Source: Planctomycetota bacterium | GTDB lineage: Bacteria; Planctomycetota; Planctomycetia; Gemmatales; Gemmataceae | Direction of reading: 5' to 3' | Assembly: GCA_016873095.1 (NCBI GenBank) | Contig: VGYC01000017.1 | Location: 1 to 61,246 of the forward strand | DNA length: 61,246 nt | Part shown: positions 1 through 61,246 of the stretch, in pieces | Position numbering within the stretch: position 1 is the stretch's first letter | How the letters are laid out: each line of letters begins with the position of its first letter | Notes under the pieces: model-generated | What the model saw: only the letters and a program-made list of their open reading frames with translations | Database searches by the model: none | Told to the model about the DNA's origin: nothing | Position numbers and translations under genes: made by a program

Positions 1-2
1 CC

Positions 3-218
3 AACAATGCCGCCGAGCAAGCGCTGCGGCACGCGGTCATCTGGCGGAAGCTCTCGTTCGGCACGCAATCAGCGTCCGGCAGTCAGTTCGTCGAGCGACT
101 GCTGACTGTCATCGAAACCTGCCGCCGCCAATCCTGCAACGTCTTCGACTGGCTTGTCGAGGCAGTCCAAGCCCACCACAATCAACAAAGGGCAATATCT
201 CTATTGCCCGCGCCGTGA
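3..218 (+). CDS. IS66-type transposase, C-terminal fragment cut by the window edge
   Basis: The frame is open from the left edge to a TGA at 216-218 and encodes the last 71 residues of a transposase. It begins NNAAEQALRHAVIWRK and continues with SGSQFVERLLTVIETCRRQ and a VFDWLVEAV segment. This is the typical end of IS66-family DDE transposases, where the NNxAE motif carries the final catalytic glutamate. Only the 3' end is in the window, so it is unknown whether the element is intact. No terminal inverted repeat could be identified after the stop. Reads as a real mobile-element gene; intactness is undetermined. Confidence 0.8.
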   Translation, partial: NNAAEQALRHAVIWRKLSFGTQSASGSQFVERLLTVIETCRRQSCNVFDWLVEAVQAHHNQQRAISLLPAP

Positions 219-637
219 ACCAATACCCGACGGCTTGGGCTCATTCAAGCGAAGGGCTTTGTTCTTGAGGAGATCGTGGGCTCATCATTTACCGAGCATC
301 GCGGAGCTGGCTTCTGGTCGCGAGACTCCGGCCTGGAACTGTGGTTGTGCCTCCTCGCCGAAGAGGCTCGACGGGGCGATGACCTGCCCGAGTGGCTTGG
401 CGCGTCGGCCGAGGAACGGACTGCTCGAGCTTCACAACGCACGCAAGGACCGGAACATGGCCAGCACTCCGACAACGCCCAATGAAGCGGTGCCATGGGC
501 GCCTTGCGGACGCTGGCAGCCGTTGTGCCGGCATCGGACTTCGTCTCTCGATCAGCGACGTCTGGACCGCTTGCGGTTTCGCACGCGCGAAACCGCAAGC
601 GGTGAAATGGCCTTGGACCAACGAATTGGAGGTGTAT
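219..637. other. Non-coding stretch between IS66 fragment and secreted protein gene
   Basis: About 420 bases without a convincing gene. Several short overlapping frames exist on both strands, but none has a ribosome site or a recognisable protein. The only clear structure is the perfect palindrome at 566-603. Confidence 0.5.
566..603. repeat. Palindromic repeat family A, copy 1
   Basis: A perfect 17-bp inverted repeat, ACCGCTTGCGGTTTCGC at 566-582 and its complement at 587-603, with a 4-base loop (ACGC). It lies 35 bases beyond the stop codon of the minus-strand gene ending at 638. Near-identical hairpins occur at 12674-12713 and 60031-60084, so it is a dispersed element rather than a one-off terminator. 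No T-run follows. It could stabilise or end the transcript of the adjacent gene. Confidence 0.85.
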
Positions 638-1390
638 CTACGGTGCAGCAAACTCGCCGTCGTCGATATTATCGAGCAGTTCGACTTCCAGCACCTCGAC
701 ATCGAGCAGCTTCTTGCCGTCGCGGTTGACGGTGACGCGCCTGGCTACCTTGCGGTCGTTGGTGTCCTGATATTCCGTGATCAGCCGTTCCTCGGTGACT
801 TCCTGGCCGGTCATGAGGTCCCTGGTGCGGCGTTCGGTCTTGGACATCAGGCCGGTCTTCTTGTCGAAATAGAAATCGATGTCCTTCTTGCCTTCCTTGG
901 AAACCTTGACGCCGAGGTTCGCCCTGCCGTTGACCTGCACCTCGCCCAGCAGCGAAAGCTTGATTCCCTTGTTCTTGAAGCCGGTGAGCTGAGCCAGGCC
1001 CATCCAGTAGCCGATCTGCTTGAACTCATCGAGGATCTCGTCGGAGACCGTGATGTCCATGTCGTTGACCTTGATCCAGCCTTTCTTGCCGTCAAAAACG
1101 GTGCTGACCTTGACGGCCTTGTCCATGACGGTCATGTCCAAGACTTCCTTGAACTTGCCGGAGGGCTGCACCCAGACCTGCTGAGTGAAGTCGAGCTTCA
1201 GGCCGCCGGCGTGAATGGTGCCCTTGTTCTTGCCAATGTAGGCATGCTTCTTGTCGGTCTTGCCTTTGGGGAAATGCGCTTTCAGGGCCTTGTCGAGAAT
1301 GACCTGGGCCTCATTGTCAGCCTGGCCGCGCGCCGCGGCCACGACCACGATCCCCAACAAAACGACCACCGCCGACGACACTCGCATCAT
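638..1390 (-). CDS. Secreted protein of unknown function, LolA-like size and composition
   Basis: A 250-residue protein starting MMRVSSAVVVLLGIVVVAAARGQ, a clear signal peptide with cleavage near residue 20. The mature part is rich in Lys, Asp and Val with alternating beta-strand character (KVSTVFDGKKGWIKVND, DIDFYFDKKTGLMSKTERR), as in LolA/LppX-type periplasmic beta proteins common in planctomycetes. No catalytic motif is visible. The start was chosen because GGAGG lies 7 bases before the first of two adjacent ATGs; the open frame runs 32 codons further upstream without a ribosome site. It is followed by palindrome copy A1. Export is well supported; function is unknown. Confidence 0.7.
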   Translation of the reverse strand: MMRVSSAVVVLLGIVVVAAARGQADNEAQVILDKALKAHFPKGKTDKKHAYIGKNKGTIHAGGLKLDFTQQVWVQPSGKFKEVLDMTVMDKAVKVSTVFDGKKGWIKVNDMDITVSDEILDEFKQIGYWMGLAQLTGFKNKGIKLSLLGEVQVNGRANLGVKVSKEGKKDIDFYFDKKTGLMSKTERRTRDLMTGQEVTEERLITEYQDTNDRKVARRVTVNRDGKKLLDVEVLEVELLDNIDDGEFAAP

Positions 1391-1591
1391 GACTACGCCT
1401 CCGGAAAAAAGGAACCGCCGGAACTTCGTTCCGCAATGTAGTGATTTTGACATGAGCCGAATCGACCGGCAATCCATCATGAGCACGCGTGCGTTGGCGG
1501 CCGTGCGGCGTTCATACCTAAAAGCATAACCAGTTGGTGCGCTGGGAGCAACGGGTGGCCGAGCTTCGTGCGGATGACGGAGAATTGAGGG

Positions 1592-3133
1592 TTATTCGCT
1601 CCACACCTTGCGCTGCCGCGAGGAGGGGATTTTCAGCATCTTGCGGTACTTGGTGACGGTGCGGCGGGCGACGGGGTAGCCGGTCTCGGCCAGCTTGTTG
1701 ACCAGGTCCTCGTCGGAGAGCGGATTGTTCTTGTCCTCGTTGGCGATGATGTCGAGGAGCTTTTGCTTGATGGTTTCCCAGGCGACTTCCTCGCCGCTGG
1801 CGGTCTGCGTGCCGCCGCCGAAGAAGCGCTTGAGCGGGAACAGGCCGCGCGGCGTCTGCACCCACTTGTCGTCCACGGCGCGGCTAACCGTTGTCACGTG
1901 AACCTTGACCAGGTCGGCGATCTGCTGCATCTTCAAGGGCTCGATAAACTCCGGCCCCTTGTCGAGAAACGACCGCTGGTGATCGATGATCGCCTTGGTG
2001 ACACGCGAGAGTGTGTTGCGGCGCTGCTCAATGGCCTCGATCAACCAGTGAGCCGACTGAATCTTGCGCTTGAGAAACTCCTTGGCTTTCGGGTCAGCGC
2101 CCTTGTCGCGATACATGTCGATGTAGCGGCGGCTGATGTAGATGTTCGGCGTCCAGTCATCGAGTAGCCGGATCTCGTAGTCTCCCGCCTCGGTTCGCTC
2201 GACGGCGATGTCGGGTACGACGTACTGCACACTCTCGGCGGTGAACTGAGCGCCCGGATGAGGATTGAGATGCTTGAGAGCCTCGATGCCTTCCTGGATG
2301 ACGGCCAATTCCAGGCCCGTCTTTTTCTGGATCACCGGCAGCCGATTGTGGCGGATGTCCTCAAGGTGGCTCTGGATGAGGACGCGAAGCACCTCGCGGT
2401 GCGGCGTCTCCGGCGTGAGTTGCAGCAGCAGGCATTCTTCGAGATTGCAAGCGCCGACGCCGGGGGGGTCAAGCTTCTGGATGACGGCGAGCGCCTCCTC
2501 CATCTGCTCGAGCGTAACCGGCTGGTCGAACGATTGCGCGATGCTTTCCAGCAACTCGGCGCGCGGCGTATGCATGTCGGTGCGCTGGCCGGGCCGGGTA
2601 AGATAGCCGTTCTCGTCCACGTGTGTGAGCAGGAAGCGAATGAGCTGCATCTGCTCGGGCGGCCCATCGATGAAGGCCAGCTGATCGCTGAGGTAATCTT
2701 GCAGGGATTGCGGCCGGGAAGCCATGTTGGCCATGGCGTCGTGCTTGCGGTCGCCTTCCTCGCTCACCCGATTGACCGAGGGGCGATGTTCTTCGTTGAA
2801 GTGATCGGCCCAGTCCTCATTGATCTCCAGCAGGCGATCGAAGTCTTGCTCGTTATCCCCCTTGTCGTCGATGACCAGTTCTTTTTGCGGATCGGCCGCG
2901 TCATCGACCGGTGCCTCGGCAGGTTCGCTGAATTCCGTGAGGTCGTCGGCGCCGGCGCTTTCCTCGTCGCCGTTCTCTTTCAGTTCCAGGACCGGGTTTT
3001 CCTCCAACTCGTGCTCGATGCGCTCTTGCAGGGCCATGATCGGCAGCTGGAGTATCTCCATCGACTGGATCATGCGTGGAGCCAGAATCATCTTCTGCTC
3101 CGTCCGCTGAGACATCGTCGTATCAAGTCGCAT
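1592..3133 (-). CDS. rpoN: RNA polymerase sigma-54 factor
   Basis: A 513-residue sigma-54. The N-terminus (QKMILAPRMIQSMEILQLPIMALQERIEHELEENP, split here for reading) is region I, which contacts enhancer-binding ATPases. An acidic region II follows to about residue 120. Core-binding and helix-turn-helix regions occupy the rest, and the RpoN box ARRTVTKYR sits near residues 489-497. It directs transcription from -24/-12 promoters and needs an activator ATPase. The length matches the family. The start has GGAG 6 bases upstream. It lies about 100 bases after ybaB on the same strand, so it could be in the ffs-dnaX-ybaB transcript or have its own promoter. Confidence 0.96.
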   Translation of the reverse strand: MRLDTTMSQRTEQKMILAPRMIQSMEILQLPIMALQERIEHELEENPVLELKENGDEESAGADDLTEFSEPAEAPVDDAADPQKELVIDDKGDNEQDFDRLLEINEDWADHFNEEHRPSVNRVSEEGDRKHDAMANMASRPQSLQDYLSDQLAFIDGPPEQMQLIRFLLTHVDENGYLTRPGQRTDMHTPRAELLESIAQSFDQPVTLEQMEEALAVIQKLDPPGVGACNLEECLLLQLTPETPHREVLRVLIQSHLEDIRHNRLPVIQKKTGLELAVIQEGIEALKHLNPHPGAQFTAESVQYVVPDIAVERTEAGDYEIRLLDDWTPNIYISRRYIDMYRDKGADPKAKEFLKRKIQSAHWLIEAIEQRRNTLSRVTKAIIDHQRSFLDKGPEFIEPLKMQQIADLVKVHVTTVSRAVDDKWVQTPRGLFPLKRFFGGGTQTASGEEVAWETIKQKLLDIIANEDKNNPLSDEDLVNKLAETGYPVARRTVTKYRKMLKIPSSRQRKVWSE

Positions 3134-3229
3134 GACTGCTCCGTTTATGCAATCCGTTCCGTTGCTTTCGCATCTGCGTCACCGAAGGGCGGCAATGCCG
3201 TCCTCGGCATCGGCTCTGCAGGCGATTCA

Positions 3230-3577
3230 TCAGCTGCCCCCGAGTCCCGGCAAGTTCATGCCGCTGGGCAAGCCCAGGCCGGTAGCCATCTGCCGGGTTT
3301 CGTCGGCGACCGCCTGGCGGACTTTTTGCAGGGCCTGGTTGGTCGCGGCGGCGATCAGATCCTCAAGCATCTCCCGGTCGTCGAGTTTCATGACTTCGTC
3401 GCTTAGCGTGCAGCGTTGCACTTCCATGTGCCCGTTGACCCGGACCTTGACCATGCCGCCGCCGGCGTCAGCCTCGGCGGTGATCTGGCCAAGTTTGACC
3501 TGCAGCTTGTCCATTTCCTCCCGAATCTTGGGGAGATTCTTGAGCAAGCTGGCCATCTGCCCGATTTCCTTGAACAT
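3230..3577 (-). CDS. ybaB: YbaB/EbfC family nucleoid-associated protein
   Basis: A 115-residue DNA-binding protein starting MFKEIGQMASLLKNLPKIRE, with the helix-strand-helix layout of the YbaB/EbfC fold. VNGHMEVQRCTLSDEV forms the central strands and a long C-terminal helix follows (LEDLIAAATNQALQKVRQ). The family binds DNA as a tweezer-like dimer. The ATG shares one base with the dnaX stop (TGATG), so translational coupling is very likely; a TTG one codon earlier is the alternative start. dnaX-ybaB is a classical pair, but the usual third partner recR is not next; rpoN follows. Confidence 0.93.
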   Translation of the reverse strand: MFKEIGQMASLLKNLPKIREEMDKLQVKLGQITAEADAGGGMVKVRVNGHMEVQRCTLSDEVMKLDDREMLEDLIAAATNQALQKVRQAVADETRQMATGLGLPSGMNLPGLGGS

Positions 3578-5493
3578 CAATCGTCCTCCGGCTGATCCAG
3601 CGCCGCAATGGCGTCTGTATTACCCGCCACCGAGGCACTGGTCTGTTGCGCGACGCCGAAGCCCTCATCGATCTGGACAATCTGCGCCCCCAGCACCTCC
3701 ATGGCCCGGGTGACGAGAGGCACCTGCATGGCCTCCTGGCGCGAGCGGCGGAAAGAAGTGGGCGAGGAGGTCGCAGTTTCCGAAACCGCGGCGGCCTCTC
3801 GCGAAACAGCAGCCTGACTTGCGTTCGGGCTGCTCGCTTCAATCCGAACCTTGCAGGGCCGCCCGGTAAGTTTACCGAGCAACTCCTCCAAACGACTCAC
3901 CCGAGTCGGGTCCAGGTAATGGTTTTCGTCCAAATTATAACCGGGCGGGAACCGGACTACCAGAGTGTTTGGCGCGGAAATTGCTACATTCTCCGATTTT
4001 CCGAGAATACTCGCCAGCATGGGTCCAATCTGGGTTAGCAGCTGCGACCAGATGATTGGCACGTTCTCGGCAGTCAGCGCATGGGTTGAAGCGGACTCCG
4101 CAGGCCGGTCCGCGCCAACATCGGTTCTGCCGGGAGGTCGCGGCTCGGCGGGGGCCAGCAACTCCCGATCGGCCTCGTGTGCCAGGCTGTTCACTTCAGC
4201 GGCGAGCTTTTTTTTTTCCGGCGGCTCGACCATTTTCGGGGGTGACAGGGTAGCGGCGATGGACGGGACGGAAGCTCGCTGAGGGCGGGCAGGAACGGTC
4301 CCGTCGCCCGCCAGCCATTGGCCGATCTGCGTCAACGAGACAAGGTTGTCGAGCCGGCTCAGTCGCACCAGGGTGATCTCCAGCACGATCTTGCCGTGGC
4401 TGGAGTTCCGCATGCGGTTCTTGGCGGAAACGAGAATGTCGAGCCCTGCGAGAATGGCGTCCGCGTCGATCGCTTGCGCCTGCGCTTGCAGCGCCTCGCG
4501 CTGGCCGGGACCGACCGACAGCGTTTGATTGTCCATGCCGGCACACTGCACAACGAGCAAATCGCGCCAGTACTCGATCAGCTGGTCGAGAAGTTCCGCA
4601 AGCTGCAAACCTGAGTCGGCGATGTTCTGCAGCAGGGCCAGGGCGCGGCGAGCATCGCGGTCGAGCACGGCGGCAGCCAGCTCGCCGACGCGCTCGACGC
4701 TGGCGGTTCCCAGAAGGGAATGCACCTGCTCCTGCGTGAGGCGGTCGCCGCCGAAGGACAGCAACTGATCGAGCAGCGACTGGGCGTCGCGCATGGAGCC
4801 GCCGGCGCGGCGCGCCACCATTGCCAGCGCCTCGTCGTCCGCTTCCTTGCCTTCGCCTGCCAGGATGTCCTGCAAGCATTCGACGATGCGGGCGGCTCCG
4901 ATACCGGCGAAATCAAAGCGCTGGCAGCGTGACAGGATCGTGATCGGAATCTTCTGCACCTCGGTGGTGGCGAAGATGAACTTGACGTGTCCTGGCGGCT
5001 CTTCAAGGGTCTTGAGCAGGGCGTTGAAGGCCGGCGTCGTCAACATGTGGACTTCGTCGATGATGTAGATCTTGTAGCGAGCCCGGCTGGGACGATACTG
5101 GACATTCTGCCGGATCTCGCGAACCTCATCGATGCCGCGGTTGCTGGCGCCGTCGATCTCGAGCACGTCCACGTCCTCGCCGGCGGCGATGCCACGGCAC
5201 AGCTCGCACTCGTCGCAAGGCGTGATGGTCGGCCCTTTGACGCAGTTGAGCGCCTTGGCGAGAATGCGCGCCGTGCTCGTCTTGCCGACGCCGCGCGCGC
5301 CGGTGAAGAGATAGGCGTGGGCAACGCGGCCCGACTTGAGGGCATTGGCGAGCGCCTGGGCGACCGGTTCCTGGCCGACAAGGTCCTCGAACTGCTGCGG
5401 ACGATAGCGACGCGCAAGCACCGTGTACTCTTCCGCGCGAGGTTCCGGCGGCGGCGTGCTAACAGTCTTCGCGGCAGTCTTGCGCTTGGCCAT
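3577..5493 (-). CDS. dnaX: DNA polymerase III tau/gamma subunit
   Basis: A 638-residue clamp-loader ATPase. The Walker A motif GARGVGKT is at 65-72, zinc ligands are C84, C93, C96 and C99, Walker B IIDEVH is at 144-149, and the sensor and arginine-finger stretch ends in SRCQRF. Domain III follows, then a low-complexity linker and the tau-specific C-terminus. Codons 426-429 read GAA AAA AAA AAG, a run of ten A (4208-4217). Slipping into the -1 frame adds A-R-R and stops at 4196-4198, giving a 432-residue protein very close in size to E. coli gamma. It is co-oriented with SRP RNA upstream and ybaB downstream. Confidence 0.97.
   Translation of the reverse strand: MAKRKTAAKTVSTPPPEPRAEEYTVLARRYRPQQFEDLVGQEPVAQALANALKSGRVAHAYLFTGARGVGKTSTARILAKALNCVKGPTITPCDECELCRGIAAGEDVDVLEIDGASNRGIDEVREIRQNVQYRPSRARYKIYIIDEVHMLTTPAFNALLKTLEEPPGHVKFIFATTEVQKIPITILSRCQRFDFAGIGAARIVECLQDILAGEGKEADDEALAMVARRAGGSMRDAQSLLDQLLSFGGDRLTQEQVHSLLGTASVERVGELAAAVLDRDARRALALLQNIADSGLQLAELLDQLIEYWRDLLVVQCAGMDNQTLSVGPGQREALQAQAQAIDADAILAGLDILVSAKNRMRNSSHGKIVLEITLVRLSRLDNLVSLTQIGQWLAGDGTVPARPQRASVPSIAATLSPPKMVEPPEKKKLAAEVNSLAHEADRELLAPAEPRPPGRTDVGADRPAESASTHALTAENVPIIWSQLLTQIGPMLASILGKSENVAISAPNTLVVRFPPGYNLDENHYLDPTRVSRLEELLGKLTGRPCKVRIEASSPNASQAAVSREAAAVSETATSSPTSFRRSRQEAMQVPLVTRAMEVLGAQIVQIDEGFGVAQQTSASVAGNTDAIAALDQPEDD
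4196..4217 (-). promoter_or_regulatory. Probable dnaX slippage or frameshift site (A10 run and alternative-frame stop)
   Basis: Ten consecutive A in the mRNA sense, containing the in-frame heptamer A-AAA-AAG. The -1 frame reads GCT CGC CGC TGA straight after it. The +1 frame also stops within a few codons. E. coli makes gamma by a -1 ribosomal frameshift at A-AAA-AAG, and Thermus thermophilus makes it by transcriptional slippage on an A run. The sequence here would allow either. The site is seen directly; its use is inferred. Confidence 0.72.
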
Positions 5494-5520
5494 GACAGTG
5501 AGGGGGAGCGATCATTGCAG

Positions 5521-5590
5521 TTTTTAGATTTTGGATTGCAGATTCTAGATTGCAGCGAGTGATTTCAATTCTGCAATCCAAAATCTAAAA
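5521..5590. repeat. AT-rich inverted repeat family D
   Basis: Left arm at 5521-5541 (TTTTTAGATTTTGGATTGCAG) and right arm at 5571-5590, about 20 bp and nearly perfect, around a 29-base spacer that repeats part of the left arm. It is strikingly AT-rich in a GC-rich region. It sits between SRP RNA and the dnaX start, so it would fold in the dnaX leader. Confidence 0.8.
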
Positions 5591-5602
5591 TCAAAAATTC
5601 AA

Positions 5603-5737
5603 CGGCCCGCCCCGCGGTGACTGGGAGAGGCTGATCCACTGCACAAGAGTCCGTTGCTTATGGCTGCACCTTCCGGCCTGACCAGGTTCACAACTTCCCT
5701 TTGCGTGGGTCCCCTCCCAGCCCCGTGAGGCGGGCCG
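5603..5737 (-). ncRNA. ffs: Signal recognition particle RNA (bacterial small type)
   Basis: On the minus strand the conserved domain IV core reads CCTGGTCAGGCCGGAAGG followed by TGCAGCC (about 5660-5686), with the GGAA tetraloop and the flanking asymmetric loop that binds Ffh M domain. The ends pair: CGGCCCGCC at the 5' end with GGCGGGCCG at the 3' end, then CTGGGAG with CTCCCAG, closing a long rod of about 135 nt. It starts 3 bases after a cyclophilin stop and lies upstream of dnaX, the ffs-dnaX-ybaB order known in other bacteria. It is somewhat longer than the E. coli 4.5S RNA. The terminal pairing sets the limits; processing could trim a few bases. Confidence 0.93.
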
Positions 5738-5739
5738 GG

Positions 5740-6276
5740 TTATTTCTTCGGGCTCTCCTTGATGGTTACACTGTTGATGACGACCTTGTCAACCGGTCGG
5801 TCCTGCGATCCGGTCTTGCACTCGCCGATGGCCTTGACGGTGGCCAACGATGCGGCATCGGCAGTCTTGCCGAACGCGGTGTATTGCCGATCCAGGTGCG
5901 GCGTCCGTTCCAGGCAGATGAAGAACTGCGAGCCGGCCGAGTTCGGATCGCTGGTCCGCGCCATGGAAAGGACACCGGCCTCGTGGGGTGTGGCGTTGAA
6001 TTCGGCCTGAATCGTGAAGCCCGGGCCGCCGGTGCCCGTGCCTTGCGGGCACCCCCCCTGGATCATGAATCCCTTGATGACGCGATGGAAGCTGACGCCG
6101 TTGTAGAAGCCGATCTGCGCCAGCGCGAGAAAGTTCTTGACGTGTCCCGGCGCCACGTCCGGCAAGAATTGCAGCCGAATCGGCCCCTTGTTCGTGTCCA
6201 GCTCGGCAGTGTACACCTTGCCGGCAAGGTCGAGCTTCTTCTGAGCCTCGGCGACCTGCTCGCGTACGTTGGCCAT
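5740..6276 (-). CDS. Cyclophilin-type peptidyl-prolyl isomerase, cytoplasmic
   Basis: A 178-residue cyclophilin without a signal peptide. After a short helical N-terminus, the isomerase fold shows NFLALAQIGFYNGVSFHRVI (active-site Arg in FHR), GFMIQGGCPQGTGTGGPG, SMARTSDPNSAGSQFFI and the closing YTAFGK. It speeds cis-trans isomerisation of prolyl bonds in newly made proteins. A second, lipoprotein cyclophilin lies directly upstream on the same strand (gap about 90 bases, holding inverted repeat family C). SRP RNA follows 3 bases after the stop, so cotranscription is possible. Confidence 0.93.
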   Translation of the reverse strand: MANVREQVAEAQKKLDLAGKVYTAELDTNKGPIRLQFLPDVAPGHVKNFLALAQIGFYNGVSFHRVIKGFMIQGGCPQGTGTGGPGFTIQAEFNATPHEAGVLSMARTSDPNSAGSQFFICLERTPHLDRQYTAFGKTADAASLATVKAIGECKTGSQDRPVDKVVINSVTIKESPKK

Positions 6277-6306
6277 GATGTCTACTCCTGGTGCGAAACG
6301 TCTTCA

Positions 6307-6361
6307 AGTTCAGTGTTCAGTTTCAGCAAGACTGAACACTGAAAACTGAACACTGAAAACT
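6307..6361. repeat. AT-rich inverted repeat family C, copy 1
   Basis: Left arm AGTTCAGTGTTCAGTTT (6307-6323) faces a right arm at 6331-6361 in which the ACTGAACACTGAAA unit occurs twice. It lies between the two cyclophilin genes. A second copy is at 60738-60807. Confidence 0.82.
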
Positions 6362-6363
6362 CT

Positions 6364-7239
6364 TTACCGGACATTGCTGGTGACGGTCACGTCGCGGATG
6401 ATGACCGGACTGGTGGGGCGGAAATCCTCGCCTTTTGGCTTGTCGAAGATCTTGCGGACGACGTCCATGCCGTGCGTGACCTTGCCAAAGATCGTCCAGT
6501 TGCCGTCCATCCACGGGGCCTTGGTCAGGGTAATGTAGAACTTTGCGGAGCCGCTTTCCAGTTCCTCGCCGTGGCAGGCGCCGACGGTACCAACCTCATG
6601 GGACACGTTGTCGCTGAATTCTGGCTTCAACCAGTAGCCGACACTGCCGAAACCGGGGTCGCCGGTTCCCAGCGGACAGCCAGCTTCCAGATAGTCGATG
6701 GTATGCACCTCGGGCTGCATACCTTCCTTGCCGGTGTCTACTTCGATCTTCTGGCGGATGGCCCGGTCGAAGGCCAGGCCGTTGTAGTAGCCGGACTTGG
6801 CGAGGGCGATGAAGCTGCGAACGTGGTTGGGGGCGACGTCGGGTCGAAGATCAATGGTGACGGCGCCCAACTCGGTGTGCAGGATCGCCTTGTAACTGAT
6901 GGGCTTGTTGTCCGGCGTGAGGAAGAAGATCTTGTCCCAGAGCCCTCCCTTGCCGCCGTGGCCGGCGACAAGCTGGTAAATCTTGCCCACGCTCTTGTGC
7001 GTGACCGTTTCCTCGGGTGGACAGCTTTCGCCTTCGGGCGGTTCCTGCACCGTGGCCGTCGCGACAGTCTGCGACAGCCGGCCGTCGTCGTCCTTGACGA
7101 CGCGGTTGACGGGATGAACGGGGGCCGTCGGCGAAGCGGGCGCCGGCTCCTGAGCGGTCGATTGTTGCGTCGCCGGCTTGGACCGGCCGCAACCGAGCAT
7201 GGCTGCCGCGAGCAGAACCGCGAGCGTGATCCGTTTCAT
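6364..7239 (-). CDS. Lipoprotein cyclophilin-type peptidyl-prolyl isomerase
   Basis: A 291-residue protein starting MKRITLAVLLAAAMLGCGRSKP, a lipoprotein signal with the cysteine at residue 17, so it is probably membrane-anchored outside the cytoplasm. A Pro/Ala/Gln-rich linker leads to a cyclophilin domain: VAPNHVRSFIALAKSGYYNG, LAFDRAIRQKIEV, EAGCPLGTGDPG, GSAKFYITLTKAPWMDG and WTIFGKV. In the active site FHR is replaced by FDR, with insertions, so isomerase activity may be altered. The start is the second of two adjacent ATGs, with GGAGG 5 bases upstream; the first ATG is too close. Confidence 0.85.
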   Translation of the reverse strand: MKRITLAVLLAAAMLGCGRSKPATQQSTAQEPAPASPTAPVHPVNRVVKDDDGRLSQTVATATVQEPPEGESCPPEETVTHKSVGKIYQLVAGHGGKGGLWDKIFFLTPDNKPISYKAILHTELGAVTIDLRPDVAPNHVRSFIALAKSGYYNGLAFDRAIRQKIEVDTGKEGMQPEVHTIDYLEAGCPLGTGDPGFGSVGYWLKPEFSDNVSHEVGTVGACHGEELESGSAKFYITLTKAPWMDGNWTIFGKVTHGMDVVRKIFDKPKGEDFRPTSPVIIRDVTVTSNVR

Positions 7240-7439
7240 CATCCCCTCCTCAGGTGGCGGAATTTGCAAGAATTCCCATGTCTACTCCGCGGGTCGGAAT
7301 TCGTGCGAATTCCGCTGTGCGCTTCGGAGCGGACTCATAGTCGAGGCCCCGACGCGGGTCAATTGGATTCGCTTCTTGATGATTGACCGGGGACGATTGG
7401 CCTCGCTAGAATACCCACTCTTTCCTGGCTTCGTGGACG

Positions 7440-8231
7440 ATGCAGACCGAGGACTCTTTGTTGCTTCTCACGCTCTTCCTGGTCTTCTTGGTTCCGGTCA
7501 CCCTCTATTGCCTGGTCCTGGGCAGCTTCAATCGCCGCTGGAGCCCGGTGGTCGTATCGGGTGTCTGGGATTGCCTCGGGCTGTTCTTCGCCGCGTCCGG
7601 GTTCTTCCTGGTCGTCGTGCCCGCCATGTTGCACCTCACCTATCTGAAGACGGTGCGCGAGGCGGCAATCGAGGTCGATCACCTCGAGGACCTGTGGCTG
7701 GGCTGGTGGGGCATCTGGCTGATCTATTACGGGCTTCTCGTCAGCGGCGCAGCGCTCATCCTGTGGTTCCGCAGACGCAAGACGGTCATCTACAACGTCG
7801 ATGTCGACGATTTCAAGAAGCACTTCGCGGCCATCCTGTCGCGACTTGGACTGGAAGCCACGCACTCCGGCGCGCACCTGCTGTTACGCTCTGCAAGCGG
7901 CGAGGACAGCACGCAACTGCTGCCCGAAGAGGGAAGCATCAGGCAGGCGCTGCCTGGAAAGCCGGCGCCTGCCAGCCATTTGCCGTCCGCGCTGGTGCGC
8001 ATCGATCCGTTTCCGGCACTGGCGCATGTCACGCTTCACTGGGAATCGGCCAACGCGCCGCTGCGACATGAGGTGGAGCGAGCACTGATTCAAGCGCTCA
8101 AGCACGTGCAGACCCGCGACAACCCGGCGGGCAGCTGGATCCTTGGTATCGGCGGCATCTTGCTCGGCTTCGGATTCCTCATCATCCTGGTCCTGGTGAT
8201 GATCGCGTACTTTCCGCCCAGACGCTGGTAG
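7440..8231 (+). CDS. Membrane protein of unknown function
   Basis: A 263-residue protein with about four membrane segments: near residues 8-28, 36-60, a Trp-rich one near 85-107 (LGWWGIWLIYYGLLVSG) and one at the C-terminus (about 233-255). The soluble part between segments 3 and 4 holds a charged region (YNVDVDDFKKHFAAILSRLGLEATHSG) and a second alpha/beta stretch ending in ALIQALKH. No family recognised. The ATG has no good Shine-Dalgarno sequence. Divergent from the lipoprotein cyclophilin, with about 200 bases between. Confidence 0.7.
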   Translation: MQTEDSLLLLTLFLVFLVPVTLYCLVLGSFNRRWSPVVVSGVWDCLGLFFAASGFFLVVVPAMLHLTYLKTVREAAIEVDHLEDLWLGWWGIWLIYYGLLVSGAALILWFRRRKTVIYNVDVDDFKKHFAAILSRLGLEATHSGAHLLLRSASGEDSTQLLPEEGSIRQALPGKPAPASHLPSALVRIDPFPALAHVTLHWESANAPLRHEVERALIQALKHVQTRDNPAGSWILGIGGILLGFGFLIILVLVMIAYFPPRRW

Positions 8232-8860
8232 CCACTTGCGGCCCTTGTGCACGTCAACAATCGTTTGAAGGATGTATTCGGGATGGCGAGGCTCCTGCCG
8301 AGCCCCCCTCACGGCTCGGCGGGAGCCTCGCCCTCCCGGCAATCGCCCGCCCTACCTTGAGATGTCCCAAGGGGACATTTCTATCTGGGAGAGAATGGGG
8401 TTCTATCGGTGGACGACACGGTTTCCTCTTTCAGCTACCGCTGCTGCTCACGACAGTCGAACCCAGCATGCGGCGCGACAATCGGCGTGCCGCATTGTTC
8501 GTGCTCGCGCTTGTTGCCGCCATTCTCAATCCAAAAGCGGGCTGCCACTGTGCGCGTTCTATGAGGCCGGCATCTGGCTCGGCAAACGGATGCAGAGTAG
8601 AACCGTCGCGTTGCTTGCGAAAGCGGGCCTCTCATGCATCGTACGCGAATTCCCGGGCACCCTCAGGGCACAGGCTTGTCCTGGTTTTTTGACCTGCGCC
8701 TCCTGCGCCTGTATTCCCGTCTGCAAGCGCGAAGTGTGATCGAGTATGCCGATTGTGCCGCATTACGCGGACCTCAACTCCTCCAAGATTTCGCGCCAGG
8801 TGTCCGCGAGGCGAGGCTTCCGGATACAATGAAGGGCATCTGATTTACGGAGGGTCCGCC
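8232..8860. other. Long intergenic stretch with repeat family B and no confident gene
   Basis: About 630 bases. Palindrome B1 is at 8280-8337. A frame at 8469-8692 would give MRRDNRRAALFVLALVAAIL, signal-peptide-like, but it then becomes Arg/Ser/Ala-rich without protein character and has no ribosome site. It may be a decayed gene. Nothing else stands out. Confidence 0.45.
8280..8337. repeat. Palindromic repeat family B, copy 1
   Basis: Left arm 8280-8305 (contains GGCGAGGCTCCTGCCGAGCC) and right arm 8313-8337 (GGCTCGGCGGGAGCCTCGCC then CTCCC), about 25 bp with one or two mismatches and a 7-base loop. It follows the plus-strand membrane protein gene. A second full copy is at 24716-24794 and half copies are at 10270 and 20131. 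Confidence 0.85.
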
Positions 8861-10228
8861 GTGCAACGCCGTGACTTCCTGCGAGGTTGTGCCGTCGGCA
8901 GCAGCGGGCTGTTCCCCTATCTTGCGCTGGCTGCGCACGCCAACGATGCCCGAGTGCTGGCTCCCCAGCGCTTGCACCACGAGCCGAAAGCCAGGCATTT
9001 GATCTTTGCCTTCCTGACGGGGGGCATGTCGCACATCGACACGTTCGACTACAAGCCGCGCTTGCGGCGCGACGATGGCCGGACCGTGCCTTCGGTGGAT
9101 CTGCGCGGCGTGAGCCGGCAGCCGCTGCTGGGCTCGCCGTTTCGCTTTCGGCCATGCGGGCAGTCAGGCCTCATGATCAGCGAGCTGTTCCCGCACCTGT
9201 CGCGGCATGCCGACGACCTGTGCGTCATCCGCACGCTGTGCACCGACATCGTCGAGCATTTCCAGGCAGTGCTGGCGATGCACACCGGTTCGTCCACGGT
9301 GCCGATGCCGAGCCTGGGGTCGTGGCTGAGCTACGGACTGGGGACGCGCAATCCGAATCTGCCGGCATTCATGGTGCTGTGCGAGCACCTGCCTTATGCG
9401 GGCGCCCAGGTGTGGGACAGCCATTTTCTGCCGCCGGTGCACCAGGGCGTGCGGCTGACGCCTGGGCCGCAGCCGATACCGAACCTGGCTTCGCCGGCGC
9501 GGTCGGCGACACTGGCCGAGCTGGAACGCATGATGCTGCGCGACGCCAACGAGATGCACGCCCGGTCGCGGCCCGGCGACCTGAACCTGCGGGCCCGCAC
9601 CGAGAGCTTCGACACCGCCCACGGCATGATGCGCGAGGCACCGGAGGTTTTCGACCTGTCACGGGAGACGGCCGGCACGCTGCGTCGTTACGGCGTCGAG
9701 CGCGGCGACAACACGTCGTTCGCCTGGCAGTGCCTGATCGCACGCCGGCTCATCGAGCGCGGCGTCCGCACCGTCGAGCTGATCGACACGGGAGCAAGCA
9801 ACAACTGGGACTCGCACGGCGACATGCAGCATCATCGCCCGAAGGCGCGGCGCGTCGATCAGGCACTGGCGGCGCTCATACAGGATCTGAAGGTACGTGG
9901 ATTGTTCGACGAGACGCTGCTGGCCTGTTGCACCGAGTTTGGCCGCACGCCGTGGACGGATGCGCCGGGGACGCGTGGCCGTAACCATTACGCGCGGGCG
10001 TTCTCCGGGTTCCTGGCCGGCGCCGGTGTGCGCGGCGGCATGACCTACGGCGAAACGGACGACTACGGCATCAACATCGTCCGCGACCGCTGTCATGTGC
10101 ACGACCTGCACGCCACGATGCTGCACCTGATGGGCATCGACCACACGCGCCTGACCTATCGCTACGCCGGCCGCGACTTCCGCCTCACCGACGTGCATGG
10201 CAACGTCGTGCGCGCCATCCTGTCCTGA
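8861..10228 (+). CDS. DUF1501 family protein with Tat signal
   Basis: A 455-residue protein beginning [20 protein letters not shown], a twin-arginine export signal. It is followed by the DUF1501 core, distantly related to sulfatases and alkaline phosphatases: [18 protein letters not shown] near the start, [41 protein letters not shown], a CTEFGRTPW motif and the C-terminal [21 protein letters not shown] with LHLMGIDH. These proteins are abundant in planctomycetes and often sit next to DUF1549/DUF1553 cytochrome-like proteins, but none is adjacent here. The GTG start has GGAGG 7 bases upstream; the frame extends 36 codons further without support. The substrate is unknown. Confidence 0.9.
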
Positions 10229-10269
10229 ACGATCTACTCCGCGCGGAAGATCCTGACACAAGGCACTAT

Positions 10270-10297
10270 CGGCTCGGCAGGAGCCTTGCCCCTCCCG
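10270..10297. repeat. Half copy of repeat family B
   Basis: CGGCTCGGCAGGAGCCTTGC followed by CCCTCCCG matches the right arm of family B with two or three changes. No left arm is present. It lies 40 bases after the DUF1501 stop. Confidence 0.7.
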
Positions 10298-10362
10298 TTC
10301 GTGTCAATCCTCATCGCGCGGAGTATAATTCCCAGGCCCTGGGAACGAGAAAGGTTTCTTTC

Positions 10363-10962
10363 ATGCTTGGAACGCACCTGGAAGTTGGACCGTTTCTGAG
10401 TCGCGTCGCAGAGGAGCTGTCGCGGATCGATGTCGCCGCGGTGCAGGCACTGGCCGACGCCATCTGGGGATGCTATCGCCAGGAGCAGACCGTGTTCCTG
10501 TGCGGCAACGGCGGCAGCGGCTCCAACGCCTCGCACTTCTGCGAGGACCTCGGCAAGGGCACGCTAGTCCGGCAGGACTTCGACAACGATCAGAAGAAGC
10601 GCCTGCGTGTCCTGAGTCTGACGGACAACACGCCATACATCCTCGCCTGGGGCAATGACGAGGGCTTCGACCGCGTCTTCGTCGAGCAGCTCAAGAACCT
10701 GGCGCGGCCCGGGGACCTGCTCATTGCCATCAGCGGCTCCGGCAACAGCCCGAACATCCTCCGCGCCGTGGACTGGGCCAACCGTAACGGCCTGACAACC
10801 TTTGGCTGCACGGGCTTCAGCGGCGGCAAGCTGCGCACGCTGGCGCAGCAGGGCTTGCACGTGCTGCTCGACGACATGGGCATCGTCGAGTCCATTCATC
10901 TCACGGCGTTTCACTGGGTGGTGGACCGGCTTCACGCCCGTATTTCGCTGGGCAAGTCTTGA
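10363..10962 (+). CDS. SIS-domain phosphosugar isomerase, GmhA-like
   Basis: A 199-residue single SIS-domain protein. [22 protein letters not shown] (about residues 45-66) and [20 protein letters not shown] (about 123-142) are the phosphate-binding loops typical of sedoheptulose-7-phosphate isomerase Gmh[17 protein letters not shown] is the usual C-terminal helix with catalytic Glu and His. It would make D-glycero-heptose 7-phosphate for surface polysaccharide, or isomerise a related sugar phosphate. No heptose kinase or adenylyltransferase is beside it, so the exact substrate is open. Confidence 0.85.
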
Positions 10963-10980
10963 TGGCGGGCGTGAAGAATC

Positions 10981-11625
10981 TCAAGGCGCTTCGCCGGCGG
11001 CGAACGCTTCGCGGACATCGACCTGGAATCCCGGGAACAATACGGAAGTTGCATTGCTGCCCAGGCCGAAGATGCCGTGTTCACGGTAAGTCTCGGCGTC
11101 CAGGACCAGGACGGTGATGGTGCGGTCGCGGGGATCGACGATCCAGTATTCGGCGAATCCGGCCCGGGCATACTCCGCGCGCTTGATGCGCAGGTCGCGA
11201 TCGCGACTTTCTTCACCTTCGCTGACAACCTCCATCGCCAGGTCCGCGCCGTCCGGAGGGCTGAAAGCGTCCCGGATGCGGCCGGGGCGCAGGTAAAGGA
11301 CATCCGGCTCGCGCAGCTTGCCAGGCCACAGGCGGACGGGCAACGGCGCCACGAAGACTTCGCCGGCGGCATTGGCCAGGACGAAGGCTTCCAGCAGCTT
11401 GAAGAGGTACTTGACGATGCGCTGGTGAAAAGGCGTGGGCATGGCAAGGACCTCAAGCCGGCCATCGGAAAGCTCGATCGGCCAGTTCGTGCGGCGATTC
11501 AACGCCAAATAGTCGTCCTCCGACCACGCACCTTGCTGCGGGAAGAGAAGCGCGAGATCCCACACGGGCTCGCCGTCGCCGCCGCTTCCGTGCGGCCGCG
11601 AACCACGTTCCATGACGATGCTCAT
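10981..11625 (-). CDS. Uma2 family putative endonuclease
   Basis: A 214-residue Uma2 (DUF820) protein with the PD-(D/E)xK-like fold. Visible are DDYLALNRRTNWPIELSDGRLEVL, the HQRIVKYLFKLLEAFV helix, RLWPGKLREPDVLYLRPG (the conserved PD), LAMEVVSEGEESRDRDLRIKRAEYARAGFAEYWIVDP (shown in parts; conserved E-V and K-Y) and a C-terminal strand TVLVLDAETYREHG. Uma2 proteins are present in many copies in cyanobacteria and planctomycetes; their biological role is not settled. Start at the ATG of MSIVMERG; 12 codons of open frame lie upstream, and neither start has a clear ribosome site. Confidence 0.88.
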   Translation of the reverse strand: MSIVMERGSRPHGSGGDGEPVWDLALLFPQQGAWSEDDYLALNRRTNWPIELSDGRLEVLAMPTPFHQRIVKYLFKLLEAFVLANAAGEVFVAPLPVRLWPGKLREPDVLYLRPGRIRDAFSPPDGADLAMEVVSEGEESRDRDLRIKRAEYARAGFAEYWIVDPRDRTITVLVLDAETYREHGIFGLGSNATSVLFPGFQVDVREAFAAGEAP

Positions 11626-11667
11626 AATTGCGATTCTACTGCCAAGAATGGCGGCTGCCAACCGACT

Positions 11668-12666
11668 TCAGGCCCGCATCTCGCCGGGCGAGTCCGACGG
11701 ATAGTGATACAACCGGGCGACGATGCGCTGAAACGAGCCAGTCTCATCGCGCGGGCGTTGCGTGTGCCAGTGACGGTGTGTCGGTAACAGATCGTTGCCC
11801 AGCGGCCAAGGGCGGAATGGATTTCGTCCCAGGACGGCGATGAGCTTGTCGCTGTTCATGCTGACGTTGCCGGCGCGCGGCGGCATCGGCCCGGCGTCCT
11901 TGCGCGGGCAACCCTTAAGCAAGGCGGGATCGTAGCCGCCCACGCGGTTGACGATCTGGGCGATCTCGTAAAGGGTGTTCGCACGCGGTCCACCCGCGTG
12001 AAAGATGCCGTTCACGTCACTGTCGAGGAACCACTCGAAGACCGGATTGAGATCGTCGCAATAGGTACACGACCGGACCTCGTCAAAGTACAGAGTCGCG
12101 GGACGGTCGTTGCGAAAGCGCGAGCCGATCCAGTCGATGGCGCCGGCGTGGCGGTTAAAGCTCGGCCCCATGGGCAGCGAGATGCGCAGGATGGCGGCTT
12201 CGGGAACCTGGGTCAGCAGCAGATCCTCGGCCTCCACCATCGTCTTGCCATAGACCGTCACGGGATCCGTGGCATCGGCTTCCTGGTAGTTGCCGTCGCT
12301 GACGCCGGAGAAGACTAGATCGGAGGAGAGATGCACGAGGCGGCTGCGCCAGCGCGTGGCACAGTCGGCGATCACGGCGGCGCTCTCGACATTGACCCTC
12401 TGGGCCATGGCCGGGTCGAGTTCGCACGATTTCAGGGCACAGTTGCCGACGCAGTTGAGGACGGCGCCGAAGCGGTGCTCGCGAAAGAGTGCCGCCATGC
12501 CGGTGGCGTACTCAGCGTCATGCGCGACGATGCCGGTGCCGGTCAGGCGCCACGTCTGCTTGGGGCGGACGCCGATGACCTTGCCCGGGAAGCGCGCGCG
12601 GAAATAGTGGAAGGCGTTGTAGCCCGCGACGCCGGCGATGCCCGTGATGAGGAGGGGAAGTTGCAT
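11668..12666 (-). CDS. RmlD-like NAD(P)-dependent sugar reductase/epimerase
   Basis: A 332-residue extended short-chain dehydrogenase of the RmlD type. The nucleotide-binding loop GIAGVAG is near residues 9-15. VLNCVGNCALKSCELDP and HLSSDLVFSG follow (the serine region), then YGKTMVEAE (YxxxK catalytic pair) and the substrate domain, with RSCTYCDDLNPVFEWFLD and GIFHAGGPRANTLYEIAQ. RmlD reduces dTDP-4-dehydrorhamnose. No other rml genes are beside it, so the sugar is uncertain. Palindrome A2 lies just upstream of its ATG. Confidence 0.85.
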   Translation of the reverse strand: MQLPLLITGIAGVAGYNAFHYFRARFPGKVIGVRPKQTWRLTGTGIVAHDAEYATGMAALFREHRFGAVLNCVGNCALKSCELDPAMAQRVNVESAAVIADCATRWRSRLVHLSSDLVFSGVSDGNYQEADATDPVTVYGKTMVEAEDLLLTQVPEAAILRISLPMGPSFNRHAGAIDWIGSRFRNDRPATLYFDEVRSCTYCDDLNPVFEWFLDSDVNGIFHAGGPRANTLYEIAQIVNRVGGYDPALLKGCPRKDAGPMPPRAGNVSMNSDKLIAVLGRNPFRPWPLGNDLLPTHRHWHTQRPRDETGSFQRIVARLYHYPSDSPGEMRA

Positions 12667-12673
12667 GCAAAGG

Positions 12674-12713
12674 CCGCTGGCGGTCTCGCGCCGGAGTGCG
12701 AAACCGCCAGCGG
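12674..12713. repeat. Palindromic repeat family A, copy 2
   Basis: CCGCTGGCGGTCTCGC (12674-12689) pairs with GCGAAACCGCCAGCGG (12698-12713) with one mismatch and an 8-base loop. Relative to copies 1 and 3 the stem has compensating changes (TTGC to TGGC on one side, GCAA to GCCA on the other), so pairing is conserved while sequence drifts. It begins 8 bases after the stop of the gene ending at 12721. Confidence 0.85.
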
Positions 12714-12720
12714 TAAATGG

Positions 12721-13731
12721 TCAGCGTTGCGGGACGGCGGGGTCAACCTGCGGAATGGCAGGCTGGACGCGGATCGGCTGGACGCGGATCGGTTGCACGC
12801 GAATAGGCTGTGCCTCGATCGGCTGAATCCTCACGTCGCGGCCGGGGACGGGGCGAATCGGCGGGCGAACATTGCGGCCCGGACCGCTCACAAACCTCTG
12901 GATGCGGTAGGTGTCCGCGTTCTTCTCCAGCCACGCCTTGGCCGCGCGGTGGAAGTCATCTTGTTGCAGGTTATTCCCCTGCGGGAAACGCCAGCCGTCC
13001 TTGTCGGTCAGTCCAAGACGGAGGAACATGTTCCAGGGATCGAGGCCGTGGTTGTTCTTCCAGTCGCCTTCAAGAATCGCCTTGAGGATGAGCTTGCTCT
13101 CTTCCGCGGCGATCGGCTCTTGCTTGACCACTGGACCGGTCGGCTGGCGGTACTGCTGGATGAGCAGGCCGGCGACGATGAAACGCTCCTCGGCGTCCTT
13201 AGACTTGAGGCCGGCGGCGAGATTCTTGCCGAGCTTCAGCGTCAGCTTGACGCTCTTGACTTCGTGGTTGAAGTTGGGGTTTTGGCTGGCGGCGAAGTCG
13301 TAGTACATCGGGGCCGTGTAGAAGTTCTCCTGGAAGTGCTTGGTGAGGAAGAACATGCCGTCCTGGCCGACCTCGAAGTTTGGCGAGAAGCGGCGAATCG
13401 GCGGACGGCGAATGCCACCCGGTTGCTCCGCGTTCGGCGGCGGCAGGAAGCCCAGGCGAATCATCTTCTGGTCCTTGGCTCCCTTGATCGGGTCGGTGAC
13501 GGAGATGACCGCCACGCGATAGGCGACCTTCTCACCCTTGGCCACCATTGGTGCCTGGATGTCCTTGCCCTCGATGGCGATGATGCGACCTACAACAATG
13601 GCGTCAACATTCTTCAGCCGGTCCGGACCGGGAGGCGGCGGCGCCACAACCAGTGCCCGCGCCGGAATCACGCCGGCAAACAAGGCCAGCCCGCACAGCG
13701 CCATCGATCCGCGTAACACAAAGCGTTGCAT
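12721..13731 (-). CDS. Secreted protein of unknown function with QPIRV tandem repeats
   Basis: A 336-residue protein with a signal peptide (MQRFVLRGSMALCGLALFAGVIPARA). The mature part opens with a Pro-rich stretch, then VDAIVVGRIIAIEGKDI and DGMFFLTKHFQENFYTAPMYYDF, a layout seen in planctomycete proteins of unknown function that start with a small beta domain. A helical region with paired Lys/Glu follows. The C-terminus carries three exact repeats of QPIRV before QPAIPQVDPAVPQR. GAGGAG lies 8 bases before the chosen ATG; a TTG five codons earlier overlaps that site and is unlikely. Palindrome A2 follows the stop. Confidence 0.72.
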   Translation of the reverse strand: MQRFVLRGSMALCGLALFAGVIPARALVVAPPPPGPDRLKNVDAIVVGRIIAIEGKDIQAPMVAKGEKVAYRVAVISVTDPIKGAKDQKMIRLGFLPPPNAEQPGGIRRPPIRRFSPNFEVGQDGMFFLTKHFQENFYTAPMYYDFAASQNPNFNHEVKSVKLTLKLGKNLAAGLKSKDAEERFIVAGLLIQQYRQPTGPVVKQEPIAAEESKLILKAILEGDWKNNHGLDPWNMFLRLGLTDKDGWRFPQGNNLQQDDFHRAAKAWLEKNADTYRIQRFVSGPGRNVRPPIRPVPGRDVRIQPIEAQPIRVQPIRVQPIRVQPAIPQVDPAVPQR

Positions 13732-13978
13732 GAAGTTGCTCCTCAAAAAACTCCCCCCGTTTACTTATCCTTACTAGACGACTGACACCGCAGTACAGAT
13801 TGTCCTTATACTTATAATTCCCGGCAAATGAGTTGTCGAGGCCACCGCCGGCGTTCCGACCGTCTTCAGAGATGCCGGAATCAAAGTAGAACGGCTCTCC
13901 GGAGTCGTCCGGATCGGCCGGGTCGGGAAACCCGGCTTACAACTAAGCGCCGATAAATAAGCAGCCGAGGAGCCGCCG

Positions 13979-15154
13979 TTGCTAGCAGTTGTTCCCCTTC
14001 CTGAAGTCCGCTTGAAGATTGTCCGACGCTCCTCGCATCCGTGGATTTTCCAGAAGATGGTGGACAAGCCGGCGACGCGGCTACCAGGGGGAACGGTCGT
14101 GGACATTGTCGATCGCGACGGCCAGTGGGCAGGGCGCGGCTTTTACAACGGCCATTCGCGCATCGCCCTCCGCGTCCTCACGATGAACCGTGACGAGGCC
14201 ATCGACGCCGATTTCTTCGCGCGCCGCCTGACGCGTGCCGTCGAGCTGCGCCGCAACCTTCTCCATCTTGATGACGTCACGGATTCCTATCGACTGGTCC
14301 ATTCCGAGGGAGATCAGCTCAGCGGTCTGGTCGTGGATCGCTTCGGCTCGACCATTGTGCTGGAGTTCTTCGCGTCCGGCATGTATCGCTTTCGCGAGAT
14401 CATCCAGCAGGTGCTGTGTGCCCAGTTTCCGGACAGCCGGTTCTACTGGTTCGCCGAGGAGCACGTGCAGAAGCAGGAGTCGTTCGACTGCCGGCCGCCG
14501 GAAGCGCCGCTGCCTGGCGTCATCACCGAGCACGGCTTGAAGTTCCGCGTGGCTCCCGGCAGCAAGCACAAGACCGGGTTTTTTCTGGACCAGCGCGACA
14601 ATCGCCTGGCGCTGGCCGGCTTCTGCCCCGGCAAGCGCGTCCTCGATCTATGCTGCAACACCGGCGGCTTCGCCGTCCACGCCAAGGCGCTCGGCAACGC
14701 CGAGGAGGTCGTCGGCGTCGATCTCGATGAGCAGGCCCTCGAGCTGGCAAAGCAGAACGCCAACCTCAATCAGGCCAAGATTCGCTTTGTGCAGGGCGAC
14801 CTGTTCACCTGGCTGCGCGACATTCTCCCTGGCGGGCAGCGATTCGACGTTGTCGTCCTCGATCCTTCCAAGCAGACGCGCGATCGCGAGGAACTGGACT
14901 ACGCCCTGAAGCGTTATTTCGACATGAACAAGCTGGCGCTGCAGGCCGTCGCGCCCGGAGGTGTTTTCCTGACGTGCTCGTGCACCGGGCTGGTGAGCGA
15001 GAGCGAGTTTCTGGAATCGCTCCGCCGCGCCGCCTGGCAAGCCGGCCGTACCGTGCAGATCATGCGCGTGAGCGGCGCCGCCGCCGACCATCCGTTCCTG
15101 GTCCACGTGCCCGAGGGCCGCTATCTGAAGGCGGTCTACTGTCGCGTGGAGTAA
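13979..15154 (+). CDS. Class I SAM-dependent rRNA methyltransferase, RlmI-like
   Basis: A 391-residue protein with the RlmI layout. An N-terminal PUA-like domain comes first (WIFQKMVDKPA, GTVVDIVDRDGQWAGRGFYNGHSRIALRVL in parts). A central domain with LRRNLLHL and YRLVHSEGDQLSGLVVDRFG follows. The C-terminal Rossmann methyltransferase has FFLDQRDNR, VLDLCCNTGGFAVHA (motif I), GVDLDEQALELAKQN and FDVVVLDPSK, with SCSCTGLVSE at the end. The family methylates 23S rRNA cytosine or guanine. The usual DPP is DPS here. The TTG start has GAGGAG 6 bases upstream. Confidence 0.88.
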   Translation: MLAVVPLPEVRLKIVRRSSHPWIFQKMVDKPATRLPGGTVVDIVDRDGQWAGRGFYNGHSRIALRVLTMNRDEAIDADFFARRLTRAVELRRNLLHLDDVTDSYRLVHSEGDQLSGLVVDRFGSTIVLEFFASGMYRFREIIQQVLCAQFPDSRFYWFAEEHVQKQESFDCRPPEAPLPGVITEHGLKFRVAPGSKHKTGFFLDQRDNRLALAGFCPGKRVLDLCCNTGGFAVHAKALGNAEEVVGVDLDEQALELAKQNANLNQAKIRFVQGDLFTWLRDILPGGQRFDVVVLDPSKQTRDREELDYALKRYFDMNKLALQAVAPGGVFLTCSCTGLVSESEFLESLRRAAWQAGRTVQIMRVSGAAADHPFLVHVPEGRYLKAVYCRVE

Positions 15155-15182
15155 TCCCACGTGGCCGACCCCACGTGTCCGC

Positions 15183-15203
15183 AAGCTGGCAGCTTGTCAC
15201 CAC
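15183..15203. repeat. Small palindrome family H, copy 1
   Basis: CAAGCTGGCAGCTTG is a perfect 7+7 bp palindrome followed by TCACCACG. It lies about 22 bases before an ABC transporter start. A sister copy, ACAGGCTGGCAGCCTGT followed by CGTCACG, is at 44364-44387, also just before a start codon. Confidence 0.6.
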
Positions 15204-15224
15204 GCAGGTTGCTAGAATACTGTG

Positions 15225-16214
15225 ATGCCCGTCATCGAGACTCGCGACCTGTCCAAGAACTATCGCCGCATCCAGGCGCTCAAGGACGTATCCCTGCGCG
15301 TCGAGAAAGGCGAGATTTACGGTTTGCTCGGCCAGAACGGCGCGGGCAAGACGACTCTGGTGAAGATCCTGCTGGGGATCACGCGCAACTGGCAGGGGGA
15401 GGCCCGCCTGCTGGACGTGACCGCCGGCCGGGCGGAAGCGCGGCGGCGCGTCGGCTACCTGCCGGAGGACCATCGCTTTCCCGACTATCACTCGGCAGCC
15501 AGCCTGCTGGAGTTTTACGGCGGCTTGCTGGGGGTGCCGCGCGTCGAGCGCCGCCGCCGCAGTCCAGAGATTCTCGAGACCGTCGGCCTGCGCGAGCGCA
15601 TGCACTACAAGATTCGCACCTACTCGAAGGGCATGAAGCAGCGGCTCGGCATCGCCCAGGCGCTGTTCCACGACCCGGAGGTGATCTTCCTGGACGAGCC
15701 GACCGACGGCGTCGATCCCATCGGCCGTCGCGAGATCCGTCACATCATGGAGCGACTCAAGGAGGCCGGCAAGACCATCTTCCTCAACTCGCACCTGCTC
15801 GGCGAGGTCGAGAAGATCTGCGATCGCGTCGCCATCCTGCAAAAAGGCGTCATGATCCAGGAAGGCGACATTGCCACGCTGACGGAGCACAAGGGAACGT
15901 TCTTGATCGGCCTCGCGGCTGGGCAGATGTTTCCGGTGGAGGAGCTAGCCAAACACGGCTACCAGGCGACGCGCCGCGATGATCTCTGGGAAATCGCCAT
16001 CGCGGACGGGCAAGAGATTGACCCGGTCGTGGACCTGCTCCGCGGCAAGGGACTGGGAATCCGTCACCTGGTGGAAAAACGGCAATCGCTGGAAGACCTG
16101 TTCCTGGCCACGGTCGCTCCCGCCGAACCCGGCGTGGACCGGCCGGGCAAGCGGCTGCGCGACGACCGCATCCAGCGCGAGGCGCGAAGCCGCGGCATCG
16201 GGGAGAAGCCATGA
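15225..16214 (+). CDS. ABC transporter ATP-binding protein
   Basis: A 329-residue ATPase. Walker A GQNGAGKT is at 36-43; the Q-loop region is GYLPEDHRFPDYHS, the signature is YSKGMKQR, Walker B with D-loop is VIFLDEPTDGVDP, and the switch is NSHLLGEVE. The C-terminal extension of about 100 residues is typical of ABC-2 type exporters of the NosF/GldA type. The next gene, overlapping by 4 bases (ATGA), encodes the permease, so the two form one transporter. The ATG was preferred over a GTG directly before it. Substrate unknown. Confidence 0.93.
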   Translation: MPVIETRDLSKNYRRIQALKDVSLRVEKGEIYGLLGQNGAGKTTLVKILLGITRNWQGEARLLDVTAGRAEARRRVGYLPEDHRFPDYHSAASLLEFYGGLLGVPRVERRRRSPEILETVGLRERMHYKIRTYSKGMKQRLGIAQALFHDPEVIFLDEPTDGVDPIGRREIRHIMERLKEAGKTIFLNSHLLGEVEKICDRVAILQKGVMIQEGDIATLTEHKGTFLIGLAAGQMFPVEELAKHGYQATRRDDLWEIAIADGQEIDPVVDLLRGKGLGIRHLVEKRQSLEDLFLATVAPAEPGVDRPGKRLRDDRIQREARSRGIGEKP

Positions 16215-17542
16215 AATTCTGGTCCATCCTCAAGGACTCGTTCCGCGAGGCCATCGACTGCAAGGTCCTTTACGTGATGGCAGGGCTGTCGTTTCTGATC
16301 ATCTTGTTTGTCGGTTCGACAACGTTCCGTCCCGTGTCGGCCAAAGAGACGATGCAGAATCTGCTGTCGGGCGAATTCCTGTTCGTGACCAGGGCCTTGC
16401 AGAATGATCCGGAGAGCAAGAACCGGTCAGCGGTGCCGCCGCGGTTTGAAGGGCCGTTCCGGCTGCGCGATGTGCGCGCCGCCAAAGGGGAAATGGACTC
16501 GCCGGACAGTGAATACCTGCTCATCGTCAGCCAGGATCATGCGAGTGCGGAAGAAGCGGGAAAGACCAGGCGCGCACCGGAACTGGCGCTGGAAACCTTG
16601 AAGAACCTGTTCACCTTTGCCGAGCAATGGAAGCTGCTGCACATCGCCGAGATTCGCGTCCTGCAAGCGCCACCGGAAGGGATCCGCAAGTCCAACCTGG
16701 AGCCGCAACTCGTGTTCTTCCAGATCCACACGCAGCCGACGGAGGCGACACGCCGCCTCTGGCAACACGAGCCGGCGCTGCTGTTCGGCGCCGTACCGCT
16801 GCACGTCAAGCAACCCCTGGGCATCATGCTTTACGTGCTGGCCTCGATCGTGCTCTCCATCGGCTCGTGGGTGACGATCCTGGTCAGCGTCATCATCACC
16901 GCCTTCTTCATTCCGAACATGCTGCGCAAGGGAACCGTGGACCTGTTGCTGGCCAAGCCGATCTCGCGCTGGTCGCTGCTGGGTTACAAGTATCTGGGCG
17001 GGCTGTTTTTCATCTTCCTGAACACGGCGTTCGCCGTGGTGGGCATCTGGGCGGCGCTGGGCCTGCGCTCGGGCATCTGGGCCAACAGCTTTCTGCTCAT
17101 GATCTTCGTCATCACGTTCTTCTTCGCCATCCTGTATGCCGTCTCGACGCTGTTCGCGGTCATGACGCGCAGCGCCGTGGTCTGCATCCTCATGACCTGC
17201 GGCGCCTGGTTTCTGTTCTTTCTTGTCGGCACGATCAACCAGGTCGTGGACACGCAGCAGCAAAAGGAGATCGCCGATGAGGTGGCGCGGCACGAACGCA
17301 CTTCGGAAGGTACGTTTGCCAGCGTCGTGAAGGTCGTGCATGCCATCACGCCGCGCACGTCCGATCTGAACTACCTTGCCGGCAAGATCCTGCTGAGCGA
17401 CTTCCTCACCGGCGACTTCGCGTCGGCGGCCAATCTCGACAAGACCAGCATCACCTGGGAATCCAGTGTGGCCGTTTCATTGGCGTTCGTGGCATTGATG
17501 CTGGGGCTGGCGTGCTGGCGCTTCGCGGCCAAGGATTACTAG
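16211..17542 (+). CDS. ABC-2 type transporter permease
   Basis: A 443-residue membrane protein. One membrane segment is near residues 20-36, followed by a large extracytoplasmic loop of about 170 residues. A C-terminal block of five or six segments follows (ASIVLSIGSWVTILVSVIITAFFIP, YLGGLFFIFLNTAFAVVGIW, and so on). The sequence RKGTVDLLLAKPISRW before a membrane segment is typical of ABC-2 permeases of the GldF/NosY kind. It overlaps the ATPase gene by 4 bases. The ATPase and permease together make a complete half-transporter pair; the cargo is unknown. Confidence 0.88.
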   Translation: MKFWSILKDSFREAIDCKVLYVMAGLSFLIILFVGSTTFRPVSAKETMQNLLSGEFLFVTRALQNDPESKNRSAVPPRFEGPFRLRDVRAAKGEMDSPDSEYLLIVSQDHASAEEAGKTRRAPELALETLKNLFTFAEQWKLLHIAEIRVLQAPPEGIRKSNLEPQLVFFQIHTQPTEATRRLWQHEPALLFGAVPLHVKQPLGIMLYVLASIVLSIGSWVTILVSVIITAFFIPNMLRKGTVDLLLAKPISRWSLLGYKYLGGLFFIFLNTAFAVVGIWAALGLRSGIWANSFLLMIFVITFFFAILYAVSTLFAVMTRSAVVCILMTCGAWFLFFLVGTINQVVDTQQQKEIADEVARHERTSEGTFASVVKVVHAITPRTSDLNYLAGKILLSDFLTGDFASAANLDKTSITWESSVAVSLAFVALMLGLACWRFAAKDY

Positions 17543-17545
17543 CGT

Positions 17546-17566
17546 GGCGACACTGGCAGCGTCGCC
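17546..17566. repeat. Small palindrome family G, copy 1
   Basis: GGCGACACTGGCAGCGTCGCC, 21 bases with 6-bp arms, 3 bases after the permease stop. A related, longer structure is at 47436-47493. It is directly followed by a GCTCACCAGCGAAG tandem repeat at about 17569-17613. Confidence 0.6.
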
Positions 17567-17568
17567 TC

Positions 17569-17613
17569 CGCTCACCGGCGAAGGCTCACCAGCGAAGGCT
17601 CACCAGCGAAGGC
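17569..17613. repeat. Tandem repeat of a 14-base unit, about three copies
   Basis: GCTCACCRGCGAAG (R is G in the first copy) recurs with a 14-base period, and its last copy forms the end of the minus-strand gene stopping at 17600. Because of the overlap, copy number could alter the C-terminus of that protein. Confidence 0.65.
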
Positions 17614-18070
17614 CGCGCCGGCCGCGATAGGCGGTGCGGTGGCCGGACGGTGGCGGGGGGAGCGGCGGCATGACCGAAGGCGGCGGCATCAACGCGAAGC
17701 TGGGCGGCACCACATGCCAGATCGACGCGTTGGGCGGCAGCACGCCCTTCCAGCCCATGCCGAAGTCGGCCATCTTCCAGGCGGGCAACGGTCCCGGCGG
17801 GATCACCGGATACCACCTGCCATTCTCCCAGAGCACTTTCCAGCGCAGGCCATCGAACATCCAGTGAGCGCCGTCCGGGCCGATCCAGCCTCCCGGCGGC
17901 AGCAGAGGGAGTCCGTCCGGGTCGGCCGGCCGAGGCGGCGGCAGCAATTCCAGTCCCGGTTCGCCCTTCTTGGTCGGCAACTTCTCCTGGGCCAGTGCCA
18001 GCGCCGGCAGGAGGCCGAACAGGAGGAAAAAACCAATCGGTGCGACAAGTCGCTTGGCTCCAGTTGTCAT
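17600..18070 (-). CDS. Small secreted proline-rich protein of unknown function
   Basis: A 156-residue protein with signal peptide MTTGAKRLVAPIGFFLLFGLLPALALAQ, then Pro-rich segments (LELLPPPRPADPDGLPLLPP) around a Trp/Gly-rich core (GPDGAHWMFDGLRWKVLW, ENGRWYPVIPPGP) and a Pro-rich tail. Likely a cell-envelope component; no family recognised. Start at the ATG with GAAGG 7 bases upstream; 30 more codons of open frame exist without support. Convergent with the ABC permease. Confidence 0.6.
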   Translation of the reverse strand: MTTGAKRLVAPIGFFLLFGLLPALALAQEKLPTKKGEPGLELLPPPRPADPDGLPLLPPGGWIGPDGAHWMFDGLRWKVLWENGRWYPVIPPGPLPAWKMADFGMGWKGVLPPNASIWHVVPPSFALMPPPSVMPPLPPPPSGHRTAYRGRRGLRW

Positions 18071-18337
18071 GTCTTTACCTTCCATGCCGTCCGCGACGCT
18101 TGCGAGCGACGATGCTCTGCCATGCCGGGGTGCTCCACATTCCTTTATCGTGCGTGTCATTGCGATGCGCGGAACGATTCCGGATTGAAATAGCGGGAGC
18201 CACGAAGCGACTGGCGCTTGCTCCGGATTTCGGGATTGCGCCGTTCGCGGCCGCTCTTCCGGTTGCCAGACCGCAAGAAATCAGGCTATAGTAACACCAT
18301 GCTCGCCTCACCCTTCCCGCTGACTTCAAGGTTCGCA

Positions 18338-19573
18338 ATGCGAACAATCGTCGTTGCCATGCTTGTGCTGGGCGTCGCCCTGTTCCCCGATGCCGGTGCG
18401 CAAGGGCCCGGATCCAAGGTTATTCCCGTCACCGGCTGGTCGGGACCGAAGATGGACGACCTGGAACTTCTGGTGCTGGCGATCATGGACCGGCATGGTA
18501 TACCTGGCGCCAGCCTGGCCATTGCCAGAAACGGCAAGCTGGTGTTCGCCAAGGGGTTTGGCTTTGCGAACCCGGCACAGAACCAGGCGACACGGCCGGA
18601 CACGCTTTTCGCAGTGGCCAGCATTTCCAAGCCGATCACGGCCCTGGCCATCCTGAAGCTCGTCGAGGAAGGCAGGCTCAAGCTGGACGATCCGGTGCTG
18701 CCGTTGCTGGCGCCCATCTGTCCATGGGGCGGAGCACGAATCGATCCGTTTGTAGGAAAGATCACGCTACGGCAACTTCTGAATCATTCCGGCGGCTGGG
18801 ACCGCAACAAGAGCGGCGACCCGATCAACTGGGCGCCGCAGATCAGCCGCAAGATGGGCCTGGCCGGGCCGCCATCGTCGGAGCAGTTCATCTCCTTCAT
18901 GCTGGGCGTGCCGCTCGATTTCGCGCCGGGGACGCGCGAGGTCTACTCCAACGTCGGCTACATCATGCTCGGCAAGATCATCGAGAAAGTCACCGGCCAG
19001 GGCTACGAGGCTCATGTCCGCAAGTCGGTGCTCGAGCCGATGGGGATCCGCACCGCCCGTGTTCACAAGGGGCAGAAGACGTACTTCGACAACGAATCCT
19101 ACCGGTTCGTGCCCGGCACAGGGATGGTCATCCCGCCCCTGCAGTTGCCGATGCTGGAAGCGGCCGGCGGCTGGAGCATCTCGACGGTCGAGCTGGTGAA
19201 GCTCATGACGGCCATCGACGGCACGCGCGGCAAGCCATTTCTAAGCAAGGTAATGTTCAACACGATGATGGCGCCGCCGCCGCCGCCGATCAAGGCCCGT
19301 GCCAACGGCATCTATCCCGGCCTGGGCTTCTATTTCGTGCAAGACACGGGCACCGGCCTGGCCTTCTCGCAGAACGGCAGCTGGCACGGCGCCCGCGCCT
19401 TCATGAAACGCACGCCGGCCAGAACGAGCATGGCCCTCGCCTGCAACGCCAGCATGGAGCCAGACATCCTCGACATGCGATTGGTCAAGGATGCCGTCCA
19501 CAAGGTTCGCGAGGCCGTCGAGAAGTTCCGCGACTATCCGGACGTGGATCTGTTCAAGGAGTTCGAGCGATGA
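18338..19573 (+). CDS. Serine hydrolase, beta-lactamase/class C penicillin-binding family
   Basis: A 411-residue exported protein (signal MRTIVVAMLVLGVALFPDAGA). The S-x-x-K nucleophile motif SISK is at 95-98, in FAVASISKPITALAIL. The second motif is YSNVGY (Y-x-N), preceded by LRQLLNHSGGW. A C-terminal GSWHGARAFM stands in the place of the HxG or KTG motif. The family includes D-peptidases and esterases; the true substrate cannot be told. The ATG at 18299 in the same frame is an alternative start; 18338 gives a compact signal peptide and has AAGG upstream. It overlaps the next gene by 4 bases (ATGA). Confidence 0.87.
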   Translation: MRTIVVAMLVLGVALFPDAGAQGPGSKVIPVTGWSGPKMDDLELLVLAIMDRHGIPGASLAIARNGKLVFAKGFGFANPAQNQATRPDTLFAVASISKPITALAILKLVEEGRLKLDDPVLPLLAPICPWGGARIDPFVGKITLRQLLNHSGGWDRNKSGDPINWAPQISRKMGLAGPPSSEQFISFMLGVPLDFAPGTREVYSNVGYIMLGKIIEKVTGQGYEAHVRKSVLEPMGIRTARVHKGQKTYFDNESYRFVPGTGMVIPPLQLPMLEAAGGWSISTVELVKLMTAIDGTRGKPFLSKVMFNTMMAPPPPPIKARANGIYPGLGFYFVQDTGTGLAFSQNGSWHGARAFMKRTPARTSMALACNASMEPDILDMRLVKDAVHKVREAVEKFRDYPDVDLFKEFER

Positions 19574-20121
19574 CTCCCTCGCCAGTGCGAACGCGAATGG
19601 TGCGCTTGTTCGCAGTCGCCTTGCTTGCCATCGGCAGCAAGGCCAGCGCCCGTGACCCGCAAGCGGCCTTCGCACTCAAAGGCGGCTGGGTGGAATGCAC
19701 CGTGGAGCACGACGATCGCCCGGTCGCCAATGCCGCGCTGGTCATTCTCGATGGCCAGGGCAACAAGTTTGCCGACGGCGAGACGGACGAGACCGGCCAG
19801 GGGCAGTTTCCCTTACCCGGCGGCGGTTCCTTCAGCGTCGAGATCAAGACCGGGAAAAAGACCTGGGACCCGATTCGCCTCGTGAAAGTGGACAAGGAGA
19901 TTCAGCCGGCCAAGGTGCTGCTCAGCTACCAGTTACGGCCATGCTGCCGCGGCCTGGTGAAGCGCGACACGTCCTGGAAGGCCGCTGCACCGACCGTCTC
20001 ACCGAGCGACCGATTGCTGCTGTGGGTCATCGGTGCCGCGGCGGCCTGCGCGGTTCTGGGCGCGATCGTGTTCGTGCGGATGCCGAAACGCGAGAAGTTT
20101 GCCGATAGCGCATCTTCGTGA
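19570..20121 (+). CDS. Exported single-pass protein with carboxypeptidase-regulatory-like domain
   Basis: A 183-residue protein starting MTPSPVRTRMVRLFAVALLAIGSKASA, a signal peptide. The mature domain (WVECTVEHDDRPVANAALVILDGQGNKFADGETDETGQGQFPLPGG, in parts) has the beta-sandwich repeat pattern of carboxypeptidase regulatory-like domains. A C-terminal membrane helix is at about 150-172 (LLLWVIGAAAACAVLGAIVFV), followed by a basic tail. Its ATG overlaps the upstream hydrolase stop (ATGA), so the pair is translationally coupled and probably works together at the envelope. Confidence 0.75.
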   Translation: MTPSPVRTRMVRLFAVALLAIGSKASARDPQAAFALKGGWVECTVEHDDRPVANAALVILDGQGNKFADGETDETGQGQFPLPGGGSFSVEIKTGKKTWDPIRLVKVDKEIQPAKVLLSYQLRPCCRGLVKRDTSWKAAAPTVSPSDRLLLWVIGAAAACAVLGAIVFVRMPKREKFADSASS

Positions 20122-20130
20122 TGCGTGACC

Positions 20131-20159
20131 GGGACGGCGAGGCTCCTGCCGGGCCGTGA
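20131..20159. repeat. Half copy of repeat family B
   Basis: GGGACGGCGAGGCTCCTGCC followed by GGGCCGTGA matches the left arm of family B. It falls directly after the stop of the gene ending at 20121. Confidence 0.7.
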
Positions 20160-20186
20160 ACAGGCGAGCCAAGATCGGAGGCCGGC

Positions 20187-20948
20187 ATGGAAGATCAAGC
20201 ATTGAACCAGGGTGCGCCCGCGCCGCCCGCGCGTACCGGCAACGGCCGTTTCGCCGTCTTCGCGCCGTTGCTGGTGATCGGTCTGGCGGCGCTTGGCAGT
20301 CTCGTGGGCGTGCTGCTGTTTCTCAACAGGGGGACGCCGCCGAAGCGCGACCTCGCCGCCGAGGCCCGCGCCGACCTGGAACGCCGCAACTTCCGCCCGC
20401 TGTCCGAGCCGTTGCAAGCGCTGCTGGCGGACGCCAGGTACAGGCCGATCCCGACACAGACGCACCCGCTGCTGCTCGGGCCGGCGCCGGATTTCAGCCT
20501 GCGCGAGGTGAACGGCGGGGACTGGTCGCTGTCACAAGAGCTGAAGAAGGGGCCGGTCGTCCTCATTTTCTACTACGGCTACCACTGCAATCATTGCGTG
20601 AGCCAGCTTTTCGGCATCGACCAGGACATTGACAAGTTCCGCGAACTCGGGGTGCGCGTGGCCGCTGTCAGCGCCGACGCGCCGGAACTCACCAGGGAGC
20701 GCTTCGCCGAGTATGGCGCGTTCCGGTTTCCAGTCCTGTCCGATCCCGGCAACAAGGTGGCCGAGAAGTACGGCGTGTTCACGCCCAGCGCCCGTACCGG
20801 CGAGGAAGGCGACCTCATGCACGGCACGTTCCTCATCAGCCGGCAAGGCAAGGTCCTGTGGACCAACCGCGGCGACAACCCATTCACGGAGAACCGCACG
20901 TTGCTCCATGAGATCGCCCGCGCCGAGGGACGCGCGCCAAAAAAATAG
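20187..20948 (+). CDS. Membrane-anchored AhpC/TSA-type thioredoxin-fold protein
   Basis: A 253-residue protein. A membrane helix lies at about 23-47 ([23 protein letters not shown]), then a linker. A redoxin domain begins at [16 protein letters not shown], with the active-site motif GYHCNHC (C134, C137). Peroxiredoxin-like features are [21 protein letters not shown] and [18 protein letters not shown], and [14 protein letters not shown] is the conserved strand pair. The Cys pair suggests disulfide or peroxide reduction at the outer face of the membrane. Upstream GGAGG lies about 7 bases before the ATG. Confidence 0.88.
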
Positions 20949-21226
20949 TTTGCCTGTTCGTCGGAAGCCACCATCGCCGAGGCTGGGTATGCCCCGCCAT
21001 GACGCTTGTGGCGCTTGCATGTCATGTTCTTTTCACGTCACGGTGGCTGCAGGAAGCCGGCCGCGAACCATATCCCTCCCAACCATGTCCCTTTGGTGCC
21101 TTTCGGCAACGGTGGCCAAGCGCGTCCTGGTTTCGCTCGTTGTGGAGAAAAGATCGCGAGAAGCGGTTGGGCGCGGGGGGCCATGCACCTTGCGGCTGCT
21201 CGGGGCAGCCGGGGAGATTCCGTGTC

Positions 21227-22402
<1,176 letters not shown>

Positions 22403-22435
22403 TCCCTGAGGATGAAGCGATTCATCGTCGAGCAC

Positions 22436-22473
22436 TCAAGGCGGCTGTCGCAAGATGGCCGCCTTGGGTTTTT
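22436..22473 (+). terminator. Rho-independent terminator after tuf
   Basis: AAGGCGGC (22438-22445) pairs with GCCGCCTT (22458-22465) around a 12-base loop, followed by GGG and five T. It lies 33 bases after the EF-Tu stop. Confidence 0.85.
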
Positions 22474-22807
22474 CTCTCAGACAGTACCGGAAGCGCAATA
22501 GTTCCGCTGAAGCGTTGGCGACCTGACGCTGGCTGTCGGAACTCTTGCGAGTTCCGCTACTTGACTTGACTCAAGCCCGATGAGTGCTTGCGGACAAGAG
22601 CCCTGCCTGACAATCCGTGGAGATAATGCGATAACTGAGGTTTGATACAATGAGAGGAGCGGGTTGTGTTGCATACGTGCAGGTACGATGTCACAGGTTG
22701 TTGGACGACACCTGACCTGAAGACTCTGTCCGAGGCTTTGCCCTGGCCGTTGCTCTGTTTGTCGGAGAAGGGACATCGTGGCGCAGTTCGCGTAGCGGGA
22801 GATTGTC
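22474..22807. other. Intergenic stretch, no gene seen
   Basis: About 330 bases between the tuf terminator and the DUF5678 gene. Only short unsupported frames on both strands. Lower GC than the surroundings, so it may hold the promoter of the next pair. Confidence 0.4.
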
Positions 22808-23125
22808 ATGAGCCAGCTTGAATCGAACGTGGCTTCAGGTTTTGAGGTCAACCTGGACTTGCCGGCGGCTTCCAAGTTCGAGCGTGAGCGACGGGCCTTT
22901 CGCCGTCTGCTGCCCAAGCTCTTGCCGACCTATCGTGGCCAGTATGTTGCGGTGCACAACGAGAGTGTTGTTGACAACGGCAGCAATCGGCTGGAAGTCG
23001 CCATGCGCGTGCTCCACAAAGTCGGCAATGTGGACATCTATGTTGGACTCGTAACCGATCAGGTCGAGCCGCTTGAGCGATCTGGCCTTCGACGAGAGCT
23101 TGCCGCATGGAGAGCAACCCCGTGA
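22808..23125 (+). CDS. DUF5678-like small protein
   Basis: A 105-residue protein. The central part (FRRLLPKLLPTYRGQYVAVHNESVVDNGSNR, in parts) fits the DUF5678 pattern, in which YRGxxVA is followed by a polar loop and an alpha/beta stretch (VAMRVLHKVGNVDIYVGLV). It overlaps the next gene by 19 bases, so the two are expressed together. GGGAG lies 6 bases before the ATG. DUF5678 has no known function; pairing with small aspartyl-protease-like proteins is suggested by this arrangement. Confidence 0.72.
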   Translation: MSQLESNVASGFEVNLDLPAASKFERERRAFRRLLPKLLPTYRGQYVAVHNESVVDNGSNRLEVAMRVLHKVGNVDIYVGLVTDQVEPLERSGLRRELAAWRATP

Positions 23126-23499
23126 TTCGCTACAATTACAACGCACAGATCAATCCACCTGCTCCATTTGTGCTTGTTACGCTCAAGAACGTCCTCACGG
23201 GCGCCGAAGCTGCGAATCTCCCCGCACAACTCGATTGTGCCGCGGACCGAACTCTTCTGTCGCGTGTTGTCGAAGCGCTTGGGTTGCCGACCATCGGCAG
23301 CATTCAGATCGGCGGCGTCGGTGGGACCATTGCCGAGATGCTGGTCTACGCGGTTCGCCTGAGCTTGCATGACCTGCCGGAGCGCGATGTGGAGGTGGTG
23401 GCTCATCTTGATGAGTCGTGGATCCTGCTCGGCCGCGACGTGCTCAATTTCCACCGCATCGTTCTCGATGGTCCGCGACTTGCACTGGAATTGCAATAG
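23107..23499 (+). CDS. Retropepsin-like aspartyl protease fold protein
   Basis: A 130-residue protein with the single-lobe layout of retroviral-type aspartic proteases. PAQLDCAADRTLL (residues 39-51) stands where DTGA(S/D) is expected, so D43 is the candidate catalytic residue but Thr-Gly is replaced by Cys-Ala. The closing element SWILLGRDVLNFHRIVLDG matches the usual LLGRDxLN motif. As a dimer it could be a small intracellular protease, or it could have lost activity. It overlaps the DUF5678 gene by 19 bases. Confidence 0.75.
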   Translation: MESNPVIRYNYNAQINPPAPFVLVTLKNVLTGAEAANLPAQLDCAADRTLLSRVVEALGLPTIGSIQIGGVGGTIAEMLVYAVRLSLHDLPERDVEVVAHLDESWILLGRDVLNFHRIVLDGPRLALELQ

Positions 23500-23593
23500 T
23501 CAACTGCCCTGTCCGCGCAGCAGCGCATGACAACCGACAACCACGGTGACGAAAGCGGCCAGAGTGCGCTGGTTGACCAGCATCGTTTACCTG

Positions 23594-24664
23594 TCATTTC
23601 TTGACTTGCAAGGCAACACTGCCCAGCATCTCGTCGCCCGCATCTGACTGGATCAGGCAGCTCCCCAGGTGAAAACCGGGGGCAACGCTCTTGCCACACG
23701 ATATGTTGATCGTCGCCTTACCATCTGGGTGATTGACAAGATCGACCGTCAGCCCCGGCGTCTCGGACCAGACCTTGGTCAAGCGCACGAATTTCGCTCG
23801 CCCTTCGAGCGGCACGAGGGAGATCTCGCCCCGGCCACCCGGGCGCAAGACAGCCAGGGGCGGGCTGAAGCGGAAAAACGGCTCGCGAAAGACCGTTACG
23901 CGCACGGGAATCGCCGGGCCGTTCGCACGGCTGGCAAAGATCACCGTCCCTTCAATCTCGGACTGGCTCTGCAACTCTTTGCGGTCGGGCGTGATGCGCA
24001 AGCGGACCAGGGCCGATGTCCTGTCGTGCTCCTTGATCTCGGCGGTAATCCAGGGCACCTTGCTTGTGATGTGGAGCTTCGGCACCTGTCCTTCGTCAAA
24101 GCTGATGGCCACGTCACGCTCGCTTGCCATCTTCTGCTTGCCGGCGCTGCTCTTGACGCGGATTGTCGTCGGGCTGATGGTCAGCTTGTCGGTTGGCCTG
24201 GGGCGCTGGCAGATGCCGACGATCTCGAAGACTGGCTGGCTGCCATCGGCGCACTGGAAGACGATTTGCTGGGCCACGCGTCCGGAAATTCCCCAGGAGG
24301 CACGCAGGATCGAGAAGTCGATCTTCTGCGCGCCGCCCGGCGCCAGCAAGCCCCCCGTCCACGAAAGGGAGTTGACGCACGGACAGGAGGTAAAGACGCG
24401 CTCGATAACGACGGGCCTTTTCCCCGTATTCCGGACGGTGCAGGACTTCTTTTCGGGAACGCTGGCGTCGGCAGCGCCTATGTTGAATGTTCCCAGGTCC
24501 ATGCCCGCCGGCTCGAATGCGATCGCGGCCGCGCTCTTCTCGTTTTCCTCATTTCCCTGGCATACGAACAGCACCATCCCGCCGGCAACGAGAAGCAGCG
24601 ACGTGCCGACGATGGTCCACAATCGATTGCCTTGCGTGCCCTTCGCGTTCAACCTGCTTGCCAT
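23594..24664 (-). CDS. DUF1573 protein, membrane-anchored
   Basis: A 356-residue protein with an N-terminal membrane helix (RLWTIVGTSLLLVAGGMVLFV) and a DUF1573 immunoglobulin-like domain: MDLGTFNIGAADASVPEKKSCTVRNTGKRPVVIERVFTSCPC (in parts), then LLAPGGAQKIDFSI. A second beta domain follows (VPWITAEIKEHDR, VRLRITPDRKELQSQSEIEG). The TSCPC motif is the usual Cys pair of the family. The open frame continues 48 codons upstream into palindrome B2, so the ATG of MASRLNAKG is the correct start. The gene upstream is a LolA-like protein, and the same pairing recurs at 31268-32948. Confidence 0.85.
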   Translation of the reverse strand: MASRLNAKGTQGNRLWTIVGTSLLLVAGGMVLFVCQGNEENEKSAAAIAFEPAGMDLGTFNIGAADASVPEKKSCTVRNTGKRPVVIERVFTSCPCVNSLSWTGGLLAPGGAQKIDFSILRASWGISGRVAQQIVFQCADGSQPVFEIVGICQRPRPTDKLTISPTTIRVKSSAGKQKMASERDVAISFDEGQVPKLHITSKVPWITAEIKEHDRTSALVRLRITPDRKELQSQSEIEGTVIFASRANGPAIPVRVTVFREPFFRFSPPLAVLRPGGRGEISLVPLEGRAKFVRLTKVWSETPGLTVDLVNHPDGKATINISCGKSVAPGFHLGSCLIQSDAGDEMLGSVALQVKK

Positions 24665-24715
24665 GATGTACTCGCGAATCGCGACCTGCTCGTGCTCTGA
24701 GCAGCGGTCGGCGTT

Positions 24716-24794
24716 GGGAGGGCGAGGCTCCTGCCGAGCCGTGGAGCGACAATAAGCAAGCGGGTTCACGGCTCGGCGGGAGCCTCGCCCTCCC
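24716..24794. repeat. Palindromic repeat family B, copy 2
   Basis: Left arm 24716-24743 (GGGAGGGCGAGGCTCCTGCC then GAGCCGTG), right arm 24767-24794, near-perfect over about 27 bp with a 23-base loop. It lies between two co-oriented genes. Read through as protein it gives an Arg/Gly/Ser-rich stretch, which is how over-long starts for the neighbouring DUF1573 gene arise. Confidence 0.88.
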
Positions 24795-24876
24795 GAAATA
24801 CGGTTCATCTACAGGTTCCTTGCGACGTTGCTTGCGACAAGACCTCCTGCAAGACGATGAGGAACCACCGCGGGCA

Positions 24877-26001
24877 CTACCTAGAACTCAAGGGCATGCT
24901 GGCCGTACCGGAGCGGCGCCGTTTTTTCCGTAGAATCCAAAGCCCGGCGATCAGAACTACGATCGCCACGATTGCGACTACCGTCCAGAGGGCATTGCCG
25001 CCGCTATGCTCATTCTTATGCTCATTCTCGATCGGCTGGCCGACAACGTACATTTTCTCTTGCACATGGTCCGTGACGCGCGTCCCCGGCGGCAACTCGG
25101 GACGGAACTGGTCAGCGCTGACGGGAGCGTTCAGCTTGACGTTGCGATATTCGGCGATCATGACGCGCTTGGGAATGAGTAGCGTCTGATGCACGGCGCT
25201 GGGAACCCAGGTATTCTCGCCAACGTCTTGCAGCTCGATCTTTACGCGGTAGTACGCCTTTGGTACTTTCCCGTTGGCACTTGTAGAGCCGATGGCCAAA
25301 CCTTTTGCGGGGTCGAACTGAATTTCGTAGACCCCGCGGATAACCGGATCAGTGTAGTGCTGAAGGCCTGGATCTGGAAGGCGAATACGCCAGAGACCGT
25401 CGGCGTCCTCTTCGATGGAAACGGCTTCATTCCTTTTCAGCGCCTCGCGAATGCAGATTGAAACGCGCCGGCCATCGATATAGGGTGGGAAATAGGAAAT
25501 GCCACTGCGATTATCGACGATATTCTCTGGCTGGGCGCCAATCTCGGCGAGACCGGGGTGGTCCTTGCCGCCGGGCAACTCGGTGCCGGGTTTTTTTCGG
25601 TACCATTGCCGCGCTTCAGCGCCGTCAAAGGCATGCAGTTCTCGCGCAGCTATGTATGGTGCATGGCCGTTCGTCCATTGGTACACGGAATCCAGGTCAA
25701 ATCGATAGCGGCCGCTGGTCGGTTCAAATACCACGGATCCCCTGTGGTACTCTGGTGCCGGGCTAAAGCCGGCCAGCGTCTCGGCATCCTTCACCTTCCC
25801 GTACTTGACCTCAATGTCCCATTGGGCACGCTGCCAGCGGGATTCCGGAGCATCCATTATTTTCAGCGCGTGCTCGATAGCAACTGGCTTCGCCCCGTGG
25901 AGTTCTGTGGGCGCGAGGGCGAACACAACGGCGCCCACCGCGAGAAGCGGCGCTGATCTCCGACCAAGCGCGATCAGGCAATCGCAGGCTCGCAGTCTCA
26001 T
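24877..26001 (-). CDS. LolA-like exported protein with C-terminal membrane helix
   Basis: A 374-residue protein with a signal peptide (CLIALGRRSAPLLAVGAVVFALAPTELHG). The large extracytoplasmic domain is rich in beta strand and Tyr/Trp (RYRFDLDSVYQWTNGHAPYIAAR, in parts; IQFDPAKGLAIGSTSANGKVPKAYYRVKI). A single C-terminal helix (ALWTVVAIVAIVVLIAGLWIL) and a basic tail follow. The layout matches the gene at 31268-32293. GGAGG lies 8 bases before the ATG. It probably shares a transcript with the DUF1573 gene downstream. Function unknown; LolA-like is a shape-based guess. Confidence 0.68.
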   Translation of the reverse strand: MRLRACDCLIALGRRSAPLLAVGAVVFALAPTELHGAKPVAIEHALKIMDAPESRWQRAQWDIEVKYGKVKDAETLAGFSPAPEYHRGSVVFEPTSGRYRFDLDSVYQWTNGHAPYIAARELHAFDGAEARQWYRKKPGTELPGGKDHPGLAEIGAQPENIVDNRSGISYFPPYIDGRRVSICIREALKRNEAVSIEEDADGLWRIRLPDPGLQHYTDPVIRGVYEIQFDPAKGLAIGSTSANGKVPKAYYRVKIELQDVGENTWVPSAVHQTLLIPKRVMIAEYRNVKLNAPVSADQFRPELPPGTRVTDHVQEKMYVVGQPIENEHKNEHSGGNALWTVVAIVAIVVLIAGLWILRKKRRRSGTASMPLSSR

Positions 26002-26565
26002 GATCGTTTACCTCCCGTCGCTGCCACCAAGGTTACGAGAAGGAACACCGGCACCCTGGAAGCCCATATGCGCCGGCCGAGTCTCGATGGGGTGGGACAA
26101 GGATGTGAGGGAAACGAGCATGGTGCAGCCTCTGGGTCCGGCCACTGTCGTCGCTCTGTGATTGATGCTAATGGACCGATGTCCGCTGTCAACAAGAAAA
26201 ATAGAAAATGCGATTCAAGATTCAGTTCAGTTATTCCTCCCCGCAAAAAGGGGCGGTGCTCGGCGTGAGGCAAGCCCTCTTGCCCTCACCCCCGGCCCCT
26301 CTCCCGGAGGGAGAGGGGAGAGAAAGCGCCGTCAATCAGCCGGGCGGTAGTCCCCGAGGACGCTGCGTCGCGGCAAACCGGAGTGAACCGGACAAATGCG
26401 CGAAAACGCCACAAGGCACTGATACGATGGCAGTTGCGTCAAATGCCAGCCTCGCGCACGAAATGCGCCGAGGGGGTGTATGTCTCTTTCTGGACGAATC
26501 CTGGACGAATAATCCGGACGAATCCGCCCTGGACCGAGTGGCCGGGCCAGGGCTGGACACTCGAC
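26002..26565. other. Intergenic stretch with repeat family E
   Basis: About 560 bases separating two minus-strand genes. It holds the CCCCTCTCCC-GGA-GGGAGAGGGG hairpin at 26296-26318. Frames on both strands are short or antisense to the cyclase gene; no gene is supported. Confidence 0.45.
26283..26320. repeat. GC-rich palindrome family E
   Basis: CCCTCACCCCCGGCCCCTCT leads into a perfect 10-bp stem (26296-26305 with 26309-26318, loop GGA). This type of element, translated in shadow frames as a Pro/Gly/Glu-rich string, is widespread in bacterial genomes. Only one copy is in this window. Confidence 0.7.
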
Positions 26566-27627
26566 TCAGCGGATCGCGATCGGCCGCAGGCAGAAGCCGG
26601 CGGTGGTGCCGCGGATCTTGTTGGTCATGCACACGTAGCAGAACTCGTGGACACCGTCGCGGGCCAGGTCTTCCAGGAAGTGGAACTCGCCGATGTGCAC
26701 GCCCTGCTTGGTCAGCAGATAGAGGTGCACGGGGATGAAGGTCTGCTTGTCTTCCTTGCCGGGAGTGTGTTCGAGGCCGCTGGTATCGGAGCCGACGAGG
26801 ATGGCGCCCTTCTGTTCGACGAGCCAGCGAGCGGCCGGGAGGTCGATGCCGGACGTGTCGTGGGCTTGCAGCTTGTCGTGGTCGGCGCCATTCTCGCCCC
26901 AGTAGCGTAGCGTGCCGGTGCGGATCAGCACGGTGTCGCCGACCTGCAACTCGGTCTTCTGCTTCTTGAGGGCGCCTTGCAGGTCGTCGACGCTGATGCG
27001 GTAGTGCGCGGGGAGCGCCTCGACGCCGCGGAAGCCGGCCACGTCGATGAGCACGCCGCGGGTGACGATGGGCGGAATGGTGGTGGCGTCGCACTTGCGG
27101 ATGCCGAAGTTGCCGCCCCAGTCGGCCTCCTTGAAACCGTTGTACCACTGGTTGTCCTGGCCACGTGTGATGTGTCCCAGGCCGTCGATCTGCGTGGCGA
27201 CGTTGTCGTTGATGAACATGGCGCAGCTATGCCAGGCGATCTTGTCCGGGTTCAGCTTGGGATCGGAGACGGGCTTGAAATCTCCCTGGCGGCGGACACC
27301 CTCCGGGCCGCGGAACGTCAGGATCGTGCCGGGGCTATGTCCGGGCCAGCGAAACGACTTGCTGTCGTAGGGAATGCCCAGGTCGTAGACCGTGCCGGAC
27401 TTGACGAGGCCGAGTGCCTTCTTGACGGTGTCCGGCGTCATGGCATTGAGCGAGCCGACCTCGTCGTCCGCGCCCCATGGTCCCCAGCCCTTGCCCTTGG
27501 TCCAGCCCTTGACGGCCGGGGCCTCGTCGCCGGCCACCTGCAAGGCCGCCCCGCGCGACAGCATCCAGCCGAGACAGAACGAGATCGGCAATCCCAACCA
27601 GATGGCCCACTTGCCCAGTCGTCGCAT
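26566..27627 (-). CDS. Cyclase/kynurenine formamidase family protein
   Basis: A 353-residue member of the cyclase superfamily. An N-terminal hydrophobic helix (WAIWLGLPISFCLGWML) suggests export or membrane anchoring. WGPWGADDEVGSLNAMTPDTVKKAL is the typical family start. DNVATQIDGLGHI holds the metal-binding region, with QIDGLGH in place of HxGTHxD. GVLIDVAG, VLIRTGTLRYWGENG, HDTSGIDLPAARWLVEQKGAILVGSDT (in parts) and HLYLLTKQGVHIGEFHFLEDLA follow. The family hydrolyses amides or lactones; the substrate is unknown. Confidence 0.85.
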   Translation of the reverse strand: MRRLGKWAIWLGLPISFCLGWMLSRGAALQVAGDEAPAVKGWTKGKGWGPWGADDEVGSLNAMTPDTVKKALGLVKSGTVYDLGIPYDSKSFRWPGHSPGTILTFRGPEGVRRQGDFKPVSDPKLNPDKIAWHSCAMFINDNVATQIDGLGHITRGQDNQWYNGFKEADWGGNFGIRKCDATTIPPIVTRGVLIDVAGFRGVEALPAHYRISVDDLQGALKKQKTELQVGDTVLIRTGTLRYWGENGADHDKLQAHDTSGIDLPAARWLVEQKGAILVGSDTSGLEHTPGKEDKQTFIPVHLYLLTKQGVHIGEFHFLEDLARDGVHEFCYVCMTNKIRGTTAGFCLRPIAIR

Positions 27628-27770
27628 GGCGTGCTCCTCGAGACGTGATGGAGTCGCGAGCGCCGCAACGGCGCGGCTCGCGACGGCGTCGAGAATTGTA
27701 AGACAACGGCGTCATCCTGGCGAGAGTCGAAACGCGTGCTTGGCGGCACGATTTTTGTTACGATGACCAC

Positions 27771-28634
27771 ATGGCAAGCGTGCTGGAGCGCGAGGAGTAC
27801 ATCGAGCAGGCCTACTTCTTTCGGGTGCTGCGCGAGCGCCTGGCCGCCAACCTGGCCACGCAGGACATCTTGCAGCACGTGCATCAGGAAATCCTGTCGA
27901 TCACGCGGCTACCCTGGGCGATCCAGTTTCTCGCGGCGGAGTTGAAGCATACCGGCAACCTGGCGTCGGGCTTCGCACGGCTGCCGCACTACTTCACTCC
28001 CTTTCAAGGCTTCGTGGTCGAGCAGGCCGAGGCGGAGGGACTGCGCTTCAGCATGGAGACGGCGCTGGTGGTGCTGGAGCGCGAGGCGGCGTACAAGGCG
28101 GGGCCGCTGACCCCGGCCGGGCTTTTCGTCTACCAGTTCGAGGCCCTGAGTCGCAATCGCCTCGGCTATCAGCGCGGGCTGGAGTGCATGCGCGCCGATC
28201 CTTTCTATGACCCGGCCTGGCAGGGATTCCTCGACATGGTGCGGACACAGCTTGGCGTCGTCGATTTCGGCGACCTGGTGTTCGTCCGATCCGAGTTCTA
28301 CGTGACGGATCAGCGGCGACGGCAGCCCGACTACGAGCCGCCGGTAGCACCGCTCTTCGGCGAGAAGGAGGGTAAGATCGCCCGCGCCAACCTCGGCCGC
28401 GATCCGCTATACCTGTTCGCCGCACTGCAACGGCAGCTGAACTATCCCGAAGTGCCACGACCGCGCGCGCCCGACGATCCCGCCGCCAAGCTGGCCGCGC
28501 TGCAGACCAAGGTCCGCGAACTGGAACAACGCGTCAAGCTCGTCGAGGGCGAGTTGCGCGGCAAGGTGGATCTGACGCCGTTCCTCGCAAAGCAGGACTT
28601 CCCGCCCGACGAGGACGATCGAGTGACGAAGTGA
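27771..28634 (+). CDS. Conserved-looking protein of unknown function with C-terminal coiled coil
   Basis: A 287-residue soluble protein starting MASVLEREEYIEQAYFFRVLRERL, largely helical. It holds FRVLRERLAANLATQDILQHVHQEIL, GFARLPHYFTPFQGFVVEQAE and GPLTPAGLFVYQFEALSRNRLGYQRG (in parts). A Pro-rich spacer leads to a coiled coil, KLAALQTKVRELEQRVKLVEGEL. No family name known to me. No clear ribosome site. Convergent with the propeller gene, the stops 3 bases apart. Confidence 0.72.
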   Translation: MASVLEREEYIEQAYFFRVLRERLAANLATQDILQHVHQEILSITRLPWAIQFLAAELKHTGNLASGFARLPHYFTPFQGFVVEQAEAEGLRFSMETALVVLEREAAYKAGPLTPAGLFVYQFEALSRNRLGYQRGLECMRADPFYDPAWQGFLDMVRTQLGVVDFGDLVFVRSEFYVTDQRRRQPDYEPPVAPLFGEKEGKIARANLGRDPLYLFAALQRQLNYPEVPRPRAPDDPAAKLAALQTKVRELEQRVKLVEGELRGKVDLTPFLAKQDFPPDEDDRVTK

Positions 28635-28637
28635 CCA

Positions 28638-29951
28638 TCACTTCGCGCCGATGCAGTAGAGATGCGCTTGCGAGCGCAGATAGAGCCGGCCATTGACGAT
28701 GGCGGGCGACGCGGCGAAGTCCAGCGAACGGTTGTCGCCGAGCACGTTGCGGCCGAATTCCTTGTACGCGGCACCAGGCTCGAGCACGACCGTTTCACCA
28801 GTATCGAGCAAGAAAATCAGTTTGCCGCGGACGGCGACCGGCGACGCCAGCACCAGCGCCTGCGGCGACAGTCGTTTGCTGTACACCGTCTTGCCGGACC
28901 TGGCGTCGAAGCATGTCAGCACCGCGCGGTTGTCCACTGCGTAGAGATGGTTTTGCCAGAGAATGGGGGACGCCACGTCGCGGCCCTTGCGGCGGATTTC
29001 CCAGAGACGGTGACTCGGCCAGGCATCACCGCTGCCGCCGGGGCGAATGGCCTGGATCGGTCCCGGACGGCCGGAGAACGCGATCAGCGCGTCCCGGTCG
29101 CCGACGGGCATCGGCTCGCCGAACTTGCCTTGCCCCTTGTCCGCCGAGCGCCGGCAATACCAGAGTTCCTTGCCGGTCCCGGGATCATACGCCCACAAGC
29201 CGTCGGGGCCGTTGAGCACCATTTCACTCTTGCCGGCGGCGCTCGAGACGAGTCGCGGCGTGCTGAAGCCGCGTCCCTGGTTGCGTGGCGTGGACCAGCG
29301 GACCTTGCCGGTGCGCTTATCAAGTGCCACCAGCGACATCGGAGCGGCCATCGCTCCTTTTTCATCGGAGCGCAGCCCGGCCTCGCCGTCGTTGTCGCAG
29401 TTCTGGATAACAAGATCGTCGAACAAGAATGGCGAGGCCGCCGACCCCCAGCCGGTCGCGCTGGTGAACACGCCGAACGAGTGCTTCCAGAGTTGCTTGC
29501 CCTCCATGTCATGGCAAAACAGCCCGGGCGTGCCGAAGAATGCATAGACGCGCTCGCCGTCGGTGACACACGACGCCGACGCGTAACCGTTCCACGGATG
29601 CGTCTTGCCCGCCGGCACACCCCTGGAAACGAGTCGCTGCCAGAGCAACTTGCCGTCGTGCGCGTCGATGCAGCGCAGGAAGCGTTGCGAGCCGTCGGGG
29701 CTAGCCGAAGTGAGGAAGATGCGCCGACCCCAGACAATCGGCGTCGAGTTGCCGCGGCCTGGCAGTGGCGTCGTCCAGAGGAGGTTTTGCTTGTCGCTCC
29801 AGCGCAGCGGCACGCGCTGATCATCGGAGTAGCCCTGGCCGCTCGGGCCCCGCCAGGAGGACCAGCTGGCTTGTGACGGGCCATCACCTGTCGAGGCTGT
29901 CGAAAGCATGAAAAGGACGGCAATCGTGATCCGGCGTGAATAGCGCGGCAT
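28638..29951 (-). CDS. Exported PQQ-like beta-propeller protein
   Basis: A 437-residue protein with a signal peptide (RRITIAVLFMLSTASTG) and an eight-bladed-type propeller. Recurring WxxxG blades include ASWSSWRGPSGQGYS, LLWTTPLPGRGNSTPIVWG, LRCIDAHDGKLLWQRLVSRG, LVALDKRTGKVRWSTPRNQG, LWAYDPGTGKELWYCRR and LTCFDARSGKTVYSKRL. Such outer-membrane-side or periplasmic propellers are numerous in planctomycetes and rarely bind PQQ. The frame extends about 250 codons upstream of this ATG, but that part has no protein character. Confidence 0.85.
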   Translation of the reverse strand: MPRYSRRITIAVLFMLSTASTGDGPSQASWSSWRGPSGQGYSDDQRVPLRWSDKQNLLWTTPLPGRGNSTPIVWGRRIFLTSASPDGSQRFLRCIDAHDGKLLWQRLVSRGVPAGKTHPWNGYASASCVTDGERVYAFFGTPGLFCHDMEGKQLWKHSFGVFTSATGWGSAASPFLFDDLVIQNCDNDGEAGLRSDEKGAMAAPMSLVALDKRTGKVRWSTPRNQGRGFSTPRLVSSAAGKSEMVLNGPDGLWAYDPGTGKELWYCRRSADKGQGKFGEPMPVGDRDALIAFSGRPGPIQAIRPGGSGDAWPSHRLWEIRRKGRDVASPILWQNHLYAVDNRAVLTCFDARSGKTVYSKRLSPQALVLASPVAVRGKLIFLLDTGETVVLEPGAAYKEFGRNVLGDNRSLDFAASPAIVNGRLYLRSQAHLYCIGAK

Positions 29952-30341
29952 GTTGCACTCCAAGGCGAGAACTTCGTGCCATGATACCAGCACCTTCCTG
30001 CAACGGCGAGCCATTGCCACGGCAATGCATGCGGCGAGTCGTGACAGACAGGCGTGTCCAAGCGTAGCTTGGCGGCTTCGCGCGCGATCGCACGCGATAA
30101 CCATCGAGCGCCATGCTCTGTGTCTCTGCGATTGTGATTGGTTCACAGAGACAAAGCGTGGCAGAGCGAAAACAATGCACCGCTCGTGTCCCCTCGTCTC
30201 GTAGCTCACGACGGAAGTGTCATCATGCCTGATGGTTATGGCCGATTCTGAATTCGTTGCCAAAGTCATGTCCGATTTGAGCCGCGTTTTTCGATTGTTA
30301 ATAATAGAGGATGTTCTTTGCCTGATCGAACGAGGTCGCTC
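29952..30341. other. Intergenic stretch, no gene seen
   Basis: About 390 bases between the divergent propeller and small-protein genes. The last 100 bases are AT-rich (TTGTTAATAATAGAGG just before 30318) and probably carry the promoter for the cluster that follows. No repeat or gene found. Confidence 0.4.
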
Positions 30342-30689
30342 ATGAGGAAAGCAGCAGACACGGTCCGTACAGCGCCGCGCTGGCATTGCCAGTCCCGAGA
30401 ATTGTTCATCGGCGCGGTGAAGATCCTTGACTTTCGCCGCCGGCGCGCGCCGAATCAGGAACTGCTGCTGACAGCCCTTGAAGAAACCGGCTGGACCAAT
30501 CCGCTGGATAACCCGTTGCCGGGCAATGGCCGAAAAGCGCACGAGCGCTTGCGCAACGCCGTCAAGAAGCTCAACCGCAAGCAGCAGGCCATCGTGTTTC
30601 ACCTGGACGGGACCGGGACCGCGATTCGCTGGGAGCTCTGTTCGAGCGAACCCACATCGAACCCACATCGAACCCAGCGCGGCTCTTGA
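30342..30689 (+). CDS. Small basic protein of unknown function
   Basis: A 115-residue protein beginning MRKAADTVRTAPRWH. It contains ILDFRRRRAPNQELLLTALEETGW and KAHERLRNAVKKLNRKQQAIVFHLDGTGTAIRWE, an alpha-helical then beta layout reminiscent of small winged-helix-like proteins in planctomycetes (my impression only). The last codons come from three near repeats of GAACCCACATC. AGG lies 7 bases before the ATG; an upstream TTG at 30318 is less likely. It precedes the Cys-rich gene by 90 bases on the same strand and could be a regulator. Confidence 0.6.
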   Translation: MRKAADTVRTAPRWHCQSRELFIGAVKILDFRRRRAPNQELLLTALEETGWTNPLDNPLPGNGRKAHERLRNAVKKLNRKQQAIVFHLDGTGTAIRWELCSSEPTSNPHRTQRGS

Positions 30690-30779
30690 CACGCTAGCGC
30701 GCCCAAGCGACAATCACATTCACACTTTTGAGAGTATTGTCGTCGTCAATGCAGCACACACAGGAGATGAAAGGAGTTC

Positions 30780-31037
30780 ATGATGTTGGGTTCCAATTCG
30801 CTAGCCTCGCGGTTCTTCATGTCATTGGCATTGGCTTTTTTTCTTCTCGGAATCCTTTGTGCGCCACACGAAGCTCGAGCCGACACCGGTTTTGGTGAGA
30901 CTTGTACGAACAATTGCAAGAGTTCTTGTTCGGATCCATATTCGTCGCAATGTCAGAAGTGTTTGTGGGACTGCTACTATGACTGCTGCGCGCCCTTGTG
31001 CCCGGATTGCGCCATGAACCCAAGCTCACAAGCTTGA
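30780..31037 (+). CDS. Cys-rich exported small protein, frame interrupted by an in-frame UGA
   Basis: The first 85 codons encode a signal peptide (FFMSLALAFFLLGILCAPHEARA) and a mature segment with ten cysteines: CTNNCKSSCSD, SSQCQKCLWDCYYDCCAP and LCPDC. The TGA at 31035-31037 is followed in the same frame by 68 more codons to 31244, with twelve further cysteines (CKSDC, GCQFCSNC, CEGLC, CAMHCKC, CGC). A nonsense mutation, two separate products, readthrough or Sec insertion are all possible; no strong SECIS hairpin was found. AAGGAG precedes two adjacent ATGs (30780, 30783). The next gene starts at 31268. Feature end follows the first stop. Confidence 0.62.
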   Translation: MMLGSNSLASRFFMSLALAFFLLGILCAPHEARADTGFGETCTNNCKSSCSDPYSSQCQKCLWDCYYDCCAPLCPDCAMNPSSQA

Positions 31038-31244
31038 TTGGACTGCAAATCGGACTGCGCAGACACACAGCTGGCATCATCTCGGAAGGGTTGCCAGTTT
31101 TGCAGCAACTGCGTCCTCAACTTCAAGACGGCCACCTGCGAGGGGCTTTGCGATAACACAACAGCATGTGCCATGCACTGCAAATGCGCTGACCTTACGC
31201 CCAAGCAACTCTTGCCGACGTGCGGATGCATCCCCAACTTTTGA
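31038..31244 (+). pseudogene. In-frame continuation of the Cys-rich protein after the UGA
   Basis: 68 codons, same frame as 30780-31037, with twelve cysteines in CxxC and CxC spacing. It could be translated only by readthrough or from the TTG directly after the TGA. No ribosome site of its own is visible. The matching Cys-rich character on both sides of the stop argues that the ancestor was one protein of about 153 codons. Confidence 0.5.
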
Positions 31245-31267
31245 GCCCACACGGCAGGGAGTACTCC

Positions 31268-32293
31268 GTGAAGTCGAAGACCAACATGTGGCTCACACCG
31301 TTCGCGCTTTCGCTTAGCGCGCTGTTAGTACGCGCGCAATCACCAGTGGACTGGAAGGCGGAACTCGTGCGCCAAATCCCTGAGAAATGGGACGCCTTCA
31401 AGAAGTTTGCCAGGAGCCTGCAAGGCACCATAACGGCACGCAACCATTCGAACCTCGGCGGAAGCCATCTGGACACAACGATCTTCGATGACATCAAGCA
31501 GAGCCAAGCATGTAGCTTGATCAAAACGAGGTCCGTCAGGAAACGGCTTGGTGATGTCCGCAAGAAGGAAGTAGCCGAGAACGAGATGGTATTTGCCGCC
31601 AACTCGAAGTACGCCTTTTCGCTCGCAAAGCGGAAAGCGGGCTGGGTGCTCGAAGACTTGTTCATGGACCCAGAGGCCAGGGTCACTCCCACCAAGCAGT
31701 CTGTCGCCGAGTACGTGCTGACTGCCATTTCGGGACATTTCAGTGTGCTGGACCAGAACCTTGCCGGCCTCATTGAAGGCGGCAAGCTGAAGGTAACCAG
31801 GGTCGTTGCTGAAAACGCGAGCAAGTCTGGCGAGGTGGCTGCCGACTTTCAATACGCAGGCGGTCCACGCAATTTGCCGCAAGTGTCGGGCCGGATGCTT
31901 CTCAGCCCTGAAAACCTGTGGTGTGTCCTGGGGTTTGATTCGTTCTTCGAGACGGACGGAACCAAGACCATTCTCCGCGCAACAAACGAGTTCAAGACCT
32001 ACCATGACGTTTACCACGTTCCTGTGCGCACGTCGTTTGCATGGATCAAGCAAACGCGAGAAGGGGAGACGCCCGTCCGAAAAGTCACGGTCGAACTCGA
32101 TCTTCGGGAGGATGCCAGCGCTCCCGAATCTGACTTCACGCTTTCGGCCTTTGGCTTGCCCGAGCCACAGGGTTTTACGTGGCCGACGCCCACTCGCTGG
32201 TACCTCTGGTTTATCGTGGCTGCAATGATTGCCGCCGGTATCGGACTGGCATTGCGCCGGGCTCGAAGGTTCCAGAACCACGGATCACACTGA
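31268..32293 (+). CDS. Exported protein with C-terminal membrane helix, partner of DUF1573-like protein
   Basis: A 341-residue protein. The signal peptide is MWLTPFALSLSALLVRAQ after a short N-terminus. A large extracytoplasmic domain (FARSLQGTITARNHSN, AANSKYAFSLAKRKAGWVLEDLF) follows, then a C-terminal helix (YLWFIVAAMIAAGIGLAL) and a basic tail. The layout resembles 24877-26001. The GTG start has GGGAG 6 bases upstream; the frame runs 16 codons further without support. The last codons (QNHGSH and stop) are the left end of repeat F, so the natural C-terminus was probably altered by that element. Confidence 0.65.
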   Translation: MKSKTNMWLTPFALSLSALLVRAQSPVDWKAELVRQIPEKWDAFKKFARSLQGTITARNHSNLGGSHLDTTIFDDIKQSQACSLIKTRSVRKRLGDVRKKEVAENEMVFAANSKYAFSLAKRKAGWVLEDLFMDPEARVTPTKQSVAEYVLTAISGHFSVLDQNLAGLIEGGKLKVTRVVAENASKSGEVAADFQYAGGPRNLPQVSGRMLLSPENLWCVLGFDSFFETDGTKTILRATNEFKTYHDVYHVPVRTSFAWIKQTREGETPVRKVTVELDLREDASAPESDFTLSAFGLPEPQGFTWPTPTRWYLWFIVAAMIAAGIGLALRRARRFQNHGSH

Positions 32294-32400
32294 TGCTCAC
32301 GGATATAGAATCAGAATTCACACGTATTCTCTCACGAGGATAGCTCGACGCTGGCATAAGCTGTTTCCGATCCGTGGTATCCGTGCAATCCGTGGTGTGT
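32276..32400. repeat. Inverted repeat family F at the end of a gene
   Basis: AACCACGGATCACACTGATG on the left and ATCCGTGGTATCCGTGCAAT then CCGTGGTGTG on the right, with CCACGGAT against ATCCGTGG units, about 125 bases overall. This kind of element with repeated ATCCGTGG units is dispersed in many bacterial genomes (my recollection). It overlaps the last six codons and stop of the gene at 31268-32293. Confidence 0.65.
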
Positions 32401-32522
32401 TGTTCTTGATCCTTTTAGGCGCCTCGCCGCCCGGAGAATTCTGAGATTTCCGTTGTCAGCCAGGCTGGAAGCGCGGATAATCAACACGTGATTCCCAGCG
32501 GTGATTGCCAGAGGTGATTGCC

Positions 32523-32948
32523 ATGCCCTATCGATTGCTGTCCAACCTGTTCCTGCTTGGCGGCATCGCGTTCCTTGGACTGGCGGCGTATGATTATTTC
32601 GCGCCGCCGCCCGAATCGCAGCTACACGTCGAGCAAGCCGACCTGGAGTTCCCCGACCTGCCCGCCGGGTGCGACAACACGGTCGTGTTTCACCTGGACA
32701 ATCGGTCGGGCCGGCCGATGCGCGTGCTGGGCCTGACAGGCTGCTGAAGCCAGAATTGCCGCTTCGGTCTGAAGCGACCCGAAAACTTGACCAGCCTGCC
32801 GCCCGGTCCAGTGGAGTTGCCGTTCAGCCTGGTCACCGGCAGCGCGGGACCGTTCAGTTCGCAATTCCATGTCTTCGTTGACGACGGTGGCACGCGCGAG
32901 ATCGTCCTATCGGTGAGCGGCACCGTGGCGGGGATTGCGAAACGCTGA
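32523..32948 (+). CDS. Candidate selenoprotein, small membrane-anchored DUF1573-like protein with Sec at UGA codon 75
   Basis: The frame from ATG 32523 to TGA 32946-32948 is 141 codons, with an internal TGA at 32745-32747 as codon 75. N-terminal membrane helix (NLFLLGGIAFLGLAAYDYF). DUF1573-like core: ADLEFPDLPAG, VVFHLDNRSGRPMRVLGLTGC, then codon 75, SQNC, and after it LTSLPPGPVELPFSLV and REIVLSVSGTV. Protein character continues across the UGA to the family's natural end. Cys74 precedes the UGA and Cys79 follows. Twelve bases later CGCTTC-GGTCT-GAAGCG is a perfect SECIS-like hairpin. Homologous layout at 23594-24664 has two Cys here (SCPC). GAGG lies 8 bases before the ATG. If the UGA is a stop, the product is a truncated 74-residue protein; a nonsense mutation remains the alternative. 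Confidence 0.7.
32760..32776 (+). promoter_or_regulatory. SECIS-like hairpin downstream of the in-frame UGA
   Basis: CGCTTC (32760-32765) pairs perfectly with GAAGCG (32771-32776), closing a GGTCT loop (32766-32770). Eighteen bases lie between the UGA and the loop. From memory, E. coli fdhF has a loop containing GGUCU with the same 18-base spacing, and its SelB-binding upper stem is of this size. The bases also encode the protein. Sequence and pairing are seen; function is inferred. Confidence 0.65.
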
Positions 32949-33033
32949 TCGCCCGGCACGCTGGCCAAAGGGTCGTTGAACTGGGTACGACGACGGGGGC
33001 GCAGGCTGTCGGGTTCTGTCCGGCGCTGTCAGA

Positions 33034-34263
33034 TCAATTGCCGAGCAGTCGTCCGAGCTTTTCGTTGAGCTGTTCGTCGGCGGCTGGGGACCAGATGAAC
33101 TCGGGGGGCGGCTTGAAGCCGCCCTCCGCCGAGAAACTGGCCGTCGGCGCCGGCGTCATCGGCAGAATCCCCAGGACGCGGTTCTTGGCACGCAGCTCGA
33201 AGCCGGTCACTTCCGTCAGGTCGTCGATGCTCAGCGTGCCCGGGGCGAACGGCGTCGGCCCGTCGGTGATCAGCATCTCTTGCTCGAACAAGAGCGGCGC
33301 CTGCACCGAGCCGTGCACCTGAGCGCGGACTTGCAGATCGCACAGTCCGGCCATGCCCAGCTCGCGGCTGCAGACCAGAAAGCACGGGCCGACGCGGCAG
33401 GCCTGCTCCGGTGAAGGTAGTTGTCGCAGCAGCCGCACCTGGCCACGGGCGTCTTGACAGATGAAGCGCGCTTCCGAGATGCGCAGCGAGCGCAGGAAAT
33501 GCGGCCGCGAGATGGCGCAGATGCGCTGGCTGGCCAGCGGTTGATTGCCAAGCAGCCAGGTGGCCTGCCAGGCGCCGATGCGCCGCGGCCTGGGCGGCAC
33601 CACGGTGATCACCGCCTGCCTGCCGCGCAGCTGCGAGCTGGTCAACTGCACCGGCACGTCGTGGGTCTGTCCTCTGCCCTCGGCACGCAGCTCGACGCGC
33701 AGCCCCAGGTCCAGGATGGGCGCCAGGCTCGTCGGGGCCGACAGGATGGCCGTGACGATCAAGCCCTGGCATTGCGTGGAGACAAAAGTCTGACAGGCCA
33801 CCGCCTGCTCGCCGAGCTGGGCGCTCAAGGTAGGCATCTGCAAGTTCAGCTGCCGGCAAAATTCGTCGCGCGTGAGGATGGGCAGCGTCATCTGTCCCAG
33901 GGAACGAGTCTTCCAGAGCACCTCGGCGGTCGTGCTCCTCGGCGGCACCGGGATCCGGAACGTGAGCCGGGTGCGCTGGCCCTGCGGCTCCGCCTGCAGG
34001 CCGTCGACTTGATGAACCTGTCCGCCCTTGATGCTGAGGGTGAAATCCTTCTTCTGGCGAGAAGTGCCGGGCGGCTGGCGGACCAGGGCTTCGACGATCA
34101 CCGTCTCGGCATTCCAGGGAATGGCCTGGTTGTCCAGCAGCAGGCCGGCCTTCTCGCAGCGGAAGTGCATCGCCTGCGGCTGTGGGCCGATCCGGGGTGT
34201 GGGCCAAAGTTCATGCATTGCCCGGGTTGCCCAGTCGAGCCAGTGCTTGATCGAGGGCCACAT
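33034..34263 (-). CDS. Unknown 409-residue protein, last gene of the E1/E2-like module
   Basis: A mostly beta protein starting MWPSIKHWLDWATRAMHELW, with no signal peptide or membrane segment. Segments such as FRIPVPPRSTTAEVLWKTRSLGQ, LILTRDEFCRQLNLQMPTL and HFLRSLRISEARFICQDARGQ (in parts), plus several Cys, are visible; no named domain. It may be a substrate, sensor or effector of the conjugation-like genes upstream. GGAGG lies 6 bases before the ATG and the gene overlaps the E1-like stop by 53 bases, so coupling is likely. The frame extends 14 codons further without support. Confidence 0.7.
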   Translation of the reverse strand: MWPSIKHWLDWATRAMHELWPTPRIGPQPQAMHFRCEKAGLLLDNQAIPWNAETVIVEALVRQPPGTSRQKKDFTLSIKGGQVHQVDGLQAEPQGQRTRLTFRIPVPPRSTTAEVLWKTRSLGQMTLPILTRDEFCRQLNLQMPTLSAQLGEQAVACQTFVSTQCQGLIVTAILSAPTSLAPILDLGLRVELRAEGRGQTHDVPVQLTSSQLRGRQAVITVVPPRPRRIGAWQATWLLGNQPLASQRICAISRPHFLRSLRISEARFICQDARGQVRLLRQLPSPEQACRVGPCFLVCSRELGMAGLCDLQVRAQVHGSVQAPLLFEQEMLITDGPTPFAPGTLSIDDLTEVTGFELRAKNRVLGILPMTPAPTASFSAEGGFKPPPEFIWSPAADEQLNEKLGRLLGN

Positions 34264-35068
34264 CGAGGTCCTCCGGCGCGCTGGTCGCGCCGTGGGTGCC
34301 ACCACTGGTAGTTCCGTCCTGGCCCGGCCGGCACATCAAGCATTCCGCCGACCGAGTTATCCGAAAGCGAAACGGTCGATACGCCTCATCGAAGACGTCG
34401 CGCACGCGCTGCATCGTCAAGAGCAGGCTCGTGAAGCCTGGGTTGAATGCCGCGCGGTCCGCCAGCAACTCCAGCGTCAGGTGGGCGTGCAATGCAGCGA
34501 TGACGGCGATCGACGCCTTGCTGGCCGGAATTGTCACCTCCGGCGTCGCACCGCCCGGTTGCGAATAATCAGGCGTCGCCGGCTTGTCCACCGTCACCGA
34601 GCGCTGCAGGTGACTGGCCACGCAGCCGTAACACGGACCGCCGGGCACGAACCAGTGCACGAAGCCGCCGATGCCGCCGCTGAGAACCTCGCCCAGCGTC
34701 CAGGGAACGCGATGCCTGCGCATCAAGCCATCCCAGTGCAGCTTGGCCTGCTCGTTGTCGGCGGCGCAGATGCCGATGTCGGCAGTCGCACAGGCGGTGT
34801 CGATGTCCGCGGCATGAGCCGGATCGAGCAGGTCGCTGTTCAACACACGCACGTCAAGTTCCGGACGAATCTGTTTCAGCCACTGCTCCGCGAGTTCCGC
34901 CTTGGGTTCACCGATGCCGCTGGGCGGAAAGAGATGGCGGACGACGTTGTGCGGCTTGTAGATGTCCGGCTCGATGAGCGTGACCTGGTGGATGCGAGGA
35001 TCACGGCAAACCAGGTCAAGGACCGGCATCCCGCCGCTGCCCGCGCCAACCTGGATGAGATGCGCCAT
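34211..35068 (-). CDS. ThiF/E1-like adenylyltransferase
   Basis: A 285-residue E1-like protein. The ATP-binding loop GAGSGG is at 8-13, an EPDIYKPHNVVRHLF stretch (33-47) holds the arginine finger R44, K57 lies in GEPKAELA, and AADNEQAK (102-109) carries the conserved Asp. The zinc-type pairs CYGC (146-149) and CLMC (243-246) are present. In this superfamily the enzyme adenylates the C-terminus of a ubiquitin-like or peptide substrate. A catalytic Cys cannot be assigned. It follows the E2-like gene by about 57 bases. No CD-NTase or ThiS/MoaD gene is present. Confidence 0.88.
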   Translation of the reverse strand: MAHLIQVGAGSGGMPVLDLVCRDPRIHQVTLIEPDIYKPHNVVRHLFPPSGIGEPKAELAEQWLKQIRPELDVRVLNSDLLDPAHAADIDTACATADIGICAADNEQAKLHWDGLMRRHRVPWTLGEVLSGGIGGFVHWFVPGGPCYGCVASHLQRSVTVDKPATPDYSQPGGATPEVTIPASKASIAVIAALHAHLTLELLADRAAFNPGFTSLLLTMQRVRDVFDEAYRPFRFRITRSAECLMCRPGQDGTTSGGTHGATSAPEDLDVALDQALARLGNPGNA

Positions 35069-35125
35069 GGAATATACTCAAGCTGGCACGCGGCTCCGCT
35101 ACAGAAAGCGCTGCGGAACGGCGGA

Positions 35126-35551
35126 CTACTTGGCCTCCGGCAACGGCCATTCGCCGGTCTGATGCCAGATCTCGTAGCAGGCCAACCAGCGCCAGGCGGC
35201 CTGCACGGCAAAGACGCAGGTGAACCTGGCCGGATCCCAGCGGCTGGTGTGTCGGCTGCTGCCCTGTCTCCACAGGCACATGGTCTGGCCTTCGAGCAAA
35301 TGCGGGCAATGCCGCAACGGCGTGACCACGCGCGTCTCGGGCGGCACCGCCGGGTAGCTGGACATCAGTCGCGTCTCGAGCTGATAGATGTTGTGCGTCG
35401 GCTTGAGACGATAGCGCATCAGCAGCGAGCCGGCCTGCCGGACCAGCACAATCTTGTAGTCCGGGTCGCGGCCTTCGTTATAGCGCTCGATGACCGGGAC
35501 CTCCACGGTCAGCAAGCGCCGCTTGCCGGCCTCGCTGTCGAGTAATCCCAT
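35126..35551 (-). CDS. E2-like (UBC-fold) protein
   Basis: A 141-residue protein with an N-terminal beta region and the motif string YPAVPP, TPLRHCPHLLEGQTMCLW, then WRWLACYEIWHQTGEWP. The PPxV-type loop, the His-rich loop (H81, H84), the candidate catalytic Cys (C92) and the closing W-L-xxYExWxxTGxW signature match bacterial E2 families such as the E2 part of Cap2-like proteins. Such proteins receive a ubiquitin-like protein from an E1 and attach it to a target. The start is 3 bases after the upstream 60-residue gene. No GG-ending partner is evident. Confidence 0.82.
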   Translation of the reverse strand: MGLLDSEAGKRRLLTVEVPVIERYNEGRDPDYKIVLVRQAGSLLMRYRLKPTHNIYQLETRLMSSYPAVPPETRVVTPLRHCPHLLEGQTMCLWRQGSSRHTSRWDPARFTCVFAVQAAWRWLACYEIWHQTGEWPLPEAK

Positions 35552-35554
35552 TTT

Positions 35555-35737
35555 CTAGTAATGGCACGGAACCGACTTGATGGCGGAGATGACCTCGTCA
35601 TCGGTGACCTCGTCGCTGGCGCCGATAAACGAGGTGTCACGCCGATCCATGAGGATGGCGCGGTCGCTCTCCGCATTGCCGCGCAAGGCGTCGATCAATT
35701 GCTGCCGTTGGTTTTCGTTGAGCGGCCGGAAATCCAT
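35555..35737 (-). CDS. Small 60-residue protein, first gene of the E1/E2-like module
   Basis: MDFRPLNENQRQQLIDALRG followed by an acidic stretch and TDDEVISAIKSVPCHY. Mostly helical, without the beta-grasp pattern or GG end expected of a ubiquitin-like protein. It may be the substrate, a regulator or a small subunit. GGGAG lies 6 bases before the ATG. It stops 3 bases before the E2-like ATG, so the two are one operon. Confidence 0.6.
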   Translation of the reverse strand: MDFRPLNENQRQQLIDALRGNAESDRAILMDRRDTSFIGASDEVTDDEVISAIKSVPCHY

Positions 35738-35912
35738 GTCTTGCTCCCTTCCGAGGATAGTGGTCCGCGGCCTCGAGCGCCTGCCCGCGCCGACTGTCCA
35801 CATTCTACCCGAACCGGCGCGATCCGTGCGACTCTTTTTTTGCAAATCGTCGCGGGACAGTTTGTGAATCATGTGAAATGATCTGAGAAGTGGGCACGCG
35901 TCCTGACGGTGC

Positions 35913-36896
35913 CTACAACGCTTCGGATTGCGCCAGTCCCTGACGGAGATGCCGCGGCAAGCCCATGCGACCCAGACGCAGGCAGGCATTGCCGAAATAG
36001 TAGCGGAACGACGAGCGCGCCAGGCCGAACGTGGACAGTGCTTGCTTGCGAGCGATGCCGAAATAGCGCGACGCATTGCCGATCTTGCCGCGGCGAAGCT
36101 GACGCACGGCGATGGCCAGCGACGAGGCGGCTGTCTGATTGACCACCTCGTCAAGCAGCGCTGCTTGCTCCAGCAGCGCTGTCCAGTGACGGGCGACGAT
36201 CAACCATTCCTCGGTGAAGCGGCCGTCGTCCAGCAGCCGGTTGCTTTCCTGTTGGGTGTGCACACAGACCTCACAGCCGAAACGGTCCGTGATGGCCACC
36301 GGACCGAACTCGGCCAACCGCAGGTAGAACTCCAGGTCGCCCAGATGCGACAGCGTCGGGTTGAAGCCTCCGACCTGCCCAACTGCGGTGCCGCGCAGCA
36401 GAACTCCTGACGGGAAGTTGAACGGGCTGCCATAAAGCGACAGCAACCAGAGCGCTGCGGGGATGAGGCTGACGCCGGAATAGATGCCGGGCTTCAGAAG
36501 ATTGGCAAAACGCCGAAGCCGCCGGCCGGTCTCATCGACCTGCCAGCCCTGAGTGGAGACCAGCGTTGCCTCCGGATGGCGTTCGAGGATGTCGATCTCA
36601 TGCGCCAGGCAATCCGGAAGCAAGCGATCGTCCGAGCACAGCACGCGCAAATACTTGCCGCGCGCTTCTTGCAGGCAGCGATTGAGATTGCCGAAGAGGC
36701 CGATGTTGCTGGAGTTCCGCAACAGGCGCAAGTTCGATGCCGACAGATCTCTTAGCAGTTCCCAGGTACCGTCCGTGGAACAGTTGTCGATGACGACGAT
36801 TTCAAGATCCGGCACTTGCTGCGCGAGTGCCGATGAGATCGCACGCTCGATGAATTGGCGGCGATTGTAAACGGGGATGGCAACGGTGCAGAGCAT
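35913..36896 (-). CDS. Glycosyltransferase family 2
   Basis: A 327-residue GT-A fold enzyme. The start MLCTVAIPVYNRRQFIERAIS is followed by LEIVVIDNCSTDGT, and CSDDRLLPD holds the DxD-type motif. FNPTLSHLGDLEFYLRLAEFG is the acceptor-side region. No membrane segment, so probably soluble or peripheral. GGAGG lies 9 bases before the ATG. It belongs to the same-strand cluster with a C-methyltransferase and CDP-sugar genes, and would transfer the finished sugar to a glycan. Acceptor unknown. Confidence 0.9.
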   Translation of the reverse strand: MLCTVAIPVYNRRQFIERAISSALAQQVPDLEIVVIDNCSTDGTWELLRDLSASNLRLLRNSSNIGLFGNLNRCLQEARGKYLRVLCSDDRLLPDCLAHEIDILERHPEATLVSTQGWQVDETGRRLRRFANLLKPGIYSGVSLIPAALWLLSLYGSPFNFPSGVLLRGTAVGQVGGFNPTLSHLGDLEFYLRLAEFGPVAITDRFGCEVCVHTQQESNRLLDDGRFTEEWLIVARHWTALLEQAALLDEVVNQTAASSLAIAVRQLRRGKIGNASRYFGIARKQALSTFGLARSSFRYYFGNACLRLGRMGLPRHLRQGLAQSEAL

Positions 36897-36934
36897 GTTC
36901 TCCCCTCCTTCCAGAAGCGCCTGGGAACGAGAGC

Positions 36935-38182
36935 CTATGCAGCCAGGCGGCCGCGCCATTCGTGCACCGAGGGAATCGGCAGCAGGAGCCTGCCGCCGCG
37001 GCGCAGGTACTCTGCTTGCTGTCGGGCAATCTCGGTTGCGAAGTTCCAGGCGAGCAACAGCACGACATCCGGCTGGTCGCGCAGCAGGCGATCCGGCGTG
37101 TCGATCGGGATGTGTCCGCCCGGCGTGAAAAGCCCTTGTTTATGCGGACTGCGGTCCACGAGGTATGGAATCCTGTCCTTCCCGAGGCCGCAGTACGACA
37201 GTAACGTCATGCCCTTGGCGGGAGCGCCGTAACCGGCCAGCCGACATCCGCGGCGGACCAGACGATCCAGTTCGGCCAGCAGCAATTTGCGACTGTGCTC
37301 TACCTTGCGTGCGAACCGCTGCCACGTAGATGGCAGAGCCAGTTCATTCTCATCCTCACGGGCAATGATCCGCGCCACTCTGGCCTGCACCGGCCACGGA
37401 CCGCCGCGACGCTGGGCCGTCACGACGATCGATCCGCCGTGGATCGCTGCCTCGCGAACGTCGATCAGTTCCAGGCCGAAACGCTCAAACAAGTTCTTCA
37501 GCACACCGACGGAGAAATAGCAAAGATGCTCGTGATAGACGGTGTCATACTCGAGATGGTCGTGGAAGGGCAGCAGATGCGGCACTTCCACGGCGGCGAT
37601 GCCATCGGGATGGAGCACGGCCGCCATGCCCGCGACGAAGCCGCGCAGGTCGGCGACATGAGCGAGCACATGTCGGCCCAGGAACAGCCGGGCCGGGCCG
37701 TGGCTGCGGCAGAACCGCTGGGCGGCGGCCACTCCAAAGAAATCGCATATCGTCTCGACGCCTTCGGCGTTGGCGACCGAAGCAATGTTGTCTGCGGGCT
37801 CGATGCCAACGCTTCGGCAGCCGTGTTGCTGAAACGCGCGCAGTACCGTGCCGTCGTTGCTGGCCGCTTCCAGCACCAGGTCGCCCGCCTCTAGCCGGTA
37901 TGTCGAGGTGAAATGCCTTGCCAGGTCGGCAGCGTGCACCTTGACCAGGTCCGAGGTGCCGGAGACATAGATGTAATTCTTAAACAGCACTTCCGGCGGC
38001 ACTTCCTCGTCGATCTGCACGAGGCCGCAACGCCGGCACAGGACCAGCCGCAATGGAAAGCGCGGTTCCGGCTCGGCAAGCTGCTCGGCACCGAGGAAGC
38101 GATTGGCCAGCGCGGTTTCCCCGAGATCCAGGAACAGCTCCAGGTCGCCGGCCGCGCAAACTCGACAATGGGTCACTTGCAC
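36935..38182 (-). CDS. NDP-hexose C-methyltransferase-like protein
   Basis: A 415-residue protein. The N-terminal zinc-binding part is CRVCAAGDLELFLDLG with CRRCGLVQ. The Rossmann methyltransferase region holds LEAASNDGTVLRAFQQHGC and the conserved EVPHLLPFHDHLEYDTVYHEHLCYFSV (in parts). The C-terminal domain has GYGAPAKGMTLLSYCGL. This layout is that of sugar C-methyltransferases acting on 4-keto-6-deoxy NDP-sugars (branched sugars). The GTG start has AAGGAG 7 bases upstream; the frame extends 31 codons more without support. It sits next to the CDP-glucose 4,6-dehydratase, so a CDP-branched sugar is the likely substrate. Confidence 0.9.
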   Translation of the reverse strand: MQVTHCRVCAAGDLELFLDLGETALANRFLGAEQLAEPEPRFPLRLVLCRRCGLVQIDEEVPPEVLFKNYIYVSGTSDLVKVHAADLARHFTSTYRLEAGDLVLEAASNDGTVLRAFQQHGCRSVGIEPADNIASVANAEGVETICDFFGVAAAQRFCRSHGPARLFLGRHVLAHVADLRGFVAGMAAVLHPDGIAAVEVPHLLPFHDHLEYDTVYHEHLCYFSVGVLKNLFERFGLELIDVREAAIHGGSIVVTAQRRGGPWPVQARVARIIAREDENELALPSTWQRFARKVEHSRKLLLAELDRLVRRGCRLAGYGAPAKGMTLLSYCGLGKDRIPYLVDRSPHKQGLFTPGGHIPIDTPDRLLRDQPDVVLLLAWNFATEIARQQAEYLRRGGRLLLPIPSVHEWRGRLAA

Positions 38183-38201
38183 CTTGCTACTCCTTGCTCC
38201 C

Positions 38202-39209
38202 TCAGGCGACGCGCGCTTGCGGCAGTTCCTTTTCCAGGAAGCGGCGGTACCAGGCGATGGTCGCGCGCAAGGCATCTTCCAGGGAGAACCGCGGCTGCCA
38301 GTCCAGCAAACGCCGCGCCTTGTCGGCGGCCAGGTACTGATGCTGAATCTCGTGGCGGGCGCTGGCCTGGATCTCCGGCCGCAGGTCGGACTGCATGAGC
38401 TTGAGTATGAGCTTCACCAGATCGAGCACGCTGGTCGGCGTCTCGGTCGAGAAGTTGAACGCCTGCCCGACGACCGCCGGGTCGCATGCCATGCGCTCGG
38501 CCAGGTGCAGATACGCCGCCGCGCCTTCTTCCACGTAGAAGTAATCGCGCAGGTTGCTGCCGTCGCTGCGCAAGACCGGCCGCTGGCCGCGGATGATGGA
38601 GCGAATGGTCCCCGGCACGATGCGGTTCCAGTTGAGGTCGCCGCCGCCGAAGAAGTTGCCGCAACGCGTCACGGACACCGGCAGGTCATAGGTGTGGTGA
38701 TAGGAAAGCGCCAGGATGTCGGTGCACGACTTGCTGGCGTCATAGGGGAAGCGACCGTCCAGCGGCGAATCCTCGGTGTACGGCAACCTGGCCTGATCGC
38801 CATAGGCCTTGTCGGAAGAGGCGACGACGACCTGCGGCCGGGTGCCGCAGCGTCGCGCCGCTTCCAGCAAGCACCAGGTCCCCTTGATGTTTGTCTCGAA
38901 TGTCCCCAGCGGACAGCGATCGGCGATACCGACGATGGTCTGCGCGGCAAGATGAAAGACCGTCTGCACCTCGTATTCAGCCAGAGCGCGTTCGAGCAGT
39001 GAAAAGTCCGCGACCGAGCCGTGCACTACGTCGATGGCATCGACCATTCGAGTGCTGACCAGTTCCGAGCCGTGGACCTGGTCGCGAATGAGTCCGATGA
39101 CGTGAGCGCCGCGCTCCAGCAGTGCCTTGACCGTCCAGCTGCCAACGAGACCGGTACAGCCGGTGACGAAAACACGGCGATCACGCCAGAATGAATCCCC
39201 GGTTGGCAT
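38202..39209 (-). CDS. rfbG: CDP-glucose 4,6-dehydratase
   Basis: A 335-residue extended SDR. The coenzyme loop GCTGLVG is at residues 17-23. [38 protein letters not shown], the catalytic YDASKSC pair (YxxxK) and [19 protein letters not shown] follow, typical of CDP-glucose dehydratases. It converts CDP-glucose to CDP-4-keto-6-deoxyglucose using NAD. The next gene on the strand, rfbF (39263-40069), supplies CDP-glucose. Together they start a deoxysugar pathway. Confidence 0.93.
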
Positions 39210-39262
39210 GGCATCCCTTCCTGTAGACGGCTCTATCCGTGGTCACACGCTCGACACAGTGC

Positions 39263-40069
39263 TCACGCCGCCTGTCGCAACTGGGCTGCTGGCGGCCGAG
39301 CCCACGGCGCTTTGCCGGCGTGCCACAGTTCGTTCAGGTAACGGTGGTCGCGGCTGCAATCCATCGGGTGCCAGAAGCCGTGGTGCCGGTAGGCCATCAG
39401 TTCGCCGTCACGGGCCAATCCGCTGAGCGGCGCTTGCTCGAAGACCAGGCTCGGCTCGTCGGCCAGCCGGCCGAAGATCGCACGACTCAAGACAAAATAC
39501 CCGCCGTTGATCCAGCCGCGTTCGACCTGCGACTTCTCGTTGAACTCGACGACCTGATCGCCGGCCATCTCCAGCTCGCCGAAGCGACTGGGCGGATTGA
39601 CTGCGGAAATGGTGGCGACCTTGTCGTGTCTCCGGTGGAAGTCGACGAGCCGGTTGATGTCAATATCCGCCACACCGTCGCCATAGGTGAGCATGAATGT
39701 GTCGCCCTTGAGATACTTCTCGATTCGTCGGACACGGCAACCGGTCATGCTGTCCAGGCCGGTCTCGGCAAAAGTGATGTTCCAGTCCTCGGTGAAGGTG
39801 GCGTCATGCAGCCGCACCTGTGAGCCGCCCGGCCGCAGTGTCACGCTGAAATCGCTCTCCGCCCAATGATAGTTGAGAAAGTATTGCTTGATGACCCAGC
39901 TCTTGTAGCCCAGGCACAGGATAAAGTCCTTGAATCCGTGCTGCGCGTACCGATTCATGATGTGCCAGAGGATGGGGCGGTTGCCGATGGGAATCATCGG
40001 CTTGGGAATATCGTCGGCGACGTCGCGAATTCGCGTCCCTTGACCGCCGCACAGGATCACCACCTGCAT
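39263..40069 (-). CDS. rfbF: Glucose-1-phosphate cytidylyltransferase
   Basis: A 268-residue nucleotidyltransferase. The signature MQVVILCGGQGTRIRD opens the protein, followed by PKPMIPIGNRPILWHIMNRYAQHGFKDFILCLGYK (in parts), FMLTYGDGVADID and the C-terminal HHGFWHPMDCSRD. It makes CDP-glucose from CTP and glucose 1-phosphate. GGAG lies 7 bases before the ATG. First gene of the minus-strand sugar cluster (rfbF, rfbG, C-methyltransferase, glycosyltransferase). Confidence 0.95.
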   Translation of the reverse strand: MQVVILCGGQGTRIRDVADDIPKPMIPIGNRPILWHIMNRYAQHGFKDFILCLGYKSWVIKQYFLNYHWAESDFSVTLRPGGSQVRLHDATFTEDWNITFAETGLDSMTGCRVRRIEKYLKGDTFMLTYGDGVADIDINRLVDFHRRHDKVATISAVNPPSRFGELEMAGDQVVEFNEKSQVERGWINGGYFVLSRAIFGRLADEPSLVFEQAPLSGLARDGELMAYRHHGFWHPMDCSRDHRYLNELWHAGKAPWARPPAAQLRQAA

Positions 40070-40337
40070 GGATCGCTCCTGAAGACCACCTCAAGCCCAG
40101 GTGGGATGGCTTGCCGCACAGTACGAGCTCTGGGGAAAGCGAGGCGTCCCCCTCCAACGACTGACTGCTGCTGGACCTTCCCCACTTGTCCTGGTAACCT
40201 GCCACCTGTACCCGCGCTTCCGGCTGGCGAAGCTGCGTGGATTGGGTTGGGTAACGGCTTGTGCAAATCTCAAGCAATGCGGGAGGATATAATCAAGGCA
40301 GGTACGGATCAACCCCAACCGAGTGGCCGGACGATTC

Positions 40338-41321
40338 ATGCGTTCGATTTTCACAGTATTTGCCAGTCCCGCTTTCTTGCTGGCCGCTTCAGCTGTTCTG
40401 GGGGGCGGAGCGTACTGGATTCTGAGGTCGCCAGATCTGCCTGAAAAGAATGAGACATTCGAGCCCGATCGCTACATGCTGCCGCAAGCGCCGACGACCA
40501 AAATCACGCTCAAGAAAGTGCCCGAGGCCGACAGGCTGCTCGCCGCCGAGGAGTTGGTGCTCGGCGTCACCATCGGCAAGGAGGCTCGGGCCTATCCCAT
40601 CAACATGATGAATCACATGCCCGCCCACAAGGTGCTCAATGACACGCTGGGAGGCAAACCCATCATCGCCAGCTGGTGCGACCACGCCCACAACGCCATC
40701 GTTTACTCGCGCGCAGTGGACGGCAGGACTCTTACCTTTGGCATCTCCGGCCAGCTGTGGAAGGGTAGCCTGCTGATGTACGATGAGCAGACGTGGACGC
40801 GCTGGAGCCACCACCTCGGTCTGGCCAAACTCGGCCCGCTGAAAGACCGGACGCTTGAGCCGATTCCATCCACGGTCACCGACTGGAAAACCTGGTCGCG
40901 ATTGCACCCGGACGGAACGGTGGCTGTATTCGACACGAGTTCACTACACTACACACGCAAGCTCTACGATGACGCCGACAGATTCGTGTTCGGCATCATC
41001 GGCAGCAGCACCGCCAAGAGCTGGACCTTCAACGAGTTACGCCGGCAGCCGATCATCAATGATCACTGGCAAGGCGAACCGATTCTGGTTGTCTTTGACC
41101 TTGCCAGCGCCACGGCCGTGGTCTATGGTAGAAGGGTGAACGGGACAGAATTGACGTTCTCCACTGACAGACCCGCCCTTACCGACCAGGAAACCGGAAC
41201 CACCTGGGCTCGCCTGACTGGCATGGCTATCGCCGGCCCGCTCACCGGTAAACAGCTCCCTCAGTTGCCAGGATTTGTGTCCAGTCGCCAGACATGGCAG
41301 GTGTTCCACCCAGCGCGCTGA
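40338..41321 (+). CDS. DUF3179 family protein
   Basis: A 327-residue protein with an N-terminal hydrophobic segment (SIFTVFASPAFLLAASAVLGG) that exports or anchors it. The DUF3179 core is visible: AYPINMMNHMPAHKVLNDTLGGKPIIASWCDHAHNAIVYSR (in parts), LTFGISGQLWKGSLLMYDEQTWTRWSHHLGLA and WKTWSRLHPDG. The usual WCPLCG of the family is WCDHAHN here, so one Cys is missing. Function unknown. The ATG is preferred over an upstream GTG at 40323. Confidence 0.85.
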   Translation: MRSIFTVFASPAFLLAASAVLGGGAYWILRSPDLPEKNETFEPDRYMLPQAPTTKITLKKVPEADRLLAAEELVLGVTIGKEARAYPINMMNHMPAHKVLNDTLGGKPIIASWCDHAHNAIVYSRAVDGRTLTFGISGQLWKGSLLMYDEQTWTRWSHHLGLAKLGPLKDRTLEPIPSTVTDWKTWSRLHPDGTVAVFDTSSLHYTRKLYDDADRFVFGIIGSSTAKSWTFNELRRQPIINDHWQGEPILVVFDLASATAVVYGRRVNGTELTFSTDRPALTDQETGTTWARLTGMAIAGPLTGKQLPQLPGFVSSRQTWQVFHPAR

Positions 41322-41442
41322 GTCGACCCAACCGATTAGCGTCACGGAGGTGCAACCGTGACTCGTGTTAGAAAGTTCACGGATTCGGGTCGTATCTTGG
41401 GTGTGATTTTTCGGCATCATTCCTTTTTAATAGGAGGTCATC

Positions 41443-42423
41443 ATGGCGATCTTGCGAAGCATGCGGCGCTGGCGGGGCTTCACGCTCATTGAATTGCTCG
41501 TCGTCATTGCCATCATTGCGATCTTGATTGCGTTGCTTGTGCCGGCCGTGCAAAAGGTCCGCGAGGCTGCCGCACGCACGCAGTGCATCAATAACCTGAA
41601 GCAAATGGCGCTGGGCATCCACAACCTCGACTCGGAGTTCAAGAGTTTCCCGCCGCTGCGGGGACCCTTCAACCAGGCCCCGGCGCTCGGGACGGTGCCG
41701 GCCAGCTGCCTGTCCACCAATCAGCGTAGCGGACCGCCATGGGGCAACGTCCACTATTACCTGTTGCCGTACATCGAGCAGGATGCGTTCTACAAGTCCA
41801 CCTTCGACCCTTGCCCGGATGGCAACAATTCTTCTCCCGGCAATCGTCCGTGGATCAATCGCTGGACCGCGATTAGCACTTACATCTGCCCGGCGGACTA
41901 TTCGATTCCGACCAACGGCATCGGCAACGGCATCGTTGTGGCTGGCTGGACTGACAGTCCATCTCTCACGACCTACGCGTCCAACGCCCAGGTGTTCGCC
42001 GCCGTGGATTCTGCCTTCAACGTTGGAGATCGCTGGACGTACCGTGGCCGCGTCGGTGGCACGGTTCGCGACGGCACTTCCAACACCATCATGTTCGCCG
42101 AAAGGCTGGGGACTTGCGGCTATTACCAAAACGACACCGCCTACGCTCCGGGTAGCGGCGGCACGGTCTGGAACTGGTGGGGCGACGACTCGGCACTGCC
42201 CGATTTCGCGCGCCTGTCGATCGGCCCCGCTTCGCTGTTCCAGGTAGCGCCGGCGCCTGCCGAGACGGCCTGCGATCCCTTCCGCGCTTCCACGCCGCAC
42301 CCCACCATGCAAGTCGCGCTGTGCGACGCCAGCGTGCGTTCGCTCAGTCCCACCGTCAGTCCGGGAACCTGGTGGGCCGCTTGCACCGCCCGCGGTGGTG
42401 ACTCGTTGGGCAGCGACTGGTAA
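41443..42423 (+). CDS. DUF1559 type II prepilin-like protein
   Basis: A 326-residue protein with a prepilin leader: [36 protein letters not shown] (in parts), cleaved before the Phe by prepilin peptidase. The DUF1559 body has [31 protein letters not shown] and [15 protein letters not shown]. Near the C-terminus [14 protein letters not shown] stands for the usual H-x9-DG motif, with DA instead of DG. GGAGG lies 6 bases before the ATG. Planctomycetes carry very many such genes. A hairpin terminator follows at 42451-42485. Confidence 0.95.
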
Positions 42424-42450
42424 GAGAATGTGAGTTCCGACGACATTCGC

Positions 42451-42485
42451 AAACCCAACCTTGGCTTATCGGTAAGGTTGGGTTT
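42451..42485 (+). terminator. Hairpin terminator after the prepilin gene
   Basis: AAACCCAACCTT (42451-42462) pairs perfectly with AAGGTTGGGTTT (42474-42485), 12 bp with an 11-base loop, followed by a short T/A tract. It lies 27 bases after the stop. The symmetrical ends could work on both strands. Confidence 0.75.
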
Positions 42486-42505
42486 GCTATTTCCACGAGG
42501 AGTTC

Positions 42506-42997
42506 ATGAGCTATCTGCCAATTCAGGTTCGAAGGCTCTGCGGGCGTTCCTTTCACCTGCAGAATCTGGTCATGCTGGCCACGCCCATGTTCGTCCTGTG
42601 GTGCTCGGGCTGCGGTGGCGGATCGACATCGACCGTGACGGGGAAAGTGAAGCTTGATGGCAAGATCGTCCCGGCTGGTACCGTGACCTTCATGAACGAG
42701 CAGCACAAGTCCGTCCAGTCTTCCGTCATTGGCAGCGACGGCACATACTCGATCAGCATTGCCCCCGGTAATTGCAAGATCACCGTCATGGTTCCAAAGG
42801 CGGGCGAAATGGGGGGCGGTATGAAAATGGACCCCGCCAAGATGGGTGCAGGAGGCAAGGTGGCAGCCAAGGGCACCGAGGCGGTCGACGTACCGCCCAA
42901 ATACAGGGACATGAAGACCACACCCCTTACTGTCAACGTCGAGGCCGGGCAGAAAACGCATGACATCGACATGAAGGCCGAAGCAAAAACCGACTGA
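42506..42997 (+). CDS. Lipoprotein with carboxypeptidase-regulatory-like domain
   Basis: A 163-residue protein. A leader (LVMLATPMFVLWCSGCGGGS) ends in a lipobox-like WCSGC, so the Cys at about 36 is the likely lipid site. The mature part is VTGKVKLDGKIVPAGTVTFM, then ISIAPGNCKITVMVPKAG and a Met/Gly/Lys-rich stretch. This small lipoprotein regularly follows DUF1559 prepilins in planctomycetes. The Met-rich stretch might bind metal, but nothing proves it. Confidence 0.82.
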   Translation: MSYLPIQVRRLCGRSFHLQNLVMLATPMFVLWCSGCGGGSTSTVTGKVKLDGKIVPAGTVTFMNEQHKSVQSSVIGSDGTYSISIAPGNCKITVMVPKAGEMGGGMKMDPAKMGAGGKVAAKGTEAVDVPPKYRDMKTTPLTVNVEAGQKTHDIDMKAEAKTD

Positions 42998-43011
42998 TGA
43001 CGTGACATACC

Positions 43012-44328
43012 ATGAACGGCATGACGCGCGCGACGGGACGCCGGTTGCTGGCCAGTTTGTTGCCGGCCTGCGGTCGCTGGCGAACCTGGCTGGCCGCCCT
43101 GGTGCTGCTCGCGTTGACGGCAGTGGGCCTGGCGGTGCCATATCGTCATTGGCGGGCCGAAGCCAGTTTTGCCGCGGCCGAGGATGCCTACCGCAATGCA
43201 CGGCTGGTTGAGGCACGAGAGCGGCTGGCCGCCTATCTTCAGTCACAGCCCAACAGCTTTGCGGCTCACTTGCTGATGGCGCGCATTTCTCGCCGCGCCA
43301 GGTACTACGACGAAGCTGCCATCCATCTCGATATTTGCGAGATCTTGCCAGGGCCCGCCGATGAGGTAACGCTCGAGCGCGACCTGATTCAAACTCAGCA
43401 AGGCGACCTGGCCCGGGAAGCGGCCCTCTGGTCGCAAGCACGCAGGCGTCCCAACCTCGCCCCCGACATCTTCGAGACGCTGGCGCAGGCCTATCAAAAA
43501 AACTATCTGCTCAAACGTATGCGACATTGCCTCGACTCCTGGATCGCGCTCGACAAGAACGCGCGTGCTCATCTTGAACGCGGCTGGGTGCGCGAGCGCG
43601 AACAGGATCATCACGGAGCCGTGGCAGACTACCGGCAAGCCCGCGAGCTGGATGCAGCAGCCGCTCGCGAAGCACGACTCAAGGCGGGGCAAGCGTTGCT
43701 CTTCCTCAAGAAACCCGTCGAGGCGCTCGCCGAACTGGAACCGCTTGCGGACGAGAAGACCGCCGACCCGAAGATCGGACTGGCCCTGGCGCAGGCCTGG
43801 CATCGGCTCGGACGAACCGACGATGCACGAATCCTGCTGGATGCACTCGTGCAAGAGCATCCGCAGGAGTTTGCTATCGTCCTGGAGCGGGGCCGGCTGG
43901 AACTCGAACAAGGTGACGCCGCCAGGGCGGAGACCTGGCTACGGCGGGCCGTCGAGCAGATGCCACACGAGCACTCGGCGGTGTATGCGCTAAGCCAGGC
44001 CCTGCAGCGGCAAAAAAAACTTGCCGAGCAAGCCAAGCTTCAAAAGCGGCTCAAGGATCTAGAAGCGGACATGGACTTGATGGCCGACTTGACGGCGCGT
44101 CTGCAGAATCACCCAGCGGACCCGGCACTGCGCTGCGAGATCGCCAAAATTTTTCTACGCTCGGGCGAGAATCGCGAGGCCTACCTGTGGCTCAAGAGCG
44201 CGCTTCGCCTGGATCCGAAACACGCAGCCAGTCATCTTGCCCTGGCACAATACTATGAGCGCATCAATCTGCCAGCCATCGCTGCCGGACACCGGCAACA
44301 GGCAGGAAAAGGGCGGCCAACGCCATAG
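43012..44328 (+). CDS. Membrane-anchored TPR protein, first of two paralogues
   Basis: A 438-residue protein with one membrane helix (WLAALVLLALTAVGLAVPY) and at least seven tetratricopeptide-like helix pairs after it. Visible repeats include FAAAEDAYRNARLVEARERLAAYLQ and ALAELEPLADEKTADPKIGLALAQAWHRLGRTDDARILLDAL (in parts), and the C-terminal GENREAYLWLKSALRLDP. TPR scaffolds bind other proteins. The next gene is a paralogue with the same layout and a similar end (YYERINLPAIAAGHRQQAGKG against YYEKSGQPELAVMHRRAAGKG). Confidence 0.85.
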   Translation: MNGMTRATGRRLLASLLPACGRWRTWLAALVLLALTAVGLAVPYRHWRAEASFAAAEDAYRNARLVEARERLAAYLQSQPNSFAAHLLMARISRRARYYDEAAIHLDICEILPGPADEVTLERDLIQTQQGDLAREAALWSQARRRPNLAPDIFETLAQAYQKNYLLKRMRHCLDSWIALDKNARAHLERGWVREREQDHHGAVADYRQARELDAAAAREARLKAGQALLFLKKPVEALAELEPLADEKTADPKIGLALAQAWHRLGRTDDARILLDALVQEHPQEFAIVLERGRLELEQGDAARAETWLRRAVEQMPHEHSAVYALSQALQRQKKLAEQAKLQKRLKDLEADMDLMADLTARLQNHPADPALRCEIAKIFLRSGENREAYLWLKSALRLDPKHAASHLALAQYYERINLPAIAAGHRQQAGKGRPTP

Positions 44329-44363
44329 CTTCATGACGTGCGCATGGCGCCGGGCAAGGGTAC

Positions 44364-44387
44364 ACAGGCTGGCAGCCTGTCGTCACG
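44364..44387. repeat. Small palindrome family H, copy 2
   Basis: ACAGGCTGGCAGCCTGT, a perfect 8-bp-arm palindrome followed by CGTCACGTCGGG, ending about 20 bases before the next start. Copy 1 is at 15183. Confidence 0.6.
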
Positions 44388-44406
44388 TCGGGTATTGTGA
44401 AGGGGC

Positions 44407-45702
44407 ATGTTGAAGCTGGCGAAAAACCTCCTGGCCACGATCCGTCGCCGACCTGTGCGAAGCTGCCTGATCATGGCGGTGCTGGCGGGGGCGAGTTACG
44501 TGGCTTGCCGGCAAGCGCTGGTCTGGCGTCAATACTTCGAAGCGTGTCGGGCAGGTGAGCGCGGCGATTTCGCTGCGGCCTGGGAAGCATTGCAGCCCTG
44601 TCTCGCCGCCTGGCCGGGCAGTGCCTCGACGCAATTCCTAGCCGCGCGCACGGCCCGACGCGCAGGCGATCTGCAAGAGGCCCAGACCCATCTGGCCCGC
44701 GCGCAACAGCTGGCTGCTCCTGCCGAGGATGTCATTCTCGAAAGATACCTGCTGCGCGCCATGAGCGGCGAGTTGGCCGACGTGGAACCCAAATTGATCG
44801 CCTTTCTCGACAAGGAGCACCCGGACAGCGTGCTCATTCTCGAAGTCCTGACGCAGCAGCGTATGAATGATTTTCGGCTGGAGGAAGCGCGGGCCTTGCT
44901 GGATCGATGGTTGTTGCTCAAGCCGAACGAAGCGGAAGCTTACGTCCGTCTGGGCTGGATCGATGATCGGCTTGGCAATATTTCGGCGGCCGTCGCCCAT
45001 TACCAGAAGGCCGTCGAGCTGTCGCCGGAGCGAGACAATCGCGACGGCGATCGCGTCCGCTTGCGGCTTACAGAACTGCTTCTCGATCTGACGCAGGCAA
45101 GTGAAGCCCAGCCACATCTACAGATCCTGCGCGAGCGCCGGCCGGACGACCCGGCGGTTGCGCTGGCTGACATTCGATACCGAAGCTTGGTGGGCAAGTC
45201 GCAAGAAGCTGCCGCGCTGCTCGACACATTGATGCGCGCGCAGCCCGGCAACGCACGGCTACTGCTGGAACGCGCCCGCATGCACATGGGCTCCGCCGAA
45301 CCGGAAAAGGCTGAGCCACTGCTGCGCCAGGCGGTCGCCCTGTCGCCGCGCGACCGGCAAGTGATCTATCTCCTCACGCAATGCTTGAAGACCCTGAAGA
45401 AGAAGGAAGCGGACATTTACGAGGCCCGGTCCAAGGAAATCCGCAACGATGAACAAAAGATGCGCGAATTGATGCAAGAACTGCTGCGCGCGCCCAAGGA
45501 CGCCTGGCTGCACTATCGTATCGGCGAGATCTTCTTGCGCAACGGTTTCCAGCGCGACGGCGAGCGCTCATTGCTCACCGCCGTGCGCCTGGACCCCGAA
45601 CATTCGCAGGCCCACCGAGCACTGGCAGCGTACTACGAAAAGTCCGGACAACCGGAGCTGGCAGTCATGCACCGCCGCGCGGCCGGAAAAGGAACGCCAT
45701 GA
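44407..45702 (+). CDS. Membrane-anchored TPR protein, second of two paralogues
   Basis: A 431-residue paralogue of the gene before it. N-terminal helix SCLIMAVLAGASYVACRQ. TPR-like pairs include FEACRAGERGDFAAAWEALQPCLAAWPG, RRAGDLQEAQTHLARAQQL, AYVRLGWIDDRLGNISAAVAHYQKAVEL (in parts) and RNGFQRDGERSLLTAVRLDP. Tandem duplication is clear from the shared ends. Possibly a scaffold for the pilin or envelope genes near it. The ATG has GGGG 3 bases upstream. Confidence 0.85.
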   Translation: MLKLAKNLLATIRRRPVRSCLIMAVLAGASYVACRQALVWRQYFEACRAGERGDFAAAWEALQPCLAAWPGSASTQFLAARTARRAGDLQEAQTHLARAQQLAAPAEDVILERYLLRAMSGELADVEPKLIAFLDKEHPDSVLILEVLTQQRMNDFRLEEARALLDRWLLLKPNEAEAYVRLGWIDDRLGNISAAVAHYQKAVELSPERDNRDGDRVRLRLTELLLDLTQASEAQPHLQILRERRPDDPAVALADIRYRSLVGKSQEAAALLDTLMRAQPGNARLLLERARMHMGSAEPEKAEPLLRQAVALSPRDRQVIYLLTQCLKTLKKKEADIYEARSKEIRNDEQKMRELMQELLRAPKDAWLHYRIGEIFLRNGFQRDGERSLLTAVRLDPEHSQAHRALAAYYEKSGQPELAVMHRRAAGKGTP

Positions 45703-45718
45703 TTGGGAGGCCCGTCGC

Positions 45719-46246
45719 ATGACCATTCGCATCGGCATCGTCACGGTCTCGGATCGCGCCAGCAAGGGAGTCTACCAGGACCTGGGCGGGCCAGCCATCA
45801 AGGACTGCTTGACGGAGATCCTCTCGTGTTCCTGGGAGCCAGCGGCTCGTCTCATCCCCGACGAGCAAGCGCGGATCGAGGCCACGCTCATCGAGCTTTG
45901 CGATCGCGACGGCTGCTGCCTGGTGGTAACGACGGGAGGCACGGGGCCGGCCCTGCGCGACGTGACACCGGAAGCGACCGAGGCCGTCTGTGACAAGATT
46001 CTCGACGGCTTCGGCGAGCAAATGCGGGCCGTCTCGCTCAAGGTCGTGCCCACGGCGGTCCTGTCCCGGCAGATCGCGGGCGTCCGCGGCAAGTCGCTCA
46101 TCGTCAACTTACCGGGCAAGCCCAGCGCCATCCGCGACTGCCTGCTCGCCGTCTTCCCTGCCATCCCCTATTGCATCGATTTGCTCGAGGGGCCGTATCT
46201 CACTACAAATGAAACCCTCGTAAAGGCATTTCGCCCGAAGAAGTGA
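45719..46246 (+). CDS. mog: Molybdopterin adenylyltransferase
   Basis: A 175-residue MogA/MoaB-fold enzyme. It opens MTIRIGIVTVSDRASKGVYQDLGGPAI. TTGGTGPALRDVTPEAT (about 76-92) is the molybdopterin-binding loop and NLPGKPSAIRDCLLAVFP is the second motif. It adenylates molybdopterin before molybdenum insertion. No other moa or moe genes are beside it. The next gene starts 4 bases after its stop on the same strand. Confidence 0.93.
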   Translation: MTIRIGIVTVSDRASKGVYQDLGGPAIKDCLTEILSCSWEPAARLIPDEQARIEATLIELCDRDGCCLVVTTGGTGPALRDVTPEATEAVCDKILDGFGEQMRAVSLKVVPTAVLSRQIAGVRGKSLIVNLPGKPSAIRDCLLAVFPAIPYCIDLLEGPYLTTNETLVKAFRPKK

Positions 46247-46249
46247 ACC

Positions 46250-46906
46250 ATGCTCGAACGCGTGCTGGAACCTGAGGTGATGGACTCCGCCGCCGAGGCG
46301 CGCGCCTACGACGCCATGGATCATTCGCACGTCAATCGCGCCTTTGTCGCCGACTTCCTCGCCGTCTGGCGAGGCGACGGTATGGTTCTCGACGTGGGCA
46401 CGGGGACGGCGCAGATCCCCATCGAGCTGTGCCGGCAGCATCCCGGCGTGCACGTGGTTGCCATTGATCTTGCCGTGCACATGCTGCAGGTTGGCAACGA
46501 GAACATTCGCCGCGAGCATCTGAGCGAGCGCATCCGCCTGGAGCGCATCGACGCCAAGCTGATGCCGTTTGCCGACGGCTCCTTTCAAGCGGTCATGTCG
46601 AACAGCATCGTGCATCACATTCCCAGCCCGGGCGGCGCGCTGGCCGAGATGGTCCGGGTGACGGCCCCCGGCGGCGTGATCTTCGTCCGAGATCTGCTGC
46701 GGCCCGAGGATGACGCCGGCGTCCAGGCCATCGTCGCCACCTATGCCGGCGACGCCAACGCACATCAACAACAGATGTTCGAGGATTCCCTGCGTGCCGC
46801 CCTGAGTCTGGCGGAGGTCCGTGATCTTGTAAGCGGGGTGGGTTTCGACGCCGACTCGGTGCGGCAGACGACAGATCGCCACTGGACGTGGAGTTGTATC
46901 AGGTAG
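46250..46906 (+). CDS. Class I SAM-dependent methyltransferase
   Basis: A 218-residue Rossmann methyltransferase. Motif I VLDVGTGTAQIPIEL, VVAIDLAVHMLQVGNENI, MPFADGSFQAVMSNSIVHHIPSPGGALAEMVRV (in parts) and APGGVIFVRDL are visible. The acceptor cannot be predicted. It starts 4 bases after mog, so cotranscription is likely. The 3' end overlaps the convergent DUF29 gene by 8 bases. Confidence 0.9.
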   Translation: MLERVLEPEVMDSAAEARAYDAMDHSHVNRAFVADFLAVWRGDGMVLDVGTGTAQIPIELCRQHPGVHVVAIDLAVHMLQVGNENIRREHLSERIRLERIDAKLMPFADGSFQAVMSNSIVHHIPSPGGALAEMVRVTAPGGVIFVRDLLRPEDDAGVQAIVATYAGDANAHQQQMFEDSLRAALSLAEVRDLVSGVGFDADSVRQTTDRHWTWSCIR

Positions 46907-47342
46907 CTTGAAGAATTGTCTCGAGGGCGTGAGGGCAGTCGGCGGGGAACTCTGTTTCGGCCAGGCCGGTCTCAAGCGCGGCTTGTTTCACAGCCCGGCC
47001 ATAGGCTTTCGGCAACGCCTCTGCGGCGTGCTTCAACAGAGTCTTGCTTTCCAGGAGATCCGCGAGCTCGTCTCGCTGATTGGCGATGGTGGCGGCCCAG
47101 CTGCGCGTGCGCTTTTCGGGTTGTTGCTCCCATTTGAGCAGATGTGCCAGCAGTGTGGTCAAGCGGCTTAACACTTCGCGTTTGTCGCGCCGGGCCATGT
47201 CGGAAAGATACTCGCTCAGGTGGTCGAAATCCAACTCCTCGAAATGACCCGCCAGGATGAGGCGCGACATGGCTTCGAGCCAGGCGGTTTCATCCTGCTC
47301 GAAGAGATCTGGCAAAGGCAATTGCAACCCTGCCTGTGTCAT
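46899..47342 (-). CDS. DUF29 family protein
   Basis: A 147-residue helical protein: FEQDETAWLEAMSRLILAGHFEELDFDHLSEYLSDMARRDKREVLSRLTTLLAHLLKWEQQPEKRTRSW (in parts) fits the DUF29 pattern, including LLxHLLKWxxQPxxRxxSW. Function unknown; abundant in cyanobacteria and planctomycetes. Overlaps the methyltransferase gene by 8 bases, convergently. Confidence 0.88.
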   Translation of the reverse strand: MTQAGLQLPLPDLFEQDETAWLEAMSRLILAGHFEELDFDHLSEYLSDMARRDKREVLSRLTTLLAHLLKWEQQPEKRTRSWAATIANQRDELADLLESKTLLKHAAEALPKAYGRAVKQAALETGLAETEFPADCPHALETILQAT

Positions 47343-47645
47343 AGATTCGTCTCATTTGCCATCGCATTCTCTCATCTGATTTTGATTGATTCCGTGGCGT
47401 GAGTCAAGGCGACGGCGACGGAATCGGCGAGTCGTGGGCGACGCTGCCAGCGCCGCTGATTTCGTAGCGCCGGCGACCCTGGCACCGTCGCCCACCAAAG
47501 TCGTCTCACCAAGACCGCGAGGTCATCGTGCCGGCTCGCAACGTTCGGAACGGAACTCCAGTCAAGGAATCGGTTAAATTAACGGCGGCGCGTCGTCGCT
47601 TATGGGGACGCGGTGACAAATTCAAACAAACGGGGCGGTGTGCGC
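47343..47645. other. Intergenic stretch with palindrome family G
   Basis: About 300 bases. It contains the inverted structure at 47436-47493. No gene supported. An AT-richer segment (about 47573-47640) probably holds the promoter of the following exported protein gene. Confidence 0.4.
47436..47493. repeat. Palindrome family G, copy 2 (composite)
   Basis: GGGCGACGCTGCCAG at 47436-47450 faces CTGGCACCGTCGCCC at 47479-47493, with one mismatch in 15, and the spacer contains a second GGCGACC unit. Related to the 21-base palindrome at 17546. Confidence 0.6.
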
Positions 47646-48368
47646 ATGAGATGGATTGTAATGGGATTGGCCGGGTGCGTGCTTCTCGGACCGCTGTGCT
47701 GGGGCCAGGAGACGCAGGAAAACAAGACACCGCGCACCGTCAGGGACGCGTTGCAGGCTTTCAACGATCTCATCGGCAAGTGGAAGGGGACTGGCGTGCC
47801 GGCCGGCTCACGCGAGGAGCAGCAGAAAGGCTTCTGGACGGAGTCCATCTCCTGGCAGTGGCAGTTCAAGGGCAAGGACACCTGGCTGCGGGCCGATTTC
47901 GCCGGCGGCAAGCACTTCAAATCCGGTGAGCTTCGCTACCTGCCTGAGAGCGATCAGTTTCAATTCACACTTCAGTCGGCCGGCAAGGTCGCCAAGGACG
48001 CCAAGGACAAACAGGTCTTCACCGGTAAGCTGGAAAAGCGTGTCCTCACCTTGCAGCGCAAGGTCGACGGCGCGACGCAGCGGCTGGTCGTGAGCCTCTT
48101 GCACGCCAACCGCCATCTTTACCGGCTGGAGTCGAAAGCCGCCGGCAAGAACCTGTTCAGCAGGCATTATCAGGTGGGAGCGACCAAGGAAGGCGTTGCC
48201 TTCGCCGGTGGGGACGGCAGTCCCGAATGCATCGTCAGTGGTGGCCGCGGCACCATCGCCGTCGCCTTCAAGGGTCAATCCTACTACGTCTGCTGTAGCG
48301 GCTGCCAGGACGAATTCCTCGCCAACCCGGAGAAGTACATCCGCGAGAGGAAGAAAGCCAAGGACTGA
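47646..48368 (+). CDS. Exported protein with C-terminal YHS-like Cys motif
   Basis: A 240-residue protein with a signal peptide (MRWIVMGLAGCVLLGPLCWGQ). The middle part (FNDLIGKWKGTGVPAG, ISWQWQFKGKDTWLRADFAGGKHFKSGELRYLP) looks like a beta-barrel of the lipocalin kind. The C-terminus YYVCCSGCQDEFLANPEKYI is the YHS-type motif, which binds metal in related proteins (CxxC followed by F and P). The ATG at 47646 is preferred over a GTG 11 codons earlier. Function unknown; metal-linked secretion role possible. Confidence 0.78.
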   Translation: MRWIVMGLAGCVLLGPLCWGQETQENKTPRTVRDALQAFNDLIGKWKGTGVPAGSREEQQKGFWTESISWQWQFKGKDTWLRADFAGGKHFKSGELRYLPESDQFQFTLQSAGKVAKDAKDKQVFTGKLEKRVLTLQRKVDGATQRLVVSLLHANRHLYRLESKAAGKNLFSRHYQVGATKEGVAFAGGDGSPECIVSGGRGTIAVAFKGQSYYVCCSGCQDEFLANPEKYIRERKKAKD

Positions 48369-48401
48369 CGTGGCGCGGCCCGGTTCGCCCTGCCGGTCGT
48401 G

Positions 48402-49472
48402 TTACCCGGTCACCGCGCGAAGCAGCAGCACGGCGAGCATGGCAAGGATGGCAGAACCTGGGATGGTGAGGATCCAGGCCCAGACGACCTGGGTGGCGAC
48501 GCCCCAGCGAACGGCGCTCATTCTCTTCAACATGCCGACGCCGACAATCGCACCGGTGATGGTGTGGGTGGTGCTGATCGGGATGCCGCCGAAGAAGGTC
48601 GTGAAGGCGAGTGTGCAAGCCGCGCCTGTCTCGGCGGCAAAGCCATCCACGGGGCGCAGGCGGATAATGCGCTGTCCCATCGTCTTGACGATTCGCCAGC
48701 CGCCGAAAAGCGTCCCCAAACCCATCGCCAGATGACAGGCCAGCACGAACTCGGTTGGGACCTCGGTTATCGGCGCGCTGGGCGGACTGACGGCGATGAG
48801 CAGGACGAGAATGATGCCCATCGTCTTCTGGGCGTCGTTGCCGCCGTGCCCCAGGCTAAAAAGCGCCGCCGAGACGAACTGGCCGCGGCGGAAGATGCCG
48901 TCCACGCGCAACGGCGCAGTCCGCCGGAAGGACCATATCACGATCACCGAGATCAACAACCCGAGCAGCAGGCCGATCAGCGGCGCCAAGAAGATGAACA
49001 GCACGATCCAGAACAGGCCGGCCAGCTTCAAGAAACCCAAGCCCTTGAGCACGATGGTGGCCCCGACCATGCCGCCGATCAAGGCGTGCGACGAACTGGT
49101 GGGGAGGCCCAGGTACCATGTAATGATGTTCCAGCCACAGGCAGCCATGAGCGTGGCCGCGATGAGATAGCTGGCAATCTGGGCGTCGCTTACCAGGCTC
49201 TGGTCCACGACCTCGTTGGCGATGGTGGCCGCGACCTTGAGCGGAAAGATCAGGAACGCGACGAAGTTGAACAGCGCCGCCCAGATGACGGCGCCGCGCG
49301 GGCTGAGCACGCGCGTCGAAACCACCGTGGCGATCGAGTTGGCTGCGTCGTGCAAGCCATTGAGAAAATCAAACGTCAGCGCCAGCAAGATCAACAGCCA
49401 GACAACCAGCGTCAAGCTGCCGAACGGCGTGGTGCCGAAGTTGTCCCAGGCGGAGTGCAAGAACTCAAACAT
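48402..49472 (-). CDS. Inorganic phosphate transporter, PiT family
   Basis: A 356-residue permease with about ten membrane segments. Family signatures are seen: FDFLNGLHDAANSIATVVSTRV near the N-terminus and SLGHGGNDAQKTMGIIL in the middle, plus FGGIPISTTHTITGAIVGVG. PiT proteins carry metal-phosphate with protons or sodium. The usual DUF47 (PhoU-like) partner gene is not beside it. The frame extends about 96 codons further upstream without membrane character; the chosen ATG is at MFEFLHSAWDNFG. Confidence 0.93.
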   Translation of the reverse strand: MFEFLHSAWDNFGTTPFGSLTLVVWLLILLALTFDFLNGLHDAANSIATVVSTRVLSPRGAVIWAALFNFVAFLIFPLKVAATIANEVVDQSLVSDAQIASYLIAATLMAACGWNIITWYLGLPTSSSHALIGGMVGATIVLKGLGFLKLAGLFWIVLFIFLAPLIGLLLGLLISVIVIWSFRRTAPLRVDGIFRRGQFVSAALFSLGHGGNDAQKTMGIILVLLIAVSPPSAPITEVPTEFVLACHLAMGLGTLFGGWRIVKTMGQRIIRLRPVDGFAAETGAACTLAFTTFFGGIPISTTHTITGAIVGVGMLKRMSAVRWGVATQVVWAWILTIPGSAILAMLAVLLLRAVTG

Positions 49473-49693
49473 GGATTCTCGTCTGGTAAATGCTCGTCGG
49501 TATCGGGATGGATCTTTATACGGGCCGCAGGCGCAAAGGTCGTCAATGTCGGCCTGCTGGTATACTGTTGGGGTGAGGTGGCAGCGAAACGTCGCGACAA
49601 GCTGCCAACGTACTACTGAAACGGCACCGCCTGGGGCCTCTGGCGAATCAGCCGCAACCATGCCCGACGCGCCAGCAGCGTATAGGTACGGAA

Positions 49694-51016
49694 ATGGCGA
49701 ACCATCTACGTGAACAGGCGCGAGCGATCTGGCAGGCCGGCGTGGACGCCGTGCGGCCAAAGGCGCTGATGGAACGCGCGCTGCAACGACCCGAACTGCG
49801 TCAGGCGATCGCGGCCGCGCGGCGCATCGTCGTTGTCGGCGGCGGCAAGGCTGGAGCGGCGATGGCCGCCGCGCTTGAGGAGACGCTCACCGGCTTTGCA
49901 GGACAGATCGACGGCATGGTCAATGTCCCCGCTGCATCCGTCCACAAACTCAAGTGGATCACGCTCCATGCAGCGCGCCCGGTGGCGAGCAATCAGCCCA
50001 CGGCGGCGGGCGTGGAGGGAAGCCGGGCTATCCTCGATCTCGTACGCTCCGCCGGCCCGGACGACCTGGTCATCTGCCTGCTTTCCGGCGGCGGCTCGGC
50101 GCTCTTGCCCGCGCCAGCCGACGGCGTCTCGCTCGAGGACAAGCAACAAGTCACTCTGCTGCTGCACGAATGTGGCGCGTCGATCAACGAGATGAACGCT
50201 GTCCGCAAGCACCTGAGCAGCATCAAGGGAGGCGGACTGGCGCGTGTTTTTCACGGCAAGGCACTCTTCAGCCTGATCATCTCCGACGTCGTAGGTGACC
50301 CATTGGATGTGATCGCCTCCGGACCCACGGCTGCTGACGGCAGCACGTTCGCCGGTGCGTTGGAAGTCCTCGAACGCTATCGCCTGACGAAGCGAGTTCC
50401 CGCCGCAGTGCTGAAGCATCTGCATGACGGCACGACGGGCGTAGTTGCGGAAACGCTCAAGACGTTGCCGGCGAACGTGCACAATGTCGTCATAGGCAAC
50501 AACGCGCTGGCCTTGCAAGCGGCCGCGGACAAGGCGCACGAACTCGGCTACGCCATCTGCAATCTCGGCTCATTTCTTGAAGGCGAAACGCGGCAAGTCG
50601 GCATCGTGCTGGCCGGACTGGCCCGCGGCATCCAGGCGTGGCAGGGACCAGTTACGCCGCCTGCGTGCCTGCTCAGCGGCGGGGAGACAACCGTCACTCT
50701 GGCACCGGACCACGGCAAGGGAGGCCGTAACCAGGAACTGGTGCTCGCGTGCGCGCTCAAGCTGGGTGCCGAGGCCATGAAGAATCTGGTCGTGCTGAGC
50801 GGCGGCACCGATGGCGAAGACGGCCCGACGGACGCTGCCGGCGCTATCGCCGACGCCTGCACCTTGCAACGTGCTGCGCAGTTGCAAATCGACCCAGCCG
50901 CGTTCCTGGATCGAAACGACGCCTATTCCTTTTTCCAGATGACGGGAGATCTTTTCAAGACTGGGCTTACCCAGACTAACGTCATGGACCTGCGAATCAT
51001 CCTGCTTGCCAAGTGA
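49694..51016 (+). CDS. Glycerate 2-kinase, MOFRL type
   Basis: A 440-residue DUF4147/MOFRL kinase. N-terminal domain: RRIVVVGGGKAGAAMAAALEE, DLVICLLSGGGSALLPAPADGVSLEDKQ (in parts), INEMNAVRKHLSSIKGGGLA and LIISDVVGDPLDVIASGPT. C-terminal MOFRL motif: CLLSGGETTVTL with GKGGRNQELVLACAL and SGGTDGEDGPTDAAGA. It phosphorylates D-glycerate to 2-phosphoglycerate. Typical of heterotrophs using glyoxylate or serine-type pathways. The ATG has only a weak ribosome site. Confidence 0.93.
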   Translation: MANHLREQARAIWQAGVDAVRPKALMERALQRPELRQAIAAARRIVVVGGGKAGAAMAAALEETLTGFAGQIDGMVNVPAASVHKLKWITLHAARPVASNQPTAAGVEGSRAILDLVRSAGPDDLVICLLSGGGSALLPAPADGVSLEDKQQVTLLLHECGASINEMNAVRKHLSSIKGGGLARVFHGKALFSLIISDVVGDPLDVIASGPTAADGSTFAGALEVLERYRLTKRVPAAVLKHLHDGTTGVVAETLKTLPANVHNVVIGNNALALQAAADKAHELGYAICNLGSFLEGETRQVGIVLAGLARGIQAWQGPVTPPACLLSGGETTVTLAPDHGKGGRNQELVLACALKLGAEAMKNLVVLSGGTDGEDGPTDAAGAIADACTLQRAAQLQIDPAAFLDRNDAYSFFQMTGDLFKTGLTQTNVMDLRIILLAK

Positions 51017-51478
51017 AAGTTTGTAAAACGGGGAGGGGTTTGCCGATTTTTTCGTGCAATTGCAACAATTGCAGAAGCAGCGCCTGCGCATTCCGGACGA
51101 GCGTATCACGTAACTTGATGACGAAGCCAAGCTTATGTCAATCGGCATCCTTCTGGCCGTATTTGGCATGACGGTTGCTTATGGTGAAACGCCGGTTTCA
51201 TGGATTCATGGGGCTGGACCAGAGAAGAGCCTTGGGCATTGCCCGAGTTGGGCCGTGGCGGGATTCCAGTGTGAAGTGGGTGACCCGGAACAGCACCCGC
51301 ATCAGTAAACTGGGATTCCACCACGGCCTGTTCTTTTCAAATCGGCTGGCCGACAGCGTGGCGCCGTTTCCTTGAAAGTAGCCGGCCAGGATTCCCGATC
51401 TTCAAGCCAATCTTGTCAGAATGGCCGATGCGCTTAACCTAAATAAGTGGAAGCGTGTCCCGCGAATTCGAGGAAGTG
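51017..51478. other. Intergenic stretch, possible tiny peptide gene
   Basis: About 460 bases. Lower GC. A 57-codon frame at 51135-51308 (MSIGILLAVFGMTVAYG at the start) could be a small secreted peptide but has no ribosome site. No repeat or other gene seen. Confidence 0.35.
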
Positions 51479-52459
51479 ATGTCGTCTGGCTCAGTCATAC
51501 CGGCTCCCCCCCCAGCCAAGCCCACCAATCATCTCAAGATCTTTGCCGTCAGCCTGGTGCTGATTGTGGCATGCTTGTTGACGTTTCTGTTCGGGGTTCA
51601 GCTGGAAGCGACGGCGCCAGCGACTGGATTCATCACGGCGCGCGAGCAGCAGGAAGTGCGGGCGCCGCTGTTCGGCCTGATCGACCTGGGCTGGCACGAG
51701 GGCACGATGACGCTCGCCGACGGAGCAACCTTGAAGGTCCGCATGGACCATCAGGGCAATGGCATCACCGAGCCGGCGAGTGGCCAGCCCAGCCAACCGG
51801 TGCACCACTACAAGCTGGCCGGCGGACAGGAAGTCCTGGCTGCGGACCTGAAATTTCATGCACTCGCGGCGGGAGACGAAATCTGGCCGGGACAGGTGCT
51901 AGCGTGGGTTCGCGCTGATGATTTGCAGCTGCAATTGCACAAGCTCAAGGGCCGGCTGGAAGATCTGCAGAGCCGCGGCGAACCAGCGCGCGAAGTCATG
52001 GTCGAGTACAATCTCCTGAAGGACCGCCTCGAGCAGGCCGTCATCCGGGCACCGCAAACCCCCGAGCCGTGGCTCGTCTTGAAAACGTTCGTGACGCCGC
52101 TGCAAGCCGTCAAGCCGGGGGATGCCGTCGCCCTGCTCGCACCGCTGGATCGGCGTTCGCGGCAGCCTCGCGAACTCCTGGCCGTGCTCGATATCGACGA
52201 GAAACACGTCGGCGAGATTGAACCCGGACAGTCACTACGGCTGTATAGCTCGATGCACAATCCGCGGCGGCACGGGCATGCCCAGGCCATCATCGAGCGT
52301 CTGGAGCCGCTTGGCGAGGCCGGCCCAGGCGGCGAGCGACGGTTTCGCGCGATCGCCAAGGTCACCGACGCGCCTCACGCGCTAAGGCCGGGTTCCAGTT
52401 TCCGCGGCGAGATCGTCATCGGCCGCAAGCCCGTCTACCGTGTGATCCTGGAACAGTGA
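51479..52459 (+). CDS. HlyD-like membrane fusion protein
   Basis: A 326-residue protein with an N-terminal membrane helix (LKIFAVSLVLIVACLLTFLFG), then a beta/lipoyl-like region starting ATGFITAREQQEVRAPLFGLID. The short coiled coil is LQLQLHKLKGRLEDLQSRGEPAREVMVEYNLLKDRLEQA (in parts). A beta-barrel follows, with VLDIDEKHVGEIEPGQSLRLY and LRPGSSFRGEIVIGR. This is the layout of efflux adaptor proteins, but no transporter gene is adjacent. The ATG at 51479 has GAGG 5 bases upstream; a GTG at 51455 is the alternative. Confidence 0.82.
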   Translation: MSSGSVIPAPPPAKPTNHLKIFAVSLVLIVACLLTFLFGVQLEATAPATGFITAREQQEVRAPLFGLIDLGWHEGTMTLADGATLKVRMDHQGNGITEPASGQPSQPVHHYKLAGGQEVLAADLKFHALAAGDEIWPGQVLAWVRADDLQLQLHKLKGRLEDLQSRGEPAREVMVEYNLLKDRLEQAVIRAPQTPEPWLVLKTFVTPLQAVKPGDAVALLAPLDRRSRQPRELLAVLDIDEKHVGEIEPGQSLRLYSSMHNPRRHGHAQAIIERLEPLGEAGPGGERRFRAIAKVTDAPHALRPGSSFRGEIVIGRKPVYRVILEQ

Positions 52460-52485
52460 GCGAGCGAGCGAGAAAGGCCGACGCG

Positions 52486-52746
52486 ATGACTCCGGTAAAA
52501 CCGTTCTGGTTTGCACAACGTCAGGGCAAGACAGAAGAGGCTGGCGACAACCTCTACCGTCTGTACGGGCCGATCATGCGTGAAGCGTTCATCGGCGTGC
52601 GCCGTGCCGGCAACGGCAAATGGTTGGCTTTCGTGCGCTCGGAGGCAACCGCCGCGGACTTGGCGGCCAGCGAGGCCGGCTATGACAATGAACTGGACGC
52701 CTGGCATGCCGCTTTCGAGTTGTATCGCGGGCATTTCGTTATCTGA
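52486..52746 (+). CDS. Small protein of unknown function
   Basis: An 86-residue soluble protein (MTPVKPFWFAQRQGKTEEAG, IMREAFIGVRRAGNGKWLAFVRSEATAADLA in parts, ending FELYRGHFVI). Alpha/beta pattern, no family recognised. AAGG lies 8 bases before the ATG. A GTG at 52456 overlapping the HlyD-like stop gives a 96-residue alternative. Same strand as the HlyD-like gene, so probably one transcript. Confidence 0.62.
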   Translation: MTPVKPFWFAQRQGKTEEAGDNLYRLYGPIMREAFIGVRRAGNGKWLAFVRSEATAADLAASEAGYDNELDAWHAAFELYRGHFVI

Positions 52747-52759
52747 TTCCAACGCTCCG

Positions 52760-54061
52760 TCATTCCTGCGCGTCGAACTCCGGGACTGCACCTAGCGGTG
52801 TCAATCCGGGCGGCAAGAGACTGCGTACGCGCGGTTCCAGAGCACGAGCGGGAAGCGTCGCGCTCACCGGCGCCAGCACGGGAATCACCTCCATATCGGC
52901 GGAGTCCGCCGCTGCGGCACACGGTTCCGGCATCCACGGCGCACTGGCGCACTGGCGCGCGGCGCACTTAACGCGAAGCGCCGCTGCCGTGCCAGCAGCG
53001 CTTCGGGAACTCTTCGGCAAAGCGAAGGTGGCACAATCAATCTCAGGATGATCACCGAGCAAGGGCAAGGTTCCCGGAGTGGCGGCCAGCGCCGAAATGC
53101 CCGCGGGTTTGGCCGGAAAGTAGCGACCCTCGGCCAGCGCTTCATCAGCGGCCGCGGCACATCTGGCACCGCCACCCGTGGCACAGGCGACATGACGGCT
53201 ACGCAAGGCGTTGACCACGACGTCAGCCAGGTTGCGTTGCGGCGGCGGCGGGCACCGATAGGCGCACAGCACCCAGGCCGTGCCGGCCACCTGTGCCATG
53301 GCAATGCGCGCCCGGGCGATTGCCGTCGACATCCCCGCCACCGGGCCGACATGGTTGCTCGCGGCGCCGTCAGCGTCAGGGGAGGCCAGCAGTTTCTGTA
53401 ATGACTGGAAGGCGGCGCGGCGAACATCGTCGCACGTTTCACGCGGGTTGCCGTCATCCTCGCGGGCGGCGACCACGAGCGTAAGTGCCTCGATGACGCG
53501 CGGCGTGCCACAGCAACCGCTCCCCAGCGCGCAGGCCGCTTCCTGTCGAACGCAACGATTGCGGTCACAACGCAACGATGCGATGAGCGCCTCTTCCGCC
53601 TCGGGATAGTAATGGCAATCGACTGTTCCAAGATAGCGAACGGCACACAAGCGCGAAGGCGCGCAGGCCTCCTCGGCCCGGACCCGGGCGGCGACCGATT
53701 CGGCCAGGCTGGGCGGATCGCAGCCGCAACCACCGCAACAACCGCAGCACGGACAGCCGCCGAGCATGTTCCGAAACCGGGTCGTCACGCGCCGGCGCAG
53801 CAGGCACAGAGGACATTCACACGGCCGCGGCTGGGCGCAGCAGGCGTCTTCGATGGGCTGGCCCAGAACCGCCACGGTCGGCCTTCCCGCCTCCGGCACT
53901 GCAGTCTGAGTTGGCCTGGTTGCAGGCTCGCCTGGCGCCACCGGTGCGCCGGGAGGCGGTAAGGGAATCGGAATCGGTATGGGCGCTGAAGAGGGCTTGC
54001 GATCCGGCAACGGTTGCGGCTGGTGTAATGGCAGCGGTCTCGAAGCAGTTTTCGATGTCAC
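52760..54061 (-). CDS. Exported Cys-rich HEAT-like protein, apparently frameshifted at its 5' end
   Basis: A 433-residue open frame. The Pro-rich start is followed by a Cys cluster (CCAQPRPCECPLC, CPCCGCCGGCGC). A HEAT-like region comes next (AVRYLGTVDCHYYPEAEEALIASLRCDRNRCVRQEAACALGSGCCG, in parts), and a long Ala/Pro tail. The frame has no signal peptide or ribosome site at its GTG (54061). In another frame upstream, from ATG 54203, a signal peptide MLTAAVTMAAATTGWAQ and a Ser/Pro-rich stretch run into it, with the switch probably near 54020-54060. So the true gene is likely 52760-54203 with a frameshift or sequencing error. Confidence 0.65.
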   Translation of the reverse strand: MTSKTASRPLPLHQPQPLPDRKPSSAPIPIPIPLPPPGAPVAPGEPATRPTQTAVPEAGRPTVAVLGQPIEDACCAQPRPCECPLCLLRRRVTTRFRNMLGGCPCCGCCGGCGCDPPSLAESVAARVRAEEACAPSRLCAVRYLGTVDCHYYPEAEEALIASLRCDRNRCVRQEAACALGSGCCGTPRVIEALTLVVAAREDDGNPRETCDDVRRAAFQSLQKLLASPDADGAASNHVGPVAGMSTAIARARIAMAQVAGTAWVLCAYRCPPPPQRNLADVVVNALRSRHVACATGGGARCAAAADEALAEGRYFPAKPAGISALAATPGTLPLLGDHPEIDCATFALPKSSRSAAGTAAALRVKCAARQCASAPWMPEPCAAAADSADMEVIPVLAPVSATLPARALEPRVRSLLPPGLTPLGAVPEFDAQE

Positions 54062-54203
54062 GGCTGGCGCCGCAGGGTGGCAGCGGGATCGGGACGCCGA
54101 TTTCGCTGATCGGCACGGAGGTCGAGGTCGGCAAGTGGGGCAAAGAAGTTCGCTGAGCCCATCCAGTCGTCGCGGCCGCCATCGTCACGGCAGCGGTCAG
54201 CAT

Positions 54204-54709
54204 CCATGCCTGGCTTCATCCTGCGACTCTGACGGTAACGCGCACACGGAGTGCGCGAAACACCACACACCACGGCGCACCGCACACAGCGTATGCCGCC
54301 GACAATGGCGGCCTGTCCTTTACGTCGGCTGGAGGCTCGGCAAGGCTTGAGGAATTGGAAATATCTAAGGATTGTGGCGGTTGTCGGGAAAGTGCCGGCG
54401 CCGCAGACTCTTACCGGCGCTCCGGCGCCAAGAAAAAAATGGGCCGTCAGCAATCCCCTCGCTGCCGCACGGCCCCAAGGCCAGCCCCACCTCCCCAAGC
54501 GGGGCCGACACGCAAATCTAGGTCACGCCACGCAAAAGGCAAGTCGCTGCGAGAATCCCGTTCCGGCAAGTCCCCCAGCTTGTCAAGTCCCAATGACGGC
54601 CTGCATCCACGCAGATTGCCCAGCCGACTCCGAACCGCTGCGCCAATTGGCTTCGGGCCAGCGGCCGTGTATAGTAGTGACCAATCAAGATCATTGGAGG
54701 GGAGCAGCC
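54204..54709. other. Intergenic stretch
   Basis: About 500 bases before the oxidoreductase gene. The in-frame extension of that gene has no protein character. TATAGT at 54670-54675 may be part of a promoter. No repeat identified. Confidence 0.4.
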
Positions 54710-56029
54710 ATGGCAAGAAACACGCGTCGTGGATTTCTTCGTGACGGCGGCCTGGGCCTGGCGGCGGCGACCGTTCTGGCCAATACCAATGCCGGAGGGG
54801 CCGCTAGCGCCAACAACCGTCTCGTCGTTGGCGTCATGGGGCCCGGAGGGATGGGCACGCATCACCTGCGGGCGCTGGTTGGCCGCAAGGACGTCGAGGT
54901 TGCCTACGTGTGCGATCCGGACCGGAATCGCATGAACGCTGCTGCAACTCTTGTGCACAAGGCCACCGGTCGGGCGCCCCAGGCCGTGGCTGACATGCGT
55001 CGCATTCTCGACCAGAAGACGGTCGATGCCGTGTTCATCGCCACGCCGGACCACTGGCACGGACCGGCCACCATCCTGGCCTGCAACGCCGGCAAGCATG
55101 TCTATGTGGAAAAACCGTGCTCGCACAACATCCGCGAGGGCCGGCTGATGATCGAGGCTGGCCGCCGCAACAAGAAGGTCATCCAGGTCGGCACCCAGAG
55201 CCGCACGGCGCCATTTGTCCGCGAAGCGATGGCGCAACTGCACAAGGGAGCGATCGGTGAGGTCCTGGTGGCCCGAGTCTGGAACAGCCAGTTGCGCGGC
55301 AACATCGGCCACGTCAAGCCGTCGAAACCGCCTGAGAATCTGGACTACGACCTTTGGCTCGGTCCGGCGCCGACTGTCCCCTATCAGTCGAACTGCGTGC
55401 ATGGTCGCTGGCGCTGGTGGTACAACTTTGGCACCGGCGACATGGGCAACGACGGCGTCCACGATCTCGATGTCGCCGTCTGGGGCCTCGGCGTCCGGAC
55501 ACATCCGTCGACAGTCACTGCCCTGGGCGGCAAGTACTTCTTCGACGACGATCAGCAGTTCCCGGACACGCAGACGGTGATCTGCGAGTATGCCGCGGAA
55601 GGGGAGAAGGGAAGGAAGAAGCAGCTCATTTTCGAGCAGCGTATCTGGTCACCCTACGTTCAGGAGGGGCACGAGAACGGCGCGGCCTTCTACGGCACGC
55701 GCGGCATGCTGATCATCGGCCACACGTCGAGCTGGCAGATGTTCGGCCCGCGCAACAAGCTCGTCAAGCAGATGAGTGGCCGCGTCGAAGTGCCGGGCCA
55801 TCACGCCAACTTCTTCGACGCCATTCGCAAGGGCGCTGAACTGAATGCCGACGTCTCCGTCGGCCACCTGGGGGCCACCATCTGCCACCTGGGCAACATC
55901 GCCACGCGCATGGGCCGGGTCCTGCACTTCGACCCCAAGACCGAGCAGATTACGAACGACAAACAGGCCAACGCCCTGGTCCGCCGCCGGTACCGCGAGG
56001 GACACTGGGCCGTGCCGGAGGGGGCGTAG
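54710..56029 (+). CDS. Gfo/Idh/MocA family oxidoreductase with Tat signal
   Basis: A 439-residue protein. The Tat signal is RRGFLRDGGLGLAAATVLA. The Rossmann domain begins NNRLVVGVMGPGGMGTHHLRALVG, then DAVFIATPDHWHGPATILACNAGKHVYVEKPCSHNI (in parts, with the EKP motif). The substrate domain has WWYNFGTGDMGNDGVHDLDVAVWGLG, typical of planctomycete Gfo/Idh/MocA proteins with a GxGDxGxH region. It probably oxidises a sugar or sugar derivative outside the cytoplasm. Strong ribosome site (GGAGGGG, 7 bases before the ATG). Confidence 0.92.
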   Translation: MARNTRRGFLRDGGLGLAAATVLANTNAGGAASANNRLVVGVMGPGGMGTHHLRALVGRKDVEVAYVCDPDRNRMNAAATLVHKATGRAPQAVADMRRILDQKTVDAVFIATPDHWHGPATILACNAGKHVYVEKPCSHNIREGRLMIEAGRRNKKVIQVGTQSRTAPFVREAMAQLHKGAIGEVLVARVWNSQLRGNIGHVKPSKPPENLDYDLWLGPAPTVPYQSNCVHGRWRWWYNFGTGDMGNDGVHDLDVAVWGLGVRTHPSTVTALGGKYFFDDDQQFPDTQTVICEYAAEGEKGRKKQLIFEQRIWSPYVQEGHENGAAFYGTRGMLIIGHTSSWQMFGPRNKLVKQMSGRVEVPGHHANFFDAIRKGAELNADVSVGHLGATICHLGNIATRMGRVLHFDPKTEQITNDKQANALVRRRYREGHWAVPEGA

Positions 56030-56099
56030 CACAGAGGCACAGAGATCGAGAGCAAAGGTAAGACTTGCGGTTTCTCTGTGCCGCATAACCAGCAGTCGC

Positions 56100-59000
56100 T
56101 CACGTCGCGGGCGGCGGGTTGCTGGCCGTGGTCGCCGGGCTGCGCCACATGCGGCGAACCAGCCAGACCACGGCGTACACCAGCAGCACCCACGGCAGCA
56201 CGAACAGGACGCCGACGATGAGGGCGCTCGCGCTGATCGACAGCCCGCGGAGGCTGAAGGCCAGGCCCTGGCGGACCTGCGACCACAGGCCCTTGTCGCT
56301 GGGGACCAGCACGTCGCCGCTGGAGACGACGACGATGATGCGGGCCAGGGCGAGCTTGCCCTCGGGCGCCTTGGGATCCTGGCTGGGGTCGTGGGCCAGA
56401 ACCCGGCCGGTGGCCTTGATCTTCTGGATCAAGCCGGAAGCGGCTGCCAGCGGCACGTCCATGACGACCTGACCGGAGACCTTACCGTCCCGGGTCTGCG
56501 TTTCCTGCGGCGGGTTGATCAGTCGGCCTTCGACTTCCTTGGCCTCGGCGGTGATGAGGGTCAACGCGGTCCTGACGTCGGCGACCTCGATGCCGAGGAT
56601 GGTGGTCTCGCGGGGCGGAATGGTGGCCGCCGAGCTGAGGTCGACGTCGAAGCCGACGCGTGAATCCGTGACGGTGGCCGCTTCCTGCCTGCGGGCCACC
56701 TGACGCAGCAACACCTCGCCGGCCTGGTCGAGCACGCCCTGCACCGTGGCCGGGCCTTCGCTGCGTGGAACCTCGAAGGTGATCTTCGCGGAGACGTTGC
56801 GGCGGTCCAGCTCGTTGAGCGCCGCTGTCTGCACCCGGCCCTTGGCCTTGCCGATGGCGTCGCGCAGCTTTTGATAGACGGCGGGCACATCGACAGCGGC
56901 GATCTTCAAGGTCACCGTCTCGCGCGGCGGCAGCGCCTCGGTGTGCAGCAGTTCGAGGCGGACCAGCACCTTGGCGTCGATCGCCGTGGCCGACTCGGGC
57001 GGCCGCGTGACCTGCCGGCTCAGGCTCTCGCCGGCTGCCGTCAACGCTTCCTGCACCGCGGCTTCGTCGCTGCGCTTGAAGGTGAAGTCGAGCTGCGCGC
57101 TGATGTTGCGGCGGTCCTGCTCGTTGAGCTGGGCGTTGCTGATCCGTGCCTTGACCTTGTCGAGGGCGTCGCGCAGCTTCTGATAGGCGGCCGGCACGTC
57201 CACGGCGGCGATCTTGAGCGTCACCGTCTCGCGCGGCGGCAACGAGTCCGTCGGGATGAGCTCGAGCCGGACCAGCACCTTGGCGTCGGTCACGGTCGGC
57301 GACTCGGGCAGCCGGGCCACCTGCCGGCTCAGGGTTTCGCCCGCCGCCGCGAGCGTCATCAGCACCGCGCCCTCGTCGCTGCGCTTGAAGGCGAAGTCGA
57401 GCTGGCCGGTGATGTTGCGTCGGTCCTTCTCGTTGAGCTGGGCGTTGATGACCCGCGCCTTGAGCTTGCCCAGCGTCTCGCGCAGCTTCTGATAGGCGGC
57501 CGGGACTTCCAGGGCGGCGATCTTCGTGGTCACCGTCTCACGCGGCTGGATGGCGTCGGCGTCGATGAGCGACACGCGGTACAGCACCTTGCTGTCGGTG
57601 ACGTTCTCGCTCTCCGGGACGCGGCTGACCTCCTTGGCGAGCGTCTCGCCGGCGCCGACCAGGGCGGCCTGGACGTCGCCCTGGCCCAGACGGCTGACGT
57701 GGAAATCGAGCTGGGCGTTAATGTTCTGCCGATCCTGCTCGTTGAGCTGGGCGTTGACGACGCTGCCCTTGGCCTTGGCGACCAGCTCGCGCAGCTTTTG
57801 ATAGGTGGCCGGCACGTCGGTGATGGCCAGGCGAAGGATGATGGTCTCACGCGGGGCGACATTGGCGAGGTTGTAGATGGAAACGAGGAAGTGCGTGTCG
57901 CCGCGCTTGATCTTGGCGTCACGCGGGACGACGTTGCCGTTCTCCGTGGCCTGGATGCGGTCGATCTGCAAGCGGACCATGTTGCCGAGCTGCCGCAGGC
58001 GGTCGCGAGTCGGCCCGGCCGATTCCGGGCTGACCTCGAAGTGCAGGATGGCGTTGAACTGCCCCGCCGCATGCTGCTTGAGCTCGGACTTGCTGACGCG
58101 GCCCTTGGCGTCGTTGATGGCCTTGAGCGCGTCCTGGTAGGCCTTCTCGACGTCCTCGACCTCGATGCCGGCCTGCACGCGTTCGTTCTCCGTCACCATC
58201 GCCGCCGTGCGGATTTCCTTCTCGTAGAGCTTGATGGTCAACGTCGACAGCGAGGCGAGGTTGTTGTAGTAGCGGATCTCGCCTTCCATCTCCTCGATCT
58301 TGGTCCGCCAGACGCCGAGCTCTTTCTCGGCTTGCAGGAGGTCCTTGATCTCGCCCTTGCCGGACTTGATGATGCTGATGAGCCGTTCTTCCATGGTGCG
58401 GGCAGCCCGCAGTCGGCTTTCGAGATCGGTGTACTGCTTGGTGACATCGGTGCTGCCCAGGTGCTGGTTCTTCAGCTCACCGACCTTGGCCAGCTCCTTG
58501 CGAAGGTCGAGGATGAACTTGTCGAGCTGCTCGGGCGGCATGCGGACGACGACGGAGCCGCGGACCTTGCCGTTGGCGAGCTTGTCACTGTTGATGGTGG
58601 CGATAAAGCCGCCCTTGCTGGCCGTCACCAGCTGCATGATGGTCGTCACCGAATTGTCGAAGGAATCGATCTCGAACTCGAGCTCGCCGGTGCGGATGAT
58701 GATCTTGCGTGGCGTCAAGTCCGGCGCTGCCTTGGGGTCCTTCTGCCCAGGCAAACCGGTCTCCCTGGGTGGCTCCTTCTGGCCGGCCTGGTTGCCCTGG
58801 CCCGATGCTCGCGACGACCCGGGTTTCTTGGAGTCCTCGGGGTCTTTCTTCCCATCGCCCTTGCTGTTATCGCCTTCCTTGCCGGGCTTGCCCGCGCTGC
58901 CCTCACCCTTGCCGCCCTTGCCATCCTTATCTTTATCTTCACCGGTGATGAGGCCATCGCCGCCCGGCTTGAAGTAGCTGCCGCCGAGCGCGGGCAGCGA

Positions 59001-60008
59001 ACCGTTGGAGGTGTACTTCCAGACGATGTCGGCCGGCTTGGCATCCTTTTTTCCAGCAGGTGCTTTTTCGCTGAACTTGTCGAGCTCTTTCAGAGACTTT
59101 TCCAGGCCCTCACTTGGCTTTTCCTTTGTATCGCCTGAGCCCAGCGGCGTCTTGTAGTAGCCGGGCTGCACGGCTGGCGGCGACACGGGGACTGTGGCGG
59201 GCACGCTCGGGCCCGGCGGCAGGGCCGGCGGAATGTTGACCACCTTCGGAAACGGACTGCGGTAGCGTGTCCCAGTAATCGACAGCACTGTCTTGCCGCC
59301 GTCGGGGATCTGCTGATTTTTGAGGATCAGGCTCAACGAGTCGTCGTGCAGCTTCTTCGCCAACTCCGCGGCGTCCAGCGGGCGATTGTCGAAATGCGGC
59401 ACAGACTTGCCGTCTTTGTCCTTGGTTGGATCGGCTTTCAGTTTGCTTCCAGCCTTGCTCCCGGCTTCCGCTGCCTTGTCGCTGGACTCTTTCGACTTCC
59501 CCACGTCGTCATAAGTTCTCGTGTACTCTTGCTGCCAGTACGACCTGTAATGCAATTCACCGGTGGGCGATTCCTTTCGCTCGCCATTCGTTTGAGGCGG
59601 CAGATCCTCCCGGAAGAAATTGGCCGCGACGGCGGTCCCCGGGACGCGCAGGCTCTCTTCCTCCATCATGCTGATGGCCCCGGCGCCGATGAAGGCGAGC
59701 AGGATGGTGGCGGCGGCGGCGAGGATGATCTTGGCCTTGTGCGTCAGCGGCGCCATGGGTCGCCAGCCATGCCGTTGCGGCACACCCTCAGGCAACGCGC
59801 GGATATTGTCGTCCTCCAGCGCGGGCGCCGGCTTGGCGTCAGCGAACAGTTCCGACAGTTTCCGGCTCAGCGACCAACCCTTGGCAACATCGGCAGCGCA
59901 GGTCGTGCATTCACCCACGTGCTTGTCCAGGCGTTCTCCCTCTGCAGGATCAAGCCCGCCCGCCAGGTACGCGCCCAGGTTCTCTTGCGTCCACACGTGT
60001 TCCGACAT
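56100..60008 (-). CDS. Large membrane anti-sigma-like protein with zf-HC2, DUF4349 and tandem repeats
   Basis: A 1302-residue protein. The zinc-type HVGECTTC motif (H30, C34, C37) opens it, as in anti-sigma factors. A membrane helix is at about residues 93-112 (IILAAAATILLAFIGAGAI). A Lys/Gly/Ser-rich linker leads to a DUF4349 domain (IIIRTGELEFEIDSFDN, VTKQYTDLESRLRAARTMEERL, EIRYYNNLASLSTLTIKLYE). Then come five or six copies of a unit of about 103 residues (PRETVTLKIAAVDVPAAYQK, AQLNEQDRRNISAQLDF), 56590-58200. A C-terminal helix and a basic tail close it. It follows the ECF sigma gene and palindrome A3, so it probably holds that sigma factor at the membrane. Confidence 0.88.
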   Translation of the reverse strand: MSEHVWTQENLGAYLAGGLDPAEGERLDKHVGECTTCAADVAKGWSLSRKLSELFADAKPAPALEDDNIRALPEGVPQRHGWRPMAPLTHKAKIILAAAATILLAFIGAGAISMMEEESLRVPGTAVAANFFREDLPPQTNGERKESPTGELHYRSYWQQEYTRTYDDVGKSKESSDKAAEAGSKAGSKLKADPTKDKDGKSVPHFDNRPLDAAELAKKLHDDSLSLILKNQQIPDGGKTVLSITGTRYRSPFPKVVNIPPALPPGPSVPATVPVSPPAVQPGYYKTPLGSGDTKEKPSEGLEKSLKELDKFSEKAPAGKKDAKPADIVWKYTSNGSLPALGGSYFKPGGDGLITGEDKDKDGKGGKGEGSAGKPGKEGDNSKGDGKKDPEDSKKPGSSRASGQGNQAGQKEPPRETGLPGQKDPKAAPDLTPRKIIIRTGELEFEIDSFDNSVTTIMQLVTASKGGFIATINSDKLANGKVRGSVVVRMPPEQLDKFILDLRKELAKVGELKNQHLGSTDVTKQYTDLESRLRAARTMEERLISIIKSGKGEIKDLLQAEKELGVWRTKIEEMEGEIRYYNNLASLSTLTIKLYEKEIRTAAMVTENERVQAGIEVEDVEKAYQDALKAINDAKGRVSKSELKQHAAGQFNAILHFEVSPESAGPTRDRLRQLGNMVRLQIDRIQATENGNVVPRDAKIKRGDTHFLVSIYNLANVAPRETIILRLAITDVPATYQKLRELVAKAKGSVVNAQLNEQDRQNINAQLDFHVSRLGQGDVQAALVGAGETLAKEVSRVPESENVTDSKVLYRVSLIDADAIQPRETVTTKIAALEVPAAYQKLRETLGKLKARVINAQLNEKDRRNITGQLDFAFKRSDEGAVLMTLAAAGETLSRQVARLPESPTVTDAKVLVRLELIPTDSLPPRETVTLKIAAVDVPAAYQKLRDALDKVKARISNAQLNEQDRRNISAQLDFTFKRSDEAAVQEALTAAGESLSRQVTRPPESATAIDAKVLVRLELLHTEALPPRETVTLKIAAVDVPAVYQKLRDAIGKAKGRVQTAALNELDRRNVSAKITFEVPRSEGPATVQGVLDQAGEVLLRQVARRQEAATVTDSRVGFDVDLSSAATIPPRETTILGIEVADVRTALTLITAEAKEVEGRLINPPQETQTRDGKVSGQVVMDVPLAAASGLIQKIKATGRVLAHDPSQDPKAPEGKLALARIIVVVSSGDVLVPSDKGLWSQVRQGLAFSLRGLSISASALIVGVLFVLPWVLLVYAVVWLVRRMWRSPATTASNPPPAT
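56590..57850 (-). repeat. Tandem coding repeats of about 310 bases within the anti-sigma-like gene
   Basis: The CGTCTCGCG-type codons of PRETVT recur near 56605, 56918, 57228, 57537 and 57850, giving four full periods of about 310 bases and a diverged outer copy. Copies 2 and 3 are closest to each other. Unit homogenisation or recent duplication is suggested. Confidence 0.82.
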
Positions 60009-60030
60009 GACTTTCTCTCCGATATCTGGA

Positions 60031-60084
60031 TCAACCGCTTGCGGTTTCGCGCGGATGCCGGTGCGCGAAACCGCAAGCGGTTGA
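60031..60084. repeat. Palindromic repeat family A, copy 3
   Basis: A perfect 22-bp inverted repeat (arms 60031-60052 and 60063-60084, 10-base loop) carrying the same ACCGCTTGCGGTTTCGC core as copy 1. It lies 5 bases after the sigma factor stop and before the anti-sigma-like ATG, so it could lower the amount of anti-sigma mRNA relative to sigma. Confidence 0.88.
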
Positions 60085-60089
60085 ATCAG

Positions 60090-60659
60090 TCATTGCAACT
60101 TCCCGTTCAGTCCCTCGAGTCGCGTGCGCAGCAATTTAAGCCCGCGGTTCAGCAGGCCGCGCAGGGAGCCGTTGGATAGTCCCAGCTGAGTCTCGATCGT
60201 TTCGTAGTCGGCTTCGAGGATGTACCGCAGGGTCAACGGCAGGCGATATTCCTCGGGAAGGGAGCGCAGGACGGCGAGCACCTGCCCGCGCGTCTCGGCC
60301 TGTTCGGAAACCTGCTCGGGCGACGGCGAAGGACATGTCACCCTGGTCAAGGCGTCGCAACCGGCGCGTGGCGGCGGCGTGCGTTTCAGCCGTGCTTGCC
60401 GGCGAACCGCCTCGGCCAGAACGTTCTGCGCGATGGTCAACAGCCAGCCGCGCAGACTGCCCGGGTCCTTCAGCTTGCTCAGCCCCCGAAAGGCCAGCAG
60501 CCAGGTCTCCTGGAGCAGATCCTCCGCCCAGTGCCGGTCGCCCGTCTCGAGATACAGTCGGGCGTAAACGAGACGGGACGTACGGCGGACGAGCTCCTCA
60601 AACGCCAGCCGGTCGCCGGCTTGGGCCTGCCGGACCAGGTCCGTGTCGCCGTTGGTCAT
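60090..60659 (-). CDS. ECF-type RNA polymerase sigma factor
   Basis: A 189-residue sigma-70 family protein. Region 2 holds DRLAFEELVRRTSRLVYARLYLETGDRHWAEDLLQETWLLAFRGL (in parts; the LLQETW motif). Region 4 has LPEEYRLPLTLRYILEADYETIETQLGLSNGSLRGLLNRGLKLLR. It would direct transcription of a stress or envelope regulon. A zf-HC2 membrane anti-sigma gene lies directly downstream on the strand. Confidence 0.93.
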   Translation of the reverse strand: MTNGDTDLVRQAQAGDRLAFEELVRRTSRLVYARLYLETGDRHWAEDLLQETWLLAFRGLSKLKDPGSLRGWLLTIAQNVLAEAVRRQARLKRTPPPRAGCDALTRVTCPSPSPEQVSEQAETRGQVLAVLRSLPEEYRLPLTLRYILEADYETIETQLGLSNGSLRGLLNRGLKLLRTRLEGLNGKLQ

Positions 60660-60737
60660 TGGCCCTCCCGAATAGAGACGGTGGTTCGGCTCGGGAGTGC
60701 GCGAGAAATGTGGAATTGAGTGGTTAGCCGCTTATTA

Positions 60738-60807
60738 GTTTTCAGTTTTCAGTGTTCAGTGTTCAGCGAAGACGCTGGACTGGAACTGAACACTGAAAAC
60801 TGAAAAC
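60738..60807. repeat. AT-rich inverted repeat family C, copy 2
   Basis: Left arm (29 bases, 60738-60766) built from TTTTCAGT units; right arm CTGAACACTGAAAACTGAAA then AC (60786-60807). Longer than copy 1 and with a 19-base loop. It lies between the minus-strand gene ending at 60811 and the sigma gene. Confidence 0.82.
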
Positions 60808-60810
60808 CGG

Positions 60811-61224
60811 CTAGTTGCAGCCTGCCTGGGCGATGTTCACGATCGCGCCGTGGTTGATGATGATGATTGTGTACTCTTGTTCTTCCGTCGGCGTCCAGCG
60901 GCACACGCACAGGTCGGAGCCGCCGCCTTTGTCCGCTCCCGGGTCCACATCCCTGGCCACGATCTTGCCATTAGAGTCCTTGACAATCACGTCCAGGTCG
61001 GAGTCGCCGTCGCCGCCGAGGAAGAACTCGGCCAGCGCGTTGGCCTTGAAGGTGATCTTCAGGACGTGGGTGCCGGGAGTCTTGCCCTCGGCAGCCGCCA
61101 CGGTGATCGCCGGGAAGCACTTGCAGGCGCCGGTCTTCTTGTGCGTCCAGCGTAACCGGTCACGGGTCGATATAGCTCGGAATCGTGGTTTCGGGTACTG
61201 TTGCGGTTGGCATGGATGCTCCAC
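60811..61224 (-). CDS. Protein with a PPC-like beta domain, possibly reaching past the window
   Basis: A 137-residue frame ending TIIIINHGAIVNIAQAGCN. The domain THVLKITFKANALAEFFLGG, DGDSDLDVIVKDSNGKIVARDVDPGADKGG, then LCVCRWTPTEEQEYT resembles pre-peptidase C-terminal (PPC)-type secreted beta domains. The frame is open to the window edge at 61246 and the GTG at 61224 has no good ribosome site, so the true start may lie outside. A probable exported protein, not confirmed. Confidence 0.55.
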   Translation of the reverse strand: MEHPCQPQQYPKPRFRAISTRDRLRWTHKKTGACKCFPAITVAAAEGKTPGTHVLKITFKANALAEFFLGGDGDSDLDVIVKDSNGKIVARDVDPGADKGGGSDLCVCRWTPTEEQEYTIIIINHGAIVNIAQAGCN

Positions 61225-61246
61225 CGACAGTATCGGCAGAAGTGTT

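Follow-up and report, generated by a model that had tools for sequence, protein, structure and literature searches.

The window, a 61,246-nt stretch of contig VGYC01000017.1 from a Planctomycetota bacterium (Gemmataceae), belongs to a draft genome (G000) of 8.36 Mb in 548 contigs that is 95.5% complete. Its forward strand carries a short open frame with a single internal UGA, a hairpin immediately beyond that codon, and an upstream gene ending 229 bases 5′ of the frame. These features and two related copies located elsewhere in the same genome are as follows.

31220..32293 (+), neighbour gene whose product has a hint of LolA/LprG likeness; probable start ATG at 31286 (by eye)
32511..32516 (+), Shine-Dalgarno-like GAGGTG, assigned by eye, 6 bases 5′ of the ATG
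32523..32948 (+), putative selenocysteine (Sec)-containing gene; 141 residues with U75, a predicted membrane helix (residues 2-26, model) and a predicted Ig-like domain
32745..32747 (+), in-frame UGA at codon 75, very probably read as Sec; UGA or Cys in 34 of 34 aligned rows
32760..32776 (+), SECIS-like hairpin CGCUUC-GGUCU-GAAGCG, with its conserved 5-bp core at 32761-32775
C353:1649-2047, paralogue; a UGA copy that keeps frame, hairpin and conserved residues
C57:23153-23479 (L026) (-), third copy, with its match at 23162-23476; UGA and hairpin kept

As a separate observation, the window also encodes a bacterial small SRP RNA at 5621-5717 (-) (RF00169, 46.7 bits).

An earlier note on this DNA had described the 141-codon frame with TGA at codon 75, and the perfect 6-bp stem with a GGUCU loop that lies 12 bases further on; both descriptions were accurate. 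Codon 75 is the sole internal TGA of the frame. The gene itself terminates in TGA (32946-32948), so that UGA 75 and the stop UGA must be distinguished by context. Twelve bases (32748-32759) separate the former from CGCTTC-GGTCT-GAAGCG, a 6-bp stem closing a 5-base loop, and the distance from UGA to loop is 18 bases. The SECIS element of Escherichia coli fdhF has a GGUCU loop at the same 18-base distance from its UGA; the hairpin described here differs from it in having a shorter conserved stem (5 bp), no bulged U, and a loop that reads xGUxx among relatives. The 25-nt segment containing the hairpin, when folded alone, reached -8.5 kcal/mol (z -2.45; 5 of 200 shuffles as good), and the minimum for the 46-nt stretch starting at the UGA was a different fold (z -1.21; 21 of 200 shuffles as good). 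The folding energy of the single window sequence is thus weak evidence.

The two paralogues carry UGA at the same codon, show 45% and 40% identity with the window protein, and share the motif C-UGA-xxNCRF; the copy on C57 has an additional TAG and no evident membrane-anchor start in its N-terminal part. Of 102 genomes from the order searched with a profile built from these three proteins, 30 gave matches, 49 in all, which fall at 48 places after merging of two pieces. Homologues had been proposed in the earlier note as the place to look for Cys or UGA at the aligned position, and both were found: column 75 held UGA at 23 places (the three seed genes included) and Cys at 18, with one place having neither, one interrupted copy, and five classical DUF1573-like or unclear cases. 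Neither UAA nor UAG occurred in this column at any of the 48 places. The UGA forms were distributed over 17 genomes, with a maximum of four in a single one (G064).

For alignment A2 we selected 34 rows (22 UGA and 12 Cys). The remaining 14 places were left out, namely a UGA form with a further TAA (G067), the form with neither Cys nor Sec (G029:C160), the interrupted copy (G064:C26), six Cys forms (G092, G089:C337, three of G075, and a fragment from G100), and the five classical or unclear DUF1573-like places (G064:C46, G073:C8, G101:C56, G009, and G011). Column 75 was the sole invariant column of this alignment, all 12 rows devoid of UGA carrying Cys, not Trp, and the family sequence downstream of the UGA was conserved as protein. 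Of the 22 UGA rows, 15 had Cys immediately before Sec and seven had Gly, Ser, Ala or Val there; 21 possessed Cys at U+4 or U+5, and L093 alone had it at neither position. The Cys-Sec motif noted earlier does exist in the window gene, but its Cys74 is too variable to be the conserved partner of Sec in the family; as read from the alignment, that role falls to the Cys at four or five positions after Sec.

The hairpin was compared in the 23 UGA genes, all found by the protein profile, and in the 18 Cys genes, with G067 and the six Cys forms left out of A2 counted here. A perfect 5-bp stem, GCUUC/GAAGC, occupied bases 14-18/24-28 after the UGA in 22 of the 23 UGA genes, and four of the five pairs formed in the remaining one (G041). 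This recurrence at the exact place indicates that the window hairpin is more than a chance structure. In 21 of the 22 stem-bearing UGA genes the loop followed xGUxx, its second and third bases being G and U. The outer sixth pair was not conserved (formed in 12 of 23 genes, switching between C-G and U-A, and in 8 of the 16 rows of a pattern-selected alignment), and the 5-bp stem itself is invariant and showed no covariation. Rows of alignments A5 and A8 were picked by a pattern requiring the hairpin, so their stem conservation is not evidence. Only one Cys gene (G034) had the 5-bp stem. This gene, at L073:1501-1884 (-) (G034:C264), retains a perfect GCTTC/GAAGC hairpin in which the loop is changed, and is likely a relic of a Sec gene.

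Codon choice within the stem bears on whether the protein alone would dictate the hairpin. The codon before the stem Lys specified Leu, Pro, Ser, Ala or Val, yet its third base was G in 22 of 23 genes (443 of 1105 third bases elsewhere in these genes). The stem Phe was encoded by TTC in 22 of 22 cases versus 94 of 141 elsewhere, and the stem Lys by AAG in 22 of 22 versus 48 of 93, while the codon after Lys, which specified Arg, His, Gln, Pro or Leu, began with C in all 23. The rows are related, and binomial figures on these codons therefore overstate significance. Resampling of synonymous codons with the amino acids fixed (2000 runs), a procedure that preserves the amino acids and not the relatedness of rows, produced a mean of 2.3 and a maximum of 8 stems in 23 genes, as compared with the 22 observed. 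Judged from these comparisons, protein constraint alone does not account for the conservation of the hairpin.

These data bear directly on two readings of the UGA that do not involve Sec. The earlier note regarded a nonsense mutation in a decaying gene as the main alternative, and some copies do look decayed, i.e., the C57 copy with its extra TAG and missing N-terminal part, and the relative G067 with its extra TAA. Decay, however, does not fit a single column that holds UGA at 23 of 48 places (in 17 genomes), Cys at 18 and UAA or UAG at none, nor a protein conserved downstream of the codon and a hairpin conserved beyond what that protein demands; we rejected this reading as very improbable. 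Slightly less probable still, and likewise rejected, is that UGA is reassigned or generally read through in the lineage, e.g., as Trp or Cys. We found no support for reassignment: the gene itself ends in TGA, the 12 aligned rows without UGA carry Cys and not Trp, selA and selB are present (see below), and reassignment needs no hairpin maintained against synonymous drift.

The genome encodes most of the machinery for Sec insertion that the earlier note had suggested looking for. Genes selB and selA are adjacent on C81 (L024 7236-9230 and 9240-10637), selA scoring 571.8 bits (cut-off 267.9) and selB 383.4 bits (cut-off 242.25), and selD lies on C117 (283.5 bits; cut-off 125). This selD is C-terminal to a pyridine nucleotide-disulfide oxidoreductase domain in a fused frame (L028:76-2529, +), with TIGR03169 and TIGR00476 both over cut-off; its best-scoring model, TIGR04369, which is named for an oxidoreductase/SelD-related fusion and not for SelD, gave 398.4 bits, below the cut-off of 700. 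According to passages in PMC4807772, Gemmata obscuriglobus and Isosphaera pallida each have a complete set of genes for Sec insertion. In the order as a whole, selB was detected in 86 of 102 genomes, so its co-occurrence with UGA forms (13 of 17 genomes) is uninformative. The other four UGA genomes (G002, G051, G055, and G096) gave no selB match at E ≤ 1e-60. An intact tRNA-Sec gene (selC; ARAGORN SeC, anticodon TCA) was present in 9 of the 10 relatives examined (G088, G064, G010, G011, G072, G012, G051, G055, and G096), hence in three of those four; G002 had neither, selC not being found there.

In the window genome, selC was recovered only in pieces. No intact gene emerged from its contigs, whether they were searched with the tRNA-Sec family, with either of two patterns, by BLAST using the selC of a relative, or with a model derived from nine relatives; the two covariance searches scored 150 of 1102 and 150 of 853 candidates. 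Matches to the tRNA-Sec family were tRNA-Ser or tRNA-Leu wherever ARAGORN made a call (one of six loci had none), and a pattern match at C52:39573 was supported as selC by neither ARAGORN nor Rfam. A 40-nt selC 5′ half reaching up to the anticodon loop is found at G000:C6:70507-70546 (+) (L190:10507-10546), 39 of its 40 bases being as in the G096 gene (by eye), and a 17-nt selC 3′ end lies on a separate contig (G000:C242:9229-9245, -). The patterns tried revealed no 3′ half near either piece. Flanks (1.5 kb) of the relatives' selC genes gave one protein match to C242 (G010, 40% over 366 residues), and other flank matches fell only inside the tRNA piece, with no clear synteny.

Fragmentary selC raises the question of whether the family uses Sec but the window organism has lost selC, its three genes then being relics that end at codon 74. 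The pieces themselves and the degenerate copy would fit such a loss. Against it, selA and selB are intact, and frame, hairpin and conserved residues are all preserved in the window gene and its C353 paralogue; moreover, a draft of 548 contigs at 95.5% completeness makes an assembly gap over selC likely, and repeated attachment sites, which interrupt assemblies, would be consistent with tRNA pieces lying on two contigs. We read the pieces as attachment-site remnants combined with such a gap, and they may also stem from a disrupted selC; loss is possible, with a low probability that nonetheless exceeds those of the two readings rejected above. Overall, the UGA/Cys homologues, the hairpin kept against synonymous drift, and selA, selB and selD in the genome strongly support the proposal of the earlier note that the UGA encodes Sec. 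For the family, Sec at position 75 is highly probable; for the window organism it is very probable, at a slightly lower confidence because selC was found only in pieces.

The predicted structure of the window protein (pLDDT 91.4; 15 sequences, U written as C) consists of a helix at residues 2-26 and an Ig-like sandwich. In this model, strand 66-77 contains Sec75 close to its end and strand 79-83 opens with Cys79, the two lying three residues apart across a tight turn. Residues 31-140 of the model adopt an ASH/HYDIN Ig-like fold (Foldseek E 1.8e-6, Z up to 11.9), with CEP192 (7ptb, Z 11.6), VesB (4lk4, Z 11.0) and HYDIN (2e6j, Z 10.5) among the proteins predicted to be alike. This shared ASH/PapD-like fold says nothing about function, and we know of no Sec centre in the corresponding domains of HYDIN, CEP192 or VesB. 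As to the DUF1573-like character ascribed to the protein earlier, Pfam gave no match to the window protein at E ≤ 10, DUF1573 (PF07610) included, whereas among 34 family members at E ≤ 1 DUF1573 was matched weakly in 18 (best E 4.6e-5) and HYDIN/VesB Ig in 10. Other weak matches were to FixG_C (1 of 34) and Monooxygenase_B (2 of 34).

A classical DUF1573 protein with an SCPC motif is encoded in the window itself; the earlier note had placed it at 23594-24664, and its frame is 23597-24808 (-) (Pfam 31.3 bits; cut-off 26.1). The same protein scored 21 bits against the OS_HP2 model (cut-off 100). Classical planctomycete DUF1573 proteins are of a related domain type, as far as shared weak Pfam matches tell, but have a CxC motif and no UGA. 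The earlier note knew of no Sec-containing DUF1573 protein. One such protein, OS_HP2 (UxC/UGC), is in fact described in passages of PMC2398784, PMC9312934 and PMC13188914, where it is listed from the Olavius algarvensis symbiont metagenome (NCBIfam NF041425, PF07610). OS_HP2 resembles the family reported here in having a DUF1573-type domain in which Sec replaces a motif Cys, the first one as read from the UGC/UxC motif. Our family departs from it in several respects. Its motif is UxxxC or UxxxxC, not UxC/UGC; NF041425 (cut-off 100 bits) did not match the window protein and gave five weak matches among the 34 members, E being no better than 0.0021 and two of them scoring 15.0 and 13.5 bits; and it was found in a single planctomycete order, with a gene neighbourhood of its own. 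Searches of the literature on selenoproteins, DUF1573 and planctomycetes turned up no prior description of this Sec subfamily. We regard the protein as a new subfamily within an already described type of selenoprotein.

The UGA form is known here from one planctomycete order only, most likely Gemmatales, sampling elsewhere being weak. Apart from the genome that holds the window, no genome matched in a phylum-wide search (392 genomes, 43 matched, 10 candidates scored per genome) had a listed match with an internal stop. As a check on specificity, 84,980 species genomes were scanned with a pattern that joins UGA, NC codons and hairpin. It retrieved 13 stretches with 14 sites, each of which reads as a full member of the Sec family; 12 of these stretches are contigs already matched by the order-wide profile, so the scan is not independent evidence. 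The stretches were titled Gemmataceae (2), Fimbriiglobus (2), Gemmatales (2), Planctomycetota (4), Planctomycetia (1), uncultured bacterium (1), and Methylococcaceae (1). The Methylococcaceae-labelled contig (CADDZF010000218.1, 3.35 kb) carries a planctomycete-type Sec gene (L195:2735-3178, +) with a DUF1559-type frame (by motif) immediately 5′ of it, and is probably misbinned. In viral contigs, neither a search for related loci nor the UGA/hairpin pattern found anything; the related-locus search in genome contigs, run with back-translated patterns that had Cys and would miss UGA codons, was also negative. With the motif columns removed, a tree built from the 34 rows required seven UGA/Cys label changes (bootstrap 5-7; shuffled mean 10.1). 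With few supported branches, it is compatible with one origin, and we claim no count of independent Sec-Cys exchanges.

The gene upstream of the window frame encodes a product with a probable signal peptide (by eye), an FxLxAFGLPEP motif, and a C-terminal membrane helix (model). It belongs to a planctomycete membrane protein family in which the PEP motif precedes the C-terminal membrane helix. Pfam assigned it no family at E ≤ 0.01. Its low-confidence model (pLDDT 71.8) contains an LprG/LolA-like half barrel (best E 2.4e-4, TM 0.26-0.45), only a hint of such likeness. Upstream frames of at least 150 residues ending within 330 bases were present at 35 of the 48 places. With phmmer, homologues of the window neighbour (E 0.0012 or better) were detected upstream at 8 of 16 UGA places, itself included, and at 16 of 19 other places; these LolA-like frames mostly lie 13-35 bases from the match, and on one contig overlap the start codon. 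Among the 16 upstream proteins of UGA genes, Pfam recognized DUF1559 in three, an AAA ATPase in one and a cellulase in one, and among 18 proteins at other places (L099 left out) it gave one weak match and no DUF1559. Loose motif patterns, applied to both strands of short flanks, placed DUF1559/N-methylation pseudopilin signatures near 10 of 23 UGA and 15 of 25 other places. Planctomycetes carry many DUF1559 genes, and the adjacency of these to Sec genes therefore needs a background comparison. A LolA-like membrane protein gene is a frequent neighbour, and a DUF1559 pseudopilin gene often is too.

Taken as a whole, the locus is best explained as a selenoprotein gene, a reading to which we assign a probability of roughly 0.88. 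SelB carrying Sec-tRNA would bind the GCUUC-GGUCU-GAAGC hairpin, which starts 13 bases after the UGA, such that UGA 75 would be decoded as Sec and the UGA at codon 142 would terminate translation. The product would be a membrane-anchored protein whose Ig-like (ASH/HYDIN/DUF1573-type) domain is expected outside the cytoplasmic membrane, where Sec75 and Cys79 would most likely form a reversible selenenylsulfide. Such a protein may serve as a surface thiol/disulfide redox module, perhaps acting on the LolA-like membrane protein and the DUF1559 pseudopilin. A surface selenenylsulfide module is plausible, at about even odds, and a functional link to the two neighbours falls somewhat short of that, both estimates being matters of judgement. 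It is less likely that the role of Sec75 is instead to bind a metal or metalloid or to reduce peroxide. Passages in PMC13188914 include the MerB-like lyase SaoL and the metal-binding MbdU among Sec families with a CU motif, and the weak FixG_C and Monooxygenase_B matches point the same way; CU, however, is not conserved in this family, and no metal-handling family appeared among the upstream neighbours scanned (16 + 18 proteins).

Gene finders that read UGA as a stop would split these genes, so annotations probably lack the family or contain it in truncated form. It offers a case of Sec and Cys forms coexisting within one order, with one Cys gene retaining the hairpin, and a short, very uniform SECIS-like element suitable for trials with a planctomycete SelB. 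Its neighbourhood would tie Sec chemistry to planctomycete envelope proteins. Tentatively, the UxxxC subfamily on its membrane-anchored Ig/ASH domain may be the redox part of a conserved planctomycete envelope cassette (LolA-like protein plus DUF1559), with up to four Sec paralogues per genome and repeated Sec-Cys exchange. If so, selenium chemistry at the cell surface would act on a pseudopilus- or lipid/envelope-handling system.
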